Below are positions 1 to 64,000 of a stretch of 64,000 bases of DNA, one piece after another. Position 1 is the first letter of the stretch, and each line of letters starts with the position of its first letter. This DNA comes from Candidatus Peribacteria bacterium (GTDB lineage: Bacteria; Patescibacteriota; Gracilibacteria; Peribacterales; Peribacteraceae), in contig JAHFJM010000001.1 in assembly GCA_023245935.1 (NCBI GenBank), positions 248,001-312,000 on the forward strand, read 5' to 3'. The notes below the pieces were generated by a model. The model had not been told where the DNA came from. It worked only from the letters and a program-made list of their open reading frames with translations, and ran no database searches. The translations under genes and the position numbers were made by a program.

Positions 1-2
1 CG

Positions 3-422
3 CTCGTGTCCCTCGCAGGTCCTCTTTCCAATCTGATCCTTGCGATTCTATCGTTCATTCTCCTCCTGATCATCGCCCCCCAAATCATGCACGTCACGTC
101 CGGTGAGGAACTTTTGTTCGCACGTGGAGCCGGAGCCACAGTGCAGGCATTTTTCACTGAGATTCTCACGAATTCACTCTTCATCAACCTCGGGCTCATG
201 GCATTCAACCTGATTCCGATCGCACCGCTGGACGGCAGCAAAATTCTGGAAGCGTTCATTCCGTACCGGTATGCCGATGCCTACGAAACAATAATGCAGC
301 GCGGTCCGATCATCCTGATCGGGCTTCTTGTTGTAGAGCGCGCATTCAATATTCCGATTCTGATCACCTGGATTTCGTTCATCATGAACGGAGTTCTCAG
401 CATTCTGACAGCTTTCCTCTAG
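3..422 (+). CDS. Site-2 protease family (M50) intramembrane metalloprotease, 5'-truncated
   Basis: C-terminal part of an M50-type membrane zinc protease, which cuts transmembrane substrates. Seen: the reading frame is open to the window edge, so the HExxH half is missing. The visible part begins with SLAGPLSN, the conserved glycine-proline segment that follows the active-site helix. It then has a hydrophobic helix and NLIPIAPLDGSKIL, which matches the family's N-P-x-D-G zinc-ligand motif in the form N-L-I-P-x-x-x-L-D-G. Further hydrophobic helices complete the protein. The GTG at 6 is probably an internal valine and not a start. The gene ends 13 bases before a converging minus-strand gene. 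Confidence 0.85.
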   Translation, partial: LVSLAGPLSNLILAILSFILLLIIAPQIMHVTSGEELLFARGAGATVQAFFTEILTNSLFINLGLMAFNLIPIAPLDGSKILEAFIPYRYADAYETIMQRGPIILIGLLVVERAFNIPILITWISFIMNGVLSILTAFL

Positions 423-435
423 TATCCGCTACAGC

Positions 436-870
436 TCAATCTCCGAGGAAGTAGAACGCAGGTCCCTGCAGTTTTTTGATCGCTTCCGGTCTGTAATCGA
501 ACATCTTTGCTCCGATGAAGATCGCCTTCACGTCACCTTCCGCAATGAGCAGAGCGAGATTGTCTTCCAGGAGCCCTTCGCGGAAAATCACTTCGAAGCA
601 AAGCTTCTGGCGGTCGTACGTTGAGGCTTCAGCTTTCAGTTCGGAGAACAGTCGATCCGCCCTTTCTTTAGCCTCGCGCACGAAGACCTCGGAGTACTTC
701 TTCTCTGGACAGTGCAGGAGGAGGATGTGCTCGAGCACATTCTGTTCGGCGTACCGCACCACTTCCCGCAAACGATCTTCAAACGAGTGACCGCGGGAAC
801 AGAGCACGACGCACGCCCCCCTGTGCATTCGCATCATCGGCTTCTCCGACTTGGCAGGGGCGCGTCGCAT
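436..870 (-). CDS. Hypothetical protein, alternating beta-alpha, Usp-like
   Basis: A 144-residue soluble protein of unknown role. The sequence alternates hydrophobic strands (ACVVLCS, HILLLHC, CFEVIFREG, KAIFIGA) with charged helices, and ends in a strand-like GPAFYFLGD. The pattern recalls universal-stress-protein or other Rossmann-like folds, but the ATP-binding G-x2-G-x9-G(S/T) motif is not clear, so the family is not claimed. The start is supported by an extended -10 box TGCTATACT (bases 877-885, minus strand), whose last T lies 6 bases before the ATG. This predicts a leaderless mRNA. A terminator at 934-962 insulates it from the upstream lipoprotein operon. Confidence 0.6.
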   Translation of the reverse strand: MRRAPAKSEKPMMRMHRGACVVLCSRGHSFEDRLREVVRYAEQNVLEHILLLHCPEKKYSEVFVREAKERADRLFSELKAEASTYDRQKLCFEVIFREGLLEDNLALLIAEGDVKAIFIGAKMFDYRPEAIKKLQGPAFYFLGD

Positions 871-876
871 GGCGGC

Positions 877-885
877 AGTATAGCA
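877..885 (-). promoter_or_regulatory. Extended -10 box TGCTATACT, leaderless start
   Basis: On the minus strand this reads TGCTATACT and ends 6 bases before the ATG at 870. Transcription would start at or next to the A of the ATG. Confidence 0.6.
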
Positions 886-933
886 GGAACTGGAGAATGC
901 CGAGTGAGGAGTTTGAGGAGCCGCTGATATAAC

Positions 934-962
934 AAAAAAACCTCATCCCTTGTGGGATGAGG
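934..962 (-). terminator. Rho-independent terminator
   Basis: Perfect 9-bp stem CCTCATCCC/GGGATGAGG with a 4-base loop at 941-962. On the minus strand it is followed by seven T (934-940). It lies about 75 bases after the stop of the SPFH lipoprotein gene and should end that operon. Confidence 0.85.
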
Positions 963-1035
963 CGGTTGTCCTGACGGTTTCCCGTCAGAACGAATGTTCA
1001 ATCACCTCCGTTTCCGGTTGGAAAAATGGCGTGAG

Positions 1036-2028
1036 CTACTTTGTGCTGCGCGGTGCATCCAGCCCAAATAGCAGATTACTGCCTTGTGGCAGGATGTTTG
1101 ACGGCACGGAGCCGTTCCACCGTTCTGCAGCGGTTTTCATAGCTTCCGCCGTGACGCGCTTCACTTCGAGTTCCGTCTTGAGAGTCAACGCTTCCCGCGC
1201 TTCAATCAGTGCTTGAGCAGCTTCGGCTTCCGCCTTGGCTTTCTCGATTGCCATCATGTTTCGCTCGACCTGAGCGAGTTTTTCCTGGCGGGCGACTTCG
1301 ATGTCATTCTCCGCGAGGAATTTTTTGTTGATGGCTTCCTGGATCTGCGGGTTGTCGTACAGGAGTCCCTCGGAGGAACCCATGTACTCGACGGTGAGCC
1401 CCTTTTCGGCAAAGAACGTCTTTGCCTCTTCGAATGCCGTCTTGAAGACTTCCGTCTTCTTCTTCGGGCACTCGGTGAGCATGACGATCCCGAACTCCCT
1501 CGAGAGGATTGTCTGAACGTAGCCGCGAACATTGCTGTCCACGACGTCCGGCAGAGATTTCCCCGCGAAGTAGTACAGGAACTTCGCCGCATCCGGTTCA
1601 TGGATGCTGCAGGTGATGTTCACACCTGCGCGGAAGTTGATGGAGTCGAGGGACTCCACTCCGATCGCCTCGTTTTTCGACGAGGTTCCGGATTCGTGAC
1701 CCTTCGTCCATTCGCGGGTCACGGGTGTGCGATCAACCTTGATCACACGGACGGTGGGAATCCATTCATAGTCTCCCGCCGTTCGTCCAAGATCGTGTTG
1801 GCGCTGCGGAATGGTGATCCGCTTCGCGACGACCTTGTTGCTCTCGAGGAATTCGACGCTCTTGAGCGTCGCTTGACCGCCTTTCGTTTCCCCTTCCATG
1901 GGGATGACGAATGCCGTTTCATTCGGCCCGATCTCCTCGAACTTCTCGACTTTGTACGGTCCGATGCAGCCTGCGAGAACAGAGACTGCGAGACTCACGA
2001 ATACACATCGAAACATTGTGCGACACAT
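1036..2028 (-). CDS. SPFH/Band 7 domain lipoprotein
   Basis: Predicted membrane-anchored lipoprotein of 330 residues. The N-terminus is a signal peptide with lipobox VLAGC, so Cys21 (counted from the chosen start) would be lipidated. A middle region of strands (residues about 25-190, with NITCSIHEP and REFGIVMLTECPKK) fits an SPFH/prohibitin-type domain. It is followed by a long charged coiled coil rich in A, E and K (about 225-300) typical of band 7 proteins. The ATG at 2028 is preferred over the GTG at 2034, because GGAGAG precedes the ATG by about 7 bases. It lies 69 bases after a small membrane protein gene, probably in the same operon. SPFH proteins are more often anchored by a transmembrane helix than by a lipid. 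Confidence 0.7.
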   Translation of the reverse strand: MCRTMFRCVFVSLAVSVLAGCIGPYKVEKFEEIGPNETAFVIPMEGETKGGQATLKSVEFLESNKVVAKRITIPQRQHDLGRTAGDYEWIPTVRVIKVDRTPVTREWTKGHESGTSSKNEAIGVESLDSINFRAGVNITCSIHEPDAAKFLYYFAGKSLPDVVDSNVRGYVQTILSREFGIVMLTECPKKKTEVFKTAFEEAKTFFAEKGLTVEYMGSSEGLLYDNPQIQEAINKKFLAENDIEVARQEKLAQVERNMMAIEKAKAEAEAAQALIEAREALTLKTELEVKRVTAEAMKTAAERWNGSVPSNILPQGSNLLFGLDAPRSTK

Positions 2029-2097
2029 GGTCACTCTCCAGAAAAATAAGTTTCGTTCGTCGAGGCATACGTATCCCCGACTTTTTCTCGAACATGT

Positions 2098-2406
2098 TCA
2101 CGACTTCTCTTGTGCGGCAGCGTAGCGGGCTGCCCCCGCGAAGAACGGCACCCAGATGAATCCGAGTGCGACAGAGGCGATCCATTTGATCGCTCCGGCA
2201 ATGTCGCTTGCCGCCCATGTGCGTGATGCAGCGTACGCGGACGCGTTGTCTTCGAGTTGCTGCACGGCAGCATGTGCCTCGAGTGGTCCTTGTACGGTGC
2301 CGTACGCGAAGATCAGCATCCATGCGACGACGATGGTGAGAATGCTCACCGCAAGCCGCCATTTCCAGGACGGCATACGAACCTCGGTCTGCAGAACACG
2401 GGTCAT
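2098..2406 (-). CDS. Small membrane protein, hypothetical
   Basis: A 102-residue protein with two hydrophobic segments (about residues 17-36, WRLAVSILTIVVAWMLIFAY, and 74-95) separated by an Ala-rich polar loop. No family is recognised. A clear ribosome-binding site AAGGAGAG precedes the ATG. It is the first gene of a two-gene unit with the SPFH lipoprotein, and is divergent from the TrmB-type regulator at 2570. This suggests, but does not prove, that the regulator controls the pair. Confidence 0.6.
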   Translation of the reverse strand: MTRVLQTEVRMPSWKWRLAVSILTIVVAWMLIFAYGTVQGPLEAHAAVQQLEDNASAYAASRTWAASDIAGAIKWIASVALGFIWVPFFAGAARYAAAQEKS

Positions 2407-2569
2407 GACTCTCTCCTTTGACTAGAGACTTCGATGGTTGCTCCTCATCACTCTTTTCCAGCCCGGAGCCGGTGGTGTGAAAGAACAGCAACAATACGAT
2501 GTTGCGTTGCGAGTCTGATTTCTTTAGAATGAGTGGCAAAGGACACCACTCGGTGCTTCCTATCACCAC

Positions 2570-3343
2570 ATGGATACACTCTCCGTTCTTCAGACCATCG
2601 GCTTAAGCCCGAATGAAGCCAAAATCTACGATGCCCTCGTCACGTACGGCGTCTCGGGAGTATCGACGATTTCTCTCCGCGCAAAGGTCCACCGGCGCAA
2701 TTGTTACGATGCTCTGCAACGCCTGCATGACAAGGGTCTCGTGTTCCATGTGCACGGGAAGAAAGATGTCACCTTTGCGGCTGTCGAGCCGACCAAATTG
2801 ATGGAACTCATTCATGAGAAGAAAGAGAGTTTGGAATCCGCGATGCCGACACTGGAGCGACTGTACCGCGAGCACCGTGCTCCGGAGCAGGCGTTCATCT
2901 TCAAGGGTCCCGAAGGCGTGAAAAACTATCTTCGTCTTGCTCTGCATGAAGGTCGGGACATGTACATTCTCGGTGCGGAAGGTGCATGGTTCGACCCCCG
3001 CATCGTGAGCTACACCGAATACTTTCTGCGGGAAGCCAAGAAGAAGCGCATGAAGCTCCATATTATCTTCGATTCCGAAGCACGCGATCTTCCCTCCATC
3101 AGCACGACGATGCTTGCGCACGATCACAAATTTCTTTCCAAAGCGTACGGTACGAATGCCACGATGGATATTTTCGGTGATTACGTGGTGACCTATACGG
3201 GAACCGCTCCGGGCGTTCTCATCGGCGATGTGACGATTTTCGTCATGTACAGCCCCGAACTCGCAGCTTCGTACCGGACGTGGTGGCAGTGTCTCTGGGA
3301 TCTGTTGCCGAAGGAAAAAGCAGTGAAGCCCGTGAGAGATTGA
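2570..3343 (+). CDS. TrmB-family transcriptional regulator
   Basis: A 257-residue regulator. Residues 1-70 form a winged helix typical of the TrmB family (LQTIGLSPNEAKIYDALVTY, then VHRRNCYDALQRLHDKGLV as recognition helix and wing). A short coiled linker follows (about 85-105). A C-terminal sensor-like domain (108-250) has alternating strands and helices. TrmB proteins usually bind sugars or other small effectors; the ligand here is unknown. It is transcribed away from the SPFH lipoprotein operon with a 163-base gap. Unlike most first genes in the window it has no good -10 box right at its start: a TAGAAT lies about 40 bases upstream, so a short leader is likely. Confidence 0.8.
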   Translation: MDTLSVLQTIGLSPNEAKIYDALVTYGVSGVSTISLRAKVHRRNCYDALQRLHDKGLVFHVHGKKDVTFAAVEPTKLMELIHEKKESLESAMPTLERLYREHRAPEQAFIFKGPEGVKNYLRLALHEGRDMYILGAEGAWFDPRIVSYTEYFLREAKKKRMKLHIIFDSEARDLPSISTTMLAHDHKFLSKAYGTNATMDIFGDYVVTYTGTAPGVLIGDVTIFVMYSPELAASYRTWWQCLWDLLPKEKAVKPVRD

Positions 3344-3358
3344 TGACAACGCAGTAGC

Positions 3359-3433
3359 TGGAGCCGTCTGCGGGAATTGAACCCGCGACCCCCTCCTTAC
3401 CATGGAGGTGCTCTACCCCTGAGCTAAGACGGC
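3359..3433 (-). tRNA. tRNA-Thr (anticodon GGT)
   Basis: A full cloverleaf reads on the minus strand: acceptor GCCGTCT/AGACGGC, D arm GCTC...GAGC, anticodon stem CCTCC/GGAGG with loop ATGGTAA (anticodon GGT), and T arm GCGGG-TTCAATT-CCCGC. The discriminator is T, and CCA is encoded (3359-3361). Confidence 0.95.
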
Positions 3434-3486
3434 TTATACTCTTCAAAAATACAGCCTGTAGATTCTCGGTGTTAAAGCCCTGAATG

Positions 3487-3897
3487 TCAATTCTCGACTC
3501 CCACCGTCTCCATCCACGACTGCGGTTCCTGCCCTGCATGTTTTCGAAGTGCGTTCTTGACTGCGTGCAGTCCCAGAAGTGCGCATTTGATTCGTCTCGT
3601 CCCGACCGGAACACCAAGCAGCTCTTTCACGTGATCCGGTTTCATGGCTTCGAGTTGTTCCAGGTTCATGCCGGTCAATTCTTCAGATAGCAAGGACATC
3701 GCAGCCTGCGAAATCGCACAGCCGGTGCCGGACCAGGAGAATCCGGTGATTTTTTTATTTTCGATTTTTACCGATACCGTCAGTTCATCACCGCAGCTCG
3801 CATTTATTTCATGATGTACCACGGTTGGCTTCTGTAAGGGCTCCGTTCCCCGCGGGTGACGGAAGTGATCGAGGATATTTTCGGCGTAGAGATCCAA
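3487..3897 (-). CDS. sufU: SufU-type Fe-S cluster scaffold/sulfur-transfer protein
   Basis: A 136-residue IscU/SufU-fold protein that accepts sulfur from the cysteine desulfurase. Seen: the start MDLYAENILDHFRHPRG is typical of SufU. The three conserved cysteines are in NASCGDE (about residue 35), GTGCAIS (about 60) and RIKCALLG (about 104), with the Asp after the first. The insertion between the second and third Cys is shorter than in Bacillus-type SufU. The start codon is TTG (minus strand, 3897), 30 bases after the sufS stop, with no Shine-Dalgarno site. The gap is a CCCTAA-rich pyrimidine tract. Operon with sufS. Confidence 0.88.
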   Translation of the reverse strand: MDLYAENILDHFRHPRGTEPLQKPTVVHHEINASCGDELTVSVKIENKKITGFSWSGTGCAISQAAMSLLSEELTGMNLEQLEAMKPDHVKELLGVPVGTRRIKCALLGLHAVKNALRKHAGQEPQSWMETVGVEN

Positions 3898-3927
3898 AGG
3901 ACGAGGGGATAGGGTTAGGGATGAGGG

Positions 3928-5157
3928 TTAGGATTTCCTGAAGAACAGAATCGTTTCTTCAATTGCCGCAATGCAACGATCAATTTCTTCTTCCGTGTTG
4001 TACGCACCGACCGAGAGTCTTGCGGATGCCGTGATGCCGAGATGTTTGTGGAGGATTTGTGTGCAGTGATGTCCCGCACGGAGGCAGATACCTTTTCGAC
4101 CGAGAATTTCTGTGAGATCGTGAGGATGAATGCCGTTGGTAATGAAGCTAATGCATCCGAGAAGGTCGTTTCCAGAAGTCGCGCCGAGAATGCTTATATT
4201 TTTCACGGTCGAAAGTTTTTTCCGTGCGTATGCGAGCAGGTTTTTCGTGTGCGTATGGATCGCATCGACACAGACTAATGTCGTCCATTCGATCGCGGCA
4301 GCAAGCCCGATTGCATCGGCGATGCTTGGCGTTCCGGCTTCGAATTTTCTCGGAAGTTCCGCCGGAATGAAACCGTTTTGGTCGACGGATTCCAACATGT
4401 CGCCGCCACCGAGAAAGGCTGGCATTGATTCGAGCAGTTCTCGCTTGCCATAGAGCACGCCGACACCGGTCGGTCCGTAGAGTTTGTGTCCGGAGAATGC
4501 GAGGAAATCGATATCGAGTGTCTGCACGTCGATCGACGCGTGTGCAATGAGCTGCGCCGCATCGACCAAGACTTTTGCACCTGCAGCGTGAGCGAGCGCG
4601 ATGATCTTCTCAAGTGGAGTACGGATGCCGAGCACGTTGCTGAGACCGGTGACAGACACAAGTTTTGTTTTTTTCTTTTCCAGAATATTTCTGAGTGATT
4701 CGATATCCACTCTCCCGTCTTGCTCGAGTCCGATCCACTCGATCGCTATGCCTTTTCTTTCCTTCAGCTGCAGCCACGGAATGATATTGCTGTGGTGCTC
4801 GAGGAGTGAGAGAGCAACTGTATCGCCTTTCTTCAAAGTTTCTCCGAACGACCTCGCGACAAGGTTGATCGATTCGGTCGCGTTCCGCGTGAAGATGATC
4901 TCGGACGGATGTTTGGCACCAACGAAATCGGCAACTGTTTTTCGCGCTTCTTCGTATGCAATCGTTGCTTCCTCCGCGAGCGGGTGCATCCCGCGGTTGA
5001 CGTTCGCATTCTGTTCTTCGTAGAAACGCCGCATGCGCTCAAGCACTGCCTGCGGTTTCTGCACAGTTGCTGCGTTGTCGAGGTAGACAACCGGCTTTCC
5101 GTCCACGATTCGCTTCAGGAAAGGAAATTGCCGACGGATGGCAGCAGGATCGATCAT
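3928..5157 (-). CDS. sufS: Cysteine desulfurase SufS (class II, PLP)
   Basis: Removes sulfur from cysteine for Fe-S cluster assembly. From the chosen ATG the protein has 409 residues, the usual length. Seen: YLDNAATVQKPQ near the N-terminus, the PLP lysine in FSGHKLYGPTGVGVLYG, and the active cysteine in LRAGHHCTQILHKHLGI. The ATG at 5157 is preferred over the upstream GTG at 5208, because it gives the conserved start IDPAAIRRQFPFL and a -10 box TATACT ends 9 bases before it. No sufBCD genes are in the window. Divergent from the polysaccharide operon at 5210 with only 52 bases between. Confidence 0.93.
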   Translation of the reverse strand: MIDPAAIRRQFPFLKRIVDGKPVVYLDNAATVQKPQAVLERMRRFYEEQNANVNRGMHPLAEEATIAYEEARKTVADFVGAKHPSEIIFTRNATESINLVARSFGETLKKGDTVALSLLEHHSNIIPWLQLKERKGIAIEWIGLEQDGRVDIESLRNILEKKKTKLVSVTGLSNVLGIRTPLEKIIALAHAAGAKVLVDAAQLIAHASIDVQTLDIDFLAFSGHKLYGPTGVGVLYGKRELLESMPAFLGGGDMLESVDQNGFIPAELPRKFEAGTPSIADAIGLAAAIEWTTLVCVDAIHTHTKNLLAYARKKLSTVKNISILGATSGNDLLGCISFITNGIHPHDLTEILGRKGICLRAGHHCTQILHKHLGITASARLSVGAYNTEEEIDRCIAAIEETILFFRKS

Positions 5158-5209
5158 CGAGCGGTCAGTATAGCGCAAATCGGCTCCTCGCTGTACGCTA
5201 CTTCCCACT

Positions 5210-8128
5210 ATGACTCAGCGCACCGTTGTCATCCTCAGTTTCGCACTCTTCCTCACGGCACTGCTCTGGGGCGGGTACACCTTGATCGTCTACCTCGGCA
5301 TTCCGGTGCATGCGCTCGTGTATGCAAAACCGGAGGACGTCGATGCGATCAATCTCGCGTGCGGCGGCGATGCATCCGTCAGCACATATCTGTGTCGTGG
5401 ATCGGCGTTGCTTGCGCCATTCGTGATCGCACTCTTCCAGATGGGAAGTCCGTTGACGATGTACGTTCTGCTCTCACTTCTTCTGTACGGCGCTTTCTTG
5501 CTTACCAGCGGTTACAGAACCGGGTACTTCCGTCTCCGTCTGACCGTCCGACCGATTCTTGTCGTCGCTGCGTTTGCGTTGTCCGTGTGGTTGATCGCAA
5601 CGACGCTGTCAGTGGGGACACTTTACAATGCCAATACGCCCGACAATCAGAAAATTTCCGATGAGGGAGGAGAGAAAATTCTGCAGCCGTTCGCGCGTTT
5701 CTACGAACCGCTGCCGCAAGTGTACGGAGGAGTCGGACCGCAGGGCATGGCGGAGTTGCAAGCGAACTATCAGGAACTTCTCAAAGAGAATTGTCTGACG
5801 GAAATAGGAACAACGCAGAACGGAGCGAAGATTTCCAATTTGCATTTCTTCTGCATGCAGAAAAGCATCTTCGGTCGCGTCGGTTTGCAGTTCATCATGA
5901 TCGCGATCTTCCTCCTGAATCTGCTCGTTCTCGGACGGTTGCTGCTTCGAAAGGTCGTTCGCATCGGTGAGATCCATCCGCTTCTGCTGGTCTGTTTCTC
6001 GATCGGCATCGGAGCCCTCGGTTGGGTTGCCATACTCTGGTTACTTGCCATTCTCAGTCTTCTGCACACGACACTCGTACGAATTCTGTTCTTCGGGATG
6101 CCGCTGCTTCTCTTTAGAGAGACGCTGTGGTGGCTGAAGGCATCATGGAACGATACTTTCGTGTTGGAAGCCGAATGGACGGATCTTTTCCCGATTCTCG
6201 TGTGGCTTTTAATCTCGTACCTTGCACTGAATTTCCTGAATGTCGTTCGCCCGTTCCCGATCGGATGGGATGATCTCGGAAGTTACCTGAATCGTCCGCG
6301 CCTTCTCGCAAGCTACGGTTCGTTCATCGCATCCATGTCGCAGTTTCAGTGGGAGTACCTCACGTCCCTTGGGTTTACGCTCTTCGGCTACGACAGTTGG
6401 CACGGGTCCACATTTGCGATGGAGATCAACTGGGCTGCGGGGCTCCTCGCCGTGCTCAGCGTGTATGCGTTCGGGCGTACCTATTTCGGTCGTGGCCGCG
6501 GCGTGCTCGCTGCGATGACCTATTACTTTTTACCGATGACCGGACATTTCTCGTTCGCCGACATGAAGATCGATAATGCCGTGTTCTTCACCAGCACTCT
6601 CGCTGTTCTTGCCGCCTTCGTCGCACTGCTTCCGCCTGATCAAAAAGAAGAACAGCACTCACCGTCCTCCAAACTCCTTCTTGTCGCAGGACTGCTTGCC
6701 GCATTTGCCTTCGCCATCAAGCCGACTGCCATCCTCTCGATTCTGATGATTCTGTCGGTGATGATGGGGTCGTTCCTGGGACCGATCGGTTTTGCAGGGA
6801 TGGCGATCGTCGGCTTCGCGATTCTCCAGTCCTTCGGTCCGCTCGACATCTCACAGATTTCCGATCGCGCGCTCCTCGGGATCTCCATCGGACATTCCGT
6901 CGCTTCTCTTGCGACATTGATTGTTGGGCTTGGATTGATCGGTTACAGCGTCATGCAGAAGCGATTCACGATACGTCCGATTCTTCAGTCGCTGGCGTTC
7001 TTCGTCACAGGGCTTGCTATCGCATCTGCTCCATGGATGCTCTACAACGGTGCGATTGCGGGTACGTTCTCCGTCGGGAACATGCTCAAGGCACCCGACC
7101 TCACGGCACCGCAAGTCTCGTATCAACAGCGTGAGGAGATGGGGACCATTTCCGCCACGGTTCCGGTGCATGCACTTCCCGCCGATCTGAAGCTCGATGA
7201 AAATAATATCGCATGCAAAGGTTCCGCTCGCACGGAAGAACTGGATCGTTACTGGGGTTTCGGGAGAGGGCTGTCGCATTACATCACCCTTCCGTGGCGT
7301 CAGGTCATGAACATTGATGCCTTCGGCTACTACGTTACGCTGGCTCCGGCATTGCTCCTCTTCCCGCTCGCACTGCTCTTGCCGTTCTTCTGGTCGAGAG
7401 AGCGGAAGTGGCTTCGGATGATGTTTGCGGGAACCTTCATTTTCTTCATTCAGTGGATGCTCGTCGGGAACGGCATCGCATGGTACGGACTCGGCATGTT
7501 CCTCGGTTTTGCACTGATTCTCGAAGCGTTCATTGCATACGCTCCCGATACGCCGAATCGTTCGATCTTCTCCTTCCTGCTCACGATGAGTATCATCGTC
7601 TGTTTGGTGAATCGCCTGTGGCAGTTCGATACGCAGAAGAACATCTTCGAGTACCCGCTCGGCAAAGTGAGTGCCAGCGGACTCCGCGAGATTACGATTC
7701 CGGATTACGACGATGTTCGCGAGAGTGTGGTGACGCGTCATGAGACCTTGCCCGCCACTCCGTACACGTACCGCATCGGCACGTTCATCTCCTACTTCAT
7801 TCCGAAGAACCGGGAAATCCTGCCACTTGCCGATCATCAACTTGGTTTCTTCAATTGCTTGAATCAGGAGAAAAATCACGCACTGACACTCAAGCGTCTG
7901 CTGGCACTGGGTTTCAACAGCATCATCTTCGATACGAACACCCAGACGATCGAGAAAGACACGAACGGTTCGCTGCACCAGAAAGTGAACGCATTCCTCG
8001 AGTTCGCCAACGATCCTGCTCTGCATCTCAATCTTCTGGTGAACGATCCGGGCAACGGCATCGCCTACATTCTTCTGCCGGTCGGAGGAACGGGAGCGAC
8101 GATCCCACCTGCATCTTCTCAGCCATGA
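5210..8128 (+). CDS. Large polytopic membrane protein, probable GT-C-type glycosyltransferase
   Basis: A 972-residue protein with many transmembrane helices (roughly a dozen or more by eye). A soluble insert lies at about residues 140-220 and a soluble C-terminal tail from about 830. The loop FPIGWDDLGSYLNRPRLLA (about residue 350) places two Asp after a helix, as in the catalytic loop of lipid-linked-sugar GT-C/GT39 enzymes. No exact family is claimed. It heads a five-gene unit, overlapping the next gene by ATGA, with GT2, DUF2304 and two GT4 genes. It would act at the membrane on polyprenyl-linked sugars. A -10 TACGCT ends 10 bases before the ATG. Confidence 0.7.
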   Translation: MTQRTVVILSFALFLTALLWGGYTLIVYLGIPVHALVYAKPEDVDAINLACGGDASVSTYLCRGSALLAPFVIALFQMGSPLTMYVLLSLLLYGAFLLTSGYRTGYFRLRLTVRPILVVAAFALSVWLIATTLSVGTLYNANTPDNQKISDEGGEKILQPFARFYEPLPQVYGGVGPQGMAELQANYQELLKENCLTEIGTTQNGAKISNLHFFCMQKSIFGRVGLQFIMIAIFLLNLLVLGRLLLRKVVRIGEIHPLLLVCFSIGIGALGWVAILWLLAILSLLHTTLVRILFFGMPLLLFRETLWWLKASWNDTFVLEAEWTDLFPILVWLLISYLALNFLNVVRPFPIGWDDLGSYLNRPRLLASYGSFIASMSQFQWEYLTSLGFTLFGYDSWHGSTFAMEINWAAGLLAVLSVYAFGRTYFGRGRGVLAAMTYYFLPMTGHFSFADMKIDNAVFFTSTLAVLAAFVALLPPDQKEEQHSPSSKLLLVAGLLAAFAFAIKPTAILSILMILSVMMGSFLGPIGFAGMAIVGFAILQSFGPLDISQISDRALLGISIGHSVASLATLIVGLGLIGYSVMQKRFTIRPILQSLAFFVTGLAIASAPWMLYNGAIAGTFSVGNMLKAPDLTAPQVSYQQREEMGTISATVPVHALPADLKLDENNIACKGSARTEELDRYWGFGRGLSHYITLPWRQVMNIDAFGYYVTLAPALLLFPLALLLPFFWSRERKWLRMMFAGTFIFFIQWMLVGNGIAWYGLGMFLGFALILEAFIAYAPDTPNRSIFSFLLTMSIIVCLVNRLWQFDTQKNIFEYPLGKVSASGLREITIPDYDDVRESVVTRHETLPATPYTYRIGTFISYFIPKNREILPLADHQLGFFNCLNQEKNHALTLKRLLALGFNSIIFDTNTQTIEKDTNGSLHQKVNAFLEFANDPALHLNLLVNDPGNGIAYILLPVGGTGATIPPASSQP

Positions 8129-8793
8129 AGCCTGTCATTGTCATACCGGCATACAATGAAGAAACCCGCATTGGAGCCGTGATTCGGGGAGCGAAGCAGT
8201 ACGTTCCCGATATCATCGTGGTCACCGATGGATCAAGTGATCACACGGCGAATATTGCCGAAGCTAGCGGAGCACGCGTGATTGCTCATGCGGAGAATTG
8301 CGGCGCGGGAGCGGCAACAATGACCGGTATCCAAGCGGCGCGAATATTGGGATTCGATACCGTGATCACGGTTGATGCGGACGGTCAGCATGCGACGGCG
8401 GATATTCCGAAGCTTCTGGAAGCACTGCAGACCCAGCATGCCGATCTCGTCATCGCCAATCGCTTCGGTCGCAAGAATAACATTCCGCTCATCAGGCGAC
8501 TGGCAAACGGCATCGGCAACTTCGTAACGTTTGCCGTCACCGGCATTTACCTTCCCGACACGCAGTGCGGGTTCAAAGTTTTCGGACCGAAGGCGCTTGC
8601 GGAGATCGAGCTCAAGATGTCGGGGTTCGAGTTCTGCACGGAGATCATCCGCGAGGCTGCACGGAAACACTGGAAGATCGCCTCCGTACCCTCGAAAGTG
8701 GTGTATTCTGAGTACACGCTTGCCAAAGGTCAGTCCTTCGCCAGCGGACTGCAGACCGCCTGCAAAATTCTCCTTCGCACCTTCCTCCGATGA
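8125..8793 (+). CDS. GT2 family glycosyltransferase (dolichol-phosphate mannosyltransferase-like)
   Basis: A 222-residue GT-A enzyme expected to move a sugar from a nucleotide donor to a lipid phosphate. Seen: VIVIPAYNEETRIGAVI at the start, VVTDGSSDHT, the metal-binding DADGQH, and a later DTQCGFKVF region close to that of DPM1-like enzymes. The true ATG overlaps the preceding stop as ATGA, and the gene overlaps the next one (DUF2304) in the same way. GT2-DUF2304 pairs are common in glycan clusters, which supports a membrane-associated role. Confidence 0.88.
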   Translation: MKPVIVIPAYNEETRIGAVIRGAKQYVPDIIVVTDGSSDHTANIAEASGARVIAHAENCGAGAATMTGIQAARILGFDTVITVDADGQHATADIPKLLEALQTQHADLVIANRFGRKNNIPLIRRLANGIGNFVTFAVTGIYLPDTQCGFKVFGPKALAEIELKMSGFEFCTEIIREAARKHWKIASVPSKVVYSEYTLAKGQSFASGLQTACKILLRTFLR

Positions 8794-9164
8794 TCACCTT
8801 CGAATTCACTCCGTATCAGGTCGTTGTCCCGCTCTTCGGATTCCTGATGATCGTGTACGCGTGGAATCTTGTGTTGCGTCAGAAGAAGACGATCTGGGAG
8901 GGCATTCTCTGGACGATCTTCTGGTCGGCGATCGGCTATATCTCTCTCTTTCCGAGCAGTTTGCAGGCGCTCAGTACGCTCACCGGCATCAAGAAGAACG
9001 AGAACGCAGCGACGATCACTGCCATCGGTGTCATTTTCTTCATTCTGTTCTACCTGATCATGAAGATCGAAGAACTGGAACAGCGGCTCGTGAAAGTGGT
9101 GCGGGGGAAGGCGCTCAGGGATGCGGGAGTTGTGTCTGGTGATCAAGAATCTGAGAAGAAGTAA
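8790..9164 (+). CDS. DUF2304 family membrane protein
   Basis: A 124-residue protein with three hydrophobic segments (about 8-28, 36-55, 72-92), followed by a charged amphipathic helix KIEELEQRLVKVVRGKALR. The size, helix pattern and position directly after a GT2 gene fit DUF2304, a small membrane partner of polyprenol-phosphate glycosyltransferases. Translation is coupled to the GT2 by an ATGA overlap. Confidence 0.8.
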   Translation: MITFEFTPYQVVVPLFGFLMIVYAWNLVLRQKKTIWEGILWTIFWSAIGYISLFPSSLQALSTLTGIKKNENAATITAIGVIFFILFYLIMKIEELEQRLVKVVRGKALRDAGVVSGDQESEKK

Positions 9165-9245
9165 GAAGCAAGTAGTATGTAGTAAGAATCCTTGTTCTCA
9201 GAGACTACAAAGCTTCATACTTCTTACTACGTACTTCTTACTACT
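9150..9245. repeat. Inverted and tandem AGTAAGAAGTA repeat
   Basis: Low-complexity inverted repeat between the DUF2304 stop and the next GTG start. Copies of GTAAGAAG/AGTAGTA on the left face TACTTCTTACTAC on the right. The right arm holds a near-perfect tandem pair of a 14-base unit (TACTTCTTACTACG). It can form a long hairpin inside the operon. Confidence 0.6.
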
Positions 9246-9250
9246 TTTCT

Positions 9251-10375
9251 GTGAAGACCATTCTCCTCATCAGCCCCTACTGGAAAGAAGATCATCGCTG
9301 GATGGTCAGCTCCTACAAGCTTGCCGATCTCTGGCAGAGACTCGGATACAAGGTGATTGTTGCGTGCATGGGGAGCGAAACAAAACCTCTCACGAAAATT
9401 CGGGAGAATCTTTTCCTGATCACTCGCAAAGATTTCTTTCTGAAAGATCCCTGGAACTACGGCATTTCACTCGGGTTTTCAGGCTTCGTGCGAAAGCTTG
9501 CCGAGCAGGAAAAGCCGGACATCATCGTCGTCAATAAAGTGCTGTTCTGGAGTTCGATCGCTCTGCTGCGTTTGCGCATCGCAGGATACAGAGTGCTCCT
9601 CACAACCGATGCGCTCGTCGGTATCACCTGGTGGCCGCGAGGAAAAATCGCACAGGTCTGTGCGGCGATCTATGCATGGACGCTCGGGTGGGTGATTCTG
9701 AAATCCGCAACGAAAGTTGTTTTTTTCCATCCGCAGCCGCCGACCGTGCTGCGAAAACTTGGCATTGAAGAAAAATCGCAGGTGATTCCGACGGGAATAG
9801 ATCCGAAACCATTTCATGATGCAGAAAAAATAAGAGCCGAAGAGAGTGCTCTCGTTGTCACATATGTTGGCAGACTGGAATCCGTGAAAGGCGTTGATGA
9901 TTTCCTGGCTGCAGCGGTTCCGCTGAAGAAACAGTATCCGCACATCAATATTCAGGTCGCAGGCTGGGCAAAACCGGGTCATCCGCTTCTTGAACGCTAC
10001 CATCATGATGTTGCCTTCCTCGGGCTCTGCCACGACATCCCTGCGCTTCTCGCAAAAACATCCATCTTCGTTCTTCCGAGTCACAGCGAGGGCTTAAGCA
10101 ATGCGTTGATGGAAGCAATGGCGAGCGGGTGCGCATGCATTGCGAGTGATGTCGGCGGCAACAGTTTTCTGATTCGCAGTGGTGTCTCCGGTTTTCTCTT
10201 CCCGGCAGGAGACCGCGAAGCGCTTGCAGCGCATATCCGAAGGCTCATTGAAGACAAAGAAAAACGAGAATCTCTCGGGCTGCAAGCGAAGAAGAGAATT
10301 GAAGAAGTCTTCAGTTGGGAGAAAGTCGGAGAGCAGTACAGACTCCTATTCGATTCATGGACATCCGGAACATGA
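9251..10375 (+). CDS. GT4 family glycosyltransferase
   Basis: A 374-residue GT-B enzyme with a GTG start. The N-terminal acceptor domain begins ILLISPYWKEDHRW. The C-terminal donor domain shows VVTYVGRLESVKGVDDFL and the E-x7-E signature HSEGLSNALMEAMASG, followed by the nucleotide-sugar loop IASDVGGN. The sugar and linkage cannot be read from sequence. It lies after the inverted repeat at 9150-9245 and overlaps the following GT4 by ATGA. Confidence 0.88.
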   Translation: MKTILLISPYWKEDHRWMVSSYKLADLWQRLGYKVIVACMGSETKPLTKIRENLFLITRKDFFLKDPWNYGISLGFSGFVRKLAEQEKPDIIVVNKVLFWSSIALLRLRIAGYRVLLTTDALVGITWWPRGKIAQVCAAIYAWTLGWVILKSATKVVFFHPQPPTVLRKLGIEEKSQVIPTGIDPKPFHDAEKIRAEESALVVTYVGRLESVKGVDDFLAAAVPLKKQYPHINIQVAGWAKPGHPLLERYHHDVAFLGLCHDIPALLAKTSIFVLPSHSEGLSNALMEAMASGCACIASDVGGNSFLIRSGVSGFLFPAGDREALAAHIRRLIEDKEKRESLGLQAKKRIEEVFSWEKVGEQYRLLFDSWTSGT

Positions 10376-11439
10376 ACAAACGCATAGTCTTCCTCTCGGC
10401 TTTCCTCTCGCCGCTTCGAAGCGGTGCCGAGGCAATGGTGGAAGAGGTGTCGATACGATTGCCTGAAACGTACGATGTCACGATCATCACCGGACGTTTT
10501 TCAAAAAAATCCAAAAAAATCGATGTTCTTGCCGGACGCGTGCATGTTATTCGCGTTGGTCTTGGATGTTCATTCGATAAATACCTCTTCCCGTTCCTTG
10601 CGCCGTTTGCGGCACGCAGACTGAAGCCGCAGATCATTCATGCCGTGCTCGAGTCGTATGCGGGTCTGGCACTCGTGTTTTGCAAGGTACTGGTGCCGCG
10701 AGCAAAACGCATTCTCACGCTCCAGAGTACGAACACGACTCTGTTGCTCGGACCGATTCATCGCAGTGCGCAGGTCATCACGGCAATCAGCAAAACGCTC
10801 ATCGGGAGAGCGAAGCAATTCGGACGAACGGACATCACGCTGATTCCGAACGGAATCGACCTTTCCGCGATTCGCGAAACGTGTTCGTTGCACACGAAAG
10901 ATTCGGGGCTTGTGCTCTTCGTCGGTCGACTCGAGCCGATGAAAGGTGTCGATACGCTTCTCTCTGCTTTCGCCAAAGCGATCAAAGGGCTCGATCCAGG
11001 AATACGGCTCAAGATTGTCGGCAGCGGCTCTCTCTCCGGATCGTTGCAGAGTCTTGCCAAGTCTCTGGAGATCGATCATCGGGTTATGTTTGTCGGTCAG
11101 CTCTCTGGCAGAGCCGTCTTCGATGAGTACGCAAAGGCGGAGATTTTCTGCGGGCTTTCCCGGAGCGAGGCGCTCGGGAATGTGTTTCTCGAAGCACAGG
11201 CAGCAGGCTGCGCGGTGCTTGCGACAACTGTCGGGGGAATCCCGGAGATTGTGCAGGATGGAGTGAGCGGGAAGCTCGTTCCTCCGGATGACATCGATGC
11301 CGCAGCAGCAGCACTCAGGGAACTGCTTGGTGATGCAGTACTCCGAGCTCGTCTTGTCAGTGGCGGGAAGCTTTCATCTGGGGACTACGACTGGGGTGTC
11401 ATTACTTCCGGGTATGAGGCGGTCTACGGCAATCTTTAG
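10372..11439 (+). CDS. GT4 family glycosyltransferase
   Basis: A 355-residue GT-B enzyme. Seen: RIVFLSAFLSPLRSGAEAMV at the N-terminus, GLVLFVGRLEPMKGVDTLL at the start of the donor domain, and E-x7-E in RSEALGNVFLEAQAAG with TTVGGIPEIV after it. The ATG at 10372 overlaps the previous stop (ATGA) and is preferred over an in-frame ATG 57 bases upstream. Last gene of the 5.2-11.4 kb polysaccharide operon. Its 3' end overlaps the converging hypothetical gene at 11374-11877 by 66 bases. Confidence 0.88.
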   Translation: MNKRIVFLSAFLSPLRSGAEAMVEEVSIRLPETYDVTIITGRFSKKSKKIDVLAGRVHVIRVGLGCSFDKYLFPFLAPFAARRLKPQIIHAVLESYAGLALVFCKVLVPRAKRILTLQSTNTTLLLGPIHRSAQVITAISKTLIGRAKQFGRTDITLIPNGIDLSAIRETCSLHTKDSGLVLFVGRLEPMKGVDTLLSAFAKAIKGLDPGIRLKIVGSGSLSGSLQSLAKSLEIDHRVMFVGQLSGRAVFDEYAKAEIFCGLSRSEALGNVFLEAQAAGCAVLATTVGGIPEIVQDGVSGKLVPPDDIDAAAAALRELLGDAVLRARLVSGGKLSSGDYDWGVITSGYEAVYGNL

Positions 11440-11877
11440 AGCCTGATAGGGCACCGGATTTGATCCCCGAAAGTGTTCGGTACTTCGTACTGCCCACGGT
11501 CTTTCCGGAGGTCGCACTCCTTGCCCGATCACCCCTATCGCTTCTACTTTGTCACGTGTTGTTCTGCGAATCGGTTCTGTTGCAGTCTTCTCTCGGATGA
11601 GAGTCGCAATTTCCCGAAGCGAACAAGGCGGAGACTCGAACGTCACATGTTCATTGCCGTCTTTCTTCTCCGGGGTGAATGTGATTTTGAAAAGAGTATC
11701 TTCCACGATGCGTACGTGACAGAACCACCCATTCACGTTCAGAGTGGCACCGTCTGTGCACGGTTGCGGTTTCAGTTGGTTCGTCTGCAAGTGATCGAGT
11801 ACTGCGTTCATCAAATCGCGAGAGATAACCGGAGTCGCCTCCTTTTGCTCTCTTCTGATGCTGCGCAAATCTCCCAT
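11374..11877 (-). CDS. Hypothetical protein
   Basis: A 167-residue protein with no family that I recognise. It is mixed alpha/beta with a polar C-terminal tail, and has two Cys (PQPCTD and SPPCSL). Support for it being real: it fills an otherwise empty 500-base gap, and a -10 box TACCAT ends exactly 6 bases before its ATG, the rule seen across the window. Against: the last 22 codons overlap the end of the converging GT4 gene, and no conserved motif is visible. Confidence 0.5.
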   Translation of the reverse strand: MGDLRSIRREQKEATPVISRDLMNAVLDHLQTNQLKPQPCTDGATLNVNGWFCHVRIVEDTLFKITFTPEKKDGNEHVTFESPPCSLREIATLIREKTATEPIRRTTRDKVEAIGVIGQGVRPPERPWAVRSTEHFRGSNPVPYQALKIAVDRLIPGSNDTPVVVPR

Positions 11878-11935
11878 GAACGTATGGTATGCAGATCACG
11901 ATACAACACAAATTCTTTCCATCCGTACCTGTGGT

Positions 11936-12850
11936 TTACCGCTTTGCGACCGCAATTTCCCGTATTGTCTCGATGCACGTTTCCAGCCGGTCATTGATGA
12001 GGAGATGATCAAACAGATGCGCATGGTCGTCGAATGCCTGCAGATCTTTCACTGCGATCTTCAGCCGCTCCTCGATCTGTTCTTCGCTGTCGCGTCCGCG
12101 CGATCGCAGTCGATGGAGCAGCGCCGATAACTTGGTTCTTCGCGAACGACCGGGAGGGAGCAAGCCGCAGCTCAAGATCGCACGTCGCCCGAGTGCTTTC
12201 ACGAGCCCCGAGAGCAGATGAATTTCGGTGACCACGATCGGGAGTTTCTGCTTCGCCCAGATCGCTTCGATGTCTTTGCGTCGATACCCGTATCTGCGTG
12301 ATTCCGAGGCTGAAAGCATTTGGGTGTGGCTGATGATCTCACCGCTTTTCACCATCGATGCAAAACGATCCTCCGTGACGTGAACGTATGGTTCTGTATC
12401 GCCTTTCTTCACTGTACGCGTGGTGTAGATAGGAACCTGTTCCGCATAGGAGGTGAACAGTGAGAGAAGCGCACGTGCAATTGTCGTCTTGCCGACCCCA
12501 GAAGGACCCGAGACTGCGAGCACGTACGATGTGACGGTGAAGATCGGTTCGGTTTTCTTCGCGACTACTTCGTACTTCAGATCATTCACGAAGAGTCCGT
12601 TCTGCATCGTCCGTATTTTTCGCATGTGTGGAATGACCGTTGCTCCGATGGTCGGCGCTACCGAGTTTCGCGTGAGCTGTGCAAGGACTTTCTCTCCGTT
12701 CTGCAATGCAATCAACGCCACTGCGTACGGTTCCGTTCCGAATCCCGTGGGAGGATGCCGCACTGTCGTGAAGCTTACGATTGTCCCGGATTGCATCGCA
12801 GTTGCCTGCAATGCTTTGATGCGGCGGTGGAGGGAGGGGATTCGATCCAC
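11936..12850 (-). CDS. DUF35 OB-fold / guanylate-kinase-like P-loop fusion protein
   Basis: A 304-residue two-domain protein. Residues about 1-95 match the DUF35 OB-fold found with archaeal thiolase and HMG-CoA synthase (GTIVSFTTVRHPPTGFG, YAVALIALQNGEKVLAQLT, HMRKIR). The cysteine zinc ribbon usually in front is missing. Residues about 110-304 are a guanylate-kinase-like P-loop kinase: GPSGVGKTT, YTTRTVKKGD, RYGYRRKDIE and LRSRGRDSEEQIEERL. By eye the guanine-contacting positions of true guanylate kinases (Glu before W, Ser of YGS/T, Asp of DxD) are changed to Ser, Tyr and Thr/Glu. The GTG at 12850 lies 28 bases after the thiolase stop, across a CCCTAA-like tract. Upstream codons would run into thiolase. 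It may be a repurposed kinase or the genome's only GMP kinase. Confidence 0.8.
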   Translation of the reverse strand: MDRIPSLHRRIKALQATAMQSGTIVSFTTVRHPPTGFGTEPYAVALIALQNGEKVLAQLTRNSVAPTIGATVIPHMRKIRTMQNGLFVNDLKYEVVAKKTEPIFTVTSYVLAVSGPSGVGKTTIARALLSLFTSYAEQVPIYTTRTVKKGDTEPYVHVTEDRFASMVKSGEIISHTQMLSASESRRYGYRRKDIEAIWAKQKLPIVVTEIHLLSGLVKALGRRAILSCGLLPPGRSRRTKLSALLHRLRSRGRDSEEQIEERLKIAVKDLQAFDDHAHLFDHLLINDRLETCIETIREIAVAKR

Positions 12851-12878
12851 GATAGGGATGGGGATGAGAGGCTTAGGG

Positions 12879-14018
12879 TTAGATTGATTCGAGGAGATGC
12901 ACTGTACAGGTCGCGCCAACACCTCCCAAATTATGCGCCATCGCATGTGTTGCATTGACGACTTGGTTCGGTGCCTGTGACGTCAGTTGCTTCCAGCAAT
13001 CCAGGATCTGTTTCACCCCCGTTGCGCCGATCGGATGACCGCATGCTTTCAGTCCACCGCTCGGATTGACCGGCAGAGATCCGGAGGCATCGGTATCGCC
13101 GTCACGGAATAATCTGATCGCCTGCCCTTCCTCGGCGAACCCGAAATCTTCGAGATGGAGAAGGCTTGCGATCGAGAAGCAGTCATGCAGCTCGATGCAA
13201 TCGATGTCGTTTCTGTTCCAGTTCGCTTCTTTCAAGGCTGACTGAAATGCCGTGCGCGTTGAGACGAATGACGTGAGGCTTTCGCGATCGATGAGGCTTA
13301 AAGATTCGTTTGCCAGCTGCGATGCCGCAATGTGTACCGGAGATTCTTTCCGCATCGACAGAATGATCGCTGCCGCTCCATCGCTGATCGGGGAGCAGTC
13401 GAGGAGGCGAAGCGGATCGGCAACGAGCGGACTCTTCGAGATCGTTGCTGCAGGAATTTCTTTCCGGAACTGCGCGTAGGGATTTTTGACGGCGGCTCTA
13501 TGCGAACATGCAGAGACAAGGCTTAAGTCCTCACGCTTCAGCCCGTACCGGTGCATGTATGCGGTTGCCGTGAGTGCGAAGATCGAAGGAAACGTAAGGC
13601 CGGAAGGCAAATCTTTCTCGCTGTCTCCCGCATGCATCAGTGCACTGGTGACGATGTCTCCCGCGACGTCTGTCAGTTTCTCGGCACCGATGACGAGAAT
13701 CGTCTCGGCTTTGCCGCTCTCGAGGAATGCGCATGCCGTATGGACGGCAAGCCCGCCGGACGCGCACGCTGCCTCCACTCTGAGTGCTGGAGGATGATGT
13801 GGCAGGAGGCTGCTTGCGAATGTTCCGAGGTGTGCCTGCTCGGCGGTTTCCCCTCCAACCATGTTGCCGACAATGACCATGTCGATGTCGGTCGGGAGTA
13901 TTTTCGTATTCGTGATTGCACTGTCCACCGCTTCTCGGATCAGATCCGAAAGAGATTTCCCCCACAGCTCGCCAAAGCGAGTTTGACCACCTCCAAGGAC
14001 GTAGACGGTCTCGCGCAT
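12879..14018 (-). CDS. Archaeal-type acetoacetyl-CoA thiolase (acetyl-CoA C-acetyltransferase)
   Basis: Joins two acetyl-CoA to acetoacetyl-CoA, the first step of the mevalonate pathway. 379 residues. Seen: the nucleophilic Cys in VEAACASGGLAVHTAC, the His of LHDCFSIA, NPSGGLKACGHPIGATGV, and a C-terminal TCTVHLLES. The sequence resembles the thiolase that in archaea forms a channelling complex with a DUF35 protein and HMG-CoA synthase. The DUF35 domain is encoded directly downstream and HMG-CoA synthase 1 kb upstream. A -10 TACACT ends 11 bases before the ATG. Confidence 0.9.
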   Translation of the reverse strand: MRETVYVLGGGQTRFGELWGKSLSDLIREAVDSAITNTKILPTDIDMVIVGNMVGGETAEQAHLGTFASSLLPHHPPALRVEAACASGGLAVHTACAFLESGKAETILVIGAEKLTDVAGDIVTSALMHAGDSEKDLPSGLTFPSIFALTATAYMHRYGLKREDLSLVSACSHRAAVKNPYAQFRKEIPAATISKSPLVADPLRLLDCSPISDGAAAIILSMRKESPVHIAASQLANESLSLIDRESLTSFVSTRTAFQSALKEANWNRNDIDCIELHDCFSIASLLHLEDFGFAEEGQAIRLFRDGDTDASGSLPVNPSGGLKACGHPIGATGVKQILDCWKQLTSQAPNQVVNATHAMAHNLGGVGATCTVHLLESI

Positions 14019-14054
14019 AGAATGGGGGAAGTGTACAGGAAATGAGGCTCTCGG

Positions 14055-14330
14055 TCATTCCTTTTTTGGCTTGGATGCTTCCTTATTTCGGTGATCGATA
14101 AGAAAGCTTGCACTCCCCATTGCTGCTCCTCCTCCCAGAGCCGTAAGAAGAAGCGCTCTTGTACTCTTCCTTGGAAGTTCCAATCCCTTTTCCATTTGAT
14201 TGTAAAATTGTTCGGTTAACTTTTGTGGTTTGTCGTGATTCCATACGAAGTCAGTCATTGCCAGTGCCGTTCCTCCACCCATTCCTAAAAGCAGCATTTC
14301 CCGACGATTCAATTGAGGTTGTTTTTCCAT
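14055..14330 (-). CDS. Small membrane protein with Tat-like twin-arginine N-terminus
   Basis: A 91-residue protein. The N-terminus LNRREMLLLGMGGGTALAM looks like a Tat signal (RR followed by a weakly hydrophobic Gly/Ala stretch). A second hydrophobic segment is ALLLTALGGGAAMGSASFLI, and the tail is basic (NKEASKPKKE). It is the third of three small genes of like design between hmgS and the thiolase. A -10 TATTCT ends 10 bases before the ATG. The function is unknown; position suggests, at most, co-inheritance with the mevalonate island. Confidence 0.6.
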   Translation of the reverse strand: MEKQPQLNRREMLLLGMGGGTALAMTDFVWNHDKPQKLTEQFYNQMEKGLELPRKSTRALLLTALGGGAAMGSASFLIDHRNKEASKPKKE

Positions 14331-14355
14331 GGGGAAGGGGAGAATAGAGAGGTAA

Positions 14356-14616
14356 TTACTCTTGTGGAGGAGACTGTTCCCTCAAATCCTTTAGTCTCAG
14401 CTCTGCCATTTTGGAGAGTGAAATGCCGCCTATGGCTCCAATGGTAGCACAGACAGCCATTGTCGACGGCAGTGTTTCTTGCTGCAGCACCTCTCGTATT
14501 GCCAGTCCTTGCCTGCATTGTTCATCGCCGCATTCCCCACGCCAGTCTCTGTAGATGGGTGCGAGGGCGCCGAGTGCGCAGCCTATGAGTGCATGGTTGA
14601 TTGTTGACCTATTCAT
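14356..14616 (-). CDS. Small two-helix membrane protein, hypothetical
   Basis: 86 residues from the ATG at 14616. An in-frame TTG 6 bases upstream is less likely. Two hydrophobic stretches (NHALIGCALGALAPI and MAVCATIGAIGGISL) flank a Cys-containing polar loop (ECGDEQC), and the C-terminal helix MAELRLKDLREQ is charged. The layout resembles the neighbouring small proteins at 14055 and 14637. No known family. Confidence 0.5.
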   Translation of the reverse strand: MNRSTINHALIGCALGALAPIYRDWRGECGDEQCRQGLAIREVLQQETLPSTMAVCATIGAIGGISLSKMAELRLKDLREQSPPQE

Positions 14617-14636
14617 AGCCAAAAAGAAGAATGCAA

Positions 14637-14936
14637 CTACGGTTCACCGACGGTTGTCGCTTCTTGCCGGTCAGTAGGTACTTCAGCTTTTCCTTCCTCA
14701 CGCTTACGGATTTCTGCGAGCGTATTGCCGCCGGCGATCATGGCACCTGCACCGAATAGCGAATACAGACTGATACGAACCATTGTCCCGAGTGGATTGG
14801 TCTTTCTTGGAGGTATTTCTCCTCTGGCTACAGCATCGTCATTGGCTGCGACGTCTAGCATGCCGCCCATTATCCCCAATGTGGCACCGTGCTTTGCCAA
14901 TTCCAATACTTCCCGTCGACTTAATTCTGCAGCCAT
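14637..14936 (-). CDS. Small membrane protein with Tat-like twin-arginine N-terminus
   Basis: 99 residues from the ATG at 14936. This start is chosen over the ATG at 14954 because a -10 TACAGT (14943-14948, minus strand) ends exactly 6 bases before it. N-terminal LSRREVLELAKHGATLGIMG resembles a Tat signal or a short membrane anchor. A second hydrophobic stretch is VRISLYSLFGAGAMIAGG, then charged LAEIRKREEGK. Same design as 14055-14330, suggesting diverged duplicates. Role unknown. Confidence 0.55.
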   Translation of the reverse strand: MAAELSRREVLELAKHGATLGIMGGMLDVAANDDAVARGEIPPRKTNPLGTMVRISLYSLFGAGAMIAGGNTLAEIRKREEGKAEVPTDRQEATTVGEP

Positions 14937-15000
14937 ACTAGGACTGTAATACATTTAACTTTCCATCGCAAGAAGCAGTCTTTCTGCTCTTTCTCCCTTA

Positions 15001-16026
15001 TTACAGGAGGGTTCTCGTCTCCTGCAGATACTCGGCATACGTGAGGTGTCGGAGGTCTTTTTCGATACTGCCGACCGGCAGCGGTGTGCCGTCTCTGAGC
15101 ATCGTGAAGAGGAATGCGTCCGAGCCTGCGCCCGATCCGTACGAGACGAGGAGAATTTTCTGATTCTTCTTCGCGTGCTCCAGGACGAATGTCAGCCCGA
15201 GAGGGGAACAGGCGGAGTACGTGTTGCCGATTCTCGGCACGATGAACCCGAGCTTCAGCTGCTCGTCGGTGAATCCGAGTTTCTTCGCAGCCTGCAGAGG
15301 AAATTTCGCATTCGGCATGTGCAGGACGACATGGTCGATGTCTGTCGGCGTGAGTATTGCTTCTTCCAAGATTTTTTTCGCCGTGAGTTCGATGTGGTGG
15401 AAGTACGCAGGCTCGCCGGTAAATCTCCCCGCGTGTGACGGATATTTTTCCTCCGCGTTGCGCCAGAAATCAGGAGTGTCGGTTGTGTACGACAGTGTTC
15501 TGTCGATTGAGCAGATGCCGGAGTTCGTTTTTGTCGGCAGTCCGATGACGAAAGCCGCACTGCCTGCGGCTGCCGAGTACTCGAGCGCGTCGCCGGGTTT
15601 GCTCTGTGCGGTGTCGGAGCCGATCGCGAGCCCAAGCTTGATCTGCTTACTTTCGGTCATCGTGCTTACGATCTGCATTGCCGTCGTTCCTGCTTTGCAG
15701 GCGAATTCAAGATCGGCTGCATGGCAGAAGTGATTGATGCCGAGAGCGCTGACGAGCATGCCGCTTGTGGGCTTCACGGCGTAGGGATGGCTTTCGGAGC
15801 CGACGAAGAGCGCACTGATTGATTGAGGATCGATGTTGCGAAGAGCAATCTTCGCCGCTTCCCACGCAATCGTGAACGTGTCTTCATCCGACGACGGTAC
15901 GGATTTTTCAAGAATGCCAAGCCCTTCCGCTTGTTCTGTTCCACGTTTCCAGTGAGCGGCGATCACGTTGGATTCGATGCGGTTTCTTGGAATGTAGCGA
16001 CCGAAGGAGAGAATGGCTGCGTGCAT
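15001..16026 (-). CDS. Hydroxymethylglutaryl-CoA synthase, archaeal type
   Basis: Condenses acetoacetyl-CoA and acetyl-CoA to HMG-CoA. 341 residues, the short archaeal form. Seen: AILSFGRYIPRNRI, GLGILEKSVPSSDEDT, VGSESHPYAVKPTSG, the nucleophilic Cys in AADLEFACKAGT, GSDTAQSKPGDALEYSAAAG, the catalytic His region VVLHMPNAKFP, and GNTYSACSPLGL near the C-terminus. The ATG at 16026 is fixed by homology and by an extended consensus -10 TGCTATAAT (16036-16044) ending 9 bases upstream. The preceding 26 in-frame codons are not part of the protein. Together with thiolase and DUF35 it forms an archaeal-like upper mevalonate module. Confidence 0.92.
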   Translation of the reverse strand: MHAAILSFGRYIPRNRIESNVIAAHWKRGTEQAEGLGILEKSVPSSDEDTFTIAWEAAKIALRNIDPQSISALFVGSESHPYAVKPTSGMLVSALGINHFCHAADLEFACKAGTTAMQIVSTMTESKQIKLGLAIGSDTAQSKPGDALEYSAAAGSAAFVIGLPTKTNSGICSIDRTLSYTTDTPDFWRNAEEKYPSHAGRFTGEPAYFHHIELTAKKILEEAILTPTDIDHVVLHMPNAKFPLQAAKKLGFTDEQLKLGFIVPRIGNTYSACSPLGLTFVLEHAKKNQKILLVSYGSGAGSDAFLFTMLRDGTPLPVGSIEKDLRHLTYAEYLQETRTLL

Positions 16027-16035
16027 GAGCGTTCG

Positions 16036-16044
16036 ATTATAGCA
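16036..16044 (-). promoter_or_regulatory. Extended consensus -10 TGCTATAAT of hmgS
   Basis: A perfect extended -10 on the minus strand, its last T 9 bases before the hmgS ATG at 16026. The implied transcript starts at or within a few bases of the start codon. Confidence 0.65.
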
Positions 16045-16056
16045 TTTCTTAAAGGT

Positions 16057-16135
16057 GCCCTCTCCGGAACGAAGTCGTAGAGAGGGCGAAAAAAGGAGTG
16101 TCACCCCCTTTCTATGTCCCTCTTTTTAAAGAGGG
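16057..16135. repeat. Two intergenic hairpins between hmgR and hmgS
   Basis: GCCCTCTC/GAGAGGGC stem at 16057-16087 and CCCTCTTT/AAAGAGGG stem at 16118-16135. They lie upstream of the hmgS promoter and after the hmgR stop. They may end hmgR transcription, or be members of the dispersed palindrome family. Confidence 0.55.
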
Positions 16136-16196
16136 TACAAGCTCCCAGAACTGAGAGCTGTAACGCATAGACTAATGCTCTTCTTCTTTCGTGCAA

Positions 16197-17363
16197 CTAT
16201 CTCGCGAGCTTTTCGTGCGATTTGGCTAACTGATGCGCCGCCTGCGCTGCAAGGAGTGAGACTTCTCCTGCCAAAACTGCTGCAGTGATACTCTCTGCAA
16301 GCTGCTGCTTGATCTGCAGCCCGGATTTATTTTTCAGAAGCAGATCGAGACACTGTTTCTGTGTGGGGAGCGTCGTTCCACCACCGCGCACGCCGACGAG
16401 AATGGCAGGAACACGGACGGAGATCTTGAGTCCGCTTCCGGTTTCCTCCACGGTTGTATCAGTGAGCGATCCTTCGACGGTGTGTGCGATGTCTTGCCCC
16501 GCTCCGAGGTAGAGCGCTGCAATGATGTTCGCGGCGTGAAGATTGCTGCCGAGTGCCCCCGCAAGCGTCGAACCGTGCGTGAGCTTCGCATCAGCAACCT
16601 GCTTCATCGCCTCCGGTGTCGTTTTCAGAATGTCTGCGACTGTTTCTTTGCTCAGCATCACGCTCGCATGCACCTCGAATCCGCGACCGAGATCGTGCGT
16701 GCGTTTGCTCGGTTTCTTGTCGCTGTCGACGTTTCCTGCAACGGTGATGCAACGAATACCTTCGACGTTGGTAGTTGCCCAATCTGCAATCGCTTGCGCC
16801 GCAATCGTCACCATATTCATACCCATCGCTTCGTCCGTATCGCAGGCAATCGTGAGGAACACGTACTGTTTCTGCAGATCGATCGTGTACGACAGCACGG
16901 TGAGGTGATTGCTCGTTGCCTGTGCGACTGCTTTCCATGCTGCTTCGTTCTTTCGTATCGCATCGACAAGCTCCTGCACTTTCGTGGATGAACTCGCGCG
17001 AAATGCAATCGACCTCGTGATGCCGTGATGGATTGTCTTTGTGATCGTCACCCCTGCAGCCGACACTGCTTTGCATCCTCTGTTCACACTCGCAACGAGT
17101 GCGCCTTCGGTGGTTGCCAGTGGCAGATGCAATTCGGTACTGTGATTATTCGAGAACGTCAGCGTGAGTGGTCCCGCGTACCCCACCGGAACCGACACTG
17201 TCCCGAACATCTGCTCGCAGTTTTTCTTCTCGCTCTCACCGATTGTGTGTTCTCTCGGTTCGAGATGCTTGAGGTCGACTCCGAGTTCGCGTTCGATCAG
17301 CGTTCGGCGCTGGTTGATGCGCTGCAGCGAGCTGAGTTGGTCGGGGAGGTTTCTCAAATCCAT
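16197..17363 (-). CDS. 3-hydroxy-3-methylglutaryl-CoA reductase, class I
   Basis: Reduces HMG-CoA to mevalonate with NAD(P)H. 388 residues from the ATG at 17363. Seen: VPVGYAGPLTL, the catalytic Glu in TEGALVASVNRGCKA, DTDEAMGMNMV, the Lys region NVDSDKKPSKRTHDLGRG, HTVEGSLTDTTVEETG, and the C-terminal catalytic His in LAKSHEKLAR, as in class I enzymes. A -10 TATTCT ends 6 bases before the ATG. The longer in-frame N-terminus comes from a repeat element (17377-17478) and is rejected. No N-terminal membrane domain, as in prokaryotic enzymes. Confidence 0.92.
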   Translation of the reverse strand: MDLRNLPDQLSSLQRINQRRTLIERELGVDLKHLEPREHTIGESEKKNCEQMFGTVSVPVGYAGPLTLTFSNNHSTELHLPLATTEGALVASVNRGCKAVSAAGVTITKTIHHGITRSIAFRASSSTKVQELVDAIRKNEAAWKAVAQATSNHLTVLSYTIDLQKQYVFLTIACDTDEAMGMNMVTIAAQAIADWATTNVEGIRCITVAGNVDSDKKPSKRTHDLGRGFEVHASVMLSKETVADILKTTPEAMKQVADAKLTHGSTLAGALGSNLHAANIIAALYLGAGQDIAHTVEGSLTDTTVEETGSGLKISVRVPAILVGVRGGGTTLPTQKQCLDLLLKNKSGLQIKQQLAESITAAVLAGEVSLLAAQAAHQLAKSHEKLAR

Positions 17364-17376
17364 GAGAGCAGAATAT

Positions 17377-17478
17377 GTTCTTTCTTTGTTCGTGCAAAGA
17401 AAGAACCAAAGAAAGCACGGCGCGCCGATGCCCACCAGCTCACCCCCACCTGCGGCGCGCGCCACCCCTTGGATGCTT
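17377..17478. repeat. Dispersed structured repeat A, copy 1
   Basis: A 100-base element shared with 30269-30370. It has a 5' hairpin (GTTCTTTCTTTG/CAAAGAAAGAAC, 12 bp), then a GC-rich hairpin (GGCGCGC.../GCGCGCC) with near-identical text ACCCCCACCTG and CGCGCGCCACCCCTT. It lies between the mvd stop and the hmgR -10 box. The first hairpin keeps pairing in both copies despite different bases. Confidence 0.75.
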
Positions 17479-17480
17479 AT

Positions 17481-18485
17481 TTACTTCTCTACGAGGTGGG
17501 ATGACTTTCCTGTTTTAGCTTTGAACATAATGCAATCTTTTTGCCTTCCCGCGAATGCTTCCACTGCTTCTCTACTGTCTTCTGTACAGATCAGATGCAC
17601 GGTCGGACCGGCATCCATCGTGAAGAGCACCTGTAATTTTTCGCGATCCCTCAGCGTTTTAATATCGTCGATGATTCTGTGTGTTGCATCCGAGAGATAG
17701 CGAAGCGGCGGATTTTGTGTCTCCATCACGTGGTGCATGTCGAGCGAATCTTCCTCCGAAACTGTTTGGAGTTTTTCAAAGTCTTTTCTTTGGATCGCAT
17801 CGATGCATTCACGCATGCGTCTCGGAATTTGCCGAATGCGCTCGGCAAACAGAGGGCTTGTGGTTGCCTTTGCATGCCCTTCTGTCGATCCAACTTTCTT
17901 CTCTTCCCTGCTCGGGACGAGGATGATGTCATGCAGCATCCAGTGCTCTTCGCTTGCAATCTGTCTTCCGTAGGCAGAGCCGATTCCTTCACCGTGGTTC
18001 TCCAGCGCAACGTATCCTCCGAAGGAATTTCGCGCTCCCGATCCGGATCCCAGTCTTCCGATGATGCTCACCTCTTCGCGTGTCAGTGCTTTGCCCCGAA
18101 CGAGAGCCGCATACGCCTCCGCAAGGCAGCTGAAGACCGCAGCAGACGATGCGATGCCGATCGATGGAGGGATACCCGAATGAATGGTGATCGAAATTTC
18201 TTCGGGAAGTTCCTGCGTTCGTCCGATGCTCCGCAAAAATTTTTTCGTCAGTGTCCAGTGTTTCTTCAGCCGATCGACCGATGCTTCCGTCTGAAGTTTT
18301 TCGATGCCGTCGTGATCGTACGAACGAATAGACAATACTTCAGAAGAGTCGACTGTCGCACTGACCGTCGGAAAATCCAGCACCATCGACAATGAGTCCG
18401 CTGCAGGCAGACGAAGCTCGTCATCGCGGTTTCCCCAATATTTGATGAGAGCGATGTTGGGTGATGATTGTGCAATAATGCTCAT
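17481..18485 (-). CDS. Diphosphomevalonate (or phosphomevalonate) decarboxylase
   Basis: GHMP-fold decarboxylase of 334 residues giving isopentenyl (di)phosphate. Seen: SSPNIALIKYWGNRDDELRL, the ATP-binding segment IPPSIGIASSAAVFSCLAEAYA, LGSGSGARNSFGGYVAL with the conserved catalytic Arg, and the catalytic Asp in FTMDAGPTVHLIC. The KYWG motif favours the classical diphosphomevalonate enzyme. Because no phosphomevalonate kinase is seen here, a phosphomevalonate-decarboxylase activity remains possible. It starts 24 bases after the mevalonate kinase stop. A candidate -10 TACTCT lies 11 bases before the ATG, but co-transcription is equally likely. Confidence 0.88.
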   Translation of the reverse strand: MSIIAQSSPNIALIKYWGNRDDELRLPAADSLSMVLDFPTVSATVDSSEVLSIRSYDHDGIEKLQTEASVDRLKKHWTLTKKFLRSIGRTQELPEEISITIHSGIPPSIGIASSAAVFSCLAEAYAALVRGKALTREEVSIIGRLGSGSGARNSFGGYVALENHGEGIGSAYGRQIASEEHWMLHDIILVPSREEKKVGSTEGHAKATTSPLFAERIRQIPRRMRECIDAIQRKDFEKLQTVSEEDSLDMHHVMETQNPPLRYLSDATHRIIDDIKTLRDREKLQVLFTMDAGPTVHLICTEDSREAVEAFAGRQKDCIMFKAKTGKSSHLVEK

Positions 18486-18509
18486 GGAAGAACAGAAGAG
18501 TATCGGAAT

Positions 18510-19313
18510 TCATGCAGGCAGCACCAGCACCATCCCTCCCCCTCCCGTTCGCCCTCCCGCGCCAAGCACTTTCGCACTGCCGCCACGATGTTCAATATCC
18601 GCAATCACTCGCTGCGTTTCTTTCAGCACAACGCCGAGTGTGATCTGCGCTCGGTGGTGATCACGCATCACCGTCTTGATCGATTCGTCTGCGAGAATTC
18701 TCTCCGTACAGGCACCGATTATTTCGATTGCGTTTCGGGTTTCCGGTTCACCCGCTTCATATCGTGCTCGTACCCAAGCGACAAGTTCGGGTGTTGCTTC
18801 GTTCGGCTTTCCGGTATCGATGAGCCGCATGTTCTGCAGAAGATTTTTTGGCAGATCGATCACGGTTGGCGTCGTATCTTTCGCAAACAGGATCGGCTTT
18901 TCCTCCCAAATCACTGCGAAGTCGATGCCGCTGTGTCCGGGGTTCAGTTCATCTTCCAGCTCACGTGCGATACTTTCTGAATCAGGTCCGACAATGCAGC
19001 GGCACATTGCAATGATCAGTGCGGTCGACGAGCCCATGCCTTTGCCGAGCGGCAATTTGTTTTCGATTGTCAGTGTGCCGGAAATATTTTTCGTTCTTTC
19101 GACGATCTTCTGTGCGATTTTTTTCGCATAGTCTTTCCAAGTCACATCAATATTTTTTTCAGCCCAGACAATCGTCATGCCATCATTCTTTTGGCTTTCC
19201 TCCAACATTACTTTTACTCTCAATTCCGACGGTATCGCTATACCACTCTTGCCAAACAGCACGGCATACTCGCCACTCAGAATGATCTTGCCGGAGGCGG
19301 ATGCGGAACGCAT
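18510..19313 (-). CDS. Mevalonate kinase (GHMP family)
   Basis: Phosphorylates mevalonate. 267 residues, somewhat shorter than usual. Seen: ASGKIILSGEYAVLFGKSGIA at the N-terminus, the GHMP ATP loop PLGKGMGSSTALI, NPGHSGIDFAVIW carrying the catalytic Asp, and the C-terminal glycine motif LGAGGRTGGGGMV. A -10 TAGAAT ends 9 bases before the ATG at 19313. Upstream of the decarboxylase in the same direction. A second kinase of this family for phosphomevalonate is absent from the window. Confidence 0.88.
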   Translation of the reverse strand: MRSASASGKIILSGEYAVLFGKSGIAIPSELRVKVMLEESQKNDGMTIVWAEKNIDVTWKDYAKKIAQKIVERTKNISGTLTIENKLPLGKGMGSSTALIIAMCRCIVGPDSESIARELEDELNPGHSGIDFAVIWEEKPILFAKDTTPTVIDLPKNLLQNMRLIDTGKPNEATPELVAWVRARYEAGEPETRNAIEIIGACTERILADESIKTVMRDHHRAQITLGVVLKETQRVIADIEHRGGSAKVLGAGGRTGGGGMVLVLPA

Positions 19314-19336
19314 GTCGCCACTATTCTATGCTGTAT

Positions 19337-19972
19337 TTACGATTTCGGCAGATGAAGCGTAATACCCAGAAGATTCCCGACGCGGAGAGTCGTTGCGATC
19401 ATGTCTTGCTTAATTTGGAGGAGGGTCTCGGCTTCCGGGTCAGTGACACTGACAAACTCGGATGCACTCCGTTTTGCCAATCCCCGCTTCGAGAAAATTT
19501 CCCGTACACGTTGCACGATAATGCTCTTCACGATGTGGATGATGATATTGACACGATCGATTTCGTTGAGACTCTGCATCATCATGACTCGTTGTGTGAT
19601 TTCCCTCCGAATGGAGTGCAGATTTTCTGCAGTGAATTCAATTTCCTCACCCATTTTTAGCACGATCCCTCTGAAAATATTCAGTGCAATATTCTCAATA
19701 GCATTGAGTGGAGGGGATTTTGTTCCTGCGGCATCCAAAATTTGGACGAAGTTTCTTTCCATAAATCGATCAGGGCTGGTCTGTTCAAGGACAGTTGCTC
19801 CTTTTTGCAAAATTTCTCTCTCCTGCCTTGATGCAACGATTGACAATGAATCTGTTCGACCTTGTTTACTGAAATAGAGTCCGATTGATAGGCGCTTCAT
19901 GGCGCACGTAAGACTTGTTGGTGCTGGTTCCTGTAGTGCATCTGTTGCCAGAGATTCCACATCAAGCTGCAT
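19337..19972 (-). CDS. Hypothetical protein in the mevalonate island
   Basis: A 211-residue, mainly helical soluble protein, not recognised. Features: a lysine/glutamate-rich middle (SRQEREILQKGATVLEQTSP), a long helix with VMMMQSLNEIDRVNIIIHIVKSIIV, and a C-terminal DPEAETLLQIKQDMIATTL. A consensus -10 TATAAT ends exactly 6 bases before the ATG, so it has its own leaderless promoter. It is more A+T-rich than its neighbours by eye, which may mean later arrival. It sits between uppS and mvk on the same strand. Confidence 0.6.
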   Translation of the reverse strand: MQLDVESLATDALQEPAPTSLTCAMKRLSIGLYFSKQGRTDSLSIVASRQEREILQKGATVLEQTSPDRFMERNFVQILDAAGTKSPPLNAIENIALNIFRGIVLKMGEEIEFTAENLHSIRREITQRVMMMQSLNEIDRVNIIIHIVKSIIVQRVREIFSKRGLAKRSASEFVSVTDPEAETLLQIKQDMIATTLRVGNLLGITLHLPKS

Positions 19973-20024
19973 GGAAAAATTATAATATAAAATTTTTATT
20001 CGTCAATCATATTCTCTATGGTTT

Positions 20025-20720
20025 CTACCCTCCAAACCTCCTCTTCCTCCTCTCATACTCCTTCACCGCTTCATCCAAGTCTCCAATTCCTATGTCCGGG
20101 AAGTACTTCGGGCTGAAGATCCACTCGCTGTACGCACTCTGCCACAGGAAGAAATTACTCGTACGCTGTTCGCCGGAAGACCGGAAAATAAGATCAATTT
20201 CGGGGAGTTCGGGGTGATCGAGATGCTCTGCGATATTTTTTTCCGAGATTGGCGCCGACGATGTTCCTTGTGTTTGCAGTAATTTCCCCATCGCACGTAC
20301 CACTTCGTCTTTCCCGCCGTAATCCACCGCAAGGTGCAGTGTGAATTCTGTTTCGTTCTTCGTTTCCTCCTCTGTTTCCTCAATCATTTTTTTCAGTGAT
20401 GCGGGAATGCGATCGCGGCGACCTGAATGCACGAAGCGCGTTTTGTTTTCCTTCAGTCCATACTTCTCTTTTCGGAGATAGTCTTCGAGCATCGTCATGA
20501 GCATCGAGATTTCTTTCTCGTCACGTTTCCAGTTCTCGGTCGAGAAACACCAGACGGTTAGAATGCCGATGCGCGGATCGTTCCTGCACCAGTCCGTGAG
20601 TGTGCGGAAGTTCTCGATCGCTTTCTCATGCCCTTTCCAGACCGCTTCCAACTTATGTTCCCGTGCCCAGCGGCGGTTGCCGTCGGGGATGATCGCAAGG
20701 TGAAGTAACTCTTTTTTCAT
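20025..20720 (-). CDS. uppS: Isoprenyl transferase (undecaprenyl diphosphate synthase, cis-type)
   Basis: Extends farnesyl diphosphate with isopentenyl diphosphate in cis to make the C55 lipid carrier. 231 residues. Seen: HLAIIPDGNRRWAREHK with the catalytic Asp, GHEKAIENFRTLTDWC, VWCFSTENWKRDEKEI, FVHSGRRDRIPASL, LAVDYGGKDEV, and the C-terminal IDLIFRSSGEQRTSNFFLWQ with the substrate-binding Arg residues. The start overlaps the idi stop as ATGA. The carrier lipid it makes is what the many glycosyltransferases in this window would use. A farnesyl diphosphate synthase is not in the window. Confidence 0.93.
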   Translation of the reverse strand: MKKELLHLAIIPDGNRRWAREHKLEAVWKGHEKAIENFRTLTDWCRNDPRIGILTVWCFSTENWKRDEKEISMLMTMLEDYLRKEKYGLKENKTRFVHSGRRDRIPASLKKMIEETEEETKNETEFTLHLAVDYGGKDEVVRAMGKLLQTQGTSSAPISEKNIAEHLDHPELPEIDLIFRSSGEQRTSNFFLWQSAYSEWIFSPKYFPDIGIGDLDEAVKEYERRKRRFGG

Positions 20721-21247
20721 TGGGTGAGGCAGAAAGTCGCTTTCGGAAGTCCGAGATGAAACCATGGAGCATAGAGATCTTTCTTTGCTTCCATCTCCGA
20801 TTGCAGTGACCGAAGATCGATCCACTTCCACTCTGCGACTTCATCGGGATTCGGCTGCACCGCTGTATCTTCCGTCGCGGTTCCGGTGAGAATCGTATCG
20901 TACTCATGTTCAAGCCCCTGTCTACTCGGGTCGAGCGCACGGTAGACAAACGATGGTCCTTCCCGAAGGGCAACGGTGAAACCAAGCTCCTCTCGTAATC
21001 TTCTCTGCCCTGCTTCACTCGCGGTCTCGCCTCGCATCGGATGGCTGCAGCACGTGTTCGCCCAAATCATCGGCCAGAGCATTTTTTTCGCGGATCGGCG
21101 CTGGATCAACGTCTTTGTGTGATCCGGATTGAAAACGTACACCGAAAACGCTCTGTGGAGCGCCCCTGCTCCCGTGTGAGCGGAAAGCAGATCGACATCC
21201 CCAAGATCCTTGCCGGTTTCATCGCAATGGATGACGGTGCGTGTCAT
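20717..21247 (-). CDS. idi: Isopentenyl-diphosphate delta-isomerase, type I (Nudix)
   Basis: Interconverts IPP and DMAPP. 176 residues. Seen: HRAFSVYVFNPD, the catalytic Cys in WANTCCSHP, the Nudix-like stretch ETASEAGQRRLREELGF, the catalytic Glu in EYDTILTG, EVAEWKWID and YAPWF. The ATG at 21247 is chosen over the TTG 6 bases upstream: a -10 TACACT ends exactly 6 bases before it. Head of an idi-uppS unit (ATGA overlap). Type I isomerase with an archaeal-like upper pathway makes the island mosaic. Confidence 0.92.
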   Translation of the reverse strand: MTRTVIHCDETGKDLGDVDLLSAHTGAGALHRAFSVYVFNPDHTKTLIQRRSAKKMLWPMIWANTCCSHPMRGETASEAGQRRLREELGFTVALREGPSFVYRALDPSRQGLEHEYDTILTGTATEDTAVQPNPDEVAEWKWIDLRSLQSEMEAKKDLYAPWFHLGLPKATFCLTQ

Positions 21248-21292
21248 ACGCAAAGTGTATACCTGGTTTACACCTCCGAATAAGGAAGAAGG

Positions 21293-21523
21293 CTACTGAG
21301 CGGGTCTTCGCACTCTCTTCAGACCGAATCTGCCTACTGCAATCGTTGAAAGAAGATTATGCATTTCTCTCGTGTTACTCTCGACCAAAATGTGCGGAAG
21401 ACGGGAGGGATCACGATCGATGACAACATCGTGAGTGTGAGGAACGACCATACGCAATATGGATACCATTTGTCCTTCATCTCCCACCAAATCCTCAGGT
21501 ACTTCGTATCGTAGAATTTCCAT
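21293..21523 (-). CDS. Hypothetical small protein
   Basis: About 76 residues from the ATG at 21523 (MEILRYEVPEDLVGDEG...), acidic at the N-terminus and basic at the C-terminus (GRFGLKRVRRPAQ). No family recognised. A -10 TAAAAT (21531-21536) ends 7 bases before this ATG, which is why it is preferred over the ATG at 21532 that overlaps the box. The promoter area is very A+T-rich. Stop lies 45 bases before the idi start on the same strand. Confidence 0.5.
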   Translation of the reverse strand: MEILRYEVPEDLVGDEGQMVSILRMVVPHTHDVVIDRDPSRLPHILVESNTREMHNLLSTIAVGRFGLKRVRRPAQ

Positions 21524-21546
21524 AACGTACATTTTAAATTAAATTA

Positions 21547-22257
21547 TTATTTTGTCAATCTTTTCCTCACCATCTCAGCTGCTTTAAAGAGGCTTTCGAA
21601 GGTTCCTGCATCGATCCACTCCTCTTTCAGCATCATCCCGACTGCTTGTCCTTTCTCCGCATACCAACGGCTGACATCGGTGATCTCGAGCTCGCCTCTC
21701 GGAGAAGGTTTCATGTTTTTGATGAAGGCATAGCAGCCGTTGTCGTAGACGTAGCAGCCGGTCACTGCGAGATTCGTCTTCGGTTGTACGGGCTTTTCTT
21801 CGATTGAATCAACGCGGTTGCCTTTCACCGTTGCGACGCCGAAGCGCTCCGGATCATGCACTTCTTTCAGGAACAGATGTGCACCGCTTTTGAAGGATTT
21901 GATGACGGACGAGAGATCATCGAAAAAGATGTTGTCGCCGAGGATGGCGCAGATACTGTCACCGCTTGCGAAGCTCTCCGTCAGCCCCAGAGCCTGCGCG
22001 ATGCCCTTTGGCTTATCTTGCACGCAGTAGTGGAATGTGCACCCGAAGCGACTGCCGCTCCCGAGGAACGCAGCCATTTGATCCATATGTTCATTGCCGG
22101 TGACGATGGCGATGTCCGTAATGCCCGCATCCAGAAGCGTTTGGAGCGGGTAGAGAATCAGCGGTTTGTTGTACACGGGCAGCAAGCTCTTGTTTGTGAT
22201 GTCGGTGAGGGGTTTCAGTCTCGAACCGCTCCCGCCGCAGATGAGGATGCCTTTCAT
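21547..22257 (-). CDS. Sugar-nucleotidyltransferase, RmlA/GlmU-N-like
   Basis: A 236-residue nucleotidyltransferase likely activating a sugar-1-phosphate (probably glucose-1-phosphate with dTTP, given the rmlB-like gene opposite). Seen: the signature GGSGSRLKPLTDITNKSLLPVYNKPLI, the nucleotide/metal motif ILGDNIFF, the sugar-binding EKP loop SIEEKPVQPKTN, and GELEITDV. Divergent from the dehydratase gene with a 45-base shared promoter region. A CATACT box ends 6 bases before the ATG. In-frame sequence upstream of this ATG overlaps the divergent gene and is not part of the protein. Confidence 0.9.
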   Translation of the reverse strand: MKGILICGGSGSRLKPLTDITNKSLLPVYNKPLILYPLQTLLDAGITDIAIVTGNEHMDQMAAFLGSGSRFGCTFHYCVQDKPKGIAQALGLTESFASGDSICAILGDNIFFDDLSSVIKSFKSGAHLFLKEVHDPERFGVATVKGNRVDSIEEKPVQPKTNLAVTGCYVYDNGCYAFIKNMKPSPRGELEITDVSRWYAEKGQAVGMMLKEEWIDAGTFESLFKAAEMVRKRLTK

Positions 22258-22302
22258 GGCTGAAGTATGACATTTTCTCCGCCTTCTTGCTAGAATGGCA
22301 TC

Positions 22303-23256
22303 ATGAAACTTCTGGTGACCGGCGGTGCCGGCTTCATCGGCTCCCACTTCGTGCTCCGTCACGTTGCCGCTCACCCGAAAGACACACTCGTTGTGCTCGA
22401 CAAGCTGACGTACGCGGCGGATAAGCGTTTTCTGGATTCGGTTCTGGAAAAAATCACGTTCGTTGAGGGCGATATTGCTGATACAAAGCTCGTGAGAGAA
22501 CTTGTGGCAACGTATCGAATCGATACGATCATTGATTTTGCCGCAGAGACGCACGTCGACAGAAGCATCTCCGATCCGTTTCCGTTCCTGCATACGAATG
22601 TGCTCGGTGTCGCGAGCCTGATCGAAGTGTGCAAAGCACATCCGTCGATTCGATTTCTGCATGTCTCGACCGACGAAGTGTACGGAGATTTGGATGACGA
22701 CGATCCTCCGAATGGAGTCGGTGACCCGCTCCGGCCGAGTTCTCCCTATGCCGCGAGCAAGGCTTCGGGCGATCTTCTGATCCAGGCTGCGGCACGCACG
22801 TATGGCATCAAAGCGGCGATTTCGCGTTGCACGAATAACTTCGGTCCACATCAGGCGAACGAAAAATTTATTCCGACAGTCATCCGGTGTGCGCTCTTAG
22901 GCAAGCAAATTCCGATCTACGCCGAAGGTAAGAACAAGCGTGATTGGCTCTATGTAACTGATCACTGCGATGCGCTTGAAACGATTCTGACGATTCCCTG
23001 GGCATTTGATGAGTGTCACCTCTTCAACGTCTCGGCGGACAGCGAGAAGAAAAATATCGATGTCGCAAAAGCAATCCTGACGATTCTCAAGAAACCCGAA
23101 AGCCTGCTGTCGTTCGTGAAGGATCGTCCGGGGCATGACTGGCGTTACGCACTTGATTCATCGCCTCTGCGAAAACTTGGTTGGAAGCCGAAGGTCGGCT
23201 TTGAGGAGGGGCTGAAAAAGACCGTGGAGTGGTACAGAAAGCGGTTTGTCGGTTAG
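22303..23256 (+). CDS. dTDP-glucose 4,6-dehydratase-like SDR enzyme
   Basis: A 317-residue extended SDR. Seen: the NAD-binding GGAGFIGSHF, DKLTYAA (typical of RmlB), the catalytic YAASKAS, ETHVDRSI, STDEVYGD with the Asp-Glu pair specific to RmlB dehydratases, and NNFGPHQ. Forms a dTDP-4-keto-6-deoxy-glucose-type intermediate. A -10 TAGAAT with upstream TGC ends exactly 6 bases before the ATG. Its divergent partner is the nucleotidyltransferase at 21547, which fits the first two steps of a deoxysugar route. rmlC/rmlD are not seen. Confidence 0.9.
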   Translation: MKLLVTGGAGFIGSHFVLRHVAAHPKDTLVVLDKLTYAADKRFLDSVLEKITFVEGDIADTKLVRELVATYRIDTIIDFAAETHVDRSISDPFPFLHTNVLGVASLIEVCKAHPSIRFLHVSTDEVYGDLDDDDPPNGVGDPLRPSSPYAASKASGDLLIQAAARTYGIKAAISRCTNNFGPHQANEKFIPTVIRCALLGKQIPIYAEGKNKRDWLYVTDHCDALETILTIPWAFDECHLFNVSADSEKKNIDVAKAILTILKKPESLLSFVKDRPGHDWRYALDSSPLRKLGWKPKVGFEEGLKKTVEWYRKRFVG

Positions 23257-23268
23257 AATCATTGACTC

Positions 23269-24363
23269 ATGCGCATCGTTCTTGCTACCGGCATCTACCC
23301 GCCCGCGATCGGTGGGCCTGCGACGTATTCAGCCGCACTTGCGGAAGAACTCGTGAAGATGGGGCATGAGGTGACAGTGGTGACATATGGAGCGAGTAGC
23401 GATGAGCGGGTAGCGGGTAGTTTTCGAATTCTGTCTGTGGGTCGGCATGGCAATGTGTTCACGCGATGGATGAGGTATGCGAAGGCACTTCGAGAGCATG
23501 GTGAGAATGCCGATGCGATCATTGCGCTGTCATCGGTGAGCTGCGGCATTCCGCTGATTCTTGCGAAACTCAAGAAGCCCAAGAAAATTCTGAGGCTCGG
23601 GGGAGACTTCTTCTGGGAACGGTATACGGACGGCGGTGGGATGAAGAGCCTCCGGGAGTGGTACGCCTCATCCTTCGGGTTTTGGAAGCTTCTGAATGCC
23701 ATCTTCATGAAGACCATTCTTCGATCGTTCGATGCCGTCGTGTACTCGACTGAATTTCAGCGTGCGATTCAGGCTGCGCATTACCGGAACCTTCCACCCG
23801 TTTCTGTGATTGAGAATGCGGCGATTCCCGAGACTGCTCTCCACGTCTCCAGACGGAATCCTCTGCCGCAGGATCCTTTTAGGATTCTCTTCATGGGCAG
23901 ATTCGTTCGGTTCAAGAACCTGCAGACACTTCTCACAGCACTGATGTCTCTTCCGAATGTATGTTTAACATTCGTCGGATCGGGTCCGATGGAGGGGAGT
24001 CTCCGCGCTCGCGCCAAGATTCTCGGGCTCGATGCGCGCGTCACCTTCCGTGCTCCCGTCTCGGGGCAGGAGAAACGACAACTGTTTGGTGAACATGATC
24101 TTCTGATCCTGCCGTCGGTGACGGAGATCAGCCCGAATGTTGCTCTGGAAGCTGTCTTTGCAGGGTTGCCCGTCCTCCTGACCAGCGAGACGGGATTCGC
24201 TCCGATGTCCGGGCTGCGTCTCCGACCGATGAGGTTGTCGCACGAGATAGAGATGGCGATACGGGAATGCATGCAGACGGTTGATGTGCCCAAACGTCAT
24301 GATGCAGTGCGGACGTATCATGAGCTCGCTGCTGATTGGTTGCGACTTCTTTCATCTCTATGA
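23269..24363 (+). CDS. GT4 family glycosyltransferase
   Basis: A 364-residue GT-B enzyme. Seen: N-terminal TGIYPPAIGGPATYSAALAE, the donor domain start FRILFMGRFVRFKNLQTLL, and the second half TEISPNVALEAVFAGLPVLL carrying an E-x7-E-like pair. A -10 TAGAAT overlaps the stop codon of the preceding gene and ends 9 bases before this ATG. First of three adjacent GT4-type genes; the next is joined by an ATGA overlap. Confidence 0.88.
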   Translation: MRIVLATGIYPPAIGGPATYSAALAEELVKMGHEVTVVTYGASSDERVAGSFRILSVGRHGNVFTRWMRYAKALREHGENADAIIALSSVSCGIPLILAKLKKPKKILRLGGDFFWERYTDGGGMKSLREWYASSFGFWKLLNAIFMKTILRSFDAVVYSTEFQRAIQAAHYRNLPPVSVIENAAIPETALHVSRRNPLPQDPFRILFMGRFVRFKNLQTLLTALMSLPNVCLTFVGSGPMEGSLRARAKILGLDARVTFRAPVSGQEKRQLFGEHDLLILPSVTEISPNVALEAVFAGLPVLLTSETGFAPMSGLRLRPMRLSHEIEMAIRECMQTVDVPKRHDAVRTYHELAADWLRLLSSL

Positions 24364-25532
24364 AACTACTGATGATCTCCGGCGACCGTTCTCTTGCTGC
24401 CGGCAAAGCCGGTGCGTTTTCTGAGACACTCGGCGAACTCTGCAAACATTTTGAGCGTATCGACATTCTCTGTCCGATCCCCAACCCCAACCCCTCCCCC
24501 GCCCATTCGACAGGCTCAGGGCAAGCAGGGAGAGGGGAGAATCAGGTACGTGTGATCCATGACAAGGTCTACATTCATCCTTCCCCTCACGGTCTCTGGT
24601 ATCAACCGTTCTGGATTCTGAAGAAGGGAAAGGAATTATTCGCTGTTCATCATCATGAAGTTGCAACCGTTCACGAGTACCCGCCGTTCTATAACGGCAT
24701 CGGTGCTCGGCTCCTGAAGCGAAGAATCCTTCGACAAGACTCAGGACAAGTCTGCATTCCCGCCGTTCTTGAAATTCATCATATTGTCGGATGGCCGAAT
24801 GCTTCTTCGTTCAGCGAATCGATCGGTGGAATGTTGTCGAAGTTTTTTCTTGCGTCTCACACGAAGAAATTCGAAGCGGTACGTGTCGTGAATCAGGCGG
24901 TCCAAAATGTGCTTGTGCAGTGGGGAGTGGAGCAGCGGAAGATCAGCATCGTTCCGTCGGTGTATTTGGATCAGCAGTTGGTTGCTGAACTGCGAAATAC
25001 GCCGAAGAAATTTGATCTCGTCTTCGCTGCGCGGCTCACGGACAACAAGGGATTGCTTCCGGTTCTTCGTTCTCTCACATTTCTTCCAAATGCAACGTTG
25101 CTCGTGATCGGTGATGGATCGATCAGGTCGCAGGCGGAAGCACTCGCGCGCTCACTCGGCGTTTCGTCACGCGTGATGTTTGCAGGCTGGCTTCCTGCAG
25201 CGCGCAATGTCCTCGAAGGGATCGCTTCCGGAAAGCTCTTCATCATGAATTCGAAGAGCGAAGGGAATCCGCGAGTTGCCATTGAAGCAATGGCACTCGG
25301 CGTTCCCGTTCTTGCGACACGCGTTGGCATCATGCCGGATGCGATCGTCGACGGATTGAACGGCGTATTCACAGATGGGTCAGCAGAGGATATTGCGGTG
25401 AAAGCGCAGACGTTGCTCAGCGACAATCAGAAACGTGCATCGATGGGTACAGAAGCCATGACAATCGCAGGTCGTTTTGAAAAAGCCACGGCGATTAAAA
25501 ATTATGCCGACTTCTTGAAATCTCTCGCCTGA
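24360..25532 (+). CDS. GT4 family glycosyltransferase with in-frame repeat insertions
   Basis: About 390 residues. The ATG at 24360 overlaps the previous stop (ATGA). The N-terminal domain starts KLLMISGDRSLAAGKAG. The donor domain has FDLVFAARLTDNKGLLPVL and the E-x7-E SEGNPRVAIEAMALGVPVL. Odd: residues about 41-62 (PNPNPSPAHSTGSGQAGRGE) are encoded by a palindromic repeat of the CCCTTCGAC...GCTCAGGG type flanked by G/C-rich arms. A second, worn copy lies at 24728-24752 (RQDSGQVC). Both keep the frame and probably form surface loops. Confidence 0.85.
   Translation: MKLLMISGDRSLAAGKAGAFSETLGELCKHFERIDILCPIPNPNPSPAHSTGSGQAGRGENQVRVIHDKVYIHPSPHGLWYQPFWILKKGKELFAVHHHEVATVHEYPPFYNGIGARLLKRRILRQDSGQVCIPAVLEIHHIVGWPNASSFSESIGGMLSKFFLASHTKKFEAVRVVNQAVQNVLVQWGVEQRKISIVPSVYLDQQLVAELRNTPKKFDLVFAARLTDNKGLLPVLRSLTFLPNATLLVIGDGSIRSQAEALARSLGVSSRVMFAGWLPAARNVLEGIASGKLFIMNSKSEGNPRVAIEAMALGVPVLATRVGIMPDAIVDGLNGVFTDGSAEDIAVKAQTLLSDNQKRASMGTEAMTIAGRFEKATAIKNYADFLKSLA
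24490..24540. repeat. REP-like palindromic repeat inside a glycosyltransferase gene
   Basis: TTCGACAGGCTCAGGGCA at 24506-24523, inside a C-rich/G-rich pair of arms (CCCCTCCCC and AGAGGGGAG). In frame within the GT4 at 24360. Related copies are at 24728-24752, 25941-25964 and 44297-44320. Confidence 0.7.
24728..24752. repeat. REP-like repeat, second copy in the same gene
   Basis: CCTTCGACAAGACTCAGGAC, a worn copy of the CCCTTCGAC-GCTCAGGG repeat, in frame. Confidence 0.6.
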
Positions 25533-25539
25533 ACTCTCT

Positions 25540-26553
25540 ATGCGTCTTCTCTTCATCACTCAGAAACTGCACGGTCAAGATGCCTTCGGCGTTCTGTGGA
25601 TCCGTGAATTCATTCGTCAGGGTTTTGACGTCTCGGTGATCTGTCTCGAAGGTTCCGATCAAAAATTCGAATTCCCCGTCTACTCGCTTGGCAAAGAATC
25701 CGGGTCGTCCCGGCTGCAATCGGCGATTCGCTTCGAACAACTTCTCACGATTCTCCTCTACGATCGTGTCTTCATCCACATGGCACCCGTGTGGTACGCG
25801 CTCGGGTTTTGGTGGTGGAGTATTCGCAGAGTGCCGACGTATCTCTGGTACACGCATTACAAGATGCAGCTTGGAGTGAAACTCTTCGGATGGTTCGGAA
25901 CGCGCTTCTTCTGTGCCACGGAGCAGAGTTTGCCGCAGTTCCCTTCGGCAAGCTCAGGGCATTCTGCATCGAAGAAGACCGTCGTCGGGCATGGCATTGA
26001 TCTAACGTTCTGGGAGAAGCGTCCGAACGTCTGCACCGATCCGCATCGCCTGCTCGTCGTGCATCGACTCAGCCGATCGAAGCGGCTGGAACTTTCGATT
26101 CGCGCACTGACGCACCTCGATTCTTCATTTACGATCGACGTGTACGGCATCGAAGCCGAAGCGGACTACGCAGCCGAGATGAAATCACTAGTGAGCGAGT
26201 TGCAATTGCAATCACGAGTGACGTTCCACGGGACGATTCCGATGCAGAAATTGCCGGAGGTGTATGCACATCACCGATTGATTCTGAATATGGCGAGCGA
26301 AACGATCGACAAGACGATGCTCGAGGCAATGACCTGCGGCTGCTATCCCGTGACGACTGCGGCGAATGCACTTGCGATTGGAATCCCTGAGGCTCCCGAT
26401 GGAGACAACTCTGAACAGATTGCCGCTTTCATCAAGCAGTACGCAGAAAAAGCGCCGATCGACGGTGACGAGATGTACCGAATCGTTCGTGAGCATCACA
26501 GTTTGGAAGAACTGGTGAAAATAATGAGTACTTCTATCAAGCCCGGCACATAG
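25540..26553 (+). CDS. GT4-like glycosyltransferase
   Basis: A 337-residue GT-B-type protein. Seen: N-terminal RLLFITQKLHGQDAFGVLW and a donor domain starting HRLLVVHRLSRSKRLELSI. The second half (SETIDKTMLEAMTCGCYPV) keeps a Glu pair of the family. Aromatic patches ALGFWWWSIRR and WYTHYKMQ suggest membrane contact. A repeat of the CCCTTCGGC-GCTCAGGG type (25941-25964) is in frame and encodes FPSASSGHSA. The start lies 7 bases after the previous stop; no Shine-Dalgarno site is obvious. Confidence 0.8.
   Translation: MRLLFITQKLHGQDAFGVLWIREFIRQGFDVSVICLEGSDQKFEFPVYSLGKESGSSRLQSAIRFEQLLTILLYDRVFIHMAPVWYALGFWWWSIRRVPTYLWYTHYKMQLGVKLFGWFGTRFFCATEQSLPQFPSASSGHSASKKTVVGHGIDLTFWEKRPNVCTDPHRLLVVHRLSRSKRLELSIRALTHLDSSFTIDVYGIEAEADYAAEMKSLVSELQLQSRVTFHGTIPMQKLPEVYAHHRLILNMASETIDKTMLEAMTCGCYPVTTAANALAIGIPEAPDGDNSEQIAAFIKQYAEKAPIDGDEMYRIVREHHSLEELVKIMSTSIKPGT
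25941..25964. repeat. REP-like repeat inside a glycosyltransferase gene
   Basis: CCCTTCGGCAAGCTCAGGGC at 25941-25960, third in-frame copy of this repeat family in neighbouring GT genes. Confidence 0.65.
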
Positions 26554-26557
26554 AAGA

Positions 26558-26584
26558 GTTCCCTGTCTCAGTGAGACAGGGAAC
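26558..26584 (+). terminator. Long perfect hairpin, probable terminator
   Basis: GTTCCCTGTCTC/GAGACAGGGAAC, 12-bp perfect stem with a 3-base loop, directly after the GT gene stop. No T-run follows, so termination strength is uncertain. Confidence 0.6.
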
Positions 26585-26614
26585 AGTGTAGTAAGAATGT
26601 TGTTTCGCATTCGA

Positions 26615-26700
26615 GCCTCAACGCTCGGTTTGCCCTTCTAGAGTGCGTTGAGTATAAGAATACATTCCTATTACACACCGCAGTTGCGAAGTGCAACTGC
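26615..26700. repeat. Two further intergenic hairpins
   Basis: CTCAACGC...GCGTTGAG (26617-26652 region) and GCAGTTGC/GCAACTGC (26680-26700). They lie between the 3' ends of two converging genes and may act as a two-way terminator zone. I see no gene in 26554-26740. Confidence 0.5.
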
Positions 26701-26740
26701 AGATAAATTTATTATGATTCAAAAAATTACTATGTCAAAT

Positions 26741-27838
26741 TTAAAGCATTGCTTGCAGTGTTTCGCACACTTCTCTCACCATCTCCTTCGTCATCTCCGC
26801 ATACATCGGCAGTGAGAGCAGCTCTCCTGCCATCTTTTCGGAAACGGGAAAATCATCCCTCTTCCATTTTCCTGCGTATGCTTCCTGCAGATGAATGGGG
26901 ATTGGATAATGAATGCCGGTTGCGATGCCTTTTTCCTTCAGTTGTGCTTGAACGTGATCACGATTTTTTACTCTGATCACAAACAAATGATAGTTCGACA
27001 ATCGATCATCGTGTGCGGTGAAGAGCGTCACATTCGGATTGTCTTTGAGCAGTGTCCGATACAGCGTCGCGTGTTTTCGTCGTGCATCGTTCCATGCATC
27101 GAGATGCGGAAGTTTCACCGCAAGCACCGCACCCTGGATTCCATCCATGCGTTCGTTCTTCCCGACGATTTTGTGTTTGTACTTCTCTTGCATGCCGTGA
27201 TCCCGCAGCATTCTGATTGTTGCATTCACTGTATCGTCACTTGTCGTGACAGCTCCCGCTTCACCGTATGCTCCGAGGTTTTTTCCGGGATAGAAACTGA
27301 AGGCTGCCGCATGACCCATCGACCCCGCTTTTTTCGCTTTATACAGGGCTCCGTGCGCTTGGCAGGTATCTTCGATGACAATCAGTTTGTGCTTCTCTGC
27401 GATTGCCATCACCTGATCCATATCCGCGCACTGACCATACAGATGAACGGGGATGATCGCCTTGGTTTTTTTCGTGATCGCAGCTTCGATTTTTGTCGTA
27501 TCGATCAGCGCATCGTCTTCTCTGCAATCGATAAGAACAGGCGTCGCGTTCGCCAGTGAAATTGCTTCGGCTGAAGCGAAGAACGAGTTTGTGACCGTGA
27601 TGACTTCGTCGCCCACTCCGATGCCGTAGGCTCGGAGAATCAATTCCAGAGCCGATGTTCCGTTGCCGACACCGATGCAGTGTTTCGTACCACAGTACGT
27701 CGCAAAGTCTTTCTCGAATTTCTCCACCGCCGGTCCCGACGCAAATGCGCACGAGTCGACGATGCCTTGCATGGCAGGATCGATCTCCTGTTTGATCGAT
27801 CGGTACTGTGCTTTGAGGTCGAGGAAGGGGACGGACAT
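26741..27838 (-). CDS. DegT/DnrJ/EryC1 family sugar aminotransferase (PLP)
   Basis: A 365-residue PLP enzyme that aminates a keto-sugar nucleotide. Seen: [18 protein letters not shown] at the start, [28 protein letters not shown] with the PLP Asp, the PLP Lys in [17 protein letters not shown], and [13 protein letters not shown]. The ATG at 27838 gives the conserved start, and a -10 TACATT ends exactly 6 bases before it. Divergent from a GNAT acetyltransferase at 27934; the pair could make an N-acylated amino sugar. Confidence 0.92.
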
Positions 27839-27933
27839 GGGAAGAATGTAGAATGGAGAATGGTAAATGTAAAATGTGCGAGGATGACAGAGATGAGCTT
27901 TTAGCATTTCGCGCTTGGCTCTAGGCTATACCC

Positions 27934-28449
27934 ATGTCGCGAAACATCATCATTTCCGGAGCGAGTGTTGCACTCGCAGCAATGACCGAAACGGATCAGC
28001 CGAAGTTCCTTCAGTGGCTGCAGAATCCCGCGCTTCGTGCGCAGATCGACGATCCTCGCATACCAACAATGGAAGATCAGCGTCAGTGGTTTCAGCGCGT
28101 GCAGAAGCCAGACAGGAAGTTCTTCTCTCTTGTGACCGTCCCGGACGGTGCGCTCATCGGGAACTGCGGATTCGTCGATATCGATCCGGTGAAGGGTGAG
28201 GCAACACTTCGCATTACGATCGGTGATCCAAATGCGCATGGGAAGGGTTATGGTACGGAAGCAGTGCAGTTGCTGCTGAAGCATAGTTTTGAAGTCATGG
28301 GAATGAAGCGGGTGCTTCTCAAAGTTCTCAAGTCGAATAAGCGTGCAGTACGAATATACGAAAAAGCAGGGTTTTCGGTGCTTTCCGAGAATATCGAAAA
28401 CGATAGAGCTATACTCACGATGTTCATCAAGAATCCAAAGGCTCTATGA
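27934..28449 (+). CDS. GNAT family N-acetyltransferase (RimJ/RimL-like)
   Basis: 171 residues. Seen: FLQWLQNPALRAQIDDP, SLVTVPDGALIGNCGFVDID, the acetyl-CoA loop GDPNAHGKGYGTEAVQLLL, and MKRVLLKVLKSNKRAVRIYEKAGF. By context it probably acetylates the amino group of a nucleotide sugar made by the DegT enzyme, but RimL-like enzymes can also modify proteins. A -10 TAGGCT ends exactly 6 bases before the ATG. Its stop overlaps the FemAB-like gene (ATGA). Confidence 0.85.
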   Translation: MSRNIIISGASVALAAMTETDQPKFLQWLQNPALRAQIDDPRIPTMEDQRQWFQRVQKPDRKFFSLVTVPDGALIGNCGFVDIDPVKGEATLRITIGDPNAHGKGYGTEAVQLLLKHSFEVMGMKRVLLKVLKSNKRAVRIYEKAGFSVLSENIENDRAILTMFIKNPKAL

Positions 28450-29426
28450 ATCTTTCTATCAAGCCCTTCACGGCGGAACACGAGAAACAGTGGGATGATT
28501 TCGTTGCGTTATCCAGAAACGGTACGATTTTTCACACTCGAAAATTTCTCTCGTATCATCCCGACGGTAAATTTCAGGATGCATCGCTGCTCTTTCTCGA
28601 CGGCGAGAAGATCGTCGCCGTTTTGCCGGCTTCGATAAAGGAAGAAAACGGCACGATGATGCTCGTATCGCATCCCGGTGCGTCGTACGGCGGGTTCGTG
28701 CTTCACCCGGATACGTCGGTTACTGAAACAGGGGAGATGCTCGCGGCGCTTCTTGCGTATGCGAAGTCAAAAAAGTACGCAGGCATCTCAATGCTTCGTC
28801 TCCCGCCTGCAAGTTTGCAGAAGTCGTACTCCGAGGATTCTCAGTATTGGATGTTCCAGCAAGGATACCGTATGTCGCGCTGCGAGATGGATGGAGCGAT
28901 TGGTCTCTCTTCTCTGCAAAAGGATCAGATCTTGGATTCTTTGACAGGGAAATGCCGCAATATGGTTCGACAGGCGGAGAGAGCCAAGATTGAGGTGAAG
29001 CTCAGCAATGATTTCAATGCGTTCTGGCCTGTTCTTGAGTCTGTTCTCGTGCAGCGTCACGCTGCAAAGCCGACGCATACGCTTGCGGAGATAAAAAAGT
29101 TACACGCACTGCTGCCTCAGGGTTTTCGCTGTCTCACTGCGCATCTGAACGGGAAGATTGTCGGTGGCATCGTGCTGGTGACGATCCATGAGCAAGCGCT
29201 CTACACGCTCTACATGGGGCAGGAATATGCTTCGCAGCAGTTTCATCCAATGCATCTTTTACTGGTTGAAGCGATTCGTCTATGCCTGAAAGAGAAGAGG
29301 CGAGTCTTGCATTTGGGAGTTTCGACCGAAGATGGAGGCACGAAGGTAAACGAGGGGCTGTTCTTCTTCAAAGAGAGTTTTGGGTGCAAACCGGTACGGA
29401 GGGAGAGTTGGGAATTGATGTTTTGA
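28446..29426 (+). CDS. FemAB/GNAT-type aminoacyl- or acetyl-transferase
   Basis: 326 residues with the tandem GNAT layout of FemAB-like and BioF2-like proteins: an N-terminal half (NGTIFHTRKFLSYHP, VLPASIKEENGTMM, SHPGASYGGFV) and a C-terminal half (LTAHLNGKIVGGIVLVTIH, ALYTLYMGQEY, HLGVSTEDGGTKVNEGLFFFKESFG). FemAB proteins add amino acids to peptidoglycan precursors. In glycan clusters, relatives are thought to modify sugars. The ATGA overlap with the GNAT gene suggests linked function. Confidence 0.8.
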   Translation: MNLSIKPFTAEHEKQWDDFVALSRNGTIFHTRKFLSYHPDGKFQDASLLFLDGEKIVAVLPASIKEENGTMMLVSHPGASYGGFVLHPDTSVTETGEMLAALLAYAKSKKYAGISMLRLPPASLQKSYSEDSQYWMFQQGYRMSRCEMDGAIGLSSLQKDQILDSLTGKCRNMVRQAERAKIEVKLSNDFNAFWPVLESVLVQRHAAKPTHTLAEIKKLHALLPQGFRCLTAHLNGKIVGGIVLVTIHEQALYTLYMGQEYASQQFHPMHLLLVEAIRLCLKEKRRVLHLGVSTEDGGTKVNEGLFFFKESFGCKPVRRESWELMF

Positions 29427-29446
29427 TGCTGCTACACTCGTTTTGT

Positions 29447-30268
29447 ATGGAGAAGATTCCCTGCTCAGTGCTTATTCTGACGCGCAACAGCGCCGCAACA
29501 CTGGAGAAGTGTCTGAAGAATCTTAGTGCGTTCGGCGAAATCCTGATTCACGATGCGAACAGCGAAGACGATTCTGTTGCGATTGCAAAGAAGTTCGGTG
29601 CAAAAGTATTGAAGCAGTACGATACGGAGGAGAAGAGCGTACGCGTGACGAATTTTACGGACATGCGACTGAAGCAGCGAGCAGATGCCGCGTTCGATTG
29701 GGTGCTGTACATCGATTCGGATGAGTATCTCAGCGACGCGCTTGTGTCTGAGGTCGGAGAAATTCTGAAAAACGCCGATCCGAAGACGATTCTCAAATTC
29801 CCGCGCGTCTCGGTGATCGATGGTACCCCGCGCACGCGCGGCGTCGCGTTTCCGGAGATCATGCCTCGCGTGCATCATCGGAAAAGCGGAGCAACACTCC
29901 GTGCAGGCAAGACCGTGCACGAGAAGTATCAGTACGATTCGTCATTCCGTGAAATCATCACGAAAGCCCCGCTCTACGTTCCGCTTGATCCTGTTTCGGT
30001 GTTGCAGCCGAAAGACGATCGGTACATAGAATTGGAAGTCGAGCGGATGAGAGTCAATGGTTGTTCGCTCCAGAGGTACGTCCGCTGGTTTCTGCTTCGC
30101 GAGCCGGCACTGACGGCATGGTATTTTCTAAAAGTGCTTTCTGTTGCTCCGTTCTGCTTTTTCCCCGACTCACTTCCGTTCTCGCAAAACTTCCGCTTTG
30201 TGCGGTATCACTGGAAATTATTCTTTGCGGTTACCAATCTAATGTTTAAGAAATGCTTTCATTTTTAG
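29447..30268 (+). CDS. GT2 family glycosyltransferase (WaaE/KdtX-like)
   Basis: 273 residues. Seen: SVLILTRNSAATLEKCLKNL, EILIHDANSEDDSVAIAKK, the metal-binding WVLYIDSDEYLSD, and a C-terminal hydrophobic stretch (ALTAWYFLKVLSVAPFCFF) that would anchor it to the membrane. The short sequence and DANSEDD motif resemble the WaaE type. The ATG at 29447 is preceded by extended -10 TGCTACACT ending 8 bases upstream. In-frame codons before it overlap the FemAB gene and are rejected. Confidence 0.85.
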   Translation: MEKIPCSVLILTRNSAATLEKCLKNLSAFGEILIHDANSEDDSVAIAKKFGAKVLKQYDTEEKSVRVTNFTDMRLKQRADAAFDWVLYIDSDEYLSDALVSEVGEILKNADPKTILKFPRVSVIDGTPRTRGVAFPEIMPRVHHRKSGATLRAGKTVHEKYQYDSSFREIITKAPLYVPLDPVSVLQPKDDRYIELEVERMRVNGCSLQRYVRWFLLREPALTAWYFLKVLSVAPFCFFPDSLPFSQNFRFVRYHWKLFFAVTNLMFKKCFHF

Positions 30269-30370
30269 TTGTTCTTTTTTAGTGAAAAAAGAACCAAAAA
30301 CGCTGCGCGCCAACTCCCGCCAGCAGACCCCCACCTGTGGCGCGCGCCACCCCTTCGGATGCTTCTATAG
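30269..30370. repeat. Dispersed structured repeat A, copy 2
   Basis: Second copy of the element at 17377-17478. The 5' hairpin is GTTCTTTTTT/AAAAAAGAAC (30271-30294). The GC-rich part (GCGCGCC...GGCGCGC) is nearly identical, with ACCCCCACCTG and CGCGCGCCACCCCTT. It fills the gap between two converging genes. Confidence 0.75.
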
Positions 30371-30373
30371 GTA

Positions 30374-31381
30374 CTAGTGAATTTTTATAGATCTCTTTCT
30401 TCTCAGCGACTCATCCGCTGCTTCGAGAATCTTCACCATCAGAAGTCCGTCTTGCCCCGAGACGATGGGAGTGGCTTTGCCGCGCACGCACTCGAGGAAA
30501 TGCTTTGCTTCGTTCATGAGTGCCTCGGTCATCGGGAGTGCCGGGATCAGCACGTCTCCGCTCCGGTACTTCGGAAAAAACGGATCCGGCTTCGTCGTAT
30601 CATGCTCGATGCCTTTGTCGTAGACACGGAGTTTCTCACTCGGTTCGGTGTCGTCGTAGACGATCATCGCTTTGCGTCCGGCGATGAGAGTTTTTCTGAT
30701 CTTCACCGGAGAGAGCCAACTTGCGTGTATGTGTGCCGCAAGCCCCGATCCGAACGTCAGGTGGAGGTGTGCATCTTCGGCATGCTTCCCATAATGTGCG
30801 CTGCCAACCGCAAGCACTTCCTTAATGTCACTCAGATCCGCGATTCTCGAGAGGATCGTGAGGTCATGAATCGCGAGATCCCAGAGCACGTTCGTGTCTT
30901 TCTGGATCAGCCCGAGGTTGATGCGCGTTGAATCGAAGTACAGAAGTTCCCCGAGTTCCCGCATGTTCACGCTCTGCTCGATACGAGTGACGGAGGACGT
31001 GTACGCGAATGTGTGATCCACGAGCAGCTTGCGCTTGTTCTTCTTCGCGAGCGCGAGAAGTTTCTTTCCTTCGGCACTCGTTCTCGTCATCGGTTTCTCG
31101 ACGAGGACATGTTTTCCCGCCTTCAGAGCTGCTGCTGCGAGGGGATAGTGGCTGGAGGTTGGCGTTGCGATGACGATGGCATCGAGTGAGGGATCCTTGA
31201 GTAGATCTTCGTACTTCGTCGTAAAGCGCGTTGCCGGATACAGGCGAACGAATTTCGCGCAGCGCTCTTTCGAGAGATCGCATCCGTAGCTGAGCTTGCA
31301 TCCTTCCAAGGCGGAGAAATTACGGAGCCAGTTTGGTCCCCAGTACCCAAGGCCGACGATACCGACGGAAATCTGTCGCAT
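30374..31381 (-). CDS. Gfo/Idh/MocA family sugar-nucleotide oxidoreductase
   Basis: 335 residues, NAD(P)-dependent. Seen: the dinucleotide motif GIVGLGYWGPNWLRNF, VIATPTSSHYPLAAAAL, the family catalytic EKP in HVLVEKPMTRTSAEG, and a C-terminal substrate domain with WDLAIHDLTILSRIA. With the DegT aminotransferase, acetyltransferase and WecB-like epimerase nearby it could be the 3-dehydrogenase of a UDP-2,3-diacetamido-sugar route (WbpB/WlbA role). A -10 TAGGAT ends 7 bases before the ATG. Confidence 0.88.
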   Translation of the reverse strand: MRQISVGIVGLGYWGPNWLRNFSALEGCKLSYGCDLSKERCAKFVRLYPATRFTTKYEDLLKDPSLDAIVIATPTSSHYPLAAAALKAGKHVLVEKPMTRTSAEGKKLLALAKKNKRKLLVDHTFAYTSSVTRIEQSVNMRELGELLYFDSTRINLGLIQKDTNVLWDLAIHDLTILSRIADLSDIKEVLAVGSAHYGKHAEDAHLHLTFGSGLAAHIHASWLSPVKIRKTLIAGRKAMIVYDDTEPSEKLRVYDKGIEHDTTKPDPFFPKYRSGDVLIPALPMTEALMNEAKHFLECVRGKATPIVSGQDGLLMVKILEAADESLRRKRSIKIH

Positions 31382-31402
31382 TGAAATTATCCTAGAGGCT
31401 CC

Positions 31403-32113
31403 TCAGTTTTTCCTCAATACCATCAAATATGCCTGCCCGAACCTCTTGAGGACGGGAAGTGTGCAGAAGAATCCGTCAACGGTGCGGATTCCGGAATTTT
31501 TGAACCAAAATCGGGGAACGCCATAGAGATGCAGTGGCGGGAAGAGCGTTGACGCACGCGTGCGGACGATCGAGAATCCGCTGTCTTGAGCCAGTCGTTG
31601 CCATCCGGAAACGGAGTGTGCGCTGTTATGCGCATCGAGGTGTCCGGAAGGAAGCTCCACTGTTTTTCTGCCAAGCATTTTCCCGATCCGGCGGAACGTA
31701 TGCACGTAGTGATCGTGCATCGCAGGAACACTCACGAGTAATTCGCCTTTTGGCTTCAGAACACGCCACGCCTCGTCGAGCAGCGCTTTCGGCTTCGGTA
31801 AATGTTCGATGATGTCGATGGCGAGTGCCTTCTCAAACGACGCATCGGGCAGTCCGGTTTTTTCTACCGGAACGCAGAGTGTCGAATAATTTTTGATGCC
31901 GTGTTCTGCCAGGAGAATCTTCGACATCTCCAGACGTTCTTCATTCAGATCCACACCGACCATCTCTCCGTACTGGTCTTTGTAGGCAACCGCCTGCGGA
32001 CCGACTCCGCAGCCGAAATTGATCACGCGTTCGTTCTTCCGGAGCGGGAAAAAAGACGGATAGACGACGGAACTCGTCACTTTGCCTTCGAATAATCTGC
32101 GATCCAGTTTCAT
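31403..32113 (-). CDS. Class I SAM-dependent methyltransferase
   Basis: 236 residues. Seen: motif I VINFGCGVGPQAVAY, the acidic residue in MVGVDLNEERLEM, motif VEKTGLPDASFEKALAIDIIEHL and LLDEAWRVLKPKGELLVSVP, the usual layout of Methyltransf_11-type enzymes. Substrate unknown, likely a sugar or lipid given the neighbours. The ATG at 32113 is marked by an extended -10 TGCTACAAT (32120-32128) ending exactly 6 bases upstream. The 23 earlier in-frame codons are rejected. Confidence 0.88.
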   Translation of the reverse strand: MKLDRRLFEGKVTSSVVYPSFFPLRKNERVINFGCGVGPQAVAYKDQYGEMVGVDLNEERLEMSKILLAEHGIKNYSTLCVPVEKTGLPDASFEKALAIDIIEHLPKPKALLDEAWRVLKPKGELLVSVPAMHDHYVHTFRRIGKMLGRKTVELPSGHLDAHNSAHSVSGWQRLAQDSGFSIVRTRASTLFPPLHLYGVPRFWFKNSGIRTVDGFFCTLPVLKRFGQAYLMVLRKN

Positions 32114-32119
32114 ATCCGG

Positions 32120-32128
32120 ATTGTAGCA
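32120..32128 (-). promoter_or_regulatory. Extended -10 TGCTACAAT, leaderless start
   Basis: Ends 6 bases before the methyltransferase ATG at 32113. The same nine-base text TGCTACAAT recurs before the genes starting at 36240 and 39511. Confidence 0.6.
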
Positions 32129-32174
32129 GGACTTTTTCTTTCCGAGTTTCGACTCTCGCACTACACTCTCTCGT

Positions 32175-33341
32175 ATGCGCATTGCTTACTGCACGAATGT
32201 CCGGCTCCCGAGTGAACGCGCGCACGGGCATCAAATCGCCAAAGTGACGCAGGCGCTTCGCGACATCGGTCACGAGGTCGAGATCTTCGCGCCGTACAGG
32301 GAAAATACCATCGATCAGAGTTTCGCTTCGTACTACGGACTGACGGACACGGTCCATCTGCATCACCTCGGAACGATCGACGGGATTGCCGCATGGTGGG
32401 CGCCCGGAGTCGTCGGTCTGAAGCTCACGACGTTCCTCTTCGGTCGCATTCTCGAGAAGATTCTGAAAAAACGCGCGAAAGATTTCGATCTGATCTACAC
32501 GCGAACGCCGGAACTTTTGCCTGTACTGTCGCGTATCGGAGTGCCGATCATTCTTGAGCTCCATCGCATTCCGCGCCTCGGGCGCAGGAGGTTTCTGTCG
32601 CTCGTACGATCGTGCTCGCTCATCGTCACACTCACGAGCCCCATGCGTCAGGCGCTCATCGACCTCGGTGTGTCCGACATTCCGGTGATCGCCGAAGGAG
32701 ACGCGGTCGATTTGCATGATTTCGAAGCCGTGCCGGATCCCGCTGCGACGCGCGAATCTCTCCATATTCCGAGCGGCACCGCGATGATCGTGTACGCGGG
32801 ACAACTGGAGTCGATGGGCTTGAGCAAGGGAATTCCGGAGCTTCTGGATGCGCTTGAGATCCTCACGAAGCGGGGGCTTGAGTACCGCGCCGTGATCGCG
32901 GGAGGTCCGGAGAACGTTGCGGAGCGTTTCCGCGAGACTCTCCCGAAGCCTCTTTCGAAACTCGTGACGTTCACCGGTCACATTCCGCACCTCAAGATCC
33001 CAACGCTGCTCACGGCAGCTGATGTTCTCGTCTATCCCGCGCCGAAGTCGGATCATCCGTTCTTTCTCCGCGACACCTCTCCTCTCAAACTCTTCGAGTA
33101 CATGGCTGCAGGACGTCCCACGGTGACAGCCGATCTCCCGCCGATTCACGATGCACTCGACGAGACGATGACGAGGTTCTTTCCCGCGGGAGATAGCGAA
33201 GCACTTGCGGAGAGTATTCGACTGACACTGGAAGAACCGGAAGAGAGTGCAAAGCGCGCTCACCTTGCAAAGGCACACGTACAGCATTTCACGTGGGAGA
33301 AGCGTATGTCCCGCATTCTCCAAGCTGCGAGAATCGTCTGA
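32175..33341 (+). CDS. GT4 family glycosyltransferase
   Basis: 388 residues, GT-B fold. Seen: N-terminal IAYCTNVRLPSERAHGHQIAK, donor domain AMIVYAGQLESMGLSKGIPEL, and the loop SPLKLFEYMAAGRPTVTADL in place of the usual E-x7-E region. A -10 TACACT ends 7 bases before the ATG. Its last codons form part of the left arm of the 125-base repeat B at 33329-33453. Confidence 0.87.
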   Translation: MRIAYCTNVRLPSERAHGHQIAKVTQALRDIGHEVEIFAPYRENTIDQSFASYYGLTDTVHLHHLGTIDGIAAWWAPGVVGLKLTTFLFGRILEKILKKRAKDFDLIYTRTPELLPVLSRIGVPIILELHRIPRLGRRRFLSLVRSCSLIVTLTSPMRQALIDLGVSDIPVIAEGDAVDLHDFEAVPDPAATRESLHIPSGTAMIVYAGQLESMGLSKGIPELLDALEILTKRGLEYRAVIAGGPENVAERFRETLPKPLSKLVTFTGHIPHLKIPTLLTAADVLVYPAPKSDHPFFLRDTSPLKLFEYMAAGRPTVTADLPPIHDALDETMTRFFPAGDSEALAESIRLTLEEPEESAKRAHLAKAHVQHFTWEKRMSRILQAARIV

Positions 33342-33453
33342 AAAATGCATGCTGCTTCGTCATCTGCGCCAAAATTTCATTCAACGTATACGAATACGTC
33401 TCACGAAATTTTGGCTTGCTTCCTCGCATCATGCTATTTTTGAGACGATTCTC
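33329..33453. repeat. Dispersed 125-base inverted repeat B, copy 1
   Basis: A near-perfect inverted repeat. Outer arms GAGAATCGTCT/AGACGATTCTC, then AAAAATGCATG facing CATGCTATTTTT, then CAAAATTTC/GAAATTTTG, with centre ACGTATACGAATACGT. It spans the stop codon of the GT4 gene and ends 11 bases before the wecB-like ATG. Copy 2 is at 55166-55290. Confidence 0.85.
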
Positions 33454-33464
33454 CTTCCATAGTC

Positions 33465-34553
33465 ATGGTTCGTATTCTCAGCAGCGCCTCGGCAAGACCC
33501 AATTTCGTGAAGCTTGCAGCCGTGCATCATGCTCTTTCGAAGCACAAAGACATCAAGCACATCATCGTGCACACGGGGCAGCATTACGATCCGCTCCTGT
33601 CGGATATTTTCTTTACGCAGCTTGGCATTCCGCAACCGGAGAAAAATCTCGGCATCAAGGGACGTGATCGCGAAGAGGTGATCAATGCGACGACCGATGC
33701 GATGGAAACGGTGCTTGAGGAACTCAAACCGGACATTGTCCTCGTGTATGGCGACGTGAACGGTGCCGTGGGTGCTGCACGTGCAGCGAAGAATCTTGAG
33801 ATTCGCCTCGGGCATGTTGAAGCGGGGCTTCGATCATTTGATCATTCGATGCCCGAAGAGTTGAATCGAATCGAGATTGATCAGCTTGCGGACGATCTGT
33901 TCGTCTCAGAGCAGTCGGGTCTTGAGAATCTGGAAGTTGAAGGGATGAAGGGAACTGCTTCCTTCGTCGGCAACACGATGATCGACACATTGATACGGAT
34001 GATGCCTGAGATTGACGCTGCAGAATTACCAATTTCTCTTCCCGAACGTTTTGCAGTTGCGACACTGCACCGTCCCAGTAACGTTGATAATCCAGAGTAC
34101 CTGCGAGAAATAGTAGGATTTTTAGGGAAAATTAATCACACGTTGCCGATTGTGTTTCCGATGCACCCTCGATTTCGTCAGATGATTCTAAAGCCAGATT
34201 CCGAATCAACTGAGGTTCATCTTTTGAAGATTTCTTATCCAATAGATCCACTTGGTTATTTGCAATTCCTGCATCTACTCAAGAATGCAGAGTTTGTTCT
34301 GACCGATTCCGGCGGTATTCAGGAAGAAGCCGTGCTCCTCGGGAAACGCTGTTTTACGATGCGCAGGAATACGGAACGACCGAGTACGATTCTGAGTGGC
34401 AGCAATATTTTGATTGATCCGAATGTCTCTGCAGATCGCGAGAACGTTCTGTCGTTTGCAAAGAATCCGGTCACTCCGAAAATTACGATTCCTGAAAAGT
34501 GGGACGGAAAAACGGGGGAGAGGATTGCGGAGATTCTTACCAGCCTTCGATAA
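33465..34553 (+). CDS. UDP-N-acetylglucosamine 2-epimerase (non-hydrolysing, WecB/WbpI-like)
   Basis: 362 residues. Interconverts 2-epimers of UDP-HexNAc. Seen: SARPNFVKLAAVHHAL, HTGQHYDPLLSDIFF, VYGDVNGAVGAARAAKNL, HVEAGLRSFDHSMPEELNRI, ATLHRPSNVDN, and DSGGIQEEAVLLGKRCFTMR with family Glu and Asp residues. It may make UDP-ManNAc, or act as the last enzyme of a diacetamido-mannuronate route. The start is 11 bases after repeat B, whose right arm holds TGCTATTTT. Codons from about 34080 to 34260 are more A+T-rich than the rest. Confidence 0.92.
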   Translation: MVRILSSASARPNFVKLAAVHHALSKHKDIKHIIVHTGQHYDPLLSDIFFTQLGIPQPEKNLGIKGRDREEVINATTDAMETVLEELKPDIVLVYGDVNGAVGAARAAKNLEIRLGHVEAGLRSFDHSMPEELNRIEIDQLADDLFVSEQSGLENLEVEGMKGTASFVGNTMIDTLIRMMPEIDAAELPISLPERFAVATLHRPSNVDNPEYLREIVGFLGKINHTLPIVFPMHPRFRQMILKPDSESTEVHLLKISYPIDPLGYLQFLHLLKNAEFVLTDSGGIQEEAVLLGKRCFTMRRNTERPSTILSGSNILIDPNVSADRENVLSFAKNPVTPKITIPEKWDGKTGERIAEILTSLR

Positions 34554-35283
34554 CGGACAGTCTCTCGTCTTTTGATCGTTCTTCGGATTTCAGCACGCTT
34601 CTTCCATGCCATACATTTCCCGGGATGATGCCTATTTGCATATCCTTCCATTCGATGTTTGCAGCTTCCGTCGTACGAGATTGAATGTCGCGCACCAGTT
34701 TATAGGCACTCTCTTCTTGCCATGGGGAAGCACGTGTTCCGGACATCGTACTGTATTGAAGTGAATTATGTTTCATCAGTTCATAAAAGCCATTGAGAGC
34801 ATTCAGGATGAAGCCATTACCATTCACATTGAGTCCATTTTCGAGGCACTCTTCGACGGTTCGAGGCGACCATCCTTTGACGGTGTTGGAGAGTGCACCT
34901 GAGATTGTTCCTTGCATAGACCGTGATTGAAGAGACTCCAGTGTTGCTTGTGCTATTGAATTCTGTTTCGCAACCATGGTTGGCGTTCGCGTTGTGCCGC
35001 TGTTCACCAGACATACTTTGTCGTGAATATGGAATTGTGCATTGAGCACTCTCGAAATGACCGGTTCCATGCTTTGGACTCCTGTTCTTTCCATAAAGAA
35101 GGATTCATGGACGATACCCTTCGGAATTGTAATAACATCATAATGAGGTAGCAGTCGTTCCACCCTTTTCTCCAGCCAATTACGCAGATCATCGATTGTG
35201 TGGATGGATCCCTGCTGTTCGTTTTCAAGAACGATGGAACGGATACCGGTTTCTTGCTTCGGGGAAATTTGTTCGTTCAACAT
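34537..35283 (-). CDS. Hypothetical protein
   Basis: 248 residues, no recognised family. Apparent features: a helical N-terminal part (TIDDLRNWLEKRVERLLPHYD), a Ser/Thr/Asn-rich middle (SGTTRTPTMVAKQNSIAQATLESLQ), and a C-terminal region with DMQIGIIPGNVWHGRSVL. No signal peptide or membrane helix. A -10 TATTAT ends exactly 6 bases before the ATG, in a very A+T-rich stretch. The gene overlaps the end of the epimerase gene by 17 bases and looks less G+C-rich than its neighbours, possibly acquired. Confidence 0.6.
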   Translation of the reverse strand: MLNEQISPKQETGIRSIVLENEQQGSIHTIDDLRNWLEKRVERLLPHYDVITIPKGIVHESFFMERTGVQSMEPVISRVLNAQFHIHDKVCLVNSGTTRTPTMVAKQNSIAQATLESLQSRSMQGTISGALSNTVKGWSPRTVEECLENGLNVNGNGFILNALNGFYELMKHNSLQYSTMSGTRASPWQEESAYKLVRDIQSRTTEAANIEWKDMQIGIIPGNVWHGRSVLKSEERSKDERLSVIEGW

Positions 35284-35331
35284 GAAAACATAATAATATA
35301 TTTATAGTATTTGTCAACTTCTTCTCACGGC

Positions 35332-36240
35332 TTACGTATGCTTCAAATACCACTCCACAGACTTTCGAACACCTTCGTCAAACGATGTTTTCGGTGCGTA
35401 GCCAAGGACTTTCTTCGCTTTCGAAATATCGGCAATGTAGCGGATCACTTCGCCCGTTCTCGATGCACCGATGGAGACTTTCGATGAGCTTCCGAGAATT
35501 TTCTTGATGTCTTCCGCAAGTTTCAGAATGGTTGTTCCTTCGCCGTATGCGAGATTGTAGGTGTCGTTCTTCGCGGACTCGAACTGGTCGATGCCGGCGA
35601 TGATGCCGGCGACGGTGTCGTCGATGTAGGTGAAATCCAGACACTTATCCTTGCCGAACACCGTCATTGCCTCATTCTTTCGTGCCAGACGAATGAACAG
35701 CGGCACCACGCGCTCCGAATCGTCGTACATTCCGTAGACGTTGCTGAATCGGAACGTGATCTGGTCGATGCTGTAACAGCGACGATAGGCTTCCACCAGC
35801 GCTTCCCCGCCGATCTTGCTTGCCGTGTAGGGGCTTTCGCAATTGCTGACGCGCACGAGATCTTCGGTGTATTTGTCGATGCCAGTGTTGCCGTAGCTCT
35901 CGCGGGAAGATGCGAAGATGAAGCGTTTGATGCCGTGTTTCCTTGCGAACTCGAGAGCATTGAACGTCGTGAGGAAGTTGTCGCGCGCGAGATCCGGATT
36001 CTCCACCAGTTCGTAGACGCGTGCATTGGCAGCCAAGTGCACGATGATATCCGCTTCCAGTGTGATTTTTTTCATCGCAGCCGAATCACGCATATCGACG
36101 ATCGTGGTGATTTTCTTCGCCTCCGGTCGCCACTTGCACTGCACCTGATCCATGCCGAGCACGGTGTCTCCGCGAGAGAGCAGCATCTCGCAGAGCCTTG
36201 TGCCGATCGTGCCGGAGGAACCTGTCACCAGAATTTTCAT
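35332..36240 (-). CDS. NAD-dependent epimerase/dehydratase (extended SDR)
   Basis: 302 residues. Seen: ILVTGSSGTIGTRLCEMLL, DADIIVHLAANARV-type segment, FIFASSRESYG, the catalytic Tyr-Lys in YTASKIGGEALVEAY, and DFTYIDDTVAGIIAGI. Likely a UDP-sugar 4-epimerase or related enzyme; the exact substrate cannot be set. The ATG at 36240 is preceded by TGCTACAAT ending 7 bases upstream. The long in-frame extension upstream overlaps the divergent GT2 gene and is an artefact. Confidence 0.88.
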   Translation of the reverse strand: MKILVTGSSGTIGTRLCEMLLSRGDTVLGMDQVQCKWRPEAKKITTIVDMRDSAAMKKITLEADIIVHLAANARVYELVENPDLARDNFLTTFNALEFARKHGIKRFIFASSRESYGNTGIDKYTEDLVRVSNCESPYTASKIGGEALVEAYRRCYSIDQITFRFSNVYGMYDDSERVVPLFIRLARKNEAMTVFGKDKCLDFTYIDDTVAGIIAGIDQFESAKNDTYNLAYGEGTTILKLAEDIKKILGSSSKVSIGASRTGEVIRYIADISKAKKVLGYAPKTSFDEGVRKSVEWYLKHT

Positions 36241-36247
36241 CGAAAGG

Positions 36248-36256
36248 ATTGTAGCA
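36248..36256 (-). promoter_or_regulatory. Extended -10 TGCTACAAT, leaderless start
   Basis: Ends 7 bases before the SDR ATG at 36240. Followed upstream by an AAGCTTTAAG-rich palindromic stretch (36265-36295). Confidence 0.55.
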
Positions 36257-36300
36257 GGATCATCTTTAAGCTTTAAGCCTAAAGCTTTAAGCTGCTTCCC

Positions 36301-37296
36301 GTGCTTTCCCTCATCCTTCCCACCTATAACGAAGCGGCGAATATCGCAAACCTTCTCGAGGTGCTCGACGGCGTGCTCGTCCATATTCCCCACGAGATCA
36401 TCGTGGTCGATGACGACTCTCCCGATCGGACGTGGAAAGTCGCAACCGAGTTCAGCAAACTCCGCGGTTGCATCAAGGTTCTTCGTCGCATTGGTAAGAA
36501 GGGCCTCAGTTCCGCAGTGGTCGACGGGTTCGATGCCGCGCACGGGACGATCCTCGCCGTCATGGATGCGGATCTGCAGCACGATACCGCGCTTCTCCCT
36601 GTGATGGTTCGCGCAATCCAGCAGGGTGCGGATATCAGCGTCGCTTCGCGTTATGTTCCGGGTGGCAGCGTCGGTTCCTGGGTTGTCGATCGAAGAATCA
36701 TCAGCAATGCAGGCACTTTTTTTGCGAAACGTCTGTCGCAGGTCCAAGTCAGCGATCCCCTCGGTGGTTTCTTCGCACTGAAAGCGAGTCTCTACAAAAA
36801 AATTCGACCACAGCTCCAGCCGACGGGCTTCAAAATTCTTCTTGAAATTCTGGCTGCGGTTCCAAAAAATACCAAACTTGTGGAAGAGCCTCTGATTTTC
36901 CGCATGCGGCTCCATGGACAGAGTAAGCTTTCGCTTCCCGTCCACATCGCATTTCTGTGTCAGATTCTCAGGCTGACAGCGCGTTCTTTCCTGCGGTCTC
37001 TTCGGAAGGCGGGGATGGCGGTTTTTGTGGCTCTGACACTGAGCTCCGGCCTCGCGCTCGTGCCTCGCCTCTTCTCTCTGCGTCTTCTGTACACGGATCC
37101 TGCTCTGCGATCTCGCGTGCAATCCGCGCTCACGGTTGTTGCAGATCGGGAAGGGTGGCTTCTCTCCGATATCAGCATCGTTGCCGTGACTCTGGATTCT
37201 CTCTCGATCACCCATACCGATCACCTGCGTGTCTCGATTCCCCCGCGTTCCTGCACGATTGATCTTTCCGTCACCACACTTCCATGCGTCGAGTAG
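36301..37296 (+). CDS. GT2 family glycosyltransferase (polyprenol-phosphate mannosyltransferase-like)
   Basis: 331 residues with a GTG start. Residues 1-230 are a DPM1-like GT-A domain: SLILPTYNEAANIANLLEVL, IIVVDDDSPDRTWKVA, metal-binding VMDADLQHD, and RLHGQSKLSLPVHIAFL. The C-terminal 100 residues (a hydrophobic helix AVFVALTLSSGLALV, then a folded tail with LSDISIVAVTLDSLSI) are not part of the core enzyme and I do not recognise them. The gene overlaps the next membrane protein by 13 bases. An AAGCTTTAAG palindrome lies just upstream. Confidence 0.85.
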   Translation: MLSLILPTYNEAANIANLLEVLDGVLVHIPHEIIVVDDDSPDRTWKVATEFSKLRGCIKVLRRIGKKGLSSAVVDGFDAAHGTILAVMDADLQHDTALLPVMVRAIQQGADISVASRYVPGGSVGSWVVDRRIISNAGTFFAKRLSQVQVSDPLGGFFALKASLYKKIRPQLQPTGFKILLEILAAVPKNTKLVEEPLIFRMRLHGQSKLSLPVHIAFLCQILRLTARSFLRSLRKAGMAVFVALTLSSGLALVPRLFSLRLLYTDPALRSRVQSALTVVADREGWLLSDISIVAVTLDSLSITHTDHLRVSIPPRSCTIDLSVTTLPCVE

Positions 37297-38480
37297 GAAT
37301 GCAGATTTGGCTTTTGGAACTCTATGCGCTTCTTCTCGCGCTGCTACAAAGTGCGGGCGGCGTTCGCACGGATGAAGCGAAGTACCTGCTCTCGATTCCG
37401 TACCCGCATCCTCCGCTTCTGCGTTCGCTCTTCGCTTCCATTGCCGCGTTGCCCGGTCAAGAATTCTTCTGGCGTTTTGTGATCGCAAGCGCGATGACGC
37501 AGGCGGTGTGGTTACTTATGGATATCGGGTACGTTCTCTCTCCGCTCCGGCGCATCACGCTCGTCGTGAGTTGGCTCCTGAGTACGGCGCTCGTTCTGCA
37601 GGCGGGAACGGTGATGCTCGCGCCGCTCACGGGACTCTTCGGGCTTCTCTGTGTCGTGCTTGCGCTTCGTCCGAAGCCGATCAGCGCAACTTCGGCTCCA
37701 CTGCTCGGCTGTCTTTGGTTTTTGGGACTCTTCAGTGCATACCAGTGTGTGCTCTATCTGCCGCTTTTGGTCGGGGTTCTTCGGAGTGCGCATGTGTCGT
37801 GGAAAAAAATCTTTCTTTTTCTCGGATTTCCGCTCCTCCTTCTTGCCATCTACACGCTGACAAACCCGCTGGCACTCGCGAGCATGTTGAAGGTCGGCAG
37901 TCAGGATGCTCCGCTTGCTCTCTTCCTTCGGCTGTCCAATGTTCTCTGGATCTGCGTGATTGCGGGAAGCGGACTTCTCACACTCATCGGAATGTTTGGA
38001 GTGCTCACGAGCGGGCGCATGGATCTCCTCCTCACGATGTTCCTTCTCCTCGCGTATATTTTTCTCTCGAGCCAGCAGTACTATGCGATTCTCCTCACGC
38101 CGATTCTCGTCGCCGGCATGATGACGCTGCTTGTGCGGAGGAAGGTTTCCGGTCAGATATTCCTGCCGGTGCACATCATGCTGACAGCGGTTTTTGTCTT
38201 TCTGACATTCCCCGACATGCACCCGACTGCTGCAAGAGCAACGATGCGATTCCTTGATGCGCAGGGAATCACCCGTTTTGTTCTGATCGACGGTCCGTTC
38301 GGACACGAGTGGCAGTACGAGAGCACGGGTTCGGTCGGTCGGTTCACGCAAACACTCTCCTCATCGGTCGAAGCGCATGCACAGGCGATTGTCTGCACGA
38401 AGAAGACGTGCGAAGAAGACGTGGGTGAGGAGTGGAAGAGGATGCAGGGAGCGCCGGGGGAGGTGTGGGTACGACGGTAA
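37284..38480 (+). CDS. Polytopic membrane protein, probable GT-C/GT39-like
   Basis: 398 residues with about ten hydrophobic helices. The first loop, RTDEAKYLLSIPYPHPPLL (about residue 28), has the acidic DE after the first helix plus a P-H-P-P-L stretch, as in GT39/ArnT-like enzymes (DEA...Y). A C-terminal soluble tail (about 330-398) follows. It overlaps the GT2 (polyprenol-phosphate sugar maker) by 13 bases, the usual donor-and-user pairing for GT-C enzymes. A palindromic repeat follows the stop. Confidence 0.75.
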   Translation: MRRVGMQIWLLELYALLLALLQSAGGVRTDEAKYLLSIPYPHPPLLRSLFASIAALPGQEFFWRFVIASAMTQAVWLLMDIGYVLSPLRRITLVVSWLLSTALVLQAGTVMLAPLTGLFGLLCVVLALRPKPISATSAPLLGCLWFLGLFSAYQCVLYLPLLVGVLRSAHVSWKKIFLFLGFPLLLLAIYTLTNPLALASMLKVGSQDAPLALFLRLSNVLWICVIAGSGLLTLIGMFGVLTSGRMDLLLTMFLLLAYIFLSSQQYYAILLTPILVAGMMTLLVRRKVSGQIFLPVHIMLTAVFVFLTFPDMHPTAARATMRFLDAQGITRFVLIDGPFGHEWQYESTGSVGRFTQTLSSSVEAHAQAIVCTKKTCEEDVGEEWKRMQGAPGEVWVRR

Positions 38481-38483
38481 AAT

Positions 38484-38565
38484 CGTAGCGGAAGATCCAT
38501 ATTTTCCGCGGTTATCAGTCCATAGCCGCGGAGGTTACGAACCTCCGCTACGGTTCCGTTTTTCT
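38484..38565. repeat. GC-rich palindromic intergenic repeat
   Basis: Contains GCGGAGGTT ACG AACCTCCGC (perfect 9-bp arms) plus flanking GTAGCGGA and CGCTACGG. It lies between converging genes and may terminate either. Resembles the other mobile palindromes in the window. Confidence 0.6.
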
Positions 38566-39511
38566 ACAGTCCATAATATTTCCTATACCAACTCACGAAC
38601 TTCGGCACTCCTTCTCTGATTGTTGTCTTCGGCTGGAAGCCGAGCATTTTCTTCGCCTTCGAAATATCCGCAAGACTTGCGCGAGTGTCACCGGGTTGCA
38701 TGGGATGAAATTCTTTCTTTGCCTCCTTGCCGCAGGACTTCTCGACCATGGCGATGTACTCCATCAATTCTTCCTGCCTTCCGCAGCCGAGGTTAAAGAC
38801 CTCTTCCGGATAATTTTTATCGATGGCAGCGATGATGCCGTCTGCAATATCGTCGACGTACGTGAAGTCGCGTTGCATCTTCCCTTCGCCGTACACGGTT
38901 AACGGACGACCGTGCAGGAGTGCGTCCGTGAAGAGGAAGAGCGCCATATCGGGTCTGCCGTAGGGACCGTACACCGTGAAGAACCGAAGCCCCGTGACGT
39001 TCGTCCCGTAGAGCGAATGATACGTGTGTGCCATGAGTTCGTTGTCTTTCTTATTCTGCCCGTAGAGCGACAACTGATTGTCGGTTCGATCTTCTTCGGA
39101 AGAGGGGAGCTTCGTATTGCCTCCGTACACGGAACTGCTGCTGGCGTAGATCAGTCCCGGGATCTTCTGCTTTCGCACTTCGTCGAGGACGTGGAAGAAC
39201 CCGGTGATGTTGATCGCGATGTACTCGTCCGGATGCTCGAATGCGTACCGTACCCCCGCGAGTGCCGCGAGGTGCAGTACGCGATCGACACCCTTCATCG
39301 CTTTTGCAACGGTCGCACGATCCAGAATATCGCCCCGGATGAAGCTGAATCCTTTCTTGCCTTGCAGCAGTTTCAGCCTTGCCTCTTTCAACGTCGGGTC
39401 ATAGTAATTACTCACGTTGTCGAGACCGATCACCTCGTCTCCACGCTCAAGAAGCTTTACGGCAGTGTGGTACCCGATGAACCCGGCTGCGCCGGTCAGA
39501 AGGATTTTCAT
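38564..39511 (-). CDS. UDP-glucuronate 4-epimerase-like SDR enzyme
   Basis: 315 residues. Seen: ILLTGAAGFIGYHTAVKLLE, DNVSNYYDPTLKEARL (typical of UDP-glucuronate 4-epimerases), HLAALAGVRYAFEHP, the SSSSVYGG segment, catalytic YGQNKKDNELMAH, and FFTVYGPYGRPDMALF. Acts downstream of the UDP-glucose dehydrogenase encoded 700 bases upstream, giving UDP-galacturonate. The ATG at 39511 has TGCTACAAT ending 8 bases upstream; the 26 earlier in-frame codons are rejected. Confidence 0.9.
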   Translation of the reverse strand: MKILLTGAAGFIGYHTAVKLLERGDEVIGLDNVSNYYDPTLKEARLKLLQGKKGFSFIRGDILDRATVAKAMKGVDRVLHLAALAGVRYAFEHPDEYIAINITGFFHVLDEVRKQKIPGLIYASSSSVYGGNTKLPSSEEDRTDNQLSLYGQNKKDNELMAHTYHSLYGTNVTGLRFFTVYGPYGRPDMALFLFTDALLHGRPLTVYGEGKMQRDFTYVDDIADGIIAAIDKNYPEEVFNLGCGRQEELMEYIAMVEKSCGKEAKKEFHPMQPGDTRASLADISKAKKMLGFQPKTTIREGVPKFVSWYRKYYGL

Positions 39512-39550
39512 GCGAAGGGATTGTAGCAGGAAAGTGCTTTTTTGGATTGA

Positions 39551-39580
39551 AAAAAAGAGATGTACGATTTGTACATCTCT
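39551..39580 (-). terminator. Rho-independent terminator made from a palindromic repeat
   Basis: AGAGATGTAC/GTACATCTCT with a 5-base loop, followed on the minus strand by TTTTTTT. It lies after the small gene at 39599. The stem text (GTAGAGATGTAC...) resembles the palindrome found inside trmD (58266-58293). Confidence 0.75.
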
Positions 39581-39598
39581 ACGAATCAAGAGACGGGA

Positions 39599-39832
39599 TT
39601 ACGCAGCTTTCGCGAGATCTGTTCCGGTTAAATCTAAGTAACGCTTACTGAATTTACGTACTTGAGCATCATCAAGCGCCACTGTTGGAATATCGGCGGC
39701 TGTCATCAGGAGTGCCTGCTTGACCGTCAGTCCTGGGATTTCTTTCATCTTATCTCCCGCAGCCATGATTTCGTTGTCATCCAATACTTCAGGATCAACA
39801 CTGGTAATTTCACGAGGGGCTTTCATAGCCAT
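39599..39832 (-). CDS. Small hypothetical protein
   Basis: 77 residues from the ATG at 39832 (MAMKAPREITSVDPEVL...), soluble and acidic, with a helical C-terminal part (VRKFSKRYLDLTGTDLAKAA). No family recognised. An in-frame ATG at 39868 overlaps a TATAAT box (39867-39872), so transcription would begin downstream of it; the later ATG is preferred but not certain. It is followed by a good terminator, so it is probably a one-gene unit. Confidence 0.5.
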   Translation of the reverse strand: MAMKAPREITSVDPEVLDDNEIMAAGDKMKEIPGLTVKQALLMTAADIPTVALDDAQVRKFSKRYLDLTGTDLAKAA

Positions 39833-39897
39833 ATAAATTTGGGGAAATGTATATTTGTGTGCCCACATTATAGTCGAATACGAAAATAATGCAAGTA

Positions 39898-40197
39898 CTA
39901 CTTTTTTTCAGAGACGGGAATTGTATCTTCTAATACCTTTGTGACCTCAGCCAAAACCATCGTACCTTCAGAGTCGAGGTCTTCCATTGTCTTGCCTGTA
40001 GCGGCAAGGAGCCGTCGGTTAAATTCTTCCGTGAATGCATGCAAATCCGCGAATTTTATTTCACTCACATTCCCCGTTCCTTCTCGGATAGCTTCTTTCA
40101 ACTTTTTCAATTTTAGGAATTGGTCTATGACCGCTGGTACTTCATTTTCATGAAGATCGTCTTGCCGATCGCCAATGCCACTAATAGTCCAAGCCAT
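39898..40197 (-). CDS. Small hypothetical protein
   Basis: 99 residues from the ATG at 40197 (MAWTISGIGDRQDDL...), largely helical and charged (IDQFLKLKKLKEAIREG, HAFTEEFNRRLLAATGKTMEDL). No family recognised. The 33 upstream in-frame codons overlap A+T-rich promoter-like sequence with TACAAT and TATAAT boxes and are not included. It lies between the UDP-glucose dehydrogenase gene (28 bases upstream) and the small gene at 39599; both small genes look A+T-rich. Confidence 0.5.
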   Translation of the reverse strand: MAWTISGIGDRQDDLHENEVPAVIDQFLKLKKLKEAIREGTGNVSEIKFADLHAFTEEFNRRLLAATGKTMEDLDSEGTMVLAEVTKVLEDTIPVSEKK

Positions 40198-40225
40198 AAG
40201 AACAATTGAGATTGTACTGATTCTA

Positions 40226-41551
40226 TTATAAACCAATCCCAAAGTATTGCAAGCCTTCTCTCGTGATTTCCTCAGGTTCATAGATGTTTCTGCCATCGAA
40301 GAGCAGAGTGCCTTTCATTGTCTTCTTGAGTTCCTTGATGTCCGCACCGCGGAAGATGTCCCACTCGGTGAGGACGAGCAATGCATCGGCATTCTTTGCC
40401 GCATCGATCGGTGTTGCTGCATACCGTACCGCTTTCGGGAGATGCGGTTTTGCTTTCTCGATTGCAACGGGATCGTATGCAGAGACGGTGTGTCCGGCTT
40501 TCAAGAGTGCCTCGATGACGTCGATACTCGGTGCCTCGCGCATGTCATCGGTCTTCGGCTTGAATGATAAGCCCCAGACGGCGACGCGTGCTTTTTTTGG
40601 CAGATGCTTGAGGACACGTTTGATGAAACGGTTTCGTTGCCACAGGTTCACGTGGTTCGTCGCTTCCACGATCGGCAGGCTGACGCCGTACTCTTTCGCC
40701 GTTGCGAGGAGAGCCTTCACGTCTTTCGGGAAACAGCTCCCGCCGTAGCCGATCCCCGCGTGCAGGAACTTCGGTCCGATGCGGTTATCCAGCCCCATGC
40801 CGACGGCGATGTCGCGGACATTGGCGCCCGTCACTTCGCAGAGCTCCGTCATCATATTGATGAAGCTGATCTTCGTTGCGAGGAAGGCATTGCTTGCGTA
40901 CTTCATCATCTCCGAGCTCTCGCGTCGCATGAAGATCAACGGTTTCCCGACGCGCGTGATGGGTCGGTAGAGCTCTTCGATCAGGCTTTTCGTTTTCTGC
41001 TTCGCTGCACGGTCGTGGTCGCTGTTCAGCCCGACGATGATCCGATCCGGCATCATGGTATCCGGCACCGCCATGCCTTCTCGGAGGAATTCCGGATTGC
41101 TGACAACCTGCACGGAGATCTTTGTTTTTCTTTTTTTCAGAATCGCATCGATGCGATTCTGGCATTCGAGTCCCGTCCCGACCGGCACCGTCGATTTGTT
41201 CACGAAGACGAGATCGTGATCAATCATGTTCGCGACTGCTTCGGACACACTGAAGACTGCACGAAGATCGGCTTTGTATCCTTCGCCCGGCGGGGTTGCC
41301 ACGGCGGAGAAGAGAATCTTTGTGTCCGGAAGTGCATCTTCGAGTTTTGTCGTGAACGACAGGCGACCGCTTTGTAATCCGCTTGCGATCACTTCCTCAA
41401 GCCCCGGTTCGTAGATCGGGCTCTTGCCGGCTTTCAGCATCTTCACTTTCTCCGCATCGATATCCACCCCAACGACTTCATGTCCGAGTTCCGCAAAACA
41501 TGCAGCGGAGACGAGTCCGACGTAGCCGGTACCAATGATCGCTATTTTCAT
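40226..41551 (-). CDS. UDP-glucose 6-dehydrogenase
   Basis: 441 residues. Oxidises UDP-glucose to UDP-glucuronate with two NAD. Seen: IAIIGTGYVGLVSAACFAELGH, SPIYEPGLEEVI, VFVNKSTVPVGTG, NPEFLREGMAVPD, the catalytic Lys in MMKYASNAFLATKISFIN, the catalytic Cys in GIGYGGSCFPKDVKAL, and WGLSFKPKTDDMREAPS. A related WbpA-type substrate cannot be excluded. A -10 TACACT ends exactly 6 bases before the ATG; the longer N-terminus is rejected. Confidence 0.93.
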   Translation of the reverse strand: MKIAIIGTGYVGLVSAACFAELGHEVVGVDIDAEKVKMLKAGKSPIYEPGLEEVIASGLQSGRLSFTTKLEDALPDTKILFSAVATPPGEGYKADLRAVFSVSEAVANMIDHDLVFVNKSTVPVGTGLECQNRIDAILKKRKTKISVQVVSNPEFLREGMAVPDTMMPDRIIVGLNSDHDRAAKQKTKSLIEELYRPITRVGKPLIFMRRESSEMMKYASNAFLATKISFINMMTELCEVTGANVRDIAVGMGLDNRIGPKFLHAGIGYGGSCFPKDVKALLATAKEYGVSLPIVEATNHVNLWQRNRFIKRVLKHLPKKARVAVWGLSFKPKTDDMREAPSIDVIEALLKAGHTVSAYDPVAIEKAKPHLPKAVRYAATPIDAAKNADALLVLTEWDIFRGADIKELKKTMKGTLLFDGRNIYEPEEITREGLQYFGIGL

Positions 41552-41593
41552 GACGTGAGTGTAATGCATGTTTATGATGATGTCAGGCAAGCG

Positions 41594-41620
41594 ATGAGCT
41601 TTGAGCTTTGAGCTTTGAGC
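41594..41620. repeat. GAGCTTT tandem repeat flanking the S23 gene (left)
   Basis: Three tandem copies of GAGCTTT. The inverse text AAAGCTCAAAGCTCA occurs at 41981-41996 in the last codons of the gene, so the gene is bounded by short inverted repeats. Confidence 0.6.
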
Positions 41621-41635
41621 GGCTAGCATGTTGAC

Positions 41636-42004
41636 ATGCTTCGGATGTCCTACAAGGAATTGAAGGTTTGGCAGAAAAGCTTTGCATGTGTTTCTAGAAT
41701 TTATAAATTAACAGCAACCTTTCCACAGTCAGAACAATATGGTCTGTGCTCGCAAATGCGAAGGGCTGCTATTTCAATTCCATCCAATATTGCAGAAGGT
41801 AGTCAAAGAACGTCAGAGAAGGAATTTGCAAATTTTTTGCTGATTTCGCGAGGCTCGATTGCCGAACTTGAAACTCAAATATTATTGGCAGTAGATTTGC
41901 AGTATGTTTCTTTGGAAAAAGTACAAGGTATTTTGGACGAACTTGATGAAATCAGTCGTATGCTTCATTCCTTTTTCTCAAAGCTCAAAGCTCACCACTC
42001 ATAG
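41636..42004 (+). CDS. Four-helix bundle protein (S23/IVP family)
   Basis: 122 residues. Matches the 23S intervening-sequence-protein fold: YKELKVWQKSFACVSRIYKL, FPQSEQYGLCSQMRRAAISIPSNIAEG, FANFLLISRGSIAELETQI. Role unknown; relatives are often stand-alone. A -10 TAGCAT ends exactly 6 bases before the ATG. The gene is flanked by GAGCTTTGAGCTTTGAGC (before) and CAAAGCTCAAAGCTCA (at its end), which are inverted relative to each other. This hints that the gene moved as a cassette. Confidence 0.85.
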   Translation: MLRMSYKELKVWQKSFACVSRIYKLTATFPQSEQYGLCSQMRRAAISIPSNIAEGSQRTSEKEFANFLLISRGSIAELETQILLAVDLQYVSLEKVQGILDELDEISRMLHSFFSKLKAHHS

Positions 42005-42009
42005 CTTTT

Positions 42010-42951
42010 ATGAAGTTCCTCATCAACGGTTCCATCGCGTTCGACCTCCTCCTGTCTCACGATGGTTCCTTCTTAAGCGGCATTGATCCGAAGAATCTGG
42101 ATCGGCTCTCCGTGAATTATCTTGCACAGGGATTCGTGCGTCATCATGGCGGCGTTGCGGCGAACATCGGGTGGAATTTGGCTCTCCTCGGTCAGAAGCC
42201 TGTGTTGCTTGCCGCGGTTGGAAGCGACGGGGGGGAATATCTGAAACTTCTGCAGTCACGCGGGGTGGACATTTCGCTTGTCGAAACGATGACGGATGCC
42301 GTCACGGCGACTGCGGTGATCGCAACGGACAGCGAGGAGCGTCAAATCAGCTTCTTCCATCCGGGTGCGGATGCTTCATCGAAACTTCCCGATCTCGCTT
42401 CAGTCAAGAAGGATATTGCGTTTGCGATCATGGGTCCGAGAAATCCGATCCTCATGCTGCAGGGTGCCGCGATGTGCAAGAAGAACGATATTCCGTACCT
42501 CTTCGATCCGGGACAGCTGGTGCATGCGTTCGGACAGGATGAATTCCGGCATGCGGTGGCGGGGAGCCACGGGCTCGTCGTGAACGAGTACGAATGGGGG
42601 ATTGCTTCAGGAAAACTCGGGTGGAAAGAACAAGACATTGTGGGTGCATGCGGGATGCTCATCATCACTCTGGGTGACAAAGGCATTCGCTTCGTGACCG
42701 ACAGGGAGGATCTCATCGTTCCGGCATGCAAGCCGACGCATGTCGTCAATCCGACGGGTGCAGGAGACGCCGCACGTGCGGGATTCCTCATCGGTCTCGC
42801 ATCGAAGTGGTCGCTTCGGGATACGGGAAGACTGGGTGCAATTCTGGGATGTTTGCTTGTGGAGCAGGCAGGAACACTGCTGGATTCTCTTGATCTGGAG
42901 ACTGTGCAGAAGAGAGCGCGCGAAAATTACGGTGAGGAATTGCCTCTCTAG
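42010..42951 (+). CDS. PfkB family kinase, probable adenosine kinase
   Basis: 313 residues, ribokinase fold. Seen: FLINGSIAFDLLL, HHGGVAANIGWNLALLG, ISFFHPGADASSKL, LIITLGDKGIRF and the anion-hole/catalytic NPTGAGDAARAGFLIGL. The gene directly precedes adenosylhomocysteinase (ahcY), which releases adenosine, so an adenosine-kinase role fits. Other PfkB sugar kinases cannot be ruled out. It starts 6 bases after the S23 gene with no Shine-Dalgarno site. Confidence 0.85.
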   Translation: MKFLINGSIAFDLLLSHDGSFLSGIDPKNLDRLSVNYLAQGFVRHHGGVAANIGWNLALLGQKPVLLAAVGSDGGEYLKLLQSRGVDISLVETMTDAVTATAVIATDSEERQISFFHPGADASSKLPDLASVKKDIAFAIMGPRNPILMLQGAAMCKKNDIPYLFDPGQLVHAFGQDEFRHAVAGSHGLVVNEYEWGIASGKLGWKEQDIVGACGMLIITLGDKGIRFVTDREDLIVPACKPTHVVNPTGAGDAARAGFLIGLASKWSLRDTGRLGAILGCLLVEQAGTLLDSLDLETVQKRARENYGEELPL

Positions 42952-43034
42952 ATAGAAAATGTAAGATAGCAGTCATAAGAGTTGGGAAGTGATATTTTCT
43001 TCCGCCTTATCTCTACTACCTTCCATCTTTTCCC

Positions 43035-44288
43035 ATGTCCTTCGTCAAAGATCAAAAACTTGCAGAGCAAGGCAGACTGAATCTCGAAATCGCCGAGAAG
43101 CACATGGGTGCTCTCCTCAAGGTTCGTGAGCAGTTCATTAAAGAACAACCGTTCAAAGGGCTCACGATCGGTATGGCGCTCCACGTGACGAAAGAGACCG
43201 GCGTCCTCGTTCGAACACTCACCGCGGGTGGCGCGAAAGTCGCGATCACGGGATGCAATCCATTGAGCACACAAGACGACGTCGCAGCTGCACTTGCGGA
43301 AGAGAAAGACGTTTTGGTTTGGGCGTACAAAGGCGAGAGTCGCGAGGATTACTACAAGTTTTTGACGGCGGTGATCGAAACGGAGCCCGACATCACGATC
43401 GATGACGGCTGCGATCTCGTGACGGAAATCCACACGAAGCACCCGCATCTCCTCAAGAAATTGATCGGGGGTTGCGAGGAGACGACGACAGGCATCATCC
43501 GTCTCAATGCGATGGCACGGGATGGGGCACTCAAGTGCCCGATGATTGCGGTGAACGACAACAAAACGAAGCACTTGATGGACAACTACTACGGCACGGG
43601 GCAGAGCACGTTCGACGGCATTCTTCGTTCGACGAACATGCTGATCGCCGGCACGACCGTCGTCGTTCTCGGCTACGGAAGCTGCGGCAAAGGAGTCGCG
43701 ATGCGCGCGAAAGGGCTCGGTGCGCAGGTCATCGTGACGGAAGTGGATGCATTCTGCGCCCTCCAGGCTGCGATGGACGGTCACCGCGTGATGCCGATTG
43801 CGGACGCGGCACCGCTCGGGGATCTTTTTGTCACGGTCACGGGAAATCTGCACGTCATTCGCGTCGAACATATCGAGAGGATGAAGGACGGTGCCCTGAT
43901 GGCGAACTCCGGACACTTCGACAATGAGATCGATCTGCAGTCGCTCGAGAAGAAGGCGAGCCGCAAGCGTCGTGTTCGTCACTACCTCGACGAGTACCTC
44001 ATGAAGTCCGGTCGCATCGTCTACGTTGCCGGTGAAGGACGCCTCGTCAACCTCGCCTCCGCCGAAGGACACCCGAGCGAGGTGATGAGTCTCTCATTCT
44101 GCGGGCAGGCGCTCGCGTGCAAGTATCTCGTGGATCACAAGGGAAAGATGCAATCCGAGGTGATCACGCTCCCGCCGGAGATCGACGATCGCATTTCTCA
44201 CCTGCAACTCACCGCGATGGGACTCTCCCTCGATTCGCTCACTGACGCGCAGAAGAAGTATCTTGCGAGCTGGCAGGAAGGCACATAG
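43035..44288 (+). CDS. ahcY: Adenosylhomocysteinase (S-adenosyl-L-homocysteine hydrolase)
   Basis: 417 residues. Splits S-adenosylhomocysteine to adenosine and homocysteine, relieving product inhibition of methyltransferases. Seen: PFKGLTIGMALHVTKETGVL, GCNPLSTQDDVAAAL, DDGCDLVTEIH, GGCEETTTGIIRL, VNDNKTKHLMDNYYGTGQST, NAD loop VVLGYGSCGKGVAMRAKGLGA, TGNLHVI, NSGHFDNEID, and a C-terminal PPEIDDRISHLQL. The family's C-terminal KPDHYRY-type tail is absent or changed. Encoded after the PfkB kinase. Confidence 0.94.
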   Translation: MSFVKDQKLAEQGRLNLEIAEKHMGALLKVREQFIKEQPFKGLTIGMALHVTKETGVLVRTLTAGGAKVAITGCNPLSTQDDVAAALAEEKDVLVWAYKGESREDYYKFLTAVIETEPDITIDDGCDLVTEIHTKHPHLLKKLIGGCEETTTGIIRLNAMARDGALKCPMIAVNDNKTKHLMDNYYGTGQSTFDGILRSTNMLIAGTTVVVLGYGSCGKGVAMRAKGLGAQVIVTEVDAFCALQAAMDGHRVMPIADAAPLGDLFVTVTGNLHVIRVEHIERMKDGALMANSGHFDNEIDLQSLEKKASRKRRVRHYLDEYLMKSGRIVYVAGEGRLVNLASAEGHPSEVMSLSFCGQALACKYLVDHKGKMQSEVITLPPEIDDRISHLQLTAMGLSLDSLTDAQKKYLASWQEGT

Positions 44289-44296
44289 TGACTTCT

Positions 44297-44320
44297 TGCC
44301 CTGAGCTCAGTCGAAGGGCA
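44297..44320. repeat. REP-like palindrome after ahcY
   Basis: TGCCCTGAGCTCAGTCGAAGGGCA, a copy of the CCCTTCGAC-GCTCAGGG repeat in its usual intergenic setting, between the converging ahcY and hypothetical genes. It may serve as a terminator. Confidence 0.7.
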
Positions 44321-44337
44321 GGAACCTGAGCGAACGT

Positions 44338-44907
44338 TCAGTGTCTCTTAAATTTCTTCTTATGATTTTTTTTCGCGTCTTTTTCCGTGTGCCATCTTTC
44401 GTCTGCTCTTTCCGCACGAACAAATGCTTCACTGCCGTGCATCTCGGATGCTGGTCTCCTACGCAGGCTCAGCTTCAGAGATTCGACGAATGTCTTGCAG
44501 CAATCGGCGATGAAGCGATGAGGGCTCCCCGTATTTTTTGTGACATGTTGGCATTCTCTGCCGTTGCGGATGAGCAGGTAGCCCTCACTCTCGAGCGCAT
44601 TCACAAGTTCTGTTCCGAAACGTTCCCGAAGAAAATGGACGTTGCTATCGTGAATCAGAAGAAGTACCGCTCGTTTTATTTCATCGATGCTCAGCTCGAT
44701 GCCACGCGTGCCTTCCGCTGTTTCCTTAATTCCTGCCGGATCCACTCCGCGAGCGAGAATGTCGAAATTTTTTGCGGTTTCCAAATGTCCTTCGAGCAGC
44801 TGTTTTGTTGCCCAACTGTCACTGACACCATGTCTGCAGACGGAGAGCACGAGTGGCTTCTCTGCCGGTTCATTGCCATGCGCGTGGGCATGATGCAGTC
44901 TTTTCAT
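44338..44907 (-). CDS. Hypothetical protein with basic tail
   Basis: 189 residues from the ATG at 44907. The N-terminal half alternates strands and helices (PLVLSVCRHGVSDSWATKQLL, NFDILARGVDP, VLLLIHDSNVHFL). The C-terminal 45 residues are very basic and end KKNHKKKFKRH, suggesting nucleic-acid or membrane contact. The start VLSVCRHG faintly recalls low-molecular-weight phosphatases, but the C-x5-R motif is absent, so no function is given. A -10 TATACT ends exactly 6 bases before the ATG at 44907; the ATG at 44922 overlaps the promoter and is rejected. Confidence 0.6.
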   Translation of the reverse strand: MKRLHHAHAHGNEPAEKPLVLSVCRHGVSDSWATKQLLEGHLETAKNFDILARGVDPAGIKETAEGTRGIELSIDEIKRAVLLLIHDSNVHFLRERFGTELVNALESEGYLLIRNGRECQHVTKNTGSPHRFIADCCKTFVESLKLSLRRRPASEMHGSEAFVRAERADERWHTEKDAKKNHKKKFKRH

Positions 44908-44948
44908 ATCATTAGTATACACAGGATATTGCTTATATCAAAATATAT

Positions 44949-45180
44949 TGTATAATATTCAATAAGAATACTGGACAGGCAATTCTTCCTTCGTAGAATG
45001 CCTCCATCCTGCTCGTTCTTTGGAACCAACGTTCTTGTAGAGAGTGATCTGCTTTCCCGATATTTACTGTCCCATTCGGGAGCCATCCTTGCCTGCGTAC
45101 GCAGGTGTGTTGTTCTCTGGATGAGAATGTCACAGATGGTGGAAAGCAGAAAGTGTCAGCTTTCTTTGGAAAGGGAAGCT
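44949..45180 (+). promoter_or_regulatory. Promoter and long structured leader (or small RNA)
   Basis: TATAAT at about 44949-44954 is followed by some 220 bases with no ORF of note. At least five hairpins can be drawn: GGCAATTCT/AGAATGCC, CCCGA/TCGGG, CCTGCGTACGCAGG, TTCTC/GAGAA, GAAAGC/GCTTTC. Near-end pairing is CTGGACA/TGTCAG. It ends in GGAAAGGGAAGCT before the ATG at 45181. It could be a 5' leader controlling that gene, or a separate RNA. Confidence 0.4.
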
Positions 45181-45444
45181 ATGCGTAATGAAACGGCGTT
45201 GTCAGTGGATTTCGAAAACGACGATCAAGCGGAGGGAATTCCTCCGGAGATCGTTAAGTTCAAGCGCGGGAGACCCTTCCGCCGCTCGGGTGCCCGAAAG
45301 GCGCACATGAGAAGGAACAAGGCGTTCGAAATCGCCGACAACCGAGCCTATGGGCTCAAGCACAAGATGCGAGGCAAAGCGCCTCGCAAAATCTATGTGC
45401 CTTTGCAGCGCAAGGCTCTGAAGCTCGCCAAGCGAGCTTCATAG
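45181..45444 (+). CDS. Small very basic protein, hypothetical
   Basis: 87 residues with an acidic start (MRNETALSVDFENDDQAEG) and a strongly basic body (FKRGRPFRRSGARKAHMRRNKA, HKMRGKAPRKIYVPLQRKALKLAKRAS). It looks like an RNA- or ribosome-binding protein, but no family is recognised. The ATG at 45181 is chosen because a good ribosome-binding site (AAAGGGAAG) lies just before it. The longer in-frame N-terminus covers the structured leader. It differs from most first genes here in having a leader and Shine-Dalgarno site. Confidence 0.6.
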   Translation: MRNETALSVDFENDDQAEGIPPEIVKFKRGRPFRRSGARKAHMRRNKAFEIADNRAYGLKHKMRGKAPRKIYVPLQRKALKLAKRAS

Positions 45445-45479
45445 TTTCCACCTACCACGGGTGGAGTTGACACACAAGT

Positions 45480-45507
45480 CCTGAGCACGGGTAATTCCGT
45501 GCTCAGG
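45480..45507 (+). terminator. Hairpin after the basic-protein gene
   Basis: CCTGAGCACGG/CCGTGCTCAGG, perfect 11-bp stem with a 6-base loop, 36 bases after the stop. Only a weak T-run (ATCTTTG) follows, so terminator status is likely but not certain. Confidence 0.55.
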
Positions 45508-45570
45508 CATCTTTGAAAGCAGATCACTCTGTAGATCATTCAATCGACTCTCATTGTTTTGCTTTGTGTA

Positions 45571-45661
45571 TGGCGGAGAGGGAGGGATTCGAACCCTCGA
45601 AACCCTTTTGGGGTTTACGCGATTTCGAGTCGCGCGCCTTCGACCACTCGGCCACCTCTCC
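45571..45661 (-). tRNA. tRNA-Ser (anticodon CGA)
   Basis: Minus-strand cloverleaf with acceptor GGAGAGG/CCTCTCC, anticodon stem CGCGA/TCGCG with loop CTCGAAA (anticodon CGA), long variable arm AAACCCC/GGGTTT as in class II tRNAs, T arm GAGGG-TTCGAAT-CCCTC, discriminator G, and encoded CCA (45571-45573). Confidence 0.95.
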
Positions 45662-45699
45662 GTGCGCGCGGAGTGTACCAGAGAGAGGTTCAAGAAGAA

Positions 45700-45721
45700 C
45701 CCACTCCCGATCGGGAGTGGG
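45700..45721 (-). terminator. Rho-independent terminator, perfect palindrome
   Basis: CCCACTCCCGA/TCGGGAGTGGG, followed on the minus strand by TTCTTCTTG. It lies 10 bases after the stop of the 39-residue peptide gene at 45731. Confidence 0.75.
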
Positions 45722-45730
45722 TTGTTGCTG

Positions 45731-45850
45731 CTAGTCGCGGAGTGATTGCAGAAAGTCTGCGATTACACAGATGACCAGCAGCGCCAGAGAAATGGGGACG
45801 ATGCCCCGAATGCTCTGGGTGAGGTCCAGGAACCGAAGGATTGCTTCCAT
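45731..45850 (-). CDS. 39-residue membrane peptide
   Basis: A short gene encoding MEAILRFLDLTQSIRG followed by a hydrophobic segment (IVPISLALLVICVIADFL) and a polar end (QSLRD). It is predicted to be a single-span membrane peptide. Support: a good ribosome-binding site AAAGGA 5 bases before the ATG, a strong terminator 10 bases after the stop, and a candidate promoter (GATAAT at about 45875-45880). It ends 70 bases before tRNA-Ser on the same strand. The function is unknown; small peptides of this sort can be toxins or regulators of membrane enzymes, but nothing here decides this. Confidence 0.6.
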   Translation of the reverse strand: MEAILRFLDLTQSIRGIVPISLALLVICVIADFLQSLRD

Positions 45851-45894
45851 GATGATCCTTTGTCCCCCCTGGACGGATTATCCATTCGTACTGT

Positions 45895-45911
45895 GTCACT
45901 CGATGTGACAG
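45895..45911. promoter_or_regulatory. Inverted repeat, possible operator
   Basis: TGTCAC TCGAT GTGACA, a perfect 6-bp inverted repeat in the promoter region of the 39-residue peptide gene, close to its candidate -10. The layout suits a dimeric regulator. Confidence 0.45.
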
Positions 45912-45971
45912 ATCAGTAAGACTGGAAGTGCGAAAAGCACTGTAGTTATATTATACTAAATATAGATTTTG

Positions 45972-46973
45972 TCAATGTTTGGCAAATGTTTTCACAGGAG
46001 GTGCAGGATTTTTCCACCCGTGTTCACCAGGGATGATATCGGAAAGAAGATGACTGAAATCAATCGTGCACGGCAGACTCCATCGATACATCCTCTCGGT
46101 TCTTTGTTCGAAAGAGAACGGGACGTTCTTGAGTGCAATATCGATCAGGACGATTTCTTGTTCCAGTGCTTCGGAGATGGCATCCAGTTTGTACGTTCGT
46201 TCTGCATCATGAAATTTCTTTTCGTGGTTTGTTGTAACATCCAATGCGACATACTGCTGGGATGTTACTGTTCTGTAGAGCGCATCCAATTCCATATGAT
46301 TTTTGTATTTTGGATCTCCGTCCCTACTCCTGAATAATACTTGATCACGGTATTCCCCCTGTACCGCATACAAGGAGTTATTTTTAAACTCACTTGAGAG
46401 ATCGGATGCTTCCATGGGCTCAAGTTTGCTGAATTCTTCATGTAACCGATTCCTCAGTGTGATGGAGGCTACGGTTTCACCAACAATTCCTTTTATGTTG
46501 GAATATGCGCCGTATCTGGTCCAGCAATCTGCATATCTTTTTCTCCATTCTTGGATCAGTACCGTGGGTATATCGGTGACGTCGAATTCATGTAATGTCA
46601 GTGTTTTACCTGCTACTCGGAGTTTCTCAGCAAATTGTTTCGCAGTCAGAGGATCTCCTTTCTCTCTTTCTGCTTTCACCAGAAGCGTCCTTCTCCCTTC
46701 CCGCGCTCGTTCCCTCGCATGATCTCCCAGTTTCATGCTGTTCCGATGGAGTGCACATTGCCACTCTTGCTGATGAGTCAACTTCTCTTCAGAGAGAAGC
46801 TTCATATCCCCGACACTGTCCCAACCGAAAAGCTCTCCCAGTATGAAACGAGCTTCTTCTTGGCACGCCGAAACGGTGCGCACGATCACTTTTTTATTTG
46901 CGCACAATCGATCTTCGATGATCAAACGATCTGCTTCCTCGGAGCCTGTGGACTGATGTGCAAGCAATACCAT
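45972..46973 (-). CDS. Hypothetical protein, possible PD-(D/E)XK-like nuclease domain
   Basis: 333 residues, soluble, helical N-terminal half. The C-terminal half has a run that loosely fits a PD-(D/E)XK core: HMELDALYRTV, then QQYVALDVTTNHEKKF, with acidic residues on two strands. The lysine position is not convincing, so this is only a suggestion. An SxxxKGIVGETVAS segment precedes it. The sequence is more A+T-rich than its neighbours and may be acquired. A TACGAT box lies 13 bases before the ATG. Confidence 0.55.
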   Translation of the reverse strand: MVLLAHQSTGSEEADRLIIEDRLCANKKVIVRTVSACQEEARFILGELFGWDSVGDMKLLSEEKLTHQQEWQCALHRNSMKLGDHARERAREGRRTLLVKAEREKGDPLTAKQFAEKLRVAGKTLTLHEFDVTDIPTVLIQEWRKRYADCWTRYGAYSNIKGIVGETVASITLRNRLHEEFSKLEPMEASDLSSEFKNNSLYAVQGEYRDQVLFRSRDGDPKYKNHMELDALYRTVTSQQYVALDVTTNHEKKFHDAERTYKLDAISEALEQEIVLIDIALKNVPFSFEQRTERMYRWSLPCTIDFSHLLSDIIPGEHGWKNPAPPVKTFAKH

Positions 46974-47023
46974 AACGGGTTACCCCATCGTACGCTTTAT
47001 CTCCGCTCTGTAAAATTTGTCAA

Positions 47024-48113
47024 TCATCCCTCCTTCGCTTCCCGTTTGAGCTCCGCTTCGATCAGCAGATCCAGATCTCCATCGAGCACACCCTGCGTGT
47101 CGCTGGTCTCGTAGTTCGTCCGGAGATCTTTCACCATCTGGTACGGATGCAGCACGTACGAGCGAATCTGGGAGCCGAAATCCGCTGTCGTGGCAGATCC
47201 CTTCAGCCGTTTCTTCTCCGCTGCTTCTTCAAGATGTTTCCGCTCCAGCAGTTTTGCTTTCAGCATGTTCATCGCGCGTTCGCGGTTCTGGAGTTGTGAG
47301 CGTTCGTTCTGACACGCGACGACGATCCCGGTCGGCAGGTGCGTGAGGCGCACCGCGCTGTCGGTTTTGTTCACGTGTTGCCCTCCTGCTCCGCCCGAGC
47401 GGTACGTATCGACGCGCAGGTCGTTCATATTGACCTCGATCTCGGTGCTTCCCTGCATATCCGGAAGCACTTCGATCAGCGCGAAAGAAGTTTGGCGCAA
47501 ATTTTTTGCATTGAACGGCGACAAGCGCACGAGGCGATGGGTGCCGCGCTCGCATTTCAAATGTCCGTATGCGGCGTCACCCGCGACGTGGATCGTCATG
47601 GATTTGATGCCCGCTTCCTGCCCGTCCGTCCGTTCCACCACTTCCGCTTTCCACTCTTTCCGTTCGCAGTACCGAAGGATCATCCGTCCGAGCATCCCCG
47701 CCCAATCCTGCGCTTCGGTGCCGCCCGCTCCGCCGGAAATCGTGACGTATGCATTGCCGAGATCGTATTTTCCTCCGAGGTACAGCGCACGTTCGGCGAT
47801 GCTCCATTCTTTCTCCAGTACTCCGTACTCGCTCTCGAGTGCGGGAAGATCCGTTGCATGGCTTGCTTTGGCAATTTCCAGAAGATCATGAACCCGCGCC
47901 AGAAGTTCCAGCATCGGAAGCCACTGTTTCTTCAGCGCTTTCAAACGATTGAAGAGCTTCTCGGCTCTCTGATGGTCATTCCAGAGGTTCTCCGCATTCG
48001 TCTCTTTCTCCAATTCGGTGATTTCAGCGGGAATTTTTCTCTTCTCAAAGAGAGTCCTTTCCTATGTTCACAGCCTCAAGGAGTTCCGATATTTTCCTCA
48101 AGAGCTCATCCAT
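47024..48113 (-). CDS. prfB: Peptide chain release factor 2, programmed +1 frameshift
   Basis: Releases peptides at UGA and UAA. Seen: the UGA-reading SPF in VRLSPFNAKN, the catalytic GGQ in SGGAGGQHVNKTDS, and GSQIRSYVLHPYQMVKDLRT. The gene starts at ATG 48113 and runs 22 codons (MDELLRKISELLEAVNIGKDSL) to an in-frame TGA at 48045-48047. A +1 shift at CTT TGA (48050-48045) joins it to LEKRKIPAEITELEKETNAENLW and the rest, giving 362 residues of normal RF2 layout. AAGGA lies 4 bases before the CTT, as the stimulating internal Shine-Dalgarno. The TTG at 48013 is therefore not the start. Confidence 0.93.
48045..48061 (-). other. RF2 autoregulatory frameshift site
   Basis: Minus-strand text AAGGACTCTCTTTGAG: an internal Shine-Dalgarno, the slippery CTT codon and the TGA stop. 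RF2 shortage favours the +1 shift, so RF2 controls its own level. Confidence 0.9.
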
Positions 48114-48147
48114 GGGAGAGGGGGAAGTGCTTCGTGTACTATAGGGA

Positions 48148-48795
48148 ATGATGCAACCGGAATCCACTCCGAAGTCCCATGGCGACGCACCGCTGCGAAG
48201 CGTGCTGCTGCCGGCGTTCGAGAGGCTTGGATTCCCCGTTCTTCTCTTCGGCATCGTCTTCTTCTTCGTGACACTGCTTGTCACGTTGGTGCTGACCCCC
48301 GATCGTTTTCCGGTACGCATCGGTGACCGCGTCGTTCGGTTGATCGATCTCGAACAGGAACAGAAGAAACTGCTCGTCGAGAAAGTCGATCTGGAAGGGA
48401 AGCGTGACAGTTCCATCGATACGCGGGCACCCGTGCTGCATCAGCTCGGCGTTCTCAGGTCACGTATCGTTCCCGTTGGCACCGTTCTGCTCGCGATCGA
48501 CGATGTTCGTCTGCGATTCAAGACCGCTCGTGTCGATCCTATTTCATTGCCGCAAATTTCAGTCTCACCATCGTCACCGTCAAGTGCGTCGGGAGTGACG
48601 ATCAAGATCGGGGGCGAGGTACGGGACGGAGGAGGAAAAACGATGCAGACACTCGCGTCGTTCGTGGACGGACTTCGTGCGATTCCATCCGTGCTCTCCG
48701 TCTCCGAGCCGGAGTACGCCGAGAAAACCGATCCCGACGGAACGACCGTTTCTCCGTTTTCCATCTCACTGACACTGATCCATGCTGCTCCCTGA
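48148..48795 (+). CDS. PilN-like membrane protein (type IV pilus assembly type)
   Basis: 215 residues: a short cytoplasmic start, one transmembrane helix (VLLFGIVFFFVTLLVTLVL), a coiled segment (LIDLEQEQKKLLVEKVDLEGK), and a C-terminal ferredoxin-like region with VTIKIGGEVRDGGGKTMQTLASFVDGLRAIPSV, the pattern of PilN/GspL periplasmic domains. It overlaps a PilO-like gene by 14 bases. Divergent from prfB, with TACTAT ending 5 bases before the first ATG (8 before the second). No other pilus genes are nearby, so the match rests on architecture. Confidence 0.6.
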   Translation: MMQPESTPKSHGDAPLRSVLLPAFERLGFPVLLFGIVFFFVTLLVTLVLTPDRFPVRIGDRVVRLIDLEQEQKKLLVEKVDLEGKRDSSIDTRAPVLHQLGVLRSRIVPVGTVLLAIDDVRLRFKTARVDPISLPQISVSPSSPSSASGVTIKIGGEVRDGGGKTMQTLASFVDGLRAIPSVLSVSEPEYAEKTDPDGTTVSPFSISLTLIHAAP

Positions 48796-49630
48796 CTCCA
48801 AACAGTTTCGGCGTGTTACTCGAATGACGAGCTTCGTCATCGGAATTCTTCTGTCCGTGATTGCATGCGGCATGCTGGCAGTTCATGCGAGATCGTTTTC
48901 GCTCAAGCGCGATACGGCGGTGATGATCGGCACGACGCTTCCTGAGTTGCGATCATCCGTTGCTCTCCTCGCGGCAAATCTTCAGGCGGAACAATTCTTT
49001 TCGGAGAACGCACTGAGTGCGAGGGAGGAACAGGCATCCGTTTACGTTCTTCCGGATAGCAGGGCAGCCGGGCGTACGGTTGCGTCTTTTCAGACGATTG
49101 CCGGTGCGCTTCGCGATACCCTGAAGACGGAAGGGTCGATCCGTACGATGACATTCGACGACAGTTCCGTCGGCCACAGCGACTACAAAACAATCGGCGC
49201 GCATTTGCAGATGAGCGGGGACTTCCGATACGTTTCGACATTCCTCTCCATTCTTTCCTTCAGCGGAAAGATGATGATTCGCGATGTCCTGAGTGACGAT
49301 GCGGTTGCCGCATTCCTGAAGCAGATCAATGCGAGCGCACCGCTCTCGCTGAAGGCTGCGGAAGATTTCCTGTACACCGATCTTCTCGAGTATGCGGCAA
49401 ACCCCGATCAGGTCGAGCAGCGCATGTTGCAGGATCTTCCGACCGAAACGCAGCCGGACGTCCGCTCGTTCGTGCTCTCTTCCGGACTTGCTTCAGTTCG
49501 AACTTCTCTGACTGAGATCGCACCCGCGCTCAGAAACAGGAATGTCTGGCCGCTGCCGTTCGTGACGGTCGACAGTCTTTCGCGAAGCGGAGATGCATGG
49601 ACGATCGGCCTGACGTTCTATCGGCGTTAA
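48782..49630 (+). CDS. PilO-like membrane protein
   Basis: 282 residues: one N-terminal transmembrane helix (SFVIGILLSVIACGMLAV), then a helical stretch and a segment ASVYVLPDSRAAGRTVASFQTIAGALRDTL. After that comes a strand-helix domain (SDYKTIGAHLQMSGDFRYVSTFLSILSFSGKMMIRDVL) typical of the PilO-type ferredoxin-like fold. The 80-residue C-terminal extension is not explained. Paired with the PilN-like gene by a 14-base overlap. Would form the inner-membrane alignment complex of a type IV pilus or related secretion system. Confidence 0.6.
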   Translation: MLLPDSKQFRRVTRMTSFVIGILLSVIACGMLAVHARSFSLKRDTAVMIGTTLPELRSSVALLAANLQAEQFFSENALSAREEQASVYVLPDSRAAGRTVASFQTIAGALRDTLKTEGSIRTMTFDDSSVGHSDYKTIGAHLQMSGDFRYVSTFLSILSFSGKMMIRDVLSDDAVAAFLKQINASAPLSLKAAEDFLYTDLLEYAANPDQVEQRMLQDLPTETQPDVRSFVLSSGLASVRTSLTEIAPALRNRNVWPLPFVTVDSLSRSGDAWTIGLTFYRR

Positions 49631-49632
49631 AA

Positions 49633-49660
49633 TTGACTTTATACTATAATAGTATATAAT
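49633..49660 (+). promoter_or_regulatory. Sigma-70-type promoter with full -35 and -10
   Basis: TTGACT (49633-49638), 16-base spacer, TATAAT (49655-49660). It gives an 80-base leader ending in the Shine-Dalgarno TAGGAG before the ATG at 49740. One of the few leadered first genes in the window. Confidence 0.75.
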
Positions 49661-49739
49661 ATTTTTAGGTTATGAACCATCCCTTTGAGGGCTGGCTCGT
49701 TGCCAGCGCTCATTTCACCACTTGTCCTAGGAGTATCGT

Positions 49740-50075
49740 ATGCCGTCGCGTAGTGACTACTTTTCTTGCCTGATCAGCAGTCTTCGGTCGCAAGGGACTT
49801 TGCCCAAGGAGAATTTGGCAGAAGCTCTGCGAATTCTCTACAAGCAACCATCGTGTCTGCTGGAGTACGCCGAAAACTTTCCTCTGATGTCTGAGGATCG
49901 GATGGAGTGGAAACTGCGAAATGGGTTCCCCATTTCCCGTCTGATTGAAGAAGGCTTTGAGCCGTTTGAGCAGTATGATTTGATGACCATCTTCATCAAT
50001 CCGACACATTTGCTCACCCTCCTCGCTCGTCTGAAGACCGAACGACGACATTCCTCTTGGGATGAAAAGAGTTGA
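49740..50075 (+). CDS. Hypothetical protein
   Basis: 111 residues, mainly helical (YFSCLISSLRSQGTLPKENLAEALRILYKQPSCLLEYAENF), then GFEPFEQYDLMTIFINPTHLLTLLARLKTERR. No family is recognised. Clear expression signals: a consensus promoter, Shine-Dalgarno TAGGAG 7 bases before the ATG, and a strong terminator 34 bases after the stop. It is therefore a one-gene unit with a conventional leader. Confidence 0.65.
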   Translation: MPSRSDYFSCLISSLRSQGTLPKENLAEALRILYKQPSCLLEYAENFPLMSEDRMEWKLRNGFPISRLIEEGFEPFEQYDLMTIFINPTHLLTLLARLKTERRHSSWDEKS

Positions 50076-50108
50076 AATGAGCACGCCGCTGTCTTCGACA
50101 GCACGAAG

Positions 50109-50133
50109 CCGCCTCCCTTTGGGAGGCGGTTTT
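50109..50133 (+). terminator. Rho-independent terminator
   Basis: CCGCCTCCC/GGGAGGCGG with a 3-base loop, then TTTT. Ends the 49740 gene. Confidence 0.88.
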
Positions 50134-50188
50134 CATGTGTTGCCATGTGAGGCGACTGTTTTTTTGCTGCCTGAGGTACTCTATTCCT

Positions 50189-51919
50189 ATGCGTCTCGTC
50201 GTCATTCTCCCGGCATACAACGAAGAGGGGAGCATTGCGGACGTGCTTGTCTCGATTCCGAAAATACTCGATGCGGAGATCGAGGTTCTTCCGCTCGTCG
50301 TCAACGACGGAAGTACGGACGATACGGTGAAGATTGCAAAAAAATTCGGAGCAGTGTTTGTCTCGCATCCCATGCGTTCCGGGCTTGCTGCAGCATTTCG
50401 AACAGGGCTTGCTGCAGCGCTTTCCATGAATGCGGATCTGATTGCAACACTCGATGCGGATGGTCAGTACAGGGGTGAAGAGTTGCAGCTGTTGCTTTCG
50501 AAAATGCAAGAGACCGGTGCGGATTTGATCGTCGGTGATCGGCAGATCCGAAAACTTTCGCATATGCCAACGAAACATCGTGTCGGCAACATTGTCGGCA
50601 GTGCGATGCTTCGGCTGCTTCGGTGTACGGATGTGAGTGATGCATCATCGGGATTCCGGCTCTTCACGAAGCGCTTCGCTCACTCGATTCGGATCACAAG
50701 TATCCACACCTACACGCATGAAATGCTCATTCAGGCGAAAGCTCACGGTTTTCATGTTGCAGAAGTTCCGGTGACGTTTCTTCCGAGAAAGCACGGCAAG
50801 AGCAAGCTCGTGCGTTCGCTTCGGCACCACATCCTTCGTTCCTGCGGGACGATTGTCCGCGCATATTTCCGTGCATCTCCGATTGCTTCACGGAAGCGCG
50901 TTCTCTTCGTCACACGCAGTCTGCAATCCGGTGCGGGCGGGATGCAGCTCTATGCACGAACATTGATCGACGCACTGAAAAAAAAAGAAGGCATCGACGT
51001 TCGAGTACTCGGGTACGGCGGCGGACGATTTGGCTTGCCGTTCTTTCTTCTCTACGCGTGGATTGGTGTCCTCTTTTCACGCAGCACATTCATTCACTTT
51101 GGCGACGCACTCACGGCGTTGCCGCTTCCGATTCTTCGCTTCCTTCGTTCTGATCTCAAGATTTCCGTGACGGTGTACGGGCTGGATCTTGTGTATCCGA
51201 ATCGGATGTATCAGTGGCTGCTTCGTCACTCACTTCCCCACGCACATCGCGTCGTTGCCATCAGTCATGCGACTGCCGAGGCGGGGAGGAATATTGGTGT
51301 ATCACCTGAGAAGATTGTGATTATTCCGTGCGCGGTCCTCATCCCCCAGCCCCTTCTCCGCTACGGCGAAGAAGGGGAGGCTCCGCACATCCTCCTTCTC
51401 GGTCGTCAGATTAAGAGAAAAGGGACTATTTGGTTTCTTGCAAAAGTATTGCCGAAGCTTCTTCCGCTCTTTCCGGATCTGCGCGTGACAATTGCCGGTG
51501 ACGGACCGGAGCTTCCGGAAATCCGTTTGGCAATTTCTTGGCAACATCTGCAGAATCACATCGTTCTTCTCGGTCACGTGAGTGAAGAAAGAAAGAAGCA
51601 TCTGTACGCAGAGTCGACACTCTTCCTCATGCCGAACATCTCTGTTGCAGGTGATATGGAAGGTTTTGGATTCGTCGCGATTGAAGCAGCATCGCATGGG
51701 CTTCCCGTGGTTGCTGCGAGACTCGAAGGTATTGCCGATGCGGTGATCGAACGAGAAACAGGCATCTTGTTCACTCCGGAAAATCCTGATGACTGTATCC
51801 GTGCCATCAAAGAAGCACTCTCAATGAAATGGCATACTAAAGCCATGCGTGAGGTGTGTCGACAGAAGTACAACATCGATTCTCTGGCTTCTTCTTATAT
51901 CGCGAATGTCTGGAACTAA
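50189..51919 (+). CDS. GT2-GT4 fusion glycosyltransferase
   Basis: 576 residues, two catalytic domains. Residues 1-235: DPM1-like GT2 (RLVVILPAYNEEGSIADVLV, VVNDGSTDDTVKIAKK, metal-binding TLDADGQYRG, LPRKHGKSKLVRSLRHH). Residues about 248-576: GT4 (VLFVTRSLQSGAGGMQLYA, HILLLGRQIKRKGTIWFLA, donor-binding MEGFGFVAIEAASHGLPVV). Fusion would let one protein make two successive sugar additions, or couple a lipid-phosphate sugar donor to its use. A CCCCTTCT/AGAAGGGG palindrome (51350-51377) is in frame at the GT4 inter-domain region. A -10 TACTCT ends exactly 6 bases before the ATG. Confidence 0.87.
   Translation: MRLVVILPAYNEEGSIADVLVSIPKILDAEIEVLPLVVNDGSTDDTVKIAKKFGAVFVSHPMRSGLAAAFRTGLAAALSMNADLIATLDADGQYRGEELQLLLSKMQETGADLIVGDRQIRKLSHMPTKHRVGNIVGSAMLRLLRCTDVSDASSGFRLFTKRFAHSIRITSIHTYTHEMLIQAKAHGFHVAEVPVTFLPRKHGKSKLVRSLRHHILRSCGTIVRAYFRASPIASRKRVLFVTRSLQSGAGGMQLYARTLIDALKKKEGIDVRVLGYGGGRFGLPFFLLYAWIGVLFSRSTFIHFGDALTALPLPILRFLRSDLKISVTVYGLDLVYPNRMYQWLLRHSLPHAHRVVAISHATAEAGRNIGVSPEKIVIIPCAVLIPQPLLRYGEEGEAPHILLLGRQIKRKGTIWFLAKVLPKLLPLFPDLRVTIAGDGPELPEIRLAISWQHLQNHIVLLGHVSEERKKHLYAESTLFLMPNISVAGDMEGFGFVAIEAASHGLPVVAARLEGIADAVIERETGILFTPENPDDCIRAIKEALSMKWHTKAMREVCRQKYNIDSLASSYIANVWN
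51350..51377. repeat. In-frame palindrome in the GT2-GT4 gene
   Basis: CCCCTTCT...AGAAGGGG with a 12-base centre, in frame (encodes PQPLLRYGEEGE). Same arm text as the hairpin at 61312-61338. Confidence 0.6.
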
Positions 51920-52952
51920 CTCTCTGCATATCGGCATCGTGAGTTGGGATTACGATCCGCCGATCGGCGGTATGGGGCATCACGTCGCTTCACTCTCATC
52001 CGGTCTGAGAGCAGCCGGTCACCGCGTGTCCGTCTTCAGCAGATCCAATCTTCCGTTGCCGTTTGGCAGAAGCATTCTCTTCTCGTTTCTTCTCGGATTT
52101 TTTCTCCGACGTTGGATACGAAAGTCTTCTCTCGATATTCTTCACGTGCATGCGGGACCCGGCGGAGTGTTCCTGATGACGAAACCGAAAGGGCTTCCTC
52201 TCATCGTCACGGCGAATCATACCTACGTCGATCAGGTGCGATATGTCGGTGAGCAATGGAAACGCATTCTGGTTCTCTTCGAGCGAAGAACATATCGGAT
52301 GGCGGACTCCATTCTCTGTATCTCAGCGGATACTGCACTCTCTCTCCGGCATGACTACGGCATTGCTCCGGAAAAACTGACGGTGATTCCATGCGGCATT
52401 GATATTCGGAAATTCGCTGCGTGTGATCTGCCCCTTGCAGAGCGCAAAAGGCAGTGTGTGTTCGTCGGTCGAAGCGACAGGCGCAAAGGATTTGATCTCC
52501 TCGAAGCGGCATGGAAGATCGTGCAGGAGAAAATCCCCGATGCGCAGTTACATGTCGTTGGCATTGCAGCACCGTCGATGTCGTCCGTGACATACCATGA
52601 CCATTGTTCCGACCAAGAACTTGCGATGCTCCTCGGGTCTTCCCGCGTGCTCGTCTGCCCGTCGCGTCTCGAAGGATTCGGTCTTGCCGCAGCGGAAGCA
52701 ATTGCAAGCGGAACACCGGTTGTTGCATCGGACGTTCCGGGGTTGCGATCGGTTGTTCTGAATTTTGAAACGGGACTCCTCATTACTCCCGACCCGGAAT
52801 GCATCGCAACGAAACTGATTCCTCTCCTCACAGAGGATGCACTTTGGGAACGATTCCACACTGGATGCCAACGGCAGCGGAGTGCATTCGATGCGAGTAT
52901 CGAAACAGAGAAGCATATCCGTGAGTATCTGCGCTATACTGAACGCCAATGA
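51906..52952 (+). CDS. GT4 family glycosyltransferase
   Basis: 348 residues from the ATG at 51906, which overlaps the previous gene by 14 bases. Seen: LHIGIVSWDYDPPIGGMGHHV, TANHTYVDQVRYVGEQW, donor domain RQCVFVGRSDRRKGFDLLE, and the E-x7-E SRLEGFGLAAAEAIASGTPVVASDVPG. Substrate unknown. It overlaps the following membrane protein by ATGA, making a three-gene glycan unit. Confidence 0.88.
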   Translation: MSGTNSLHIGIVSWDYDPPIGGMGHHVASLSSGLRAAGHRVSVFSRSNLPLPFGRSILFSFLLGFFLRRWIRKSSLDILHVHAGPGGVFLMTKPKGLPLIVTANHTYVDQVRYVGEQWKRILVLFERRTYRMADSILCISADTALSLRHDYGIAPEKLTVIPCGIDIRKFAACDLPLAERKRQCVFVGRSDRRKGFDLLEAAWKIVQEKIPDAQLHVVGIAAPSMSSVTYHDHCSDQELAMLLGSSRVLVCPSRLEGFGLAAAEAIASGTPVVASDVPGLRSVVLNFETGLLITPDPECIATKLIPLLTEDALWERFHTGCQRQRSAFDASIETEKHIREYLRYTERQ

Positions 52953-54556
52953 TGAAGACTCTCCAGAAGCGGTGGATTCCGATTCTCACGACTTCTTTGG
53001 TTTTGTCGATCGCGCTGAAATATTTCTGGTCATTCTTTGCATTCCCCGGCGTTCCTTTCGGGTACGACGCGGGGATCTACCGCTATCTCTTCCTGAGACA
53101 CGCGGAGGCGTTTCCGCCGTTTGCAGTCACATCTTTGCCACCGTGGGCTGCCAGCCATCCCCTTGGGCTCTTTTTCTTTTCGACAATTCTCCTGAAGCTC
53201 GGTGTTCCGGTCGACGCTCTCATCGGATGGGTCTGGAATCTTTTCCCTGTGATCCTGAGTGTCGTTCTCGCGTGGGTGATCGGTCGTCGTCAGGGCAGCC
53301 GCGTGGGATACTTCGTCCTCCTCGTGGCACTGCTCTCAACCGTGCAGTACCAGGGATTCCTCATGATCTACTGGAAAGTCTTCGTCGCTTTTCTCTGGTG
53401 CGTGCTCGCGTTCGATGCATTCGAACGCAGGTCGAAACTCTGGATGTTTTTCGGGATGATGGCCATTGCGACGCATCAGCAAATCGGACTGATTTTCGCA
53501 CTCGCAACACTCGCGTTCGTTCTCACTTCTTCTCGCGGCAATGCGGGGCGACTTGGTCTGATCGGTCAGTGGGCTCTCACACCGATGCTCGGTTTGCTCT
53601 GGTATATCCAAAACGGTTCATCCGCGATTGTCAGTCTTCTTCCGATGCTGCAAGCTTCGCTGTTCTCTCCCGTGACATTTGGGGTGATCGTCCTTCTCAT
53701 CGGCATCGTTGCCGTCGTTCTTCTCTTTCCCCGTCATCGTCACTCGATCTTTCTGATTGCATGCGGTCTCATCGGCTGCGTTCTTCTCCTGATTCCGCTC
53801 ACCGGTATTGCTCCTGCGTTTCTGGGTTCACTCCTCCATCGTGCCGATGCCGTTCCGGGTGCATTCCTGACGATCCCGGAGTACGCAGAACTCTCGCTTC
53901 CTCTGTTGCTGCTTGGGATCTACGGCTTTCTGCGTTCTTTTGAACGCGAGAAGGGGAGTGTTTGGCAGTGGGCGGTGCTGATTTGCGGACTTGCGGTGAT
54001 TTCTCTGTTCTTCTTCTATCGCCGCTTCATCCTGCCGCTCGATTTCTTTCTTTTGCCTTTTGCAGCATCGGCACTTGAGCAGATGTGGTCAGCGCGGTCG
54101 CGCGGGCTTCCGGTTCTCGGTGTCGCACTCGTGCTTGTGCAGGGATACTTGCTGATTGGTCAGATTCACACACTCGATCCGCATGTTGATTCGGCAATGC
54201 TCAAGGAATTCGCTTCACTCCAATCTGTCGTCGAGCCGCAGTCGCAGGTGATCGTACTTGATGTCATGGCACCGTGGGTGGTCGGATACTTGCCGCAGAA
54301 TGCCGTGAGCGGTCCCGGAATTTTTGATTCGCAGCCTCAGGGTGCGTGGGAGAAGTTTCTGTACGGCACGGATGCTGATCGATCGGCATTCATTTCGCAC
54401 TATCCGAAGGGAACATACTTCTTCGCGACGACTGTCTTCCGTTCGTACTATCCTCCGGAAGTGCAGACGCTCCTCCTGCATTCGTGTCTGAAAGAGACAA
54501 CGATTCATGGATTGCTTCGTTCCGTCTGCGGAGACCCTGCGATGGCTACACCTTGA
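52949..54556 (+). CDS. Polytopic membrane protein, possible glycan glycosyltransferase or related
   Basis: 535 residues, about a dozen hydrophobic helices, and a soluble C-terminal part from about residue 425. An early loop, VPFGYDAGIYRYLFLRHAEAF (about residue 36), has Asp and Tyr after the first helix, as in GT-C enzymes. HPLGLFFFSTILLKLG follows. No family is assigned. Translationally coupled to the GT4 by an ATGA overlap, so probably acts on the same lipid-linked sugar. Its end overlaps no promoter that I can see for infC. Confidence 0.65.
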   Translation: MMKTLQKRWIPILTTSLVLSIALKYFWSFFAFPGVPFGYDAGIYRYLFLRHAEAFPPFAVTSLPPWAASHPLGLFFFSTILLKLGVPVDALIGWVWNLFPVILSVVLAWVIGRRQGSRVGYFVLLVALLSTVQYQGFLMIYWKVFVAFLWCVLAFDAFERRSKLWMFFGMMAIATHQQIGLIFALATLAFVLTSSRGNAGRLGLIGQWALTPMLGLLWYIQNGSSAIVSLLPMLQASLFSPVTFGVIVLLIGIVAVVLLFPRHRHSIFLIACGLIGCVLLLIPLTGIAPAFLGSLLHRADAVPGAFLTIPEYAELSLPLLLLGIYGFLRSFEREKGSVWQWAVLICGLAVISLFFFYRRFILPLDFFLLPFAASALEQMWSARSRGLPVLGVALVLVQGYLLIGQIHTLDPHVDSAMLKEFASLQSVVEPQSQVIVLDVMAPWVVGYLPQNAVSGPGIFDSQPQGAWEKFLYGTDADRSAFISHYPKGTYFFATTVFRSYYPPEVQTLLLHSCLKETTIHGLLRSVCGDPAMATP

Positions 54557-54663
54557 CCCTCTCGCTGTTTACAGGCATCCTCTCGGCGTTCCGAATCAGT
54601 TCTTCCGTTGTTTTTCTTCCCCCTCTTTCTCTGCGACAGCGCTACTCCCGTCCAGTCTTCAAT

Positions 54664-55167
54664 ATCAATAAACCACGGTACAACGAACAGATCCGTGCGC
54701 CGGAGGTGCTCCTCGTTGCCGATGACGGTGCCGCGGAGAAATTGCCGATTGCGGAGGCGCTTCGTCGCGCGCAGGAATCGGGATTCGATCTGATCGAAGT
54801 GTCGCCGAAAGCCGTTCCACCGGTGGTGAAACTCGGTGATTACGGCAGTTTCCTGTATCGCCTGAAGAAGAAGGAGAAGCAGCAGAAGTCTCACAGCAAG
54901 CAAACGGAAGTGAAGGTCATCCGCTTCGGATTCCGCACCGATACGGGAGACTTGGATCGCCTCGCCGATCGCAGTCGCGAATTTCTCGCTGAGCGCAACA
55001 TGGTGAAAGTGTCGGTGACGCTCCGCGGTCGCGAGCTCAGCAACCAACAATTTGCCGTCGACAAACTCAAGAAATTCATTCTCGGGCTTGCTGATGCCGC
55101 CGAAGTCGATCAGCCGGCGAAGAAGCAGGGCAACCAATACATAGTAATCTTGCGACCGAAAAAATAA
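54664..55167 (+). CDS. infC: Translation initiation factor IF-3
   Basis: Binds the 30S subunit and checks start codons. The conserved protein begins NKPRYNEQIRAPEVLLVADDG and continues FDLIEVSPKAVPPVVKLGDYGSFLYRLKKKEK, KVIRFGFRTDTGDLDRL and VSVTLRGRE. There is no ATG, GTG or TTG next to the conserved start. The in-frame ATC at 54664 would give 167 residues, the usual size. Rare AUU/AUC starts are known for infC and allow IF-3 to limit its own synthesis. An ATG far upstream at 54484 would add 60 unrelated residues overlapping the previous gene. First gene of infC-rpmI-rplT. Confidence 0.88.
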   Translation: MNKPRYNEQIRAPEVLLVADDGAAEKLPIAEALRRAQESGFDLIEVSPKAVPPVVKLGDYGSFLYRLKKKEKQQKSHSKQTEVKVIRFGFRTDTGDLDRLADRSREFLAERNMVKVSVTLRGRELSNQQFAVDKLKKFILGLADAAEVDQPAKKQGNQYIVILRPKK

Positions 55168-55290
55168 GAAACCTCTGAAAAATGCATGCTGCTTCGTCAG
55201 CTTCTCAAAAATTTCACTCAACGTATACGAATACGTTTCGTGTAATTTTTGTTCGCTTCCTCGCATCCTGCTATTTTTGAGAGGTTTCTT
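55166..55290. repeat. Dispersed 125-base inverted repeat B, copy 2
   Basis: Starts at the infC stop codon. Outer arms AAGAAACCTCT/AGAGGTTTCTT (11 bp, unlike copy 1 in sequence but again perfectly paired). Then the shared core: AAAAATGCATGCTGCTTCGTC, centre ACGTATACGAATACGT, and CTGCTATTTTTGAG at the right. Length equal to copy 1 (33329-33453). Confidence 0.85.
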
Positions 55291-55352
55291 GTTCTGCCTC
55301 GTAAGTTTCCCTTTGCTTTTACTGGCATCCATGGCTACAATCCCTCGTCCGT

Positions 55353-55547
55353 ATGCCTAAATTGAAGTCCCACAGCGGCGCGAAGAAACGCATCCGTAAA
55401 ACCGGAAGCGGGAAGCTGGTCTTCGACCGTAACAGCCGCAACCATCTTCTGTTCCAGAAGAACAAGCGCCAGAAGCGCTTGAATCGGACAAAATTGATGC
55501 ATCCGACCAATGAGCGTGCACTCGCACTCCTCCTTCCGAACCTCTAA
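55353..55547 (+). CDS. rpmI: Large ribosomal subunit protein bL35
   Basis: 64 residues. PKLKSHSGAKKRIRKTGSGKL, then FDRNSRNHLLFQKNKRQKRLN and a C-terminal ERALALLLPNL match bL35. Classic place between infC and rplT. It has its own -10 TACAAT ending 11 bases before the ATG, after repeat B has split it from infC. Confidence 0.95.
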   Translation: MPKLKSHSGAKKRIRKTGSGKLVFDRNSRNHLLFQKNKRQKRLNRTKLMHPTNERALALLLPNL

Positions 55548-55549
55548 TC

Positions 55550-55618
55550 ATGAGAGTGAACCCCTCGACTTCGCTCGGGGTGACTCACCTCCTTCACTTC
55601 TAAAATTATGAGAGTCAA
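55550..55618. repeat. Palindromic insert with duplicated rplT start
   Basis: ATGAGAGTGAA at 55550-55560 and ATGAGAGTCAA at 55608-55618 flank CCCC TCGACTTCGC TCGGGG and TGACTCACC. The left ATG opens a 17-codon ORF that starts M-R-V like L20 and stops before the real gene. This looks like a target duplication around a mobile palindrome. Confidence 0.65.
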
Positions 55619-55958
55619 ACGCGGAATTCACAGGCACCGGAGAGTCAAAGCGCTCCACAAGCTCACGAAGGGCTACAAGGGGATGCGTCGCTCGACCGTG
55701 AAGAAGGCGAAGGAAGCCGTCATCAAAGCAGGGCAGAACGCGTACCGCGATCGCAAGCTTAAGAAGCGCGATTTCCGCTCACTCTGGACGGTGCGTCTCA
55801 ACGCGTCGCTCCGTGGTGTCGGCTTGAATTACTCTCGCTTCATTCCGGCTCTCGCAAAGGCGAAGATCGTTCTCGATCGCAAGTCACTTTCCGAGATCGC
55901 TATTCATCATCCGGAGATCTTCACGCAGATTGTGAAGGAGGTAGGGATGGGAAAATAG
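55608..55958 (+). CDS. rplT: Large ribosomal subunit protein bL20
   Basis: 116 residues: RVKRGIHRHRRVKALHKLTKGYKGMRR, AGQNAYRDRKLKKRDFRSLWTVRLNA, GLNYSRFIPAL. Binds 23S rRNA early in 50S assembly and often represses its own operon. It follows rpmI, but an inserted palindrome with a copy of the rplT start separates the two genes. No Shine-Dalgarno site; before the insertion the start would have been 2 bases after the rpmI stop. Confidence 0.96.
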   Translation: MRVKRGIHRHRRVKALHKLTKGYKGMRRSTVKKAKEAVIKAGQNAYRDRKLKKRDFRSLWTVRLNASLRGVGLNYSRFIPALAKAKIVLDRKSLSEIAIHHPEIFTQIVKEVGMGK

Positions 55959-56008
55959 CTACCTGCGTTTCCGCCAGGAACCGAGCAGCGTTTTTTTCTT
56001 GCACAGTC

Positions 56009-56977
56009 CTACCACTTCTTCCTCTCCTCTCTCACAAATCCCGACACTTCGATGAAGGTCATCTTCGGATCGATCTTCTTCATCCCATCAAGCATCAGGT
56101 TCACGCCGAGGGCATCCGAAGCCATGTGGCTGCACTGAATGATGTTCACATGGTGTTTCTTGGCTTCCTCGAGGGATTTCTCCGTCACGTGCATCGAGAG
56201 GACGGTGCCGACACCGGCACGTGCCTTCGCTTCGAAGAATTCCTCGGGACCGTTCGTTCCACCCGTGAATTCCGTCGCACAAATTTTCCCCGGACGGCTG
56301 CCGCGGCTGCCGCTCACGATGATCGGCGGATTGCCTTTCTTCGCGAATTTCTTGTACTCCGGAATGTCGAGGATTGCGTTCAGAATTTCCCCGAGATCAT
56401 CGTACTCGTGCTTGCAGATGTGTTTCTCCATGAATGCCCAGACGAGGTTATCCGTGATCGTGTGGCAGCAGACGGCGGGCAAATCGAGCAGTTCCGCGGC
56501 ACGCTCCGTTCGGAATAAGTTATCGGCATGAATCGCTCTCCAGATTTTACTCATCCGCGGTCGCAGCAGTCCTTCCGCTTGGTTGACCGTCACTCCAACC
56601 CCTGCGAGAAGGTCGATCTGCAGCGGCATGACCTTGTCGAGATCCGCGAGTGCCCTCCCTTCCGGATGATGGATCAGCATGCCGTCGATCTTGGTTCCTT
56701 TGCTTCGGAGGCGATCGGCAAGCAGGATCTCCGGTGTTTCGATGTCGATGCCGACCATGAGGTGCGTAAACTCTGCGTCATCAGCGCCATTGATGATGCG
56801 GCAGTCCGGAAACGGGTTCCATGTGCGCTCAACGTCAAAATACTCTTTTTCTTTTTCTTCGAGTTTCTTCTCTCGCTCTTTCTGTTTCTTGAACATCTTC
56901 TCGATTCGTTTCTTTCCGCGGGGATCATAGTCGATACCCATCGCAACGGCATGTTGAAAAAATTTCTTGAGTTTCAT
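56009..56977 (-). CDS. NIF3/DUF34-like dinuclear metal protein
   Basis: 322 residues. Seen: a charged N-terminal helix (KKRIEKMFKKQKEREKKLEEKEKEY), the metal motif MLIHHPEGRALADLD, a middle CCHTITDNLVWAF, and a C-terminal pair HVTEKSLEEAKKHHVNIIQCSHMASDALG supplying further His residues. The layout resembles the NIF3 family, whose true function is still debated. The extended N-terminal helix is unusual. A -10 TAGGCT ends 9 bases before the ATG. Confidence 0.75.
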   Translation of the reverse strand: MKLKKFFQHAVAMGIDYDPRGKKRIEKMFKKQKEREKKLEEKEKEYFDVERTWNPFPDCRIINGADDAEFTHLMVGIDIETPEILLADRLRSKGTKIDGMLIHHPEGRALADLDKVMPLQIDLLAGVGVTVNQAEGLLRPRMSKIWRAIHADNLFRTERAAELLDLPAVCCHTITDNLVWAFMEKHICKHEYDDLGEILNAILDIPEYKKFAKKGNPPIIVSGSRGSRPGKICATEFTGGTNGPEEFFEAKARAGVGTVLSMHVTEKSLEEAKKHHVNIIQCSHMASDALGVNLMLDGMKKIDPKMTFIEVSGFVREERKKW

Positions 56978-57024
56978 AGTGTCGGAAGCCTACAGAAGAT
57001 CAGTGTTTATGCGCAATGTGATTT

Positions 57025-57975
57025 TTATTTCTTGAGAAAGTAATGGAGAATCCCCGTTCCGATGACGAGCGGATGTCGCAGGCAAAACTTCACGAGCGTG
57101 CTGCCGCCTTTCGTTGATGCTTTTTTCCCCGATCCGACCCGGTTGAAGAATTTTGCGATCATTTTTCCTACCGCACGATTTCTCGCGTCGATTGCAGCCA
57201 GTCGATTCTCTCCATTGAGCAGTGGCAGAAGCCGTTCGAAGCAGCGGAGCCTGTCGTAGAGCCCTTCTCCCGCTTCCTGATTCACCGCACTTGCAGCTTC
57301 GCTGTGGACGCGGAAGATGCCGTACTCACGGTCGTAGAGACAGATGCAATCGGTCATTGCGAGGAGTCGCAGCCAGTACTCCGTGTCCAGAAACTGCGGC
57401 ATGTCCGTGAGGAACGTGCCTGCGTGTTGCATCACCGATCGACGCATCACGACGAAGCTCGGTTCCCCGATGAAATTCGGATGCAGTTCGTGCTTGATCC
57501 AGAACCGGAGCAATTCTTTCCCGTGATGTACTCCGCTCTGAATGTTTTTTTTCTTGAAAGTCCGGACGGCTTGATACAGCGGCATCGTTGTCACGTTCGC
57601 ATCTCCAAAGTACACGTGATCAAGGCAGACGAAGCCCGCTCTCGGATGCTTCTGCAGCGCCTCGACCGCGCTCCGCAAATAGTCCGGATCCCAAACGTCG
57701 TCCTGAAAGAGGAATGCGATAACCGGTGCCTTGGATTGTTCCACACATTCATTCCAGTTTCCGCCGATGCCAAGTCGCCTCGGTGATTTCGTGAAGACGA
57801 ATCGCGGGTCACTCAGGAACGGTGCAACGATTTTTTCAGTGTCAATATCCGAACAATCATCATGAATCAGCGCGGTCCAATCCTGAAACGATTGCTTCCG
57901 CAACGACTGCAGCGCTTCCGTCAGAAATTCCTTCGAAGGATTGTAGGTTGGGATGAGGACGGAGACAGCGGACAC
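57025..57975 (-). CDS. GT2 family glycosyltransferase
   Basis: 316 residues from a GTG start at 57975. Seen: VSVLIPTYNPSKEFLTEALQSL, ALIHDDCSDIDTEKI, APVIAFLFQDDVWDPDYL with the catalytic/metal DD, and the acceptor region FLDTEYWLRLL. The GTG is fixed by a -10 TACACT ending exactly 6 bases upstream, and by the conserved start of the fold right after it. Divergent from trmD with a 22-base gap whose two -10 boxes overlap. Confidence 0.87.
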   Translation of the reverse strand: MSAVSVLIPTYNPSKEFLTEALQSLRKQSFQDWTALIHDDCSDIDTEKIVAPFLSDPRFVFTKSPRRLGIGGNWNECVEQSKAPVIAFLFQDDVWDPDYLRSAVEALQKHPRAGFVCLDHVYFGDANVTTMPLYQAVRTFKKKNIQSGVHHGKELLRFWIKHELHPNFIGEPSFVVMRRSVMQHAGTFLTDMPQFLDTEYWLRLLAMTDCICLYDREYGIFRVHSEAASAVNQEAGEGLYDRLRCFERLLPLLNGENRLAAIDARNRAVGKMIAKFFNRVGSGKKASTKGGSTLVKFCLRHPLVIGTGILHYFLKK

Positions 57976-57981
57976 GGAGTG

Positions 57982-57991
57982 AGTGTAACCT
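57982..57991. promoter_or_regulatory. Overlapping divergent -10 boxes (GT2 / trmD)
   Basis: Minus strand TACACT (57987-57982) and plus strand TAACCT (57986-57991) share two base pairs. Each ends exactly 6 bases before its own start codon (GTG 57975 and ATG 57998). Both genes would be leaderless and compete for polymerase. Confidence 0.6.
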
Positions 57992-57997
57992 AGTCCT

Positions 57998-58708
57998 ATG
58001 CGCATCGACATCCTCACTCTTCTCCCGGCTATGTTTCAGGGTCCTCTCACCGAGAGCATCCTCAAGCGTGCGGTCGATGCGGGATCGGTTGAGATCAACA
58101 TTCACAATATCCGTGACTATTCGCTGCTTCGGCACAAGCAAGCGGACGACAAACCGTACGGCGGGGGAGCGGGAATGCTCATGATGGCGGAGCCGATCGT
58201 GCGGTGTATTGAAGCGGTGACGATGGAAGGAGAGAAAAGCAAGAAAAGGCAGAAGGGGCAGAAAGGTAGAGACGCAAAATTTTGCGTCTCTACACGATCT
58301 CCTCACCGTATCTATTTGTCCGCTGCAGGAAAAAAACTCACACAGCCCAAGGTCGAGCGACTCGCGAAGAAAGACTGGATACTTCTGCTTTGCGGACATT
58401 ACGAAGGCATCGATCAGCGTGTGATCGACGGGTGGATCGATGAAGAGATATCGATTGGCGACTACGTGCTCACGGGCGGGGAGATTCCTGCGATGGTCAT
58501 CGTCGATTCCGTTGTCCGAAAAATTCCCGGCGTGCTTGGGAAGGACGTCTCAGCCGATCTTGACAGTTTCTCGAAAGCATTCGATCGCAAGCGCGAGTAT
58601 CCGCAGTACACGAGACCGGAAGAGTTCCGCGGACTCAAGGTTCCGGACGTGCTCATTTCGGGGAATCACAAGAAGATAGAAGAGTGGCGGAGGGAGAAAT
58701 TACTGTAG
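57998..58708 (+). CDS. trmD: tRNA (guanine37-N1)-methyltransferase TrmD with repeat insertion
   Basis: 236 residues. Methylates G37 next to the anticodon. Seen: IDILTLLPAMFQGPLTESIL, the knot region DKPYGGGAGMLM, LLLCGHYEGIDQRVID, EISIGDYVLTGGEIPAMV, and YPQYTRPEEFRG. Odd: residues about 79-103 (EKSKKRQKGQKG, RDAKFCVSTRSPHR) are an insertion encoded partly by a perfect 28-base palindrome (58266-58293), placed between two conserved elements without breaking the frame. A -10 TAACCT ends exactly 6 bases before the ATG. Confidence 0.95.
   Translation: MRIDILTLLPAMFQGPLTESILKRAVDAGSVEINIHNIRDYSLLRHKQADDKPYGGGAGMLMMAEPIVRCIEAVTMEGEKSKKRQKGQKGRDAKFCVSTRSPHRIYLSAAGKKLTQPKVERLAKKDWILLLCGHYEGIDQRVIDGWIDEEISIGDYVLTGGEIPAMVIVDSVVRKIPGVLGKDVSADLDSFSKAFDRKREYPQYTRPEEFRGLKVPDVLISGNHKKIEEWRREKLL
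58266..58293. repeat. Perfect 28-base palindrome inside trmD
   Basis: GTAGAGACGCAAAA/TTTTGCGTCTCTAC, in frame in trmD. Related in arm text to the terminator hairpin at 39556-39580. Confidence 0.9.
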
Positions 58709-59074
58709 TTCCGGCGATACCTCTTTTTTACCGGTGATCATTGCAAAGAGTGCACGACCGTTTGCAAGGATTGTATGCACCGTAGATGTGATTCTCTGTT
58801 GCATGCCTGTTTCAGTTCTCAACTGTTGCATATATAGTTTTGCCGCAGTCATAACATTTGCCGGAAGCCTTGCATTGTCATTTGCAGCATCTGGCGAGGA
58901 CATTGCCTGACGGAGGAATCGTTCGTTTTCTTGGAAATTTGCATCCTCAAAAAATTCATGTCGCCTCTCATTGTAGACGCCGTTGCATGTGAGAGTCATG
59001 AATGCGTATAGGTCACCATAGGTGACTGGCAACTCTATCCTTGGCAGAGGTTCACGAGCACGTTCAACGGACAT
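58700..59074 (-). CDS. Hypothetical protein
   Basis: 124 residues from the ATG at 59074 (MSVERAREPLPRIELPV...), helical with no signal peptide or membrane span. Features: YGDLYAFMTLTCNGVYNERRHEFFED, then a C-terminal ITSTVHTILANGRALFAMITGKKE. No known family. The last codons overlap the end of trmD by 9 bases. No clear -10 or Shine-Dalgarno site is next to the ATG, so the start is uncertain. The 230 bases upstream (59075-59304) hold no gene that I can support. Confidence 0.5.
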   Translation of the reverse strand: MSVERAREPLPRIELPVTYGDLYAFMTLTCNGVYNERRHEFFEDANFQENERFLRQAMSSPDAANDNARLPANVMTAAKLYMQQLRTETGMQQRITSTVHTILANGRALFAMITGKKEVSPELQ

Positions 59075-59304
59075 GGGGCGAAGGGGAAGTGGACACGTTG
59101 TAATCAAGATTCACTTTCCAATCAATCGGAGATTGTATAAAAATCTTTCTCTGTTTCTTTTTTGGACTACGGTTTTGCTTCAAGCAATTGCCATTTTTCA
59201 GCTATCTTCTTCCACACAGTTTTTTCCTGAAACACAGAAAATTTCTTGCAATTTTGTAGAATGATGATCATCTTTTTCTCCTCCCACTCGCGTAGGATGT
59301 TTGC

Positions 59305-59574
59305 ATGATCGATCAACTCAAGGCGGCGCTGCAGTCGGGTGGAACGATCACGTTTTCGGTGAAAGTTCGTCCGCAGGCGCAGAAGACGGCACTCAGAAAA
59401 CCGCTTGCAGACGGCACATTGAAAATTGATCTTGCAGCGGTTGCCGAGGATGGGAAGGCGAATGAAGAGCTTGTGAGATTTCTTTCGGAGGAGTTCGGAG
59501 TAGCGAAATCAGGAGTGGAGATTGTGTCGGGTAATACGTCGAGATTAAAAATAATCAGTATTTGTACAAAGTAA
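59305..59574 (+). CDS. DUF167 (YggU-type) protein
   Basis: 89 residues. FSVKVRPQAQKTAL, LKIDLAAVAEDGKANEELVRFL, and VEIVSGNTSRLKII are typical of the UPF0235/YggU family, small proteins of unknown function. A -10 TAGGAT ends exactly 6 bases before the ATG. Confidence 0.9.
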   Translation: MIDQLKAALQSGGTITFSVKVRPQAQKTALRKPLADGTLKIDLAAVAEDGKANEELVRFLSEEFGVAKSGVEIVSGNTSRLKIISICTK

Positions 59575-59599
59575 TTCTTGCAGCACGCGCGAAGCATCG

Positions 59600-59637
59600 C
59601 GCTCCCTTTTCAATAATAATTCCCCTCAAAGGGAGCG
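59600..59637. repeat. Hairpin between converging genes
   Basis: CGCTCCCTTT/AAAGGGAGCG with an 18-base loop. Lies between DUF167 and the recombinase gene and could end both; resembles other mobile palindromes here. Confidence 0.5.
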
Positions 59638-59665
59638 GCATGCTTGCCGCGTAGCATGTTGAATT

Positions 59666-60580
59666 TTACTTATGAAACTGCTCATGAATTTCCTTCAGTC
59701 TCCTGTTCGTAAGGTGCGTGTAAATCTGTGTCGTCGTAATGCTGCTGTGCCCAAGCATCTCCTGTACCGAGCGGATATCCGCGCCGTTTCTGAGCAGTTC
59801 GGTTGCGAACGTATGCCGAAGCGTGTGCGGCGTGACTTTCTTCACCAGCCCCGCCTCCGTTGCGATGTTCCGCACGATTCGTTCTATCGCCTGCGGCTGC
59901 AGACGCCTCTCTTCACCGAATAAACTCTTCACATTCGACCGATTCGAGTTGCTGAGGAACAGCGGCGTGTAGTTGTCATCACGGAGGTTCAGATAGTCTT
60001 TCAAAAATTGCACCGCCGTTTCCGAGATGAACACGATGCGGGCTTTGCGTCCTTTGCCGATGACGCGGAACTCGCGTGAGACGAGATTCACGTCTTTCCG
60101 GTTCAGATTGCTGAGTTCGCTCACGCGGAGCCCGGTGGAGTAGAGGAGATGCAGGAGTGCGAGATCGCGTGCACCGTTTCGTTTCGCCCCGTCGATCGTG
60201 CGAAACATCGCTTCCAGCTCCTCGCGCGCGAGGACTTCCACCTGTCTGCCCGGAACTTTCGGGAGTTCGATCTTCTCGGGAGACAGTGTGGCGACGTCGT
60301 TCTTCTGCAGGTGCTTGAGCATGGCACGGAGCGCGACCAGGTGATACTGCTGCGTCTTGATATTGAGCGTGATGCCTTGTCCCGACATCGGCGTGCGGTG
60401 CAGATGCAATCGGTAGTCTCGGATGAGATCAGCTGTGATGCGGGAAACATCCGTTTTCGGCTTTGCGAAGCGCTCGAAACGCCGAAGGTAGTGGCTGTAG
60501 TTTTCGACGGTTTTCTTGCTTTGGTACTTCCCCACCTCGCAGTGCGTGAGGAAGTCATAGATGGCGTCGCGAAGCAGCAT
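59666..60580 (-). CDS. Tyrosine recombinase, XerC/XerD type
   Basis: 304 residues. Resolves chromosome dimers in most bacteria. Seen: an N-terminal SAM-like domain (MLLRDAIYDFLTHCEVGKYQSKKTVENYSHYL), the first catalytic Arg in LLYSTGLRVSELSNLNRKDV, VIGKGRKARIVFI with the Lys, HTLRHTFATELLRNGADIRSVQEMLGHSSI, and the catalytic Tyr in TTTQIYTHLTNRRL. The ATG at 60580 is supported by -10 TATCCT ending exactly 6 bases upstream. The 111-codon in-frame extension lies over the divergent methyltransferase gene and is rejected. No mobile-element context, so a housekeeping Xer role is likely. Confidence 0.92.
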   Translation of the reverse strand: MLLRDAIYDFLTHCEVGKYQSKKTVENYSHYLRRFERFAKPKTDVSRITADLIRDYRLHLHRTPMSGQGITLNIKTQQYHLVALRAMLKHLQKNDVATLSPEKIELPKVPGRQVEVLAREELEAMFRTIDGAKRNGARDLALLHLLYSTGLRVSELSNLNRKDVNLVSREFRVIGKGRKARIVFISETAVQFLKDYLNLRDDNYTPLFLSNSNRSNVKSLFGEERRLQPQAIERIVRNIATEAGLVKKVTPHTLRHTFATELLRNGADIRSVQEMLGHSSITTTQIYTHLTNRRLKEIHEQFHK

Positions 60581-60585
60581 GTCTG

Positions 60586-60592
60586 TAGGATA
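60586..60592. promoter_or_regulatory. Overlapping divergent -10 boxes (xer / methyltransferase)
   Basis: Plus strand TAGGAT (60586-60591, 8 bases before ATG 60600) and minus strand TATCCT (60592-60587, 6 bases before ATG 60580) overlap by five base pairs in a 19-base gap. Confidence 0.6.
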
Positions 60593-60599
60593 CGCTTGT

Positions 60600-61220
60600 A
60601 TGGTCCGGACGAATAAACAGGTCTGGCGGAAAAAGTGGAATGATCGGCGCGAGCCGGTCAATGCGTTTGCACGGACAGTGCTTCGGAGACTTGGGGACGG
60701 TCGCGGGAGAACGCTTCTGGATGTCGGCTGCGGAATCGGCAGAGACAGCGTGTTCTTTGCAACGAATGGGTATCGCGTCACTGCGACTGATTTCTCGGAG
60801 AGCGGAATTGCCGCTTTGGAAGCAGGGAAACAGCGGCGAGGCTTGAATATGCGGACAATGCTGCATGATACATCGAAACGGTTTCCGTTTCCGGACGGAT
60901 CGTTCGATATCATCTATGCCCATCTCTCGCTCCACTACTTCGACGATCGCAGTACACGGAAAGTTTTTGCCGAGATGCATCGCCTGCTCAGGAAAGGCGG
61001 AATGTTCTTCGTGAAGTGTAAATCAACGGATGATGCGTATTACGGCAAAGGTGACAGGGTTGGTCCGGATACATTTCGTCATGGGCATGTCCGACATTTC
61101 TTTACGAAGAACTACATGACGTCGGTGCTTCAGGACTTTGACATTCTTTCCCTTCGAAGAAGCAGTTCGTTTTTTCATGGGAAGACGTCGGGGTTTGTTG
61201 CGGCGATTGCGAAGAAATAA
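60600..61220 (+). CDS. Class I SAM-dependent methyltransferase
   Basis: 206 residues. Seen: motif I LLDVGCGIGRDSVFFATNGY, VTATDFSESGIAALEAG, FPFPDGSFDIIYAHLSLHYF and MHRLLRKGGMFFVKCKS. Tellurite-resistance/Methyltransf_11 type; substrate unknown. The ATG at 60600 follows -10 TAGGAT by 8 bases. In-frame codons before it overlap the recombinase gene and are not counted. Confidence 0.87.
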   Translation: MVRTNKQVWRKKWNDRREPVNAFARTVLRRLGDGRGRTLLDVGCGIGRDSVFFATNGYRVTATDFSESGIAALEAGKQRRGLNMRTMLHDTSKRFPFPDGSFDIIYAHLSLHYFDDRSTRKVFAEMHRLLRKGGMFFVKCKSTDDAYYGKGDRVGPDTFRHGHVRHFFTKNYMTSVLQDFDILSLRRSSSFFHGKTSGFVAAIAKK

Positions 61221-61257
61221 TTCTTTTTCCGGTCCTCACTCCGGCGCTGATGCGCCA

Positions 61258-61338
61258 CCTCTCTCCATCGGCTGGAGAGAGGATGTCCGTAATCAAAGAA
61301 AGCACGGGCTCCCCCTTCTCCAGCCGATGGAGAAGGGG
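61258..61338. repeat. Inverted pair of hairpins with complementary loops
   Basis: Hairpin 1 CCTCTCTCC-ATCGGCT-GGAGAGAGG (61258-61282) and hairpin 2 CCCCTTCTCC-AGCCGAT-GGAGAAGGGG (61312-61338). The 7-base loops are exact complements. They are two copies of one repeat in opposite orientation, between converging genes. Confidence 0.8.
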
Positions 61339-61357
61339 TCAGGGGATGAGGAATGTT

Positions 61358-62062
61358 CTAGCGCAGTGCTTCCTCAATTTTCTCCCTCAGCTCCTCCCTC
61401 GTCACCAGCCCAAGCCAAGAATCCGACCCAAGGACGAAGAACGGAACGCGCTGCACACCAAACTCATATGCTTTCTGCAGATTGCCTGCGAGGAGATCTT
61501 TGTTCGCTGTGCAGGCAAGGAGTTTCTTCACATTCACGCCGATCGCTTTCGCAAATTTTTCGACATCGATCGCAGCAATCGCATGAGTACTGAGCCAACG
61601 GTCAGCTTCCGGAAATTTCTTCTGCTCGGCTGCACACACTGCGAGACGTGCGGCATGGTCTCCATCCTGTGACATCGGGACGAACACGCGTTCAATCGAG
61701 AGAGCGCCTCTTGCAACCAACTCATTCTCGATCCATCGAAGATCGCTCGTCATGAACTCCCTGCAGTACGCACAGTCATAATCCGAGAAGAGCATCAGCC
61801 GATGCGGATTGTCGATGGTTCCCGAGACGACAGTTCCGCTCGCAGTGAGACTGTTATCGAACGTTGCCGGCTTCGATTCCGAAATTTCCAAACTGTCGGC
61901 AGTCGTCGGTGTCGCTTCATTCGGTGAATCGATGACGGCTCCCGAAACGTCGCCCCCCGTTTCCGTATTGATCTGTGGCGCAGGCGTACTCCGACGGGTT
62001 TCGCATGCAGCAAGCAGGAGGAGTAGAGAGAGCAGCGCGATGATGGGTCGTTTCGATTGCAT
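61358..62062 (-). CDS. DsbA-like thioredoxin-fold lipoprotein
   Basis: 234 residues. Signal peptide with lipobox LLAAC (Cys20), then a Ser/Thr-rich linker of about 60 residues. A DsbA/DSBA-type domain follows with the active site DYDCAYCREF (CxxC), a helical insert, and the cis-Pro loop VQRVPFFVLG. Would catalyse disulfide exchange outside the cytoplasmic membrane. Start ATG at 62062, with CACAAT (one base off the usual box) ending 8 bases upstream. Its 3' end faces the paired hairpins at 61258-61338. Confidence 0.9.
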   Translation of the reverse strand: MQSKRPIIALLSLLLLLAACETRRSTPAPQINTETGGDVSGAVIDSPNEATPTTADSLEISESKPATFDNSLTASGTVVSGTIDNPHRLMLFSDYDCAYCREFMTSDLRWIENELVARGALSIERVFVPMSQDGDHAARLAVCAAEQKKFPEADRWLSTHAIAAIDVEKFAKAIGVNVKKLLACTANKDLLAGNLQKAYEFGVQRVPFFVLGSDSWLGLVTREELREKIEEALR

Positions 62063-62151
62063 TCGTTTCCATTGTGCTGCCTTTTTCTGGATAATGAAAC
62101 TCCATAGCCTCTCGCGTCTCCATCTTCGGCGTTCCTCTTGATGCCGTCACT

Positions 62152-62838
62152 TTGCCTGAGGCGTGTGATCGAATCCGTGCGATGATTGCAAGTACCGGTC
62201 AGCATCATGTTCTCACGCCGAACCCCGAGATGCTTCTCGCTTCGCGGTCGAATCCGGCATTTCGATCCGTCCTTCAGTACTCATCCCTCAATGTTCCGGA
62301 CGGCGTCGGGCTTCTCCTTGCTTCGATGTTTCTGGGGAATCCGATCCGGGAGCGAGTCTCCGGCATTGATCTGATCACAGCACTCTGTCGAGTGACCGAT
62401 CAGCCGGTGTTCTTGCTCGGAGCAGGTCCGGGCGTCGCTGAGCGTGCGGCAGAAGTATTGCATAAACAGAATCCCTCACTCTTCATTGCGGGAACCTATG
62501 GCGGATCGCCTAATGCTGCAGAGGAAGCTGCGATCATCGAACGAATAAACCAATCCGGTGCAAAAATTCTCTTCGTCGCGTACGGTGCGCCGAGACAGGA
62601 TCTTTGGATTGCGAGGAACCTGAAGCGCATGCCGGGCGTCGGAGTCGCCATGGGAGTCGGCGGTTCGTTTGATTTTCTCGCCGGCGTACTGACGCGTGCG
62701 CCAAAGTGGATGCGTTCGATCGGGCTTGAGTGGCTATTTCGTCTGCTGCAACAACCGAGTCGCATCGGAAGAATCTTCAATGCCGTTGTCGTGTTTCCTT
62801 TGATTGTTCTGCTCACCGAAAAGAGGCAAGGATCTTGA
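62152..62838 (+). CDS. WecG/TagA/CpsF family glycosyltransferase (GT26)
   Basis: Transfers N-acetylmannosamine(-uronate)-type sugars to polyprenyl-linked acceptors. Seen: HHVLTPNPEMLLASRSNPAF, LNVPDGVGLLLASMFLG, RVSGIDLI, FLLGAGPGVAERAAEVL, LFVAYGAPRQDLWIARNL, VGVAMGVGGSFDFLAGVLTRAPKWMRSIGLEWLFRLLQQP. Odd: homology begins upstream of the only usual start (TTG at 62152). The frame from 62116 reads VSIFGVPLDAVTLPEACDRI, the family's N-terminus, yet has no ATG, GTG or TTG. ATC at 62122 or ATA at 62104 could start it, or a frameshift from the ATG at about 62096 may be involved. A WecB-like epimerase that could make its donor is at 33465. Confidence 0.9.
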   Translation: MPEACDRIRAMIASTGQHHVLTPNPEMLLASRSNPAFRSVLQYSSLNVPDGVGLLLASMFLGNPIRERVSGIDLITALCRVTDQPVFLLGAGPGVAERAAEVLHKQNPSLFIAGTYGGSPNAAEEAAIIERINQSGAKILFVAYGAPRQDLWIARNLKRMPGVGVAMGVGGSFDFLAGVLTRAPKWMRSIGLEWLFRLLQQPSRIGRIFNAVVVFPLIVLLTEKRQGS

Positions 62839-62863
62839 GAGCGATATGCACGGAATCTCCGTC

Positions 62864-63235
62864 CTACTCTCCGTGCAATTTTTCGAACCGTTCCAGCGTC
62901 CACTTTGCAGACGGCGCATCAAAGACCAAGCGTGCGAAGTAATCGCTCTGGTCAGATGTTTGAACATGGTAGGTATAGTTTGATTTTGTATGATCCACGC
63001 TTGTTTTTTCCTCCCTGAGGAACCGGACATCGGTGATGTGGATGCCTTTCTCCAATTTCGGTTCCGTCAGTGCGATGACGGTGACTGGTGTCGGGACATC
63101 GAGAAAAAGCGATCCTCGCAGATTCAGCGTCCCCCGACCGATGAGCGATGCCAGCGTGACGATCATCGCCGACAGGACGAGTGCGATCACGAGCGACAGT
63201 CGCTGACTCCGATGCGTGAGGTATTCGAGATCCAT
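62864..63235 (-). CDS. Membrane-anchored hypothetical protein
   Basis: 123 residues from the ATG at 63235 (MDLEYLTHRSQRL...). One N-terminal transmembrane helix (SLVIALVLSAMIVTLASLIG) and an exported or inner-face beta-rich domain (VTVIALTEPKLEKGIHITDVRFL, YTYHVQTSDQSDYFARLVFD). No family recognised. A TATAAT box ends 10 bases before this ATG and overlaps the in-frame ATG at 63247, which rules that start out. GGGGAG between box and start may also serve as a Shine-Dalgarno site. Confidence 0.6.
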   Translation of the reverse strand: MDLEYLTHRSQRLSLVIALVLSAMIVTLASLIGRGTLNLRGSLFLDVPTPVTVIALTEPKLEKGIHITDVRFLREEKTSVDHTKSNYTYHVQTSDQSDYFARLVFDAPSAKWTLERFEKLHGE

Positions 63236-63315
63236 AATTCTCCCCATTATAGAGTATTTTCCGGATTTTTGCATCAGCAATTTTCTTCGGTCCTGCTTGG
63301 TGTTACGATGCACGC

Positions 63316-63981
63316 ATGTCAACGCTCGTCCTTATCCGTCACGGTCAATCGCAATGGAACCTTGAAAACCGATTCACGGGGTGGAGTGATGTGCCGCTCA
63401 CGGAGCAGGGTCGCAAGGATGCGGCAACGGTCGGGGCGGCGCTTCGTGATCTGACATTCGACTCTGCGTGGACGTCGCGCCTGCAGCGTGCGCAGGAGAC
63501 ACTTTCGACGATTCTCAAAACGTTGAAGCAGGATATCCCCACCGAGTTCGATTCCGCTCTGAACGAACGTCACTACGGCGATCTCCAGGGGCTGAATAAA
63601 GCGGAAACTGCGGAGAAGTACGGTCAGGAGCAGGTGAAACTCTGGCGCAGGAGTTATGGAACCCGTCCGCCGAACGGCGAAAGCATGGAAGACTGCGAAC
63701 GCCGCACGACGCCGTTCTTCCTGCAGTACATTCTTCCGCAGGTGGTGAGTGGCAAGAATGTGATCGTCGCGGCGCACGGCAACAGTCTCCGACCGATGAT
63801 CAAATTTCTTGAGAAGTTAACCTCCGAACGTGCCGGCAGCATGGAGATCGGGCTCTGTACCCCGTACGTTTACCATTTCAAGGGTGAGCTGATGGTGAAG
63901 AACGAGGTGCGCGAAGTCCCCGGCATCATCACGCTCGGTGCGTCGACGACGCAGGCGAAGGTGGAGGGAGGACGCGTGTAG
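63316..63981 (+). CDS. gpmA: 2,3-bisphosphoglycerate-dependent phosphoglycerate mutase
   Basis: 221 residues. Interconverts 3- and 2-phosphoglycerate in glycolysis. Seen: the phospho-His in TLVLIRHGQSQWNLENRFTGW, DVPLTEQGRKDA, TSRLQRAQETL, LNERHYGDLQGLNKAE, RRSYGTRPPNGES, VIVAAHGNSLRPMI with the second active His, and GIPxV-like VPGIITLG at the end. A -10 TACGAT ends exactly 6 bases before the ATG. Confidence 0.94.
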   Translation: MSTLVLIRHGQSQWNLENRFTGWSDVPLTEQGRKDAATVGAALRDLTFDSAWTSRLQRAQETLSTILKTLKQDIPTEFDSALNERHYGDLQGLNKAETAEKYGQEQVKLWRRSYGTRPPNGESMEDCERRTTPFFLQYILPQVVSGKNVIVAAHGNSLRPMIKFLEKLTSERAGSMEIGLCTPYVYHFKGELMVKNEVREVPGIITLGASTTQAKVEGGRV

Positions 63982-64000
63982 GAAGTTCAAGAAAATCCCT

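Follow-up and report, generated by a model that had tools for sequence, protein, structure and literature searches.

The mevalonate operon of a Candidatus Peribacteria bacterium closes with a gene that fuses a DUF35-type OB fold to a guanylate-kinase-like (GK-like) domain, and this fusion is probably the missing terminal kinase of the pathway. It lies at 11936..12850 on the reverse strand of the 64,000-nucleotide stretch of DNA analysed here (the window). As to its substrate, the sequences lean towards isopentenyl phosphate (IP): the protein would be a kinase of guanylate kinase fold that lacks GMP specificity and converts IP to isopentenyl diphosphate (IPP).

In the source genome (1.22 Mb, 99% complete) the operon runs along a single strand, the reverse strand of the window. 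It opens with a type I isopentenyl-diphosphate isomerase (IDI, 20717..21253; TIGR02150 and PRK03759 above cut-off) and an undecaprenyl diphosphate synthase (UppS, 20025..20831; TIGR00055, 202 bits), followed, after a 211-aa ORF, by a short, divergent mevalonate kinase (MVK, 18510..19313), which scored 88 bits against TIGR00549, under the cut-off of 163, and whose PDB matches at E<0.01 were all mevalonate kinases. A decarboxylase of the MDD/MPD family (17481..18485), HMG-CoA reductase (HMGR, 16197..17465; PF00368, E=5e-91) and an archaeal-type HMG-CoA synthase (HMGS, 15001..16104; TIGR00748, 377 bits, above cut-off) come next, and then, behind three short ORFs, an archaeal-type thiolase of the PRK06064 family (12879..14018; NF004720, 427 bits, above cut-off). 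The fusion is the final gene and begins 28 bases past the stop codon of the thiolase, which adjoins it directly upstream as had been noted earlier. The three short ORFs between HMGS and thiolase (91, 88 and 105 aa; 14055-14954, reverse strand) have apparent hydrophobic segments. The 211-aa ORF between UppS and MVK (19337-19972, reverse strand) has no significant family match and, among the operons compared, is present in the window only.

The fusion protein has 304 residues. Its stop codon ends at 11936, and translation probably begins with the GTG at 12850, because homologues start there and Arg10 is kept in 33/34 of them. Pfam assigned the N-terminal part to OB_ChsH2_C (PF01796, DUF35 OB fold; E=5e-10) and the C-terminal part to Guanylate_kin (PF00625; E=4.4e-15), both above the gathering score. 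In the AlphaFold model (pLDDT 81, pTM 0.60), a beta-rich domain precedes a P-loop domain, for which the best PDB match was yeast guanylate kinase (1gky, TM 0.89 by target length). Together with the profile comparison against the PDB, these assignments place the DUF35/ChsH2 OB fold at residues ~18-97 (12560..12799, reverse strand) and the GK-like domain at ~108-304 (11939..12529, reverse strand). The alignment between a profile built from 33 fusion homologues and the archaeal DUF35 subunit in 6esq was confined to residues 49-121 of the latter, the OB half (E=1.1e-6). The zinc-ribbon half is absent from the N terminus, and a Cys of any kind occurs within the first 22 residues in 1/33 homologues. 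The fusion thus has the C-terminal OB fold of DUF35/ChsH2 scaffolds and lacks their N-terminal Cys4 zinc ribbon. In the archaeal 6esq complex, thiolase and HMG-CoA synthase are joined through the DUF35 domain (PMC12329534). The fusion shares with that subunit the OB fold and a gene position beside thiolase and an archaeal-type HMGS, but differs from it in the missing zinc ribbon and in carrying a C-terminal kinase. Both domains, the lost zinc ribbon and the bridging role in archaea had been claimed in the earlier note, and each is borne out here.

Exactly one kinase step is missing from the pathway of this operon, and no other recognisable candidate kinase was found for it. The source genome holds only two GHMP-fold genes, the MVK and the decarboxylase, and searches of it with GHMP-fold and phosphomevalonate kinase (PMK) models returned no GHMP-type PMK, in agreement with the earlier reading of the operon. 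Animal-type PMK (PF04275) gave no match above noise in 57 genomes of the family, the source genome included. The sole amino-acid kinase of the source genome is PyrH, and the isopentenyl phosphate kinase (IPK) model NF040647 was above its cut-off in 0/57 family genomes, compared with three control genomes above it. A canonical IPK in the family was therefore rejected; the stronger sub-threshold matches that were tested proved to be ProB (glutamate 5-kinase), and that of the source genome was PyrH. In one relative (G206; L108 ~12192-12935, read as L150), HMGR and the decarboxylase are separated by a ProB gene. The pathway gap was visible already in a 2016 study of five Peribacteria genomes, which listed the enzymes leading to mevalonate-5P and those from mevalonate-5PP onwards, with none for the step between, and called the pathway "near-complete" (PMC4736985).

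The residues of the GK-like domain were compared between 33 fusions and 80 control guanylate kinases (GMKs), using yeast GMK numbering. The likeness to Gmk (TIGR03263/PF00625) covers the fold, the P-loop GPSGVGKTT, the LID arginines and the Arg, Lys and Tyr residues that bind the GMP phosphate. The fusions retain, almost throughout, the P-loop Lys, the LID arginines and the residues that bind phosphate (Arg38 in 29/33, Arg41 as Lys or Arg in 32/33, Tyr50 in 29/33 and Tyr78 in 30/33; R145, K148, Y155 and Y187 of the fusion). In contrast, Ser34, Glu69 and Ser80, which we take to be the guanine contacts in the GMP complex of GMK, were lost in 33/33 fusions and retained in 80/80 control GMKs (as Ser/Thr, Glu and Thr/Ser). 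They are replaced by Ile/Met, Ala/Ser/Thr and Tyr, respectively (I141, S/A174 and Y189 in the fusion). The fusions further differ from Gmk in their N-terminal OB fold and in new invariant residues, Pro140, Trp198 and Arg238, the last within a LID insert. The earlier note had reported a kept P-loop, a kept RGRDSEE motif and a changed guanine pocket. Its Glu and Ser replacements stand and that of Ser34 is added to them; its Asp change falls in a stretch (Asp98/Asp100) where the alignment is ambiguous and where an acidic residue, Glu209, is retained. The Ile/Ala/Tyr replacements predict a more hydrophobic pocket, and the overall pattern is as should be expected of a kinase whose substrate is phosphorylated and contains no guanine. 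With Trp included, the pocket residues would be compatible with a prenyl chain. Two further conserved residues near the pocket, Arg185 and Arg190, could interact with a carboxylate group, as would fit phosphomevalonate. Because these arginines leave room for a carboxylate, the kinase sequence by itself fits an IPK and a PMK alike.

In a phylogenetic tree the fusion GK domains formed one clade (support 100/100) on a stem of 2.58 changes per column. This single, supported, long-stemmed clade marks the domain as an old, specialised family rather than a spare gmk, and it ruled out a recent gmk duplicate. Against the NCBIfam guanyl_kin model TIGR03263 the fusion scored 87 bits, far under the equivalog cut-off of 160, and it is therefore classed as GK-like and not as a standard GMK; the separate gmk of the same genome scored 138 bits, likewise under this strict cut-off. 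That second gene, anticipated in the earlier note and located at G000:C4:108110-108670, retains the guanine-contact residues.

The type of decarboxylase bears on the substrate of the missing kinase. Diphosphomevalonate decarboxylases (MDDs) have Lys21 and Ile27 (S. epidermidis numbering), whereas mevalonate-phosphate decarboxylases (MPDs) have a residue other than Lys at 21 and, in most cases, Arg at 27 (Dellas et al. 2013, PMC3857490, Table 4). The window decarboxylase, which carries a GSTEGH motif, has Asn21 and Arg27. The same pair is present in 28/28 orthologues and in 6n0x, the PMD of Anaerolinea thermophila; in the MDDs of mouse and Arabidopsis these positions are occupied by Lys and Ile. 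The best PDB match was 6n0x (161 bits, versus 124 for true MDDs), which is AthPMD with bound MVA5P (PMC9254496). The same study reports that mutagenesis converted PMD to DMD specificity, and the Asn to Lys and His to Met differences by which 6n0z departs from the otherwise identical 6n0x in our alignment are, we infer, the engineered changes. With a non-Lys residue at 21, Arg27 and a known PMD as its nearest relative, the operon decarboxylase is a probable mevalonate-5-phosphate decarboxylase. It scored 107 bits against NF040704, the model for haloarchaeal-type MvaD, far under the cut-off of 475. In one relative (G093, L100) the decarboxylase has Lys at 21 and the fusion is still present. The MPD signature implies that the missing kinase would act on isopentenyl phosphate, as an IPK and not a PMK, and it is this decarboxylase type that makes us prefer the IPK reading.

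That the fusion is instead the missing PMK (MVAP to MVAPP), with a true diphosphomevalonate decarboxylase of unusual residues beside it, is unlikely. It would fit the retained phosphate-binding residues and the conserved R185 and R190, and the decarboxylase does exceed the cut-off of the older TIGR01240 MDD model. It would also find a parallel in the animal-type PMK, a P-loop NMP-kinase-like enzyme that supplies an isoprenoid precursor with its second phosphate, as the fusion might, though PF04275 is a different family. The same pathway gap, with two GHMP genes and the step absent from the 2016 list (PMC4736985), would be filled equally. Against it stand the Asn and Arg that the decarboxylase has in place of the Lys and Ile of MDDs, its nearest match, which is an MVAP decarboxylase characterised by structure, and the pairing of an IPK-like kinase with a similar decarboxylase in relatives of the same class. 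In two such relatives outside the family, with HMGR and without the fusion (G047 and G138), a divergent amino-acid kinase that matches only the IPK model adjoins the decarboxylase. These IPK-like genes scored 60 bits in G047 and 70 bits in G138 (cut-off 120) and have the His motifs GSFGH and GSWGH, and the neighbouring decarboxylases are non-Lys at 21. The G138 locus (L141 8609-11920) has the order IDI-decarboxylase-IPK-HMGR; the G047 locus is L235 1468-3454. The simplest reading is that the class uses the MVAP to IP to IPP route and that the IPK has been replaced in Peribacteraceae. In the earlier note the fusion had been put forward as a phosphomevalonate kinase; the gap and the candidate hold, and phosphomevalonate as the substrate is probably wrong, given the MPD-type decarboxylase.

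On the preferred IPK reading, acetyl-CoA would be converted to mevalonate by thiolase, HMGS and HMGR, and mevalonate to mevalonate-5-P by the MVK; the MPD-type decarboxylase would yield isopentenyl-P, which the fusion would phosphorylate to IPP for use by IDI and UppS in making polyprenyl-PP. The activity and substrate given to the fusion in this scheme derive from the pathway gap and the decarboxylase type. The alternative mevalonate pathway of Haloarchaea and Chloroflexi (MPD plus IPK; PMC3857490) likewise has an MPD-type decarboxylase and no PMK, but Peribacteraceae have no recognisable IPK, and its role would fall to the non-homologous GK-fold fusion. With IPK of the amino-acid-kinase family (NF040647) the fusion would share the reaction and the position in a pathway with an MPD-type decarboxylase. 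The folds are unrelated: the fusion has the GK fold, and the amino-acid-kinase fold with its catalytic His is absent.

A search of relatives, as the earlier note had suggested, found the fusion closing the operon in ~35 Peribacteraceae genomes. Across the family the named genes share the order IDI-UPPS-MVK-MDD-HMGR-HMGS-THL-fusion, and in 33/33 loci holding both, the fusion directly follows the thiolase on the same strand. Linkage to the pathway was assessed in an even sample of 192 genomes of the class. HMGR was present in 26/192, 24 of them in the window's family, and the full fusion was found in all 24 (24/24); since the genomes share the gene by descent, the co-occurrence counts do not represent independent events. 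Seven family genomes had no HMGR, and five of them also lacked the fusion. In one exception, G168, the fusion accompanies HMGS and thiolase close to the end of a contig (L121), off which the operon runs; in its genus-mate G184, HMGR lies >2 kb further on. The other, G017 (L122 9498-10256, reverse strand), has a diverged GK-only relative with no OB fold in a ribosomal-protein/secY region; it has lost the LID-insert arginine 238, and neither HMGR nor GHMP kinases were detected in that genome.

Outside Peribacteraceae, a profile search of 380 genomes across the phylum found no fusion at E<=1e-25. Among the matches listed in a wider contig scan were two Peribacteria and one contig labelled Kaiserbacteria, the rest being weak and GMK-like. 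The Candidatus Kaiserbacteria-labelled contig (JACRFK010000003.1; L157 2541-10400) carries a mevalonate operon including the fusion, which may reflect horizontal transfer or a misassigned genome. Besides the short MVK and the fusion, one sub-lineage (G180, G132, G150, G201 and G164) has another MVK, of the standard kind, and a decarboxylase of a second type, so its kinase inventory is not minimal. The extra GHMP genes were rejected as PMKs, since one kind classes as a standard MVK (216 bits against TIGR00549) and the other as a decarboxylase. The second MVK and second decarboxylase (Arg21/Arg27) occur in L096, L098, L102, L103, L114, L116, L117 and L157, in most cases within the operon as a divergent pair.

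The GK-only relative of G017, a genome without the pathway, and the fusion to a complex-bridging OB fold would both suit a GK domain that acts on another phosphorylated metabolite, or one that serves as a regulatory nucleotide-sensing or scaffolding domain tuning the thiolase/HMGS complex. The GK-like domains of animal MAGUKs are non-catalytic and offer a precedent. We nevertheless consider such a role quite improbable: unlike a dead domain, this one keeps its P-loop Lys, its LID arginines and its phosphate-binding residues almost throughout, and the pathway would be left without a terminal kinase. A second GMP kinase for nucleotide supply, joined by chance, would account for the GK fold and the above-threshold Guanylate_kin match but is very improbable in view of the tight linkage to the mevalonate operon, the 33/33 fusions without guanine contacts and the separate gmk that has them.

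If the fusion is the terminal kinase, its OB fold may be the remnant of a DUF35 subunit that docks the kinase on the thiolase/HMG-CoA-synthase complex, a role suggested by analogy and by gene adjacency. Taken as a whole, we tentatively propose, at somewhat short of even confidence, a new class of IPK derived from the guanylate kinase fold and tethered through a DUF35-derived OB fold, by which Peribacteraceae with an MPD/IPK-type alternative pathway would attach the last mevalonate kinase to the first enzymes.

The fusion is a concrete candidate for a pathway gap left since the first complete Peribacteria genomes. A eukaryote-type mevalonate route has been attributed to related bacteria (PMC9166423; PMC11052028). 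Since the 'diphosphomevalonate decarboxylase' of Peribacteria carries Asn21/Arg27, annotations of that route in Peribacteria may be wrong (decarboxylase orthologues L084-L123), and our results suggest that Peribacteraceae instead use the phosphomevalonate-decarboxylase/IPK route. If this is true, evolution would have arrived at one more way of placing the second phosphate on an isoprenoid precursor, besides the amino-acid-kinase IPK and the GHMP and animal PMKs, and the case would be useful to enzyme engineers and in reconstructions of mevalonate pathway evolution.
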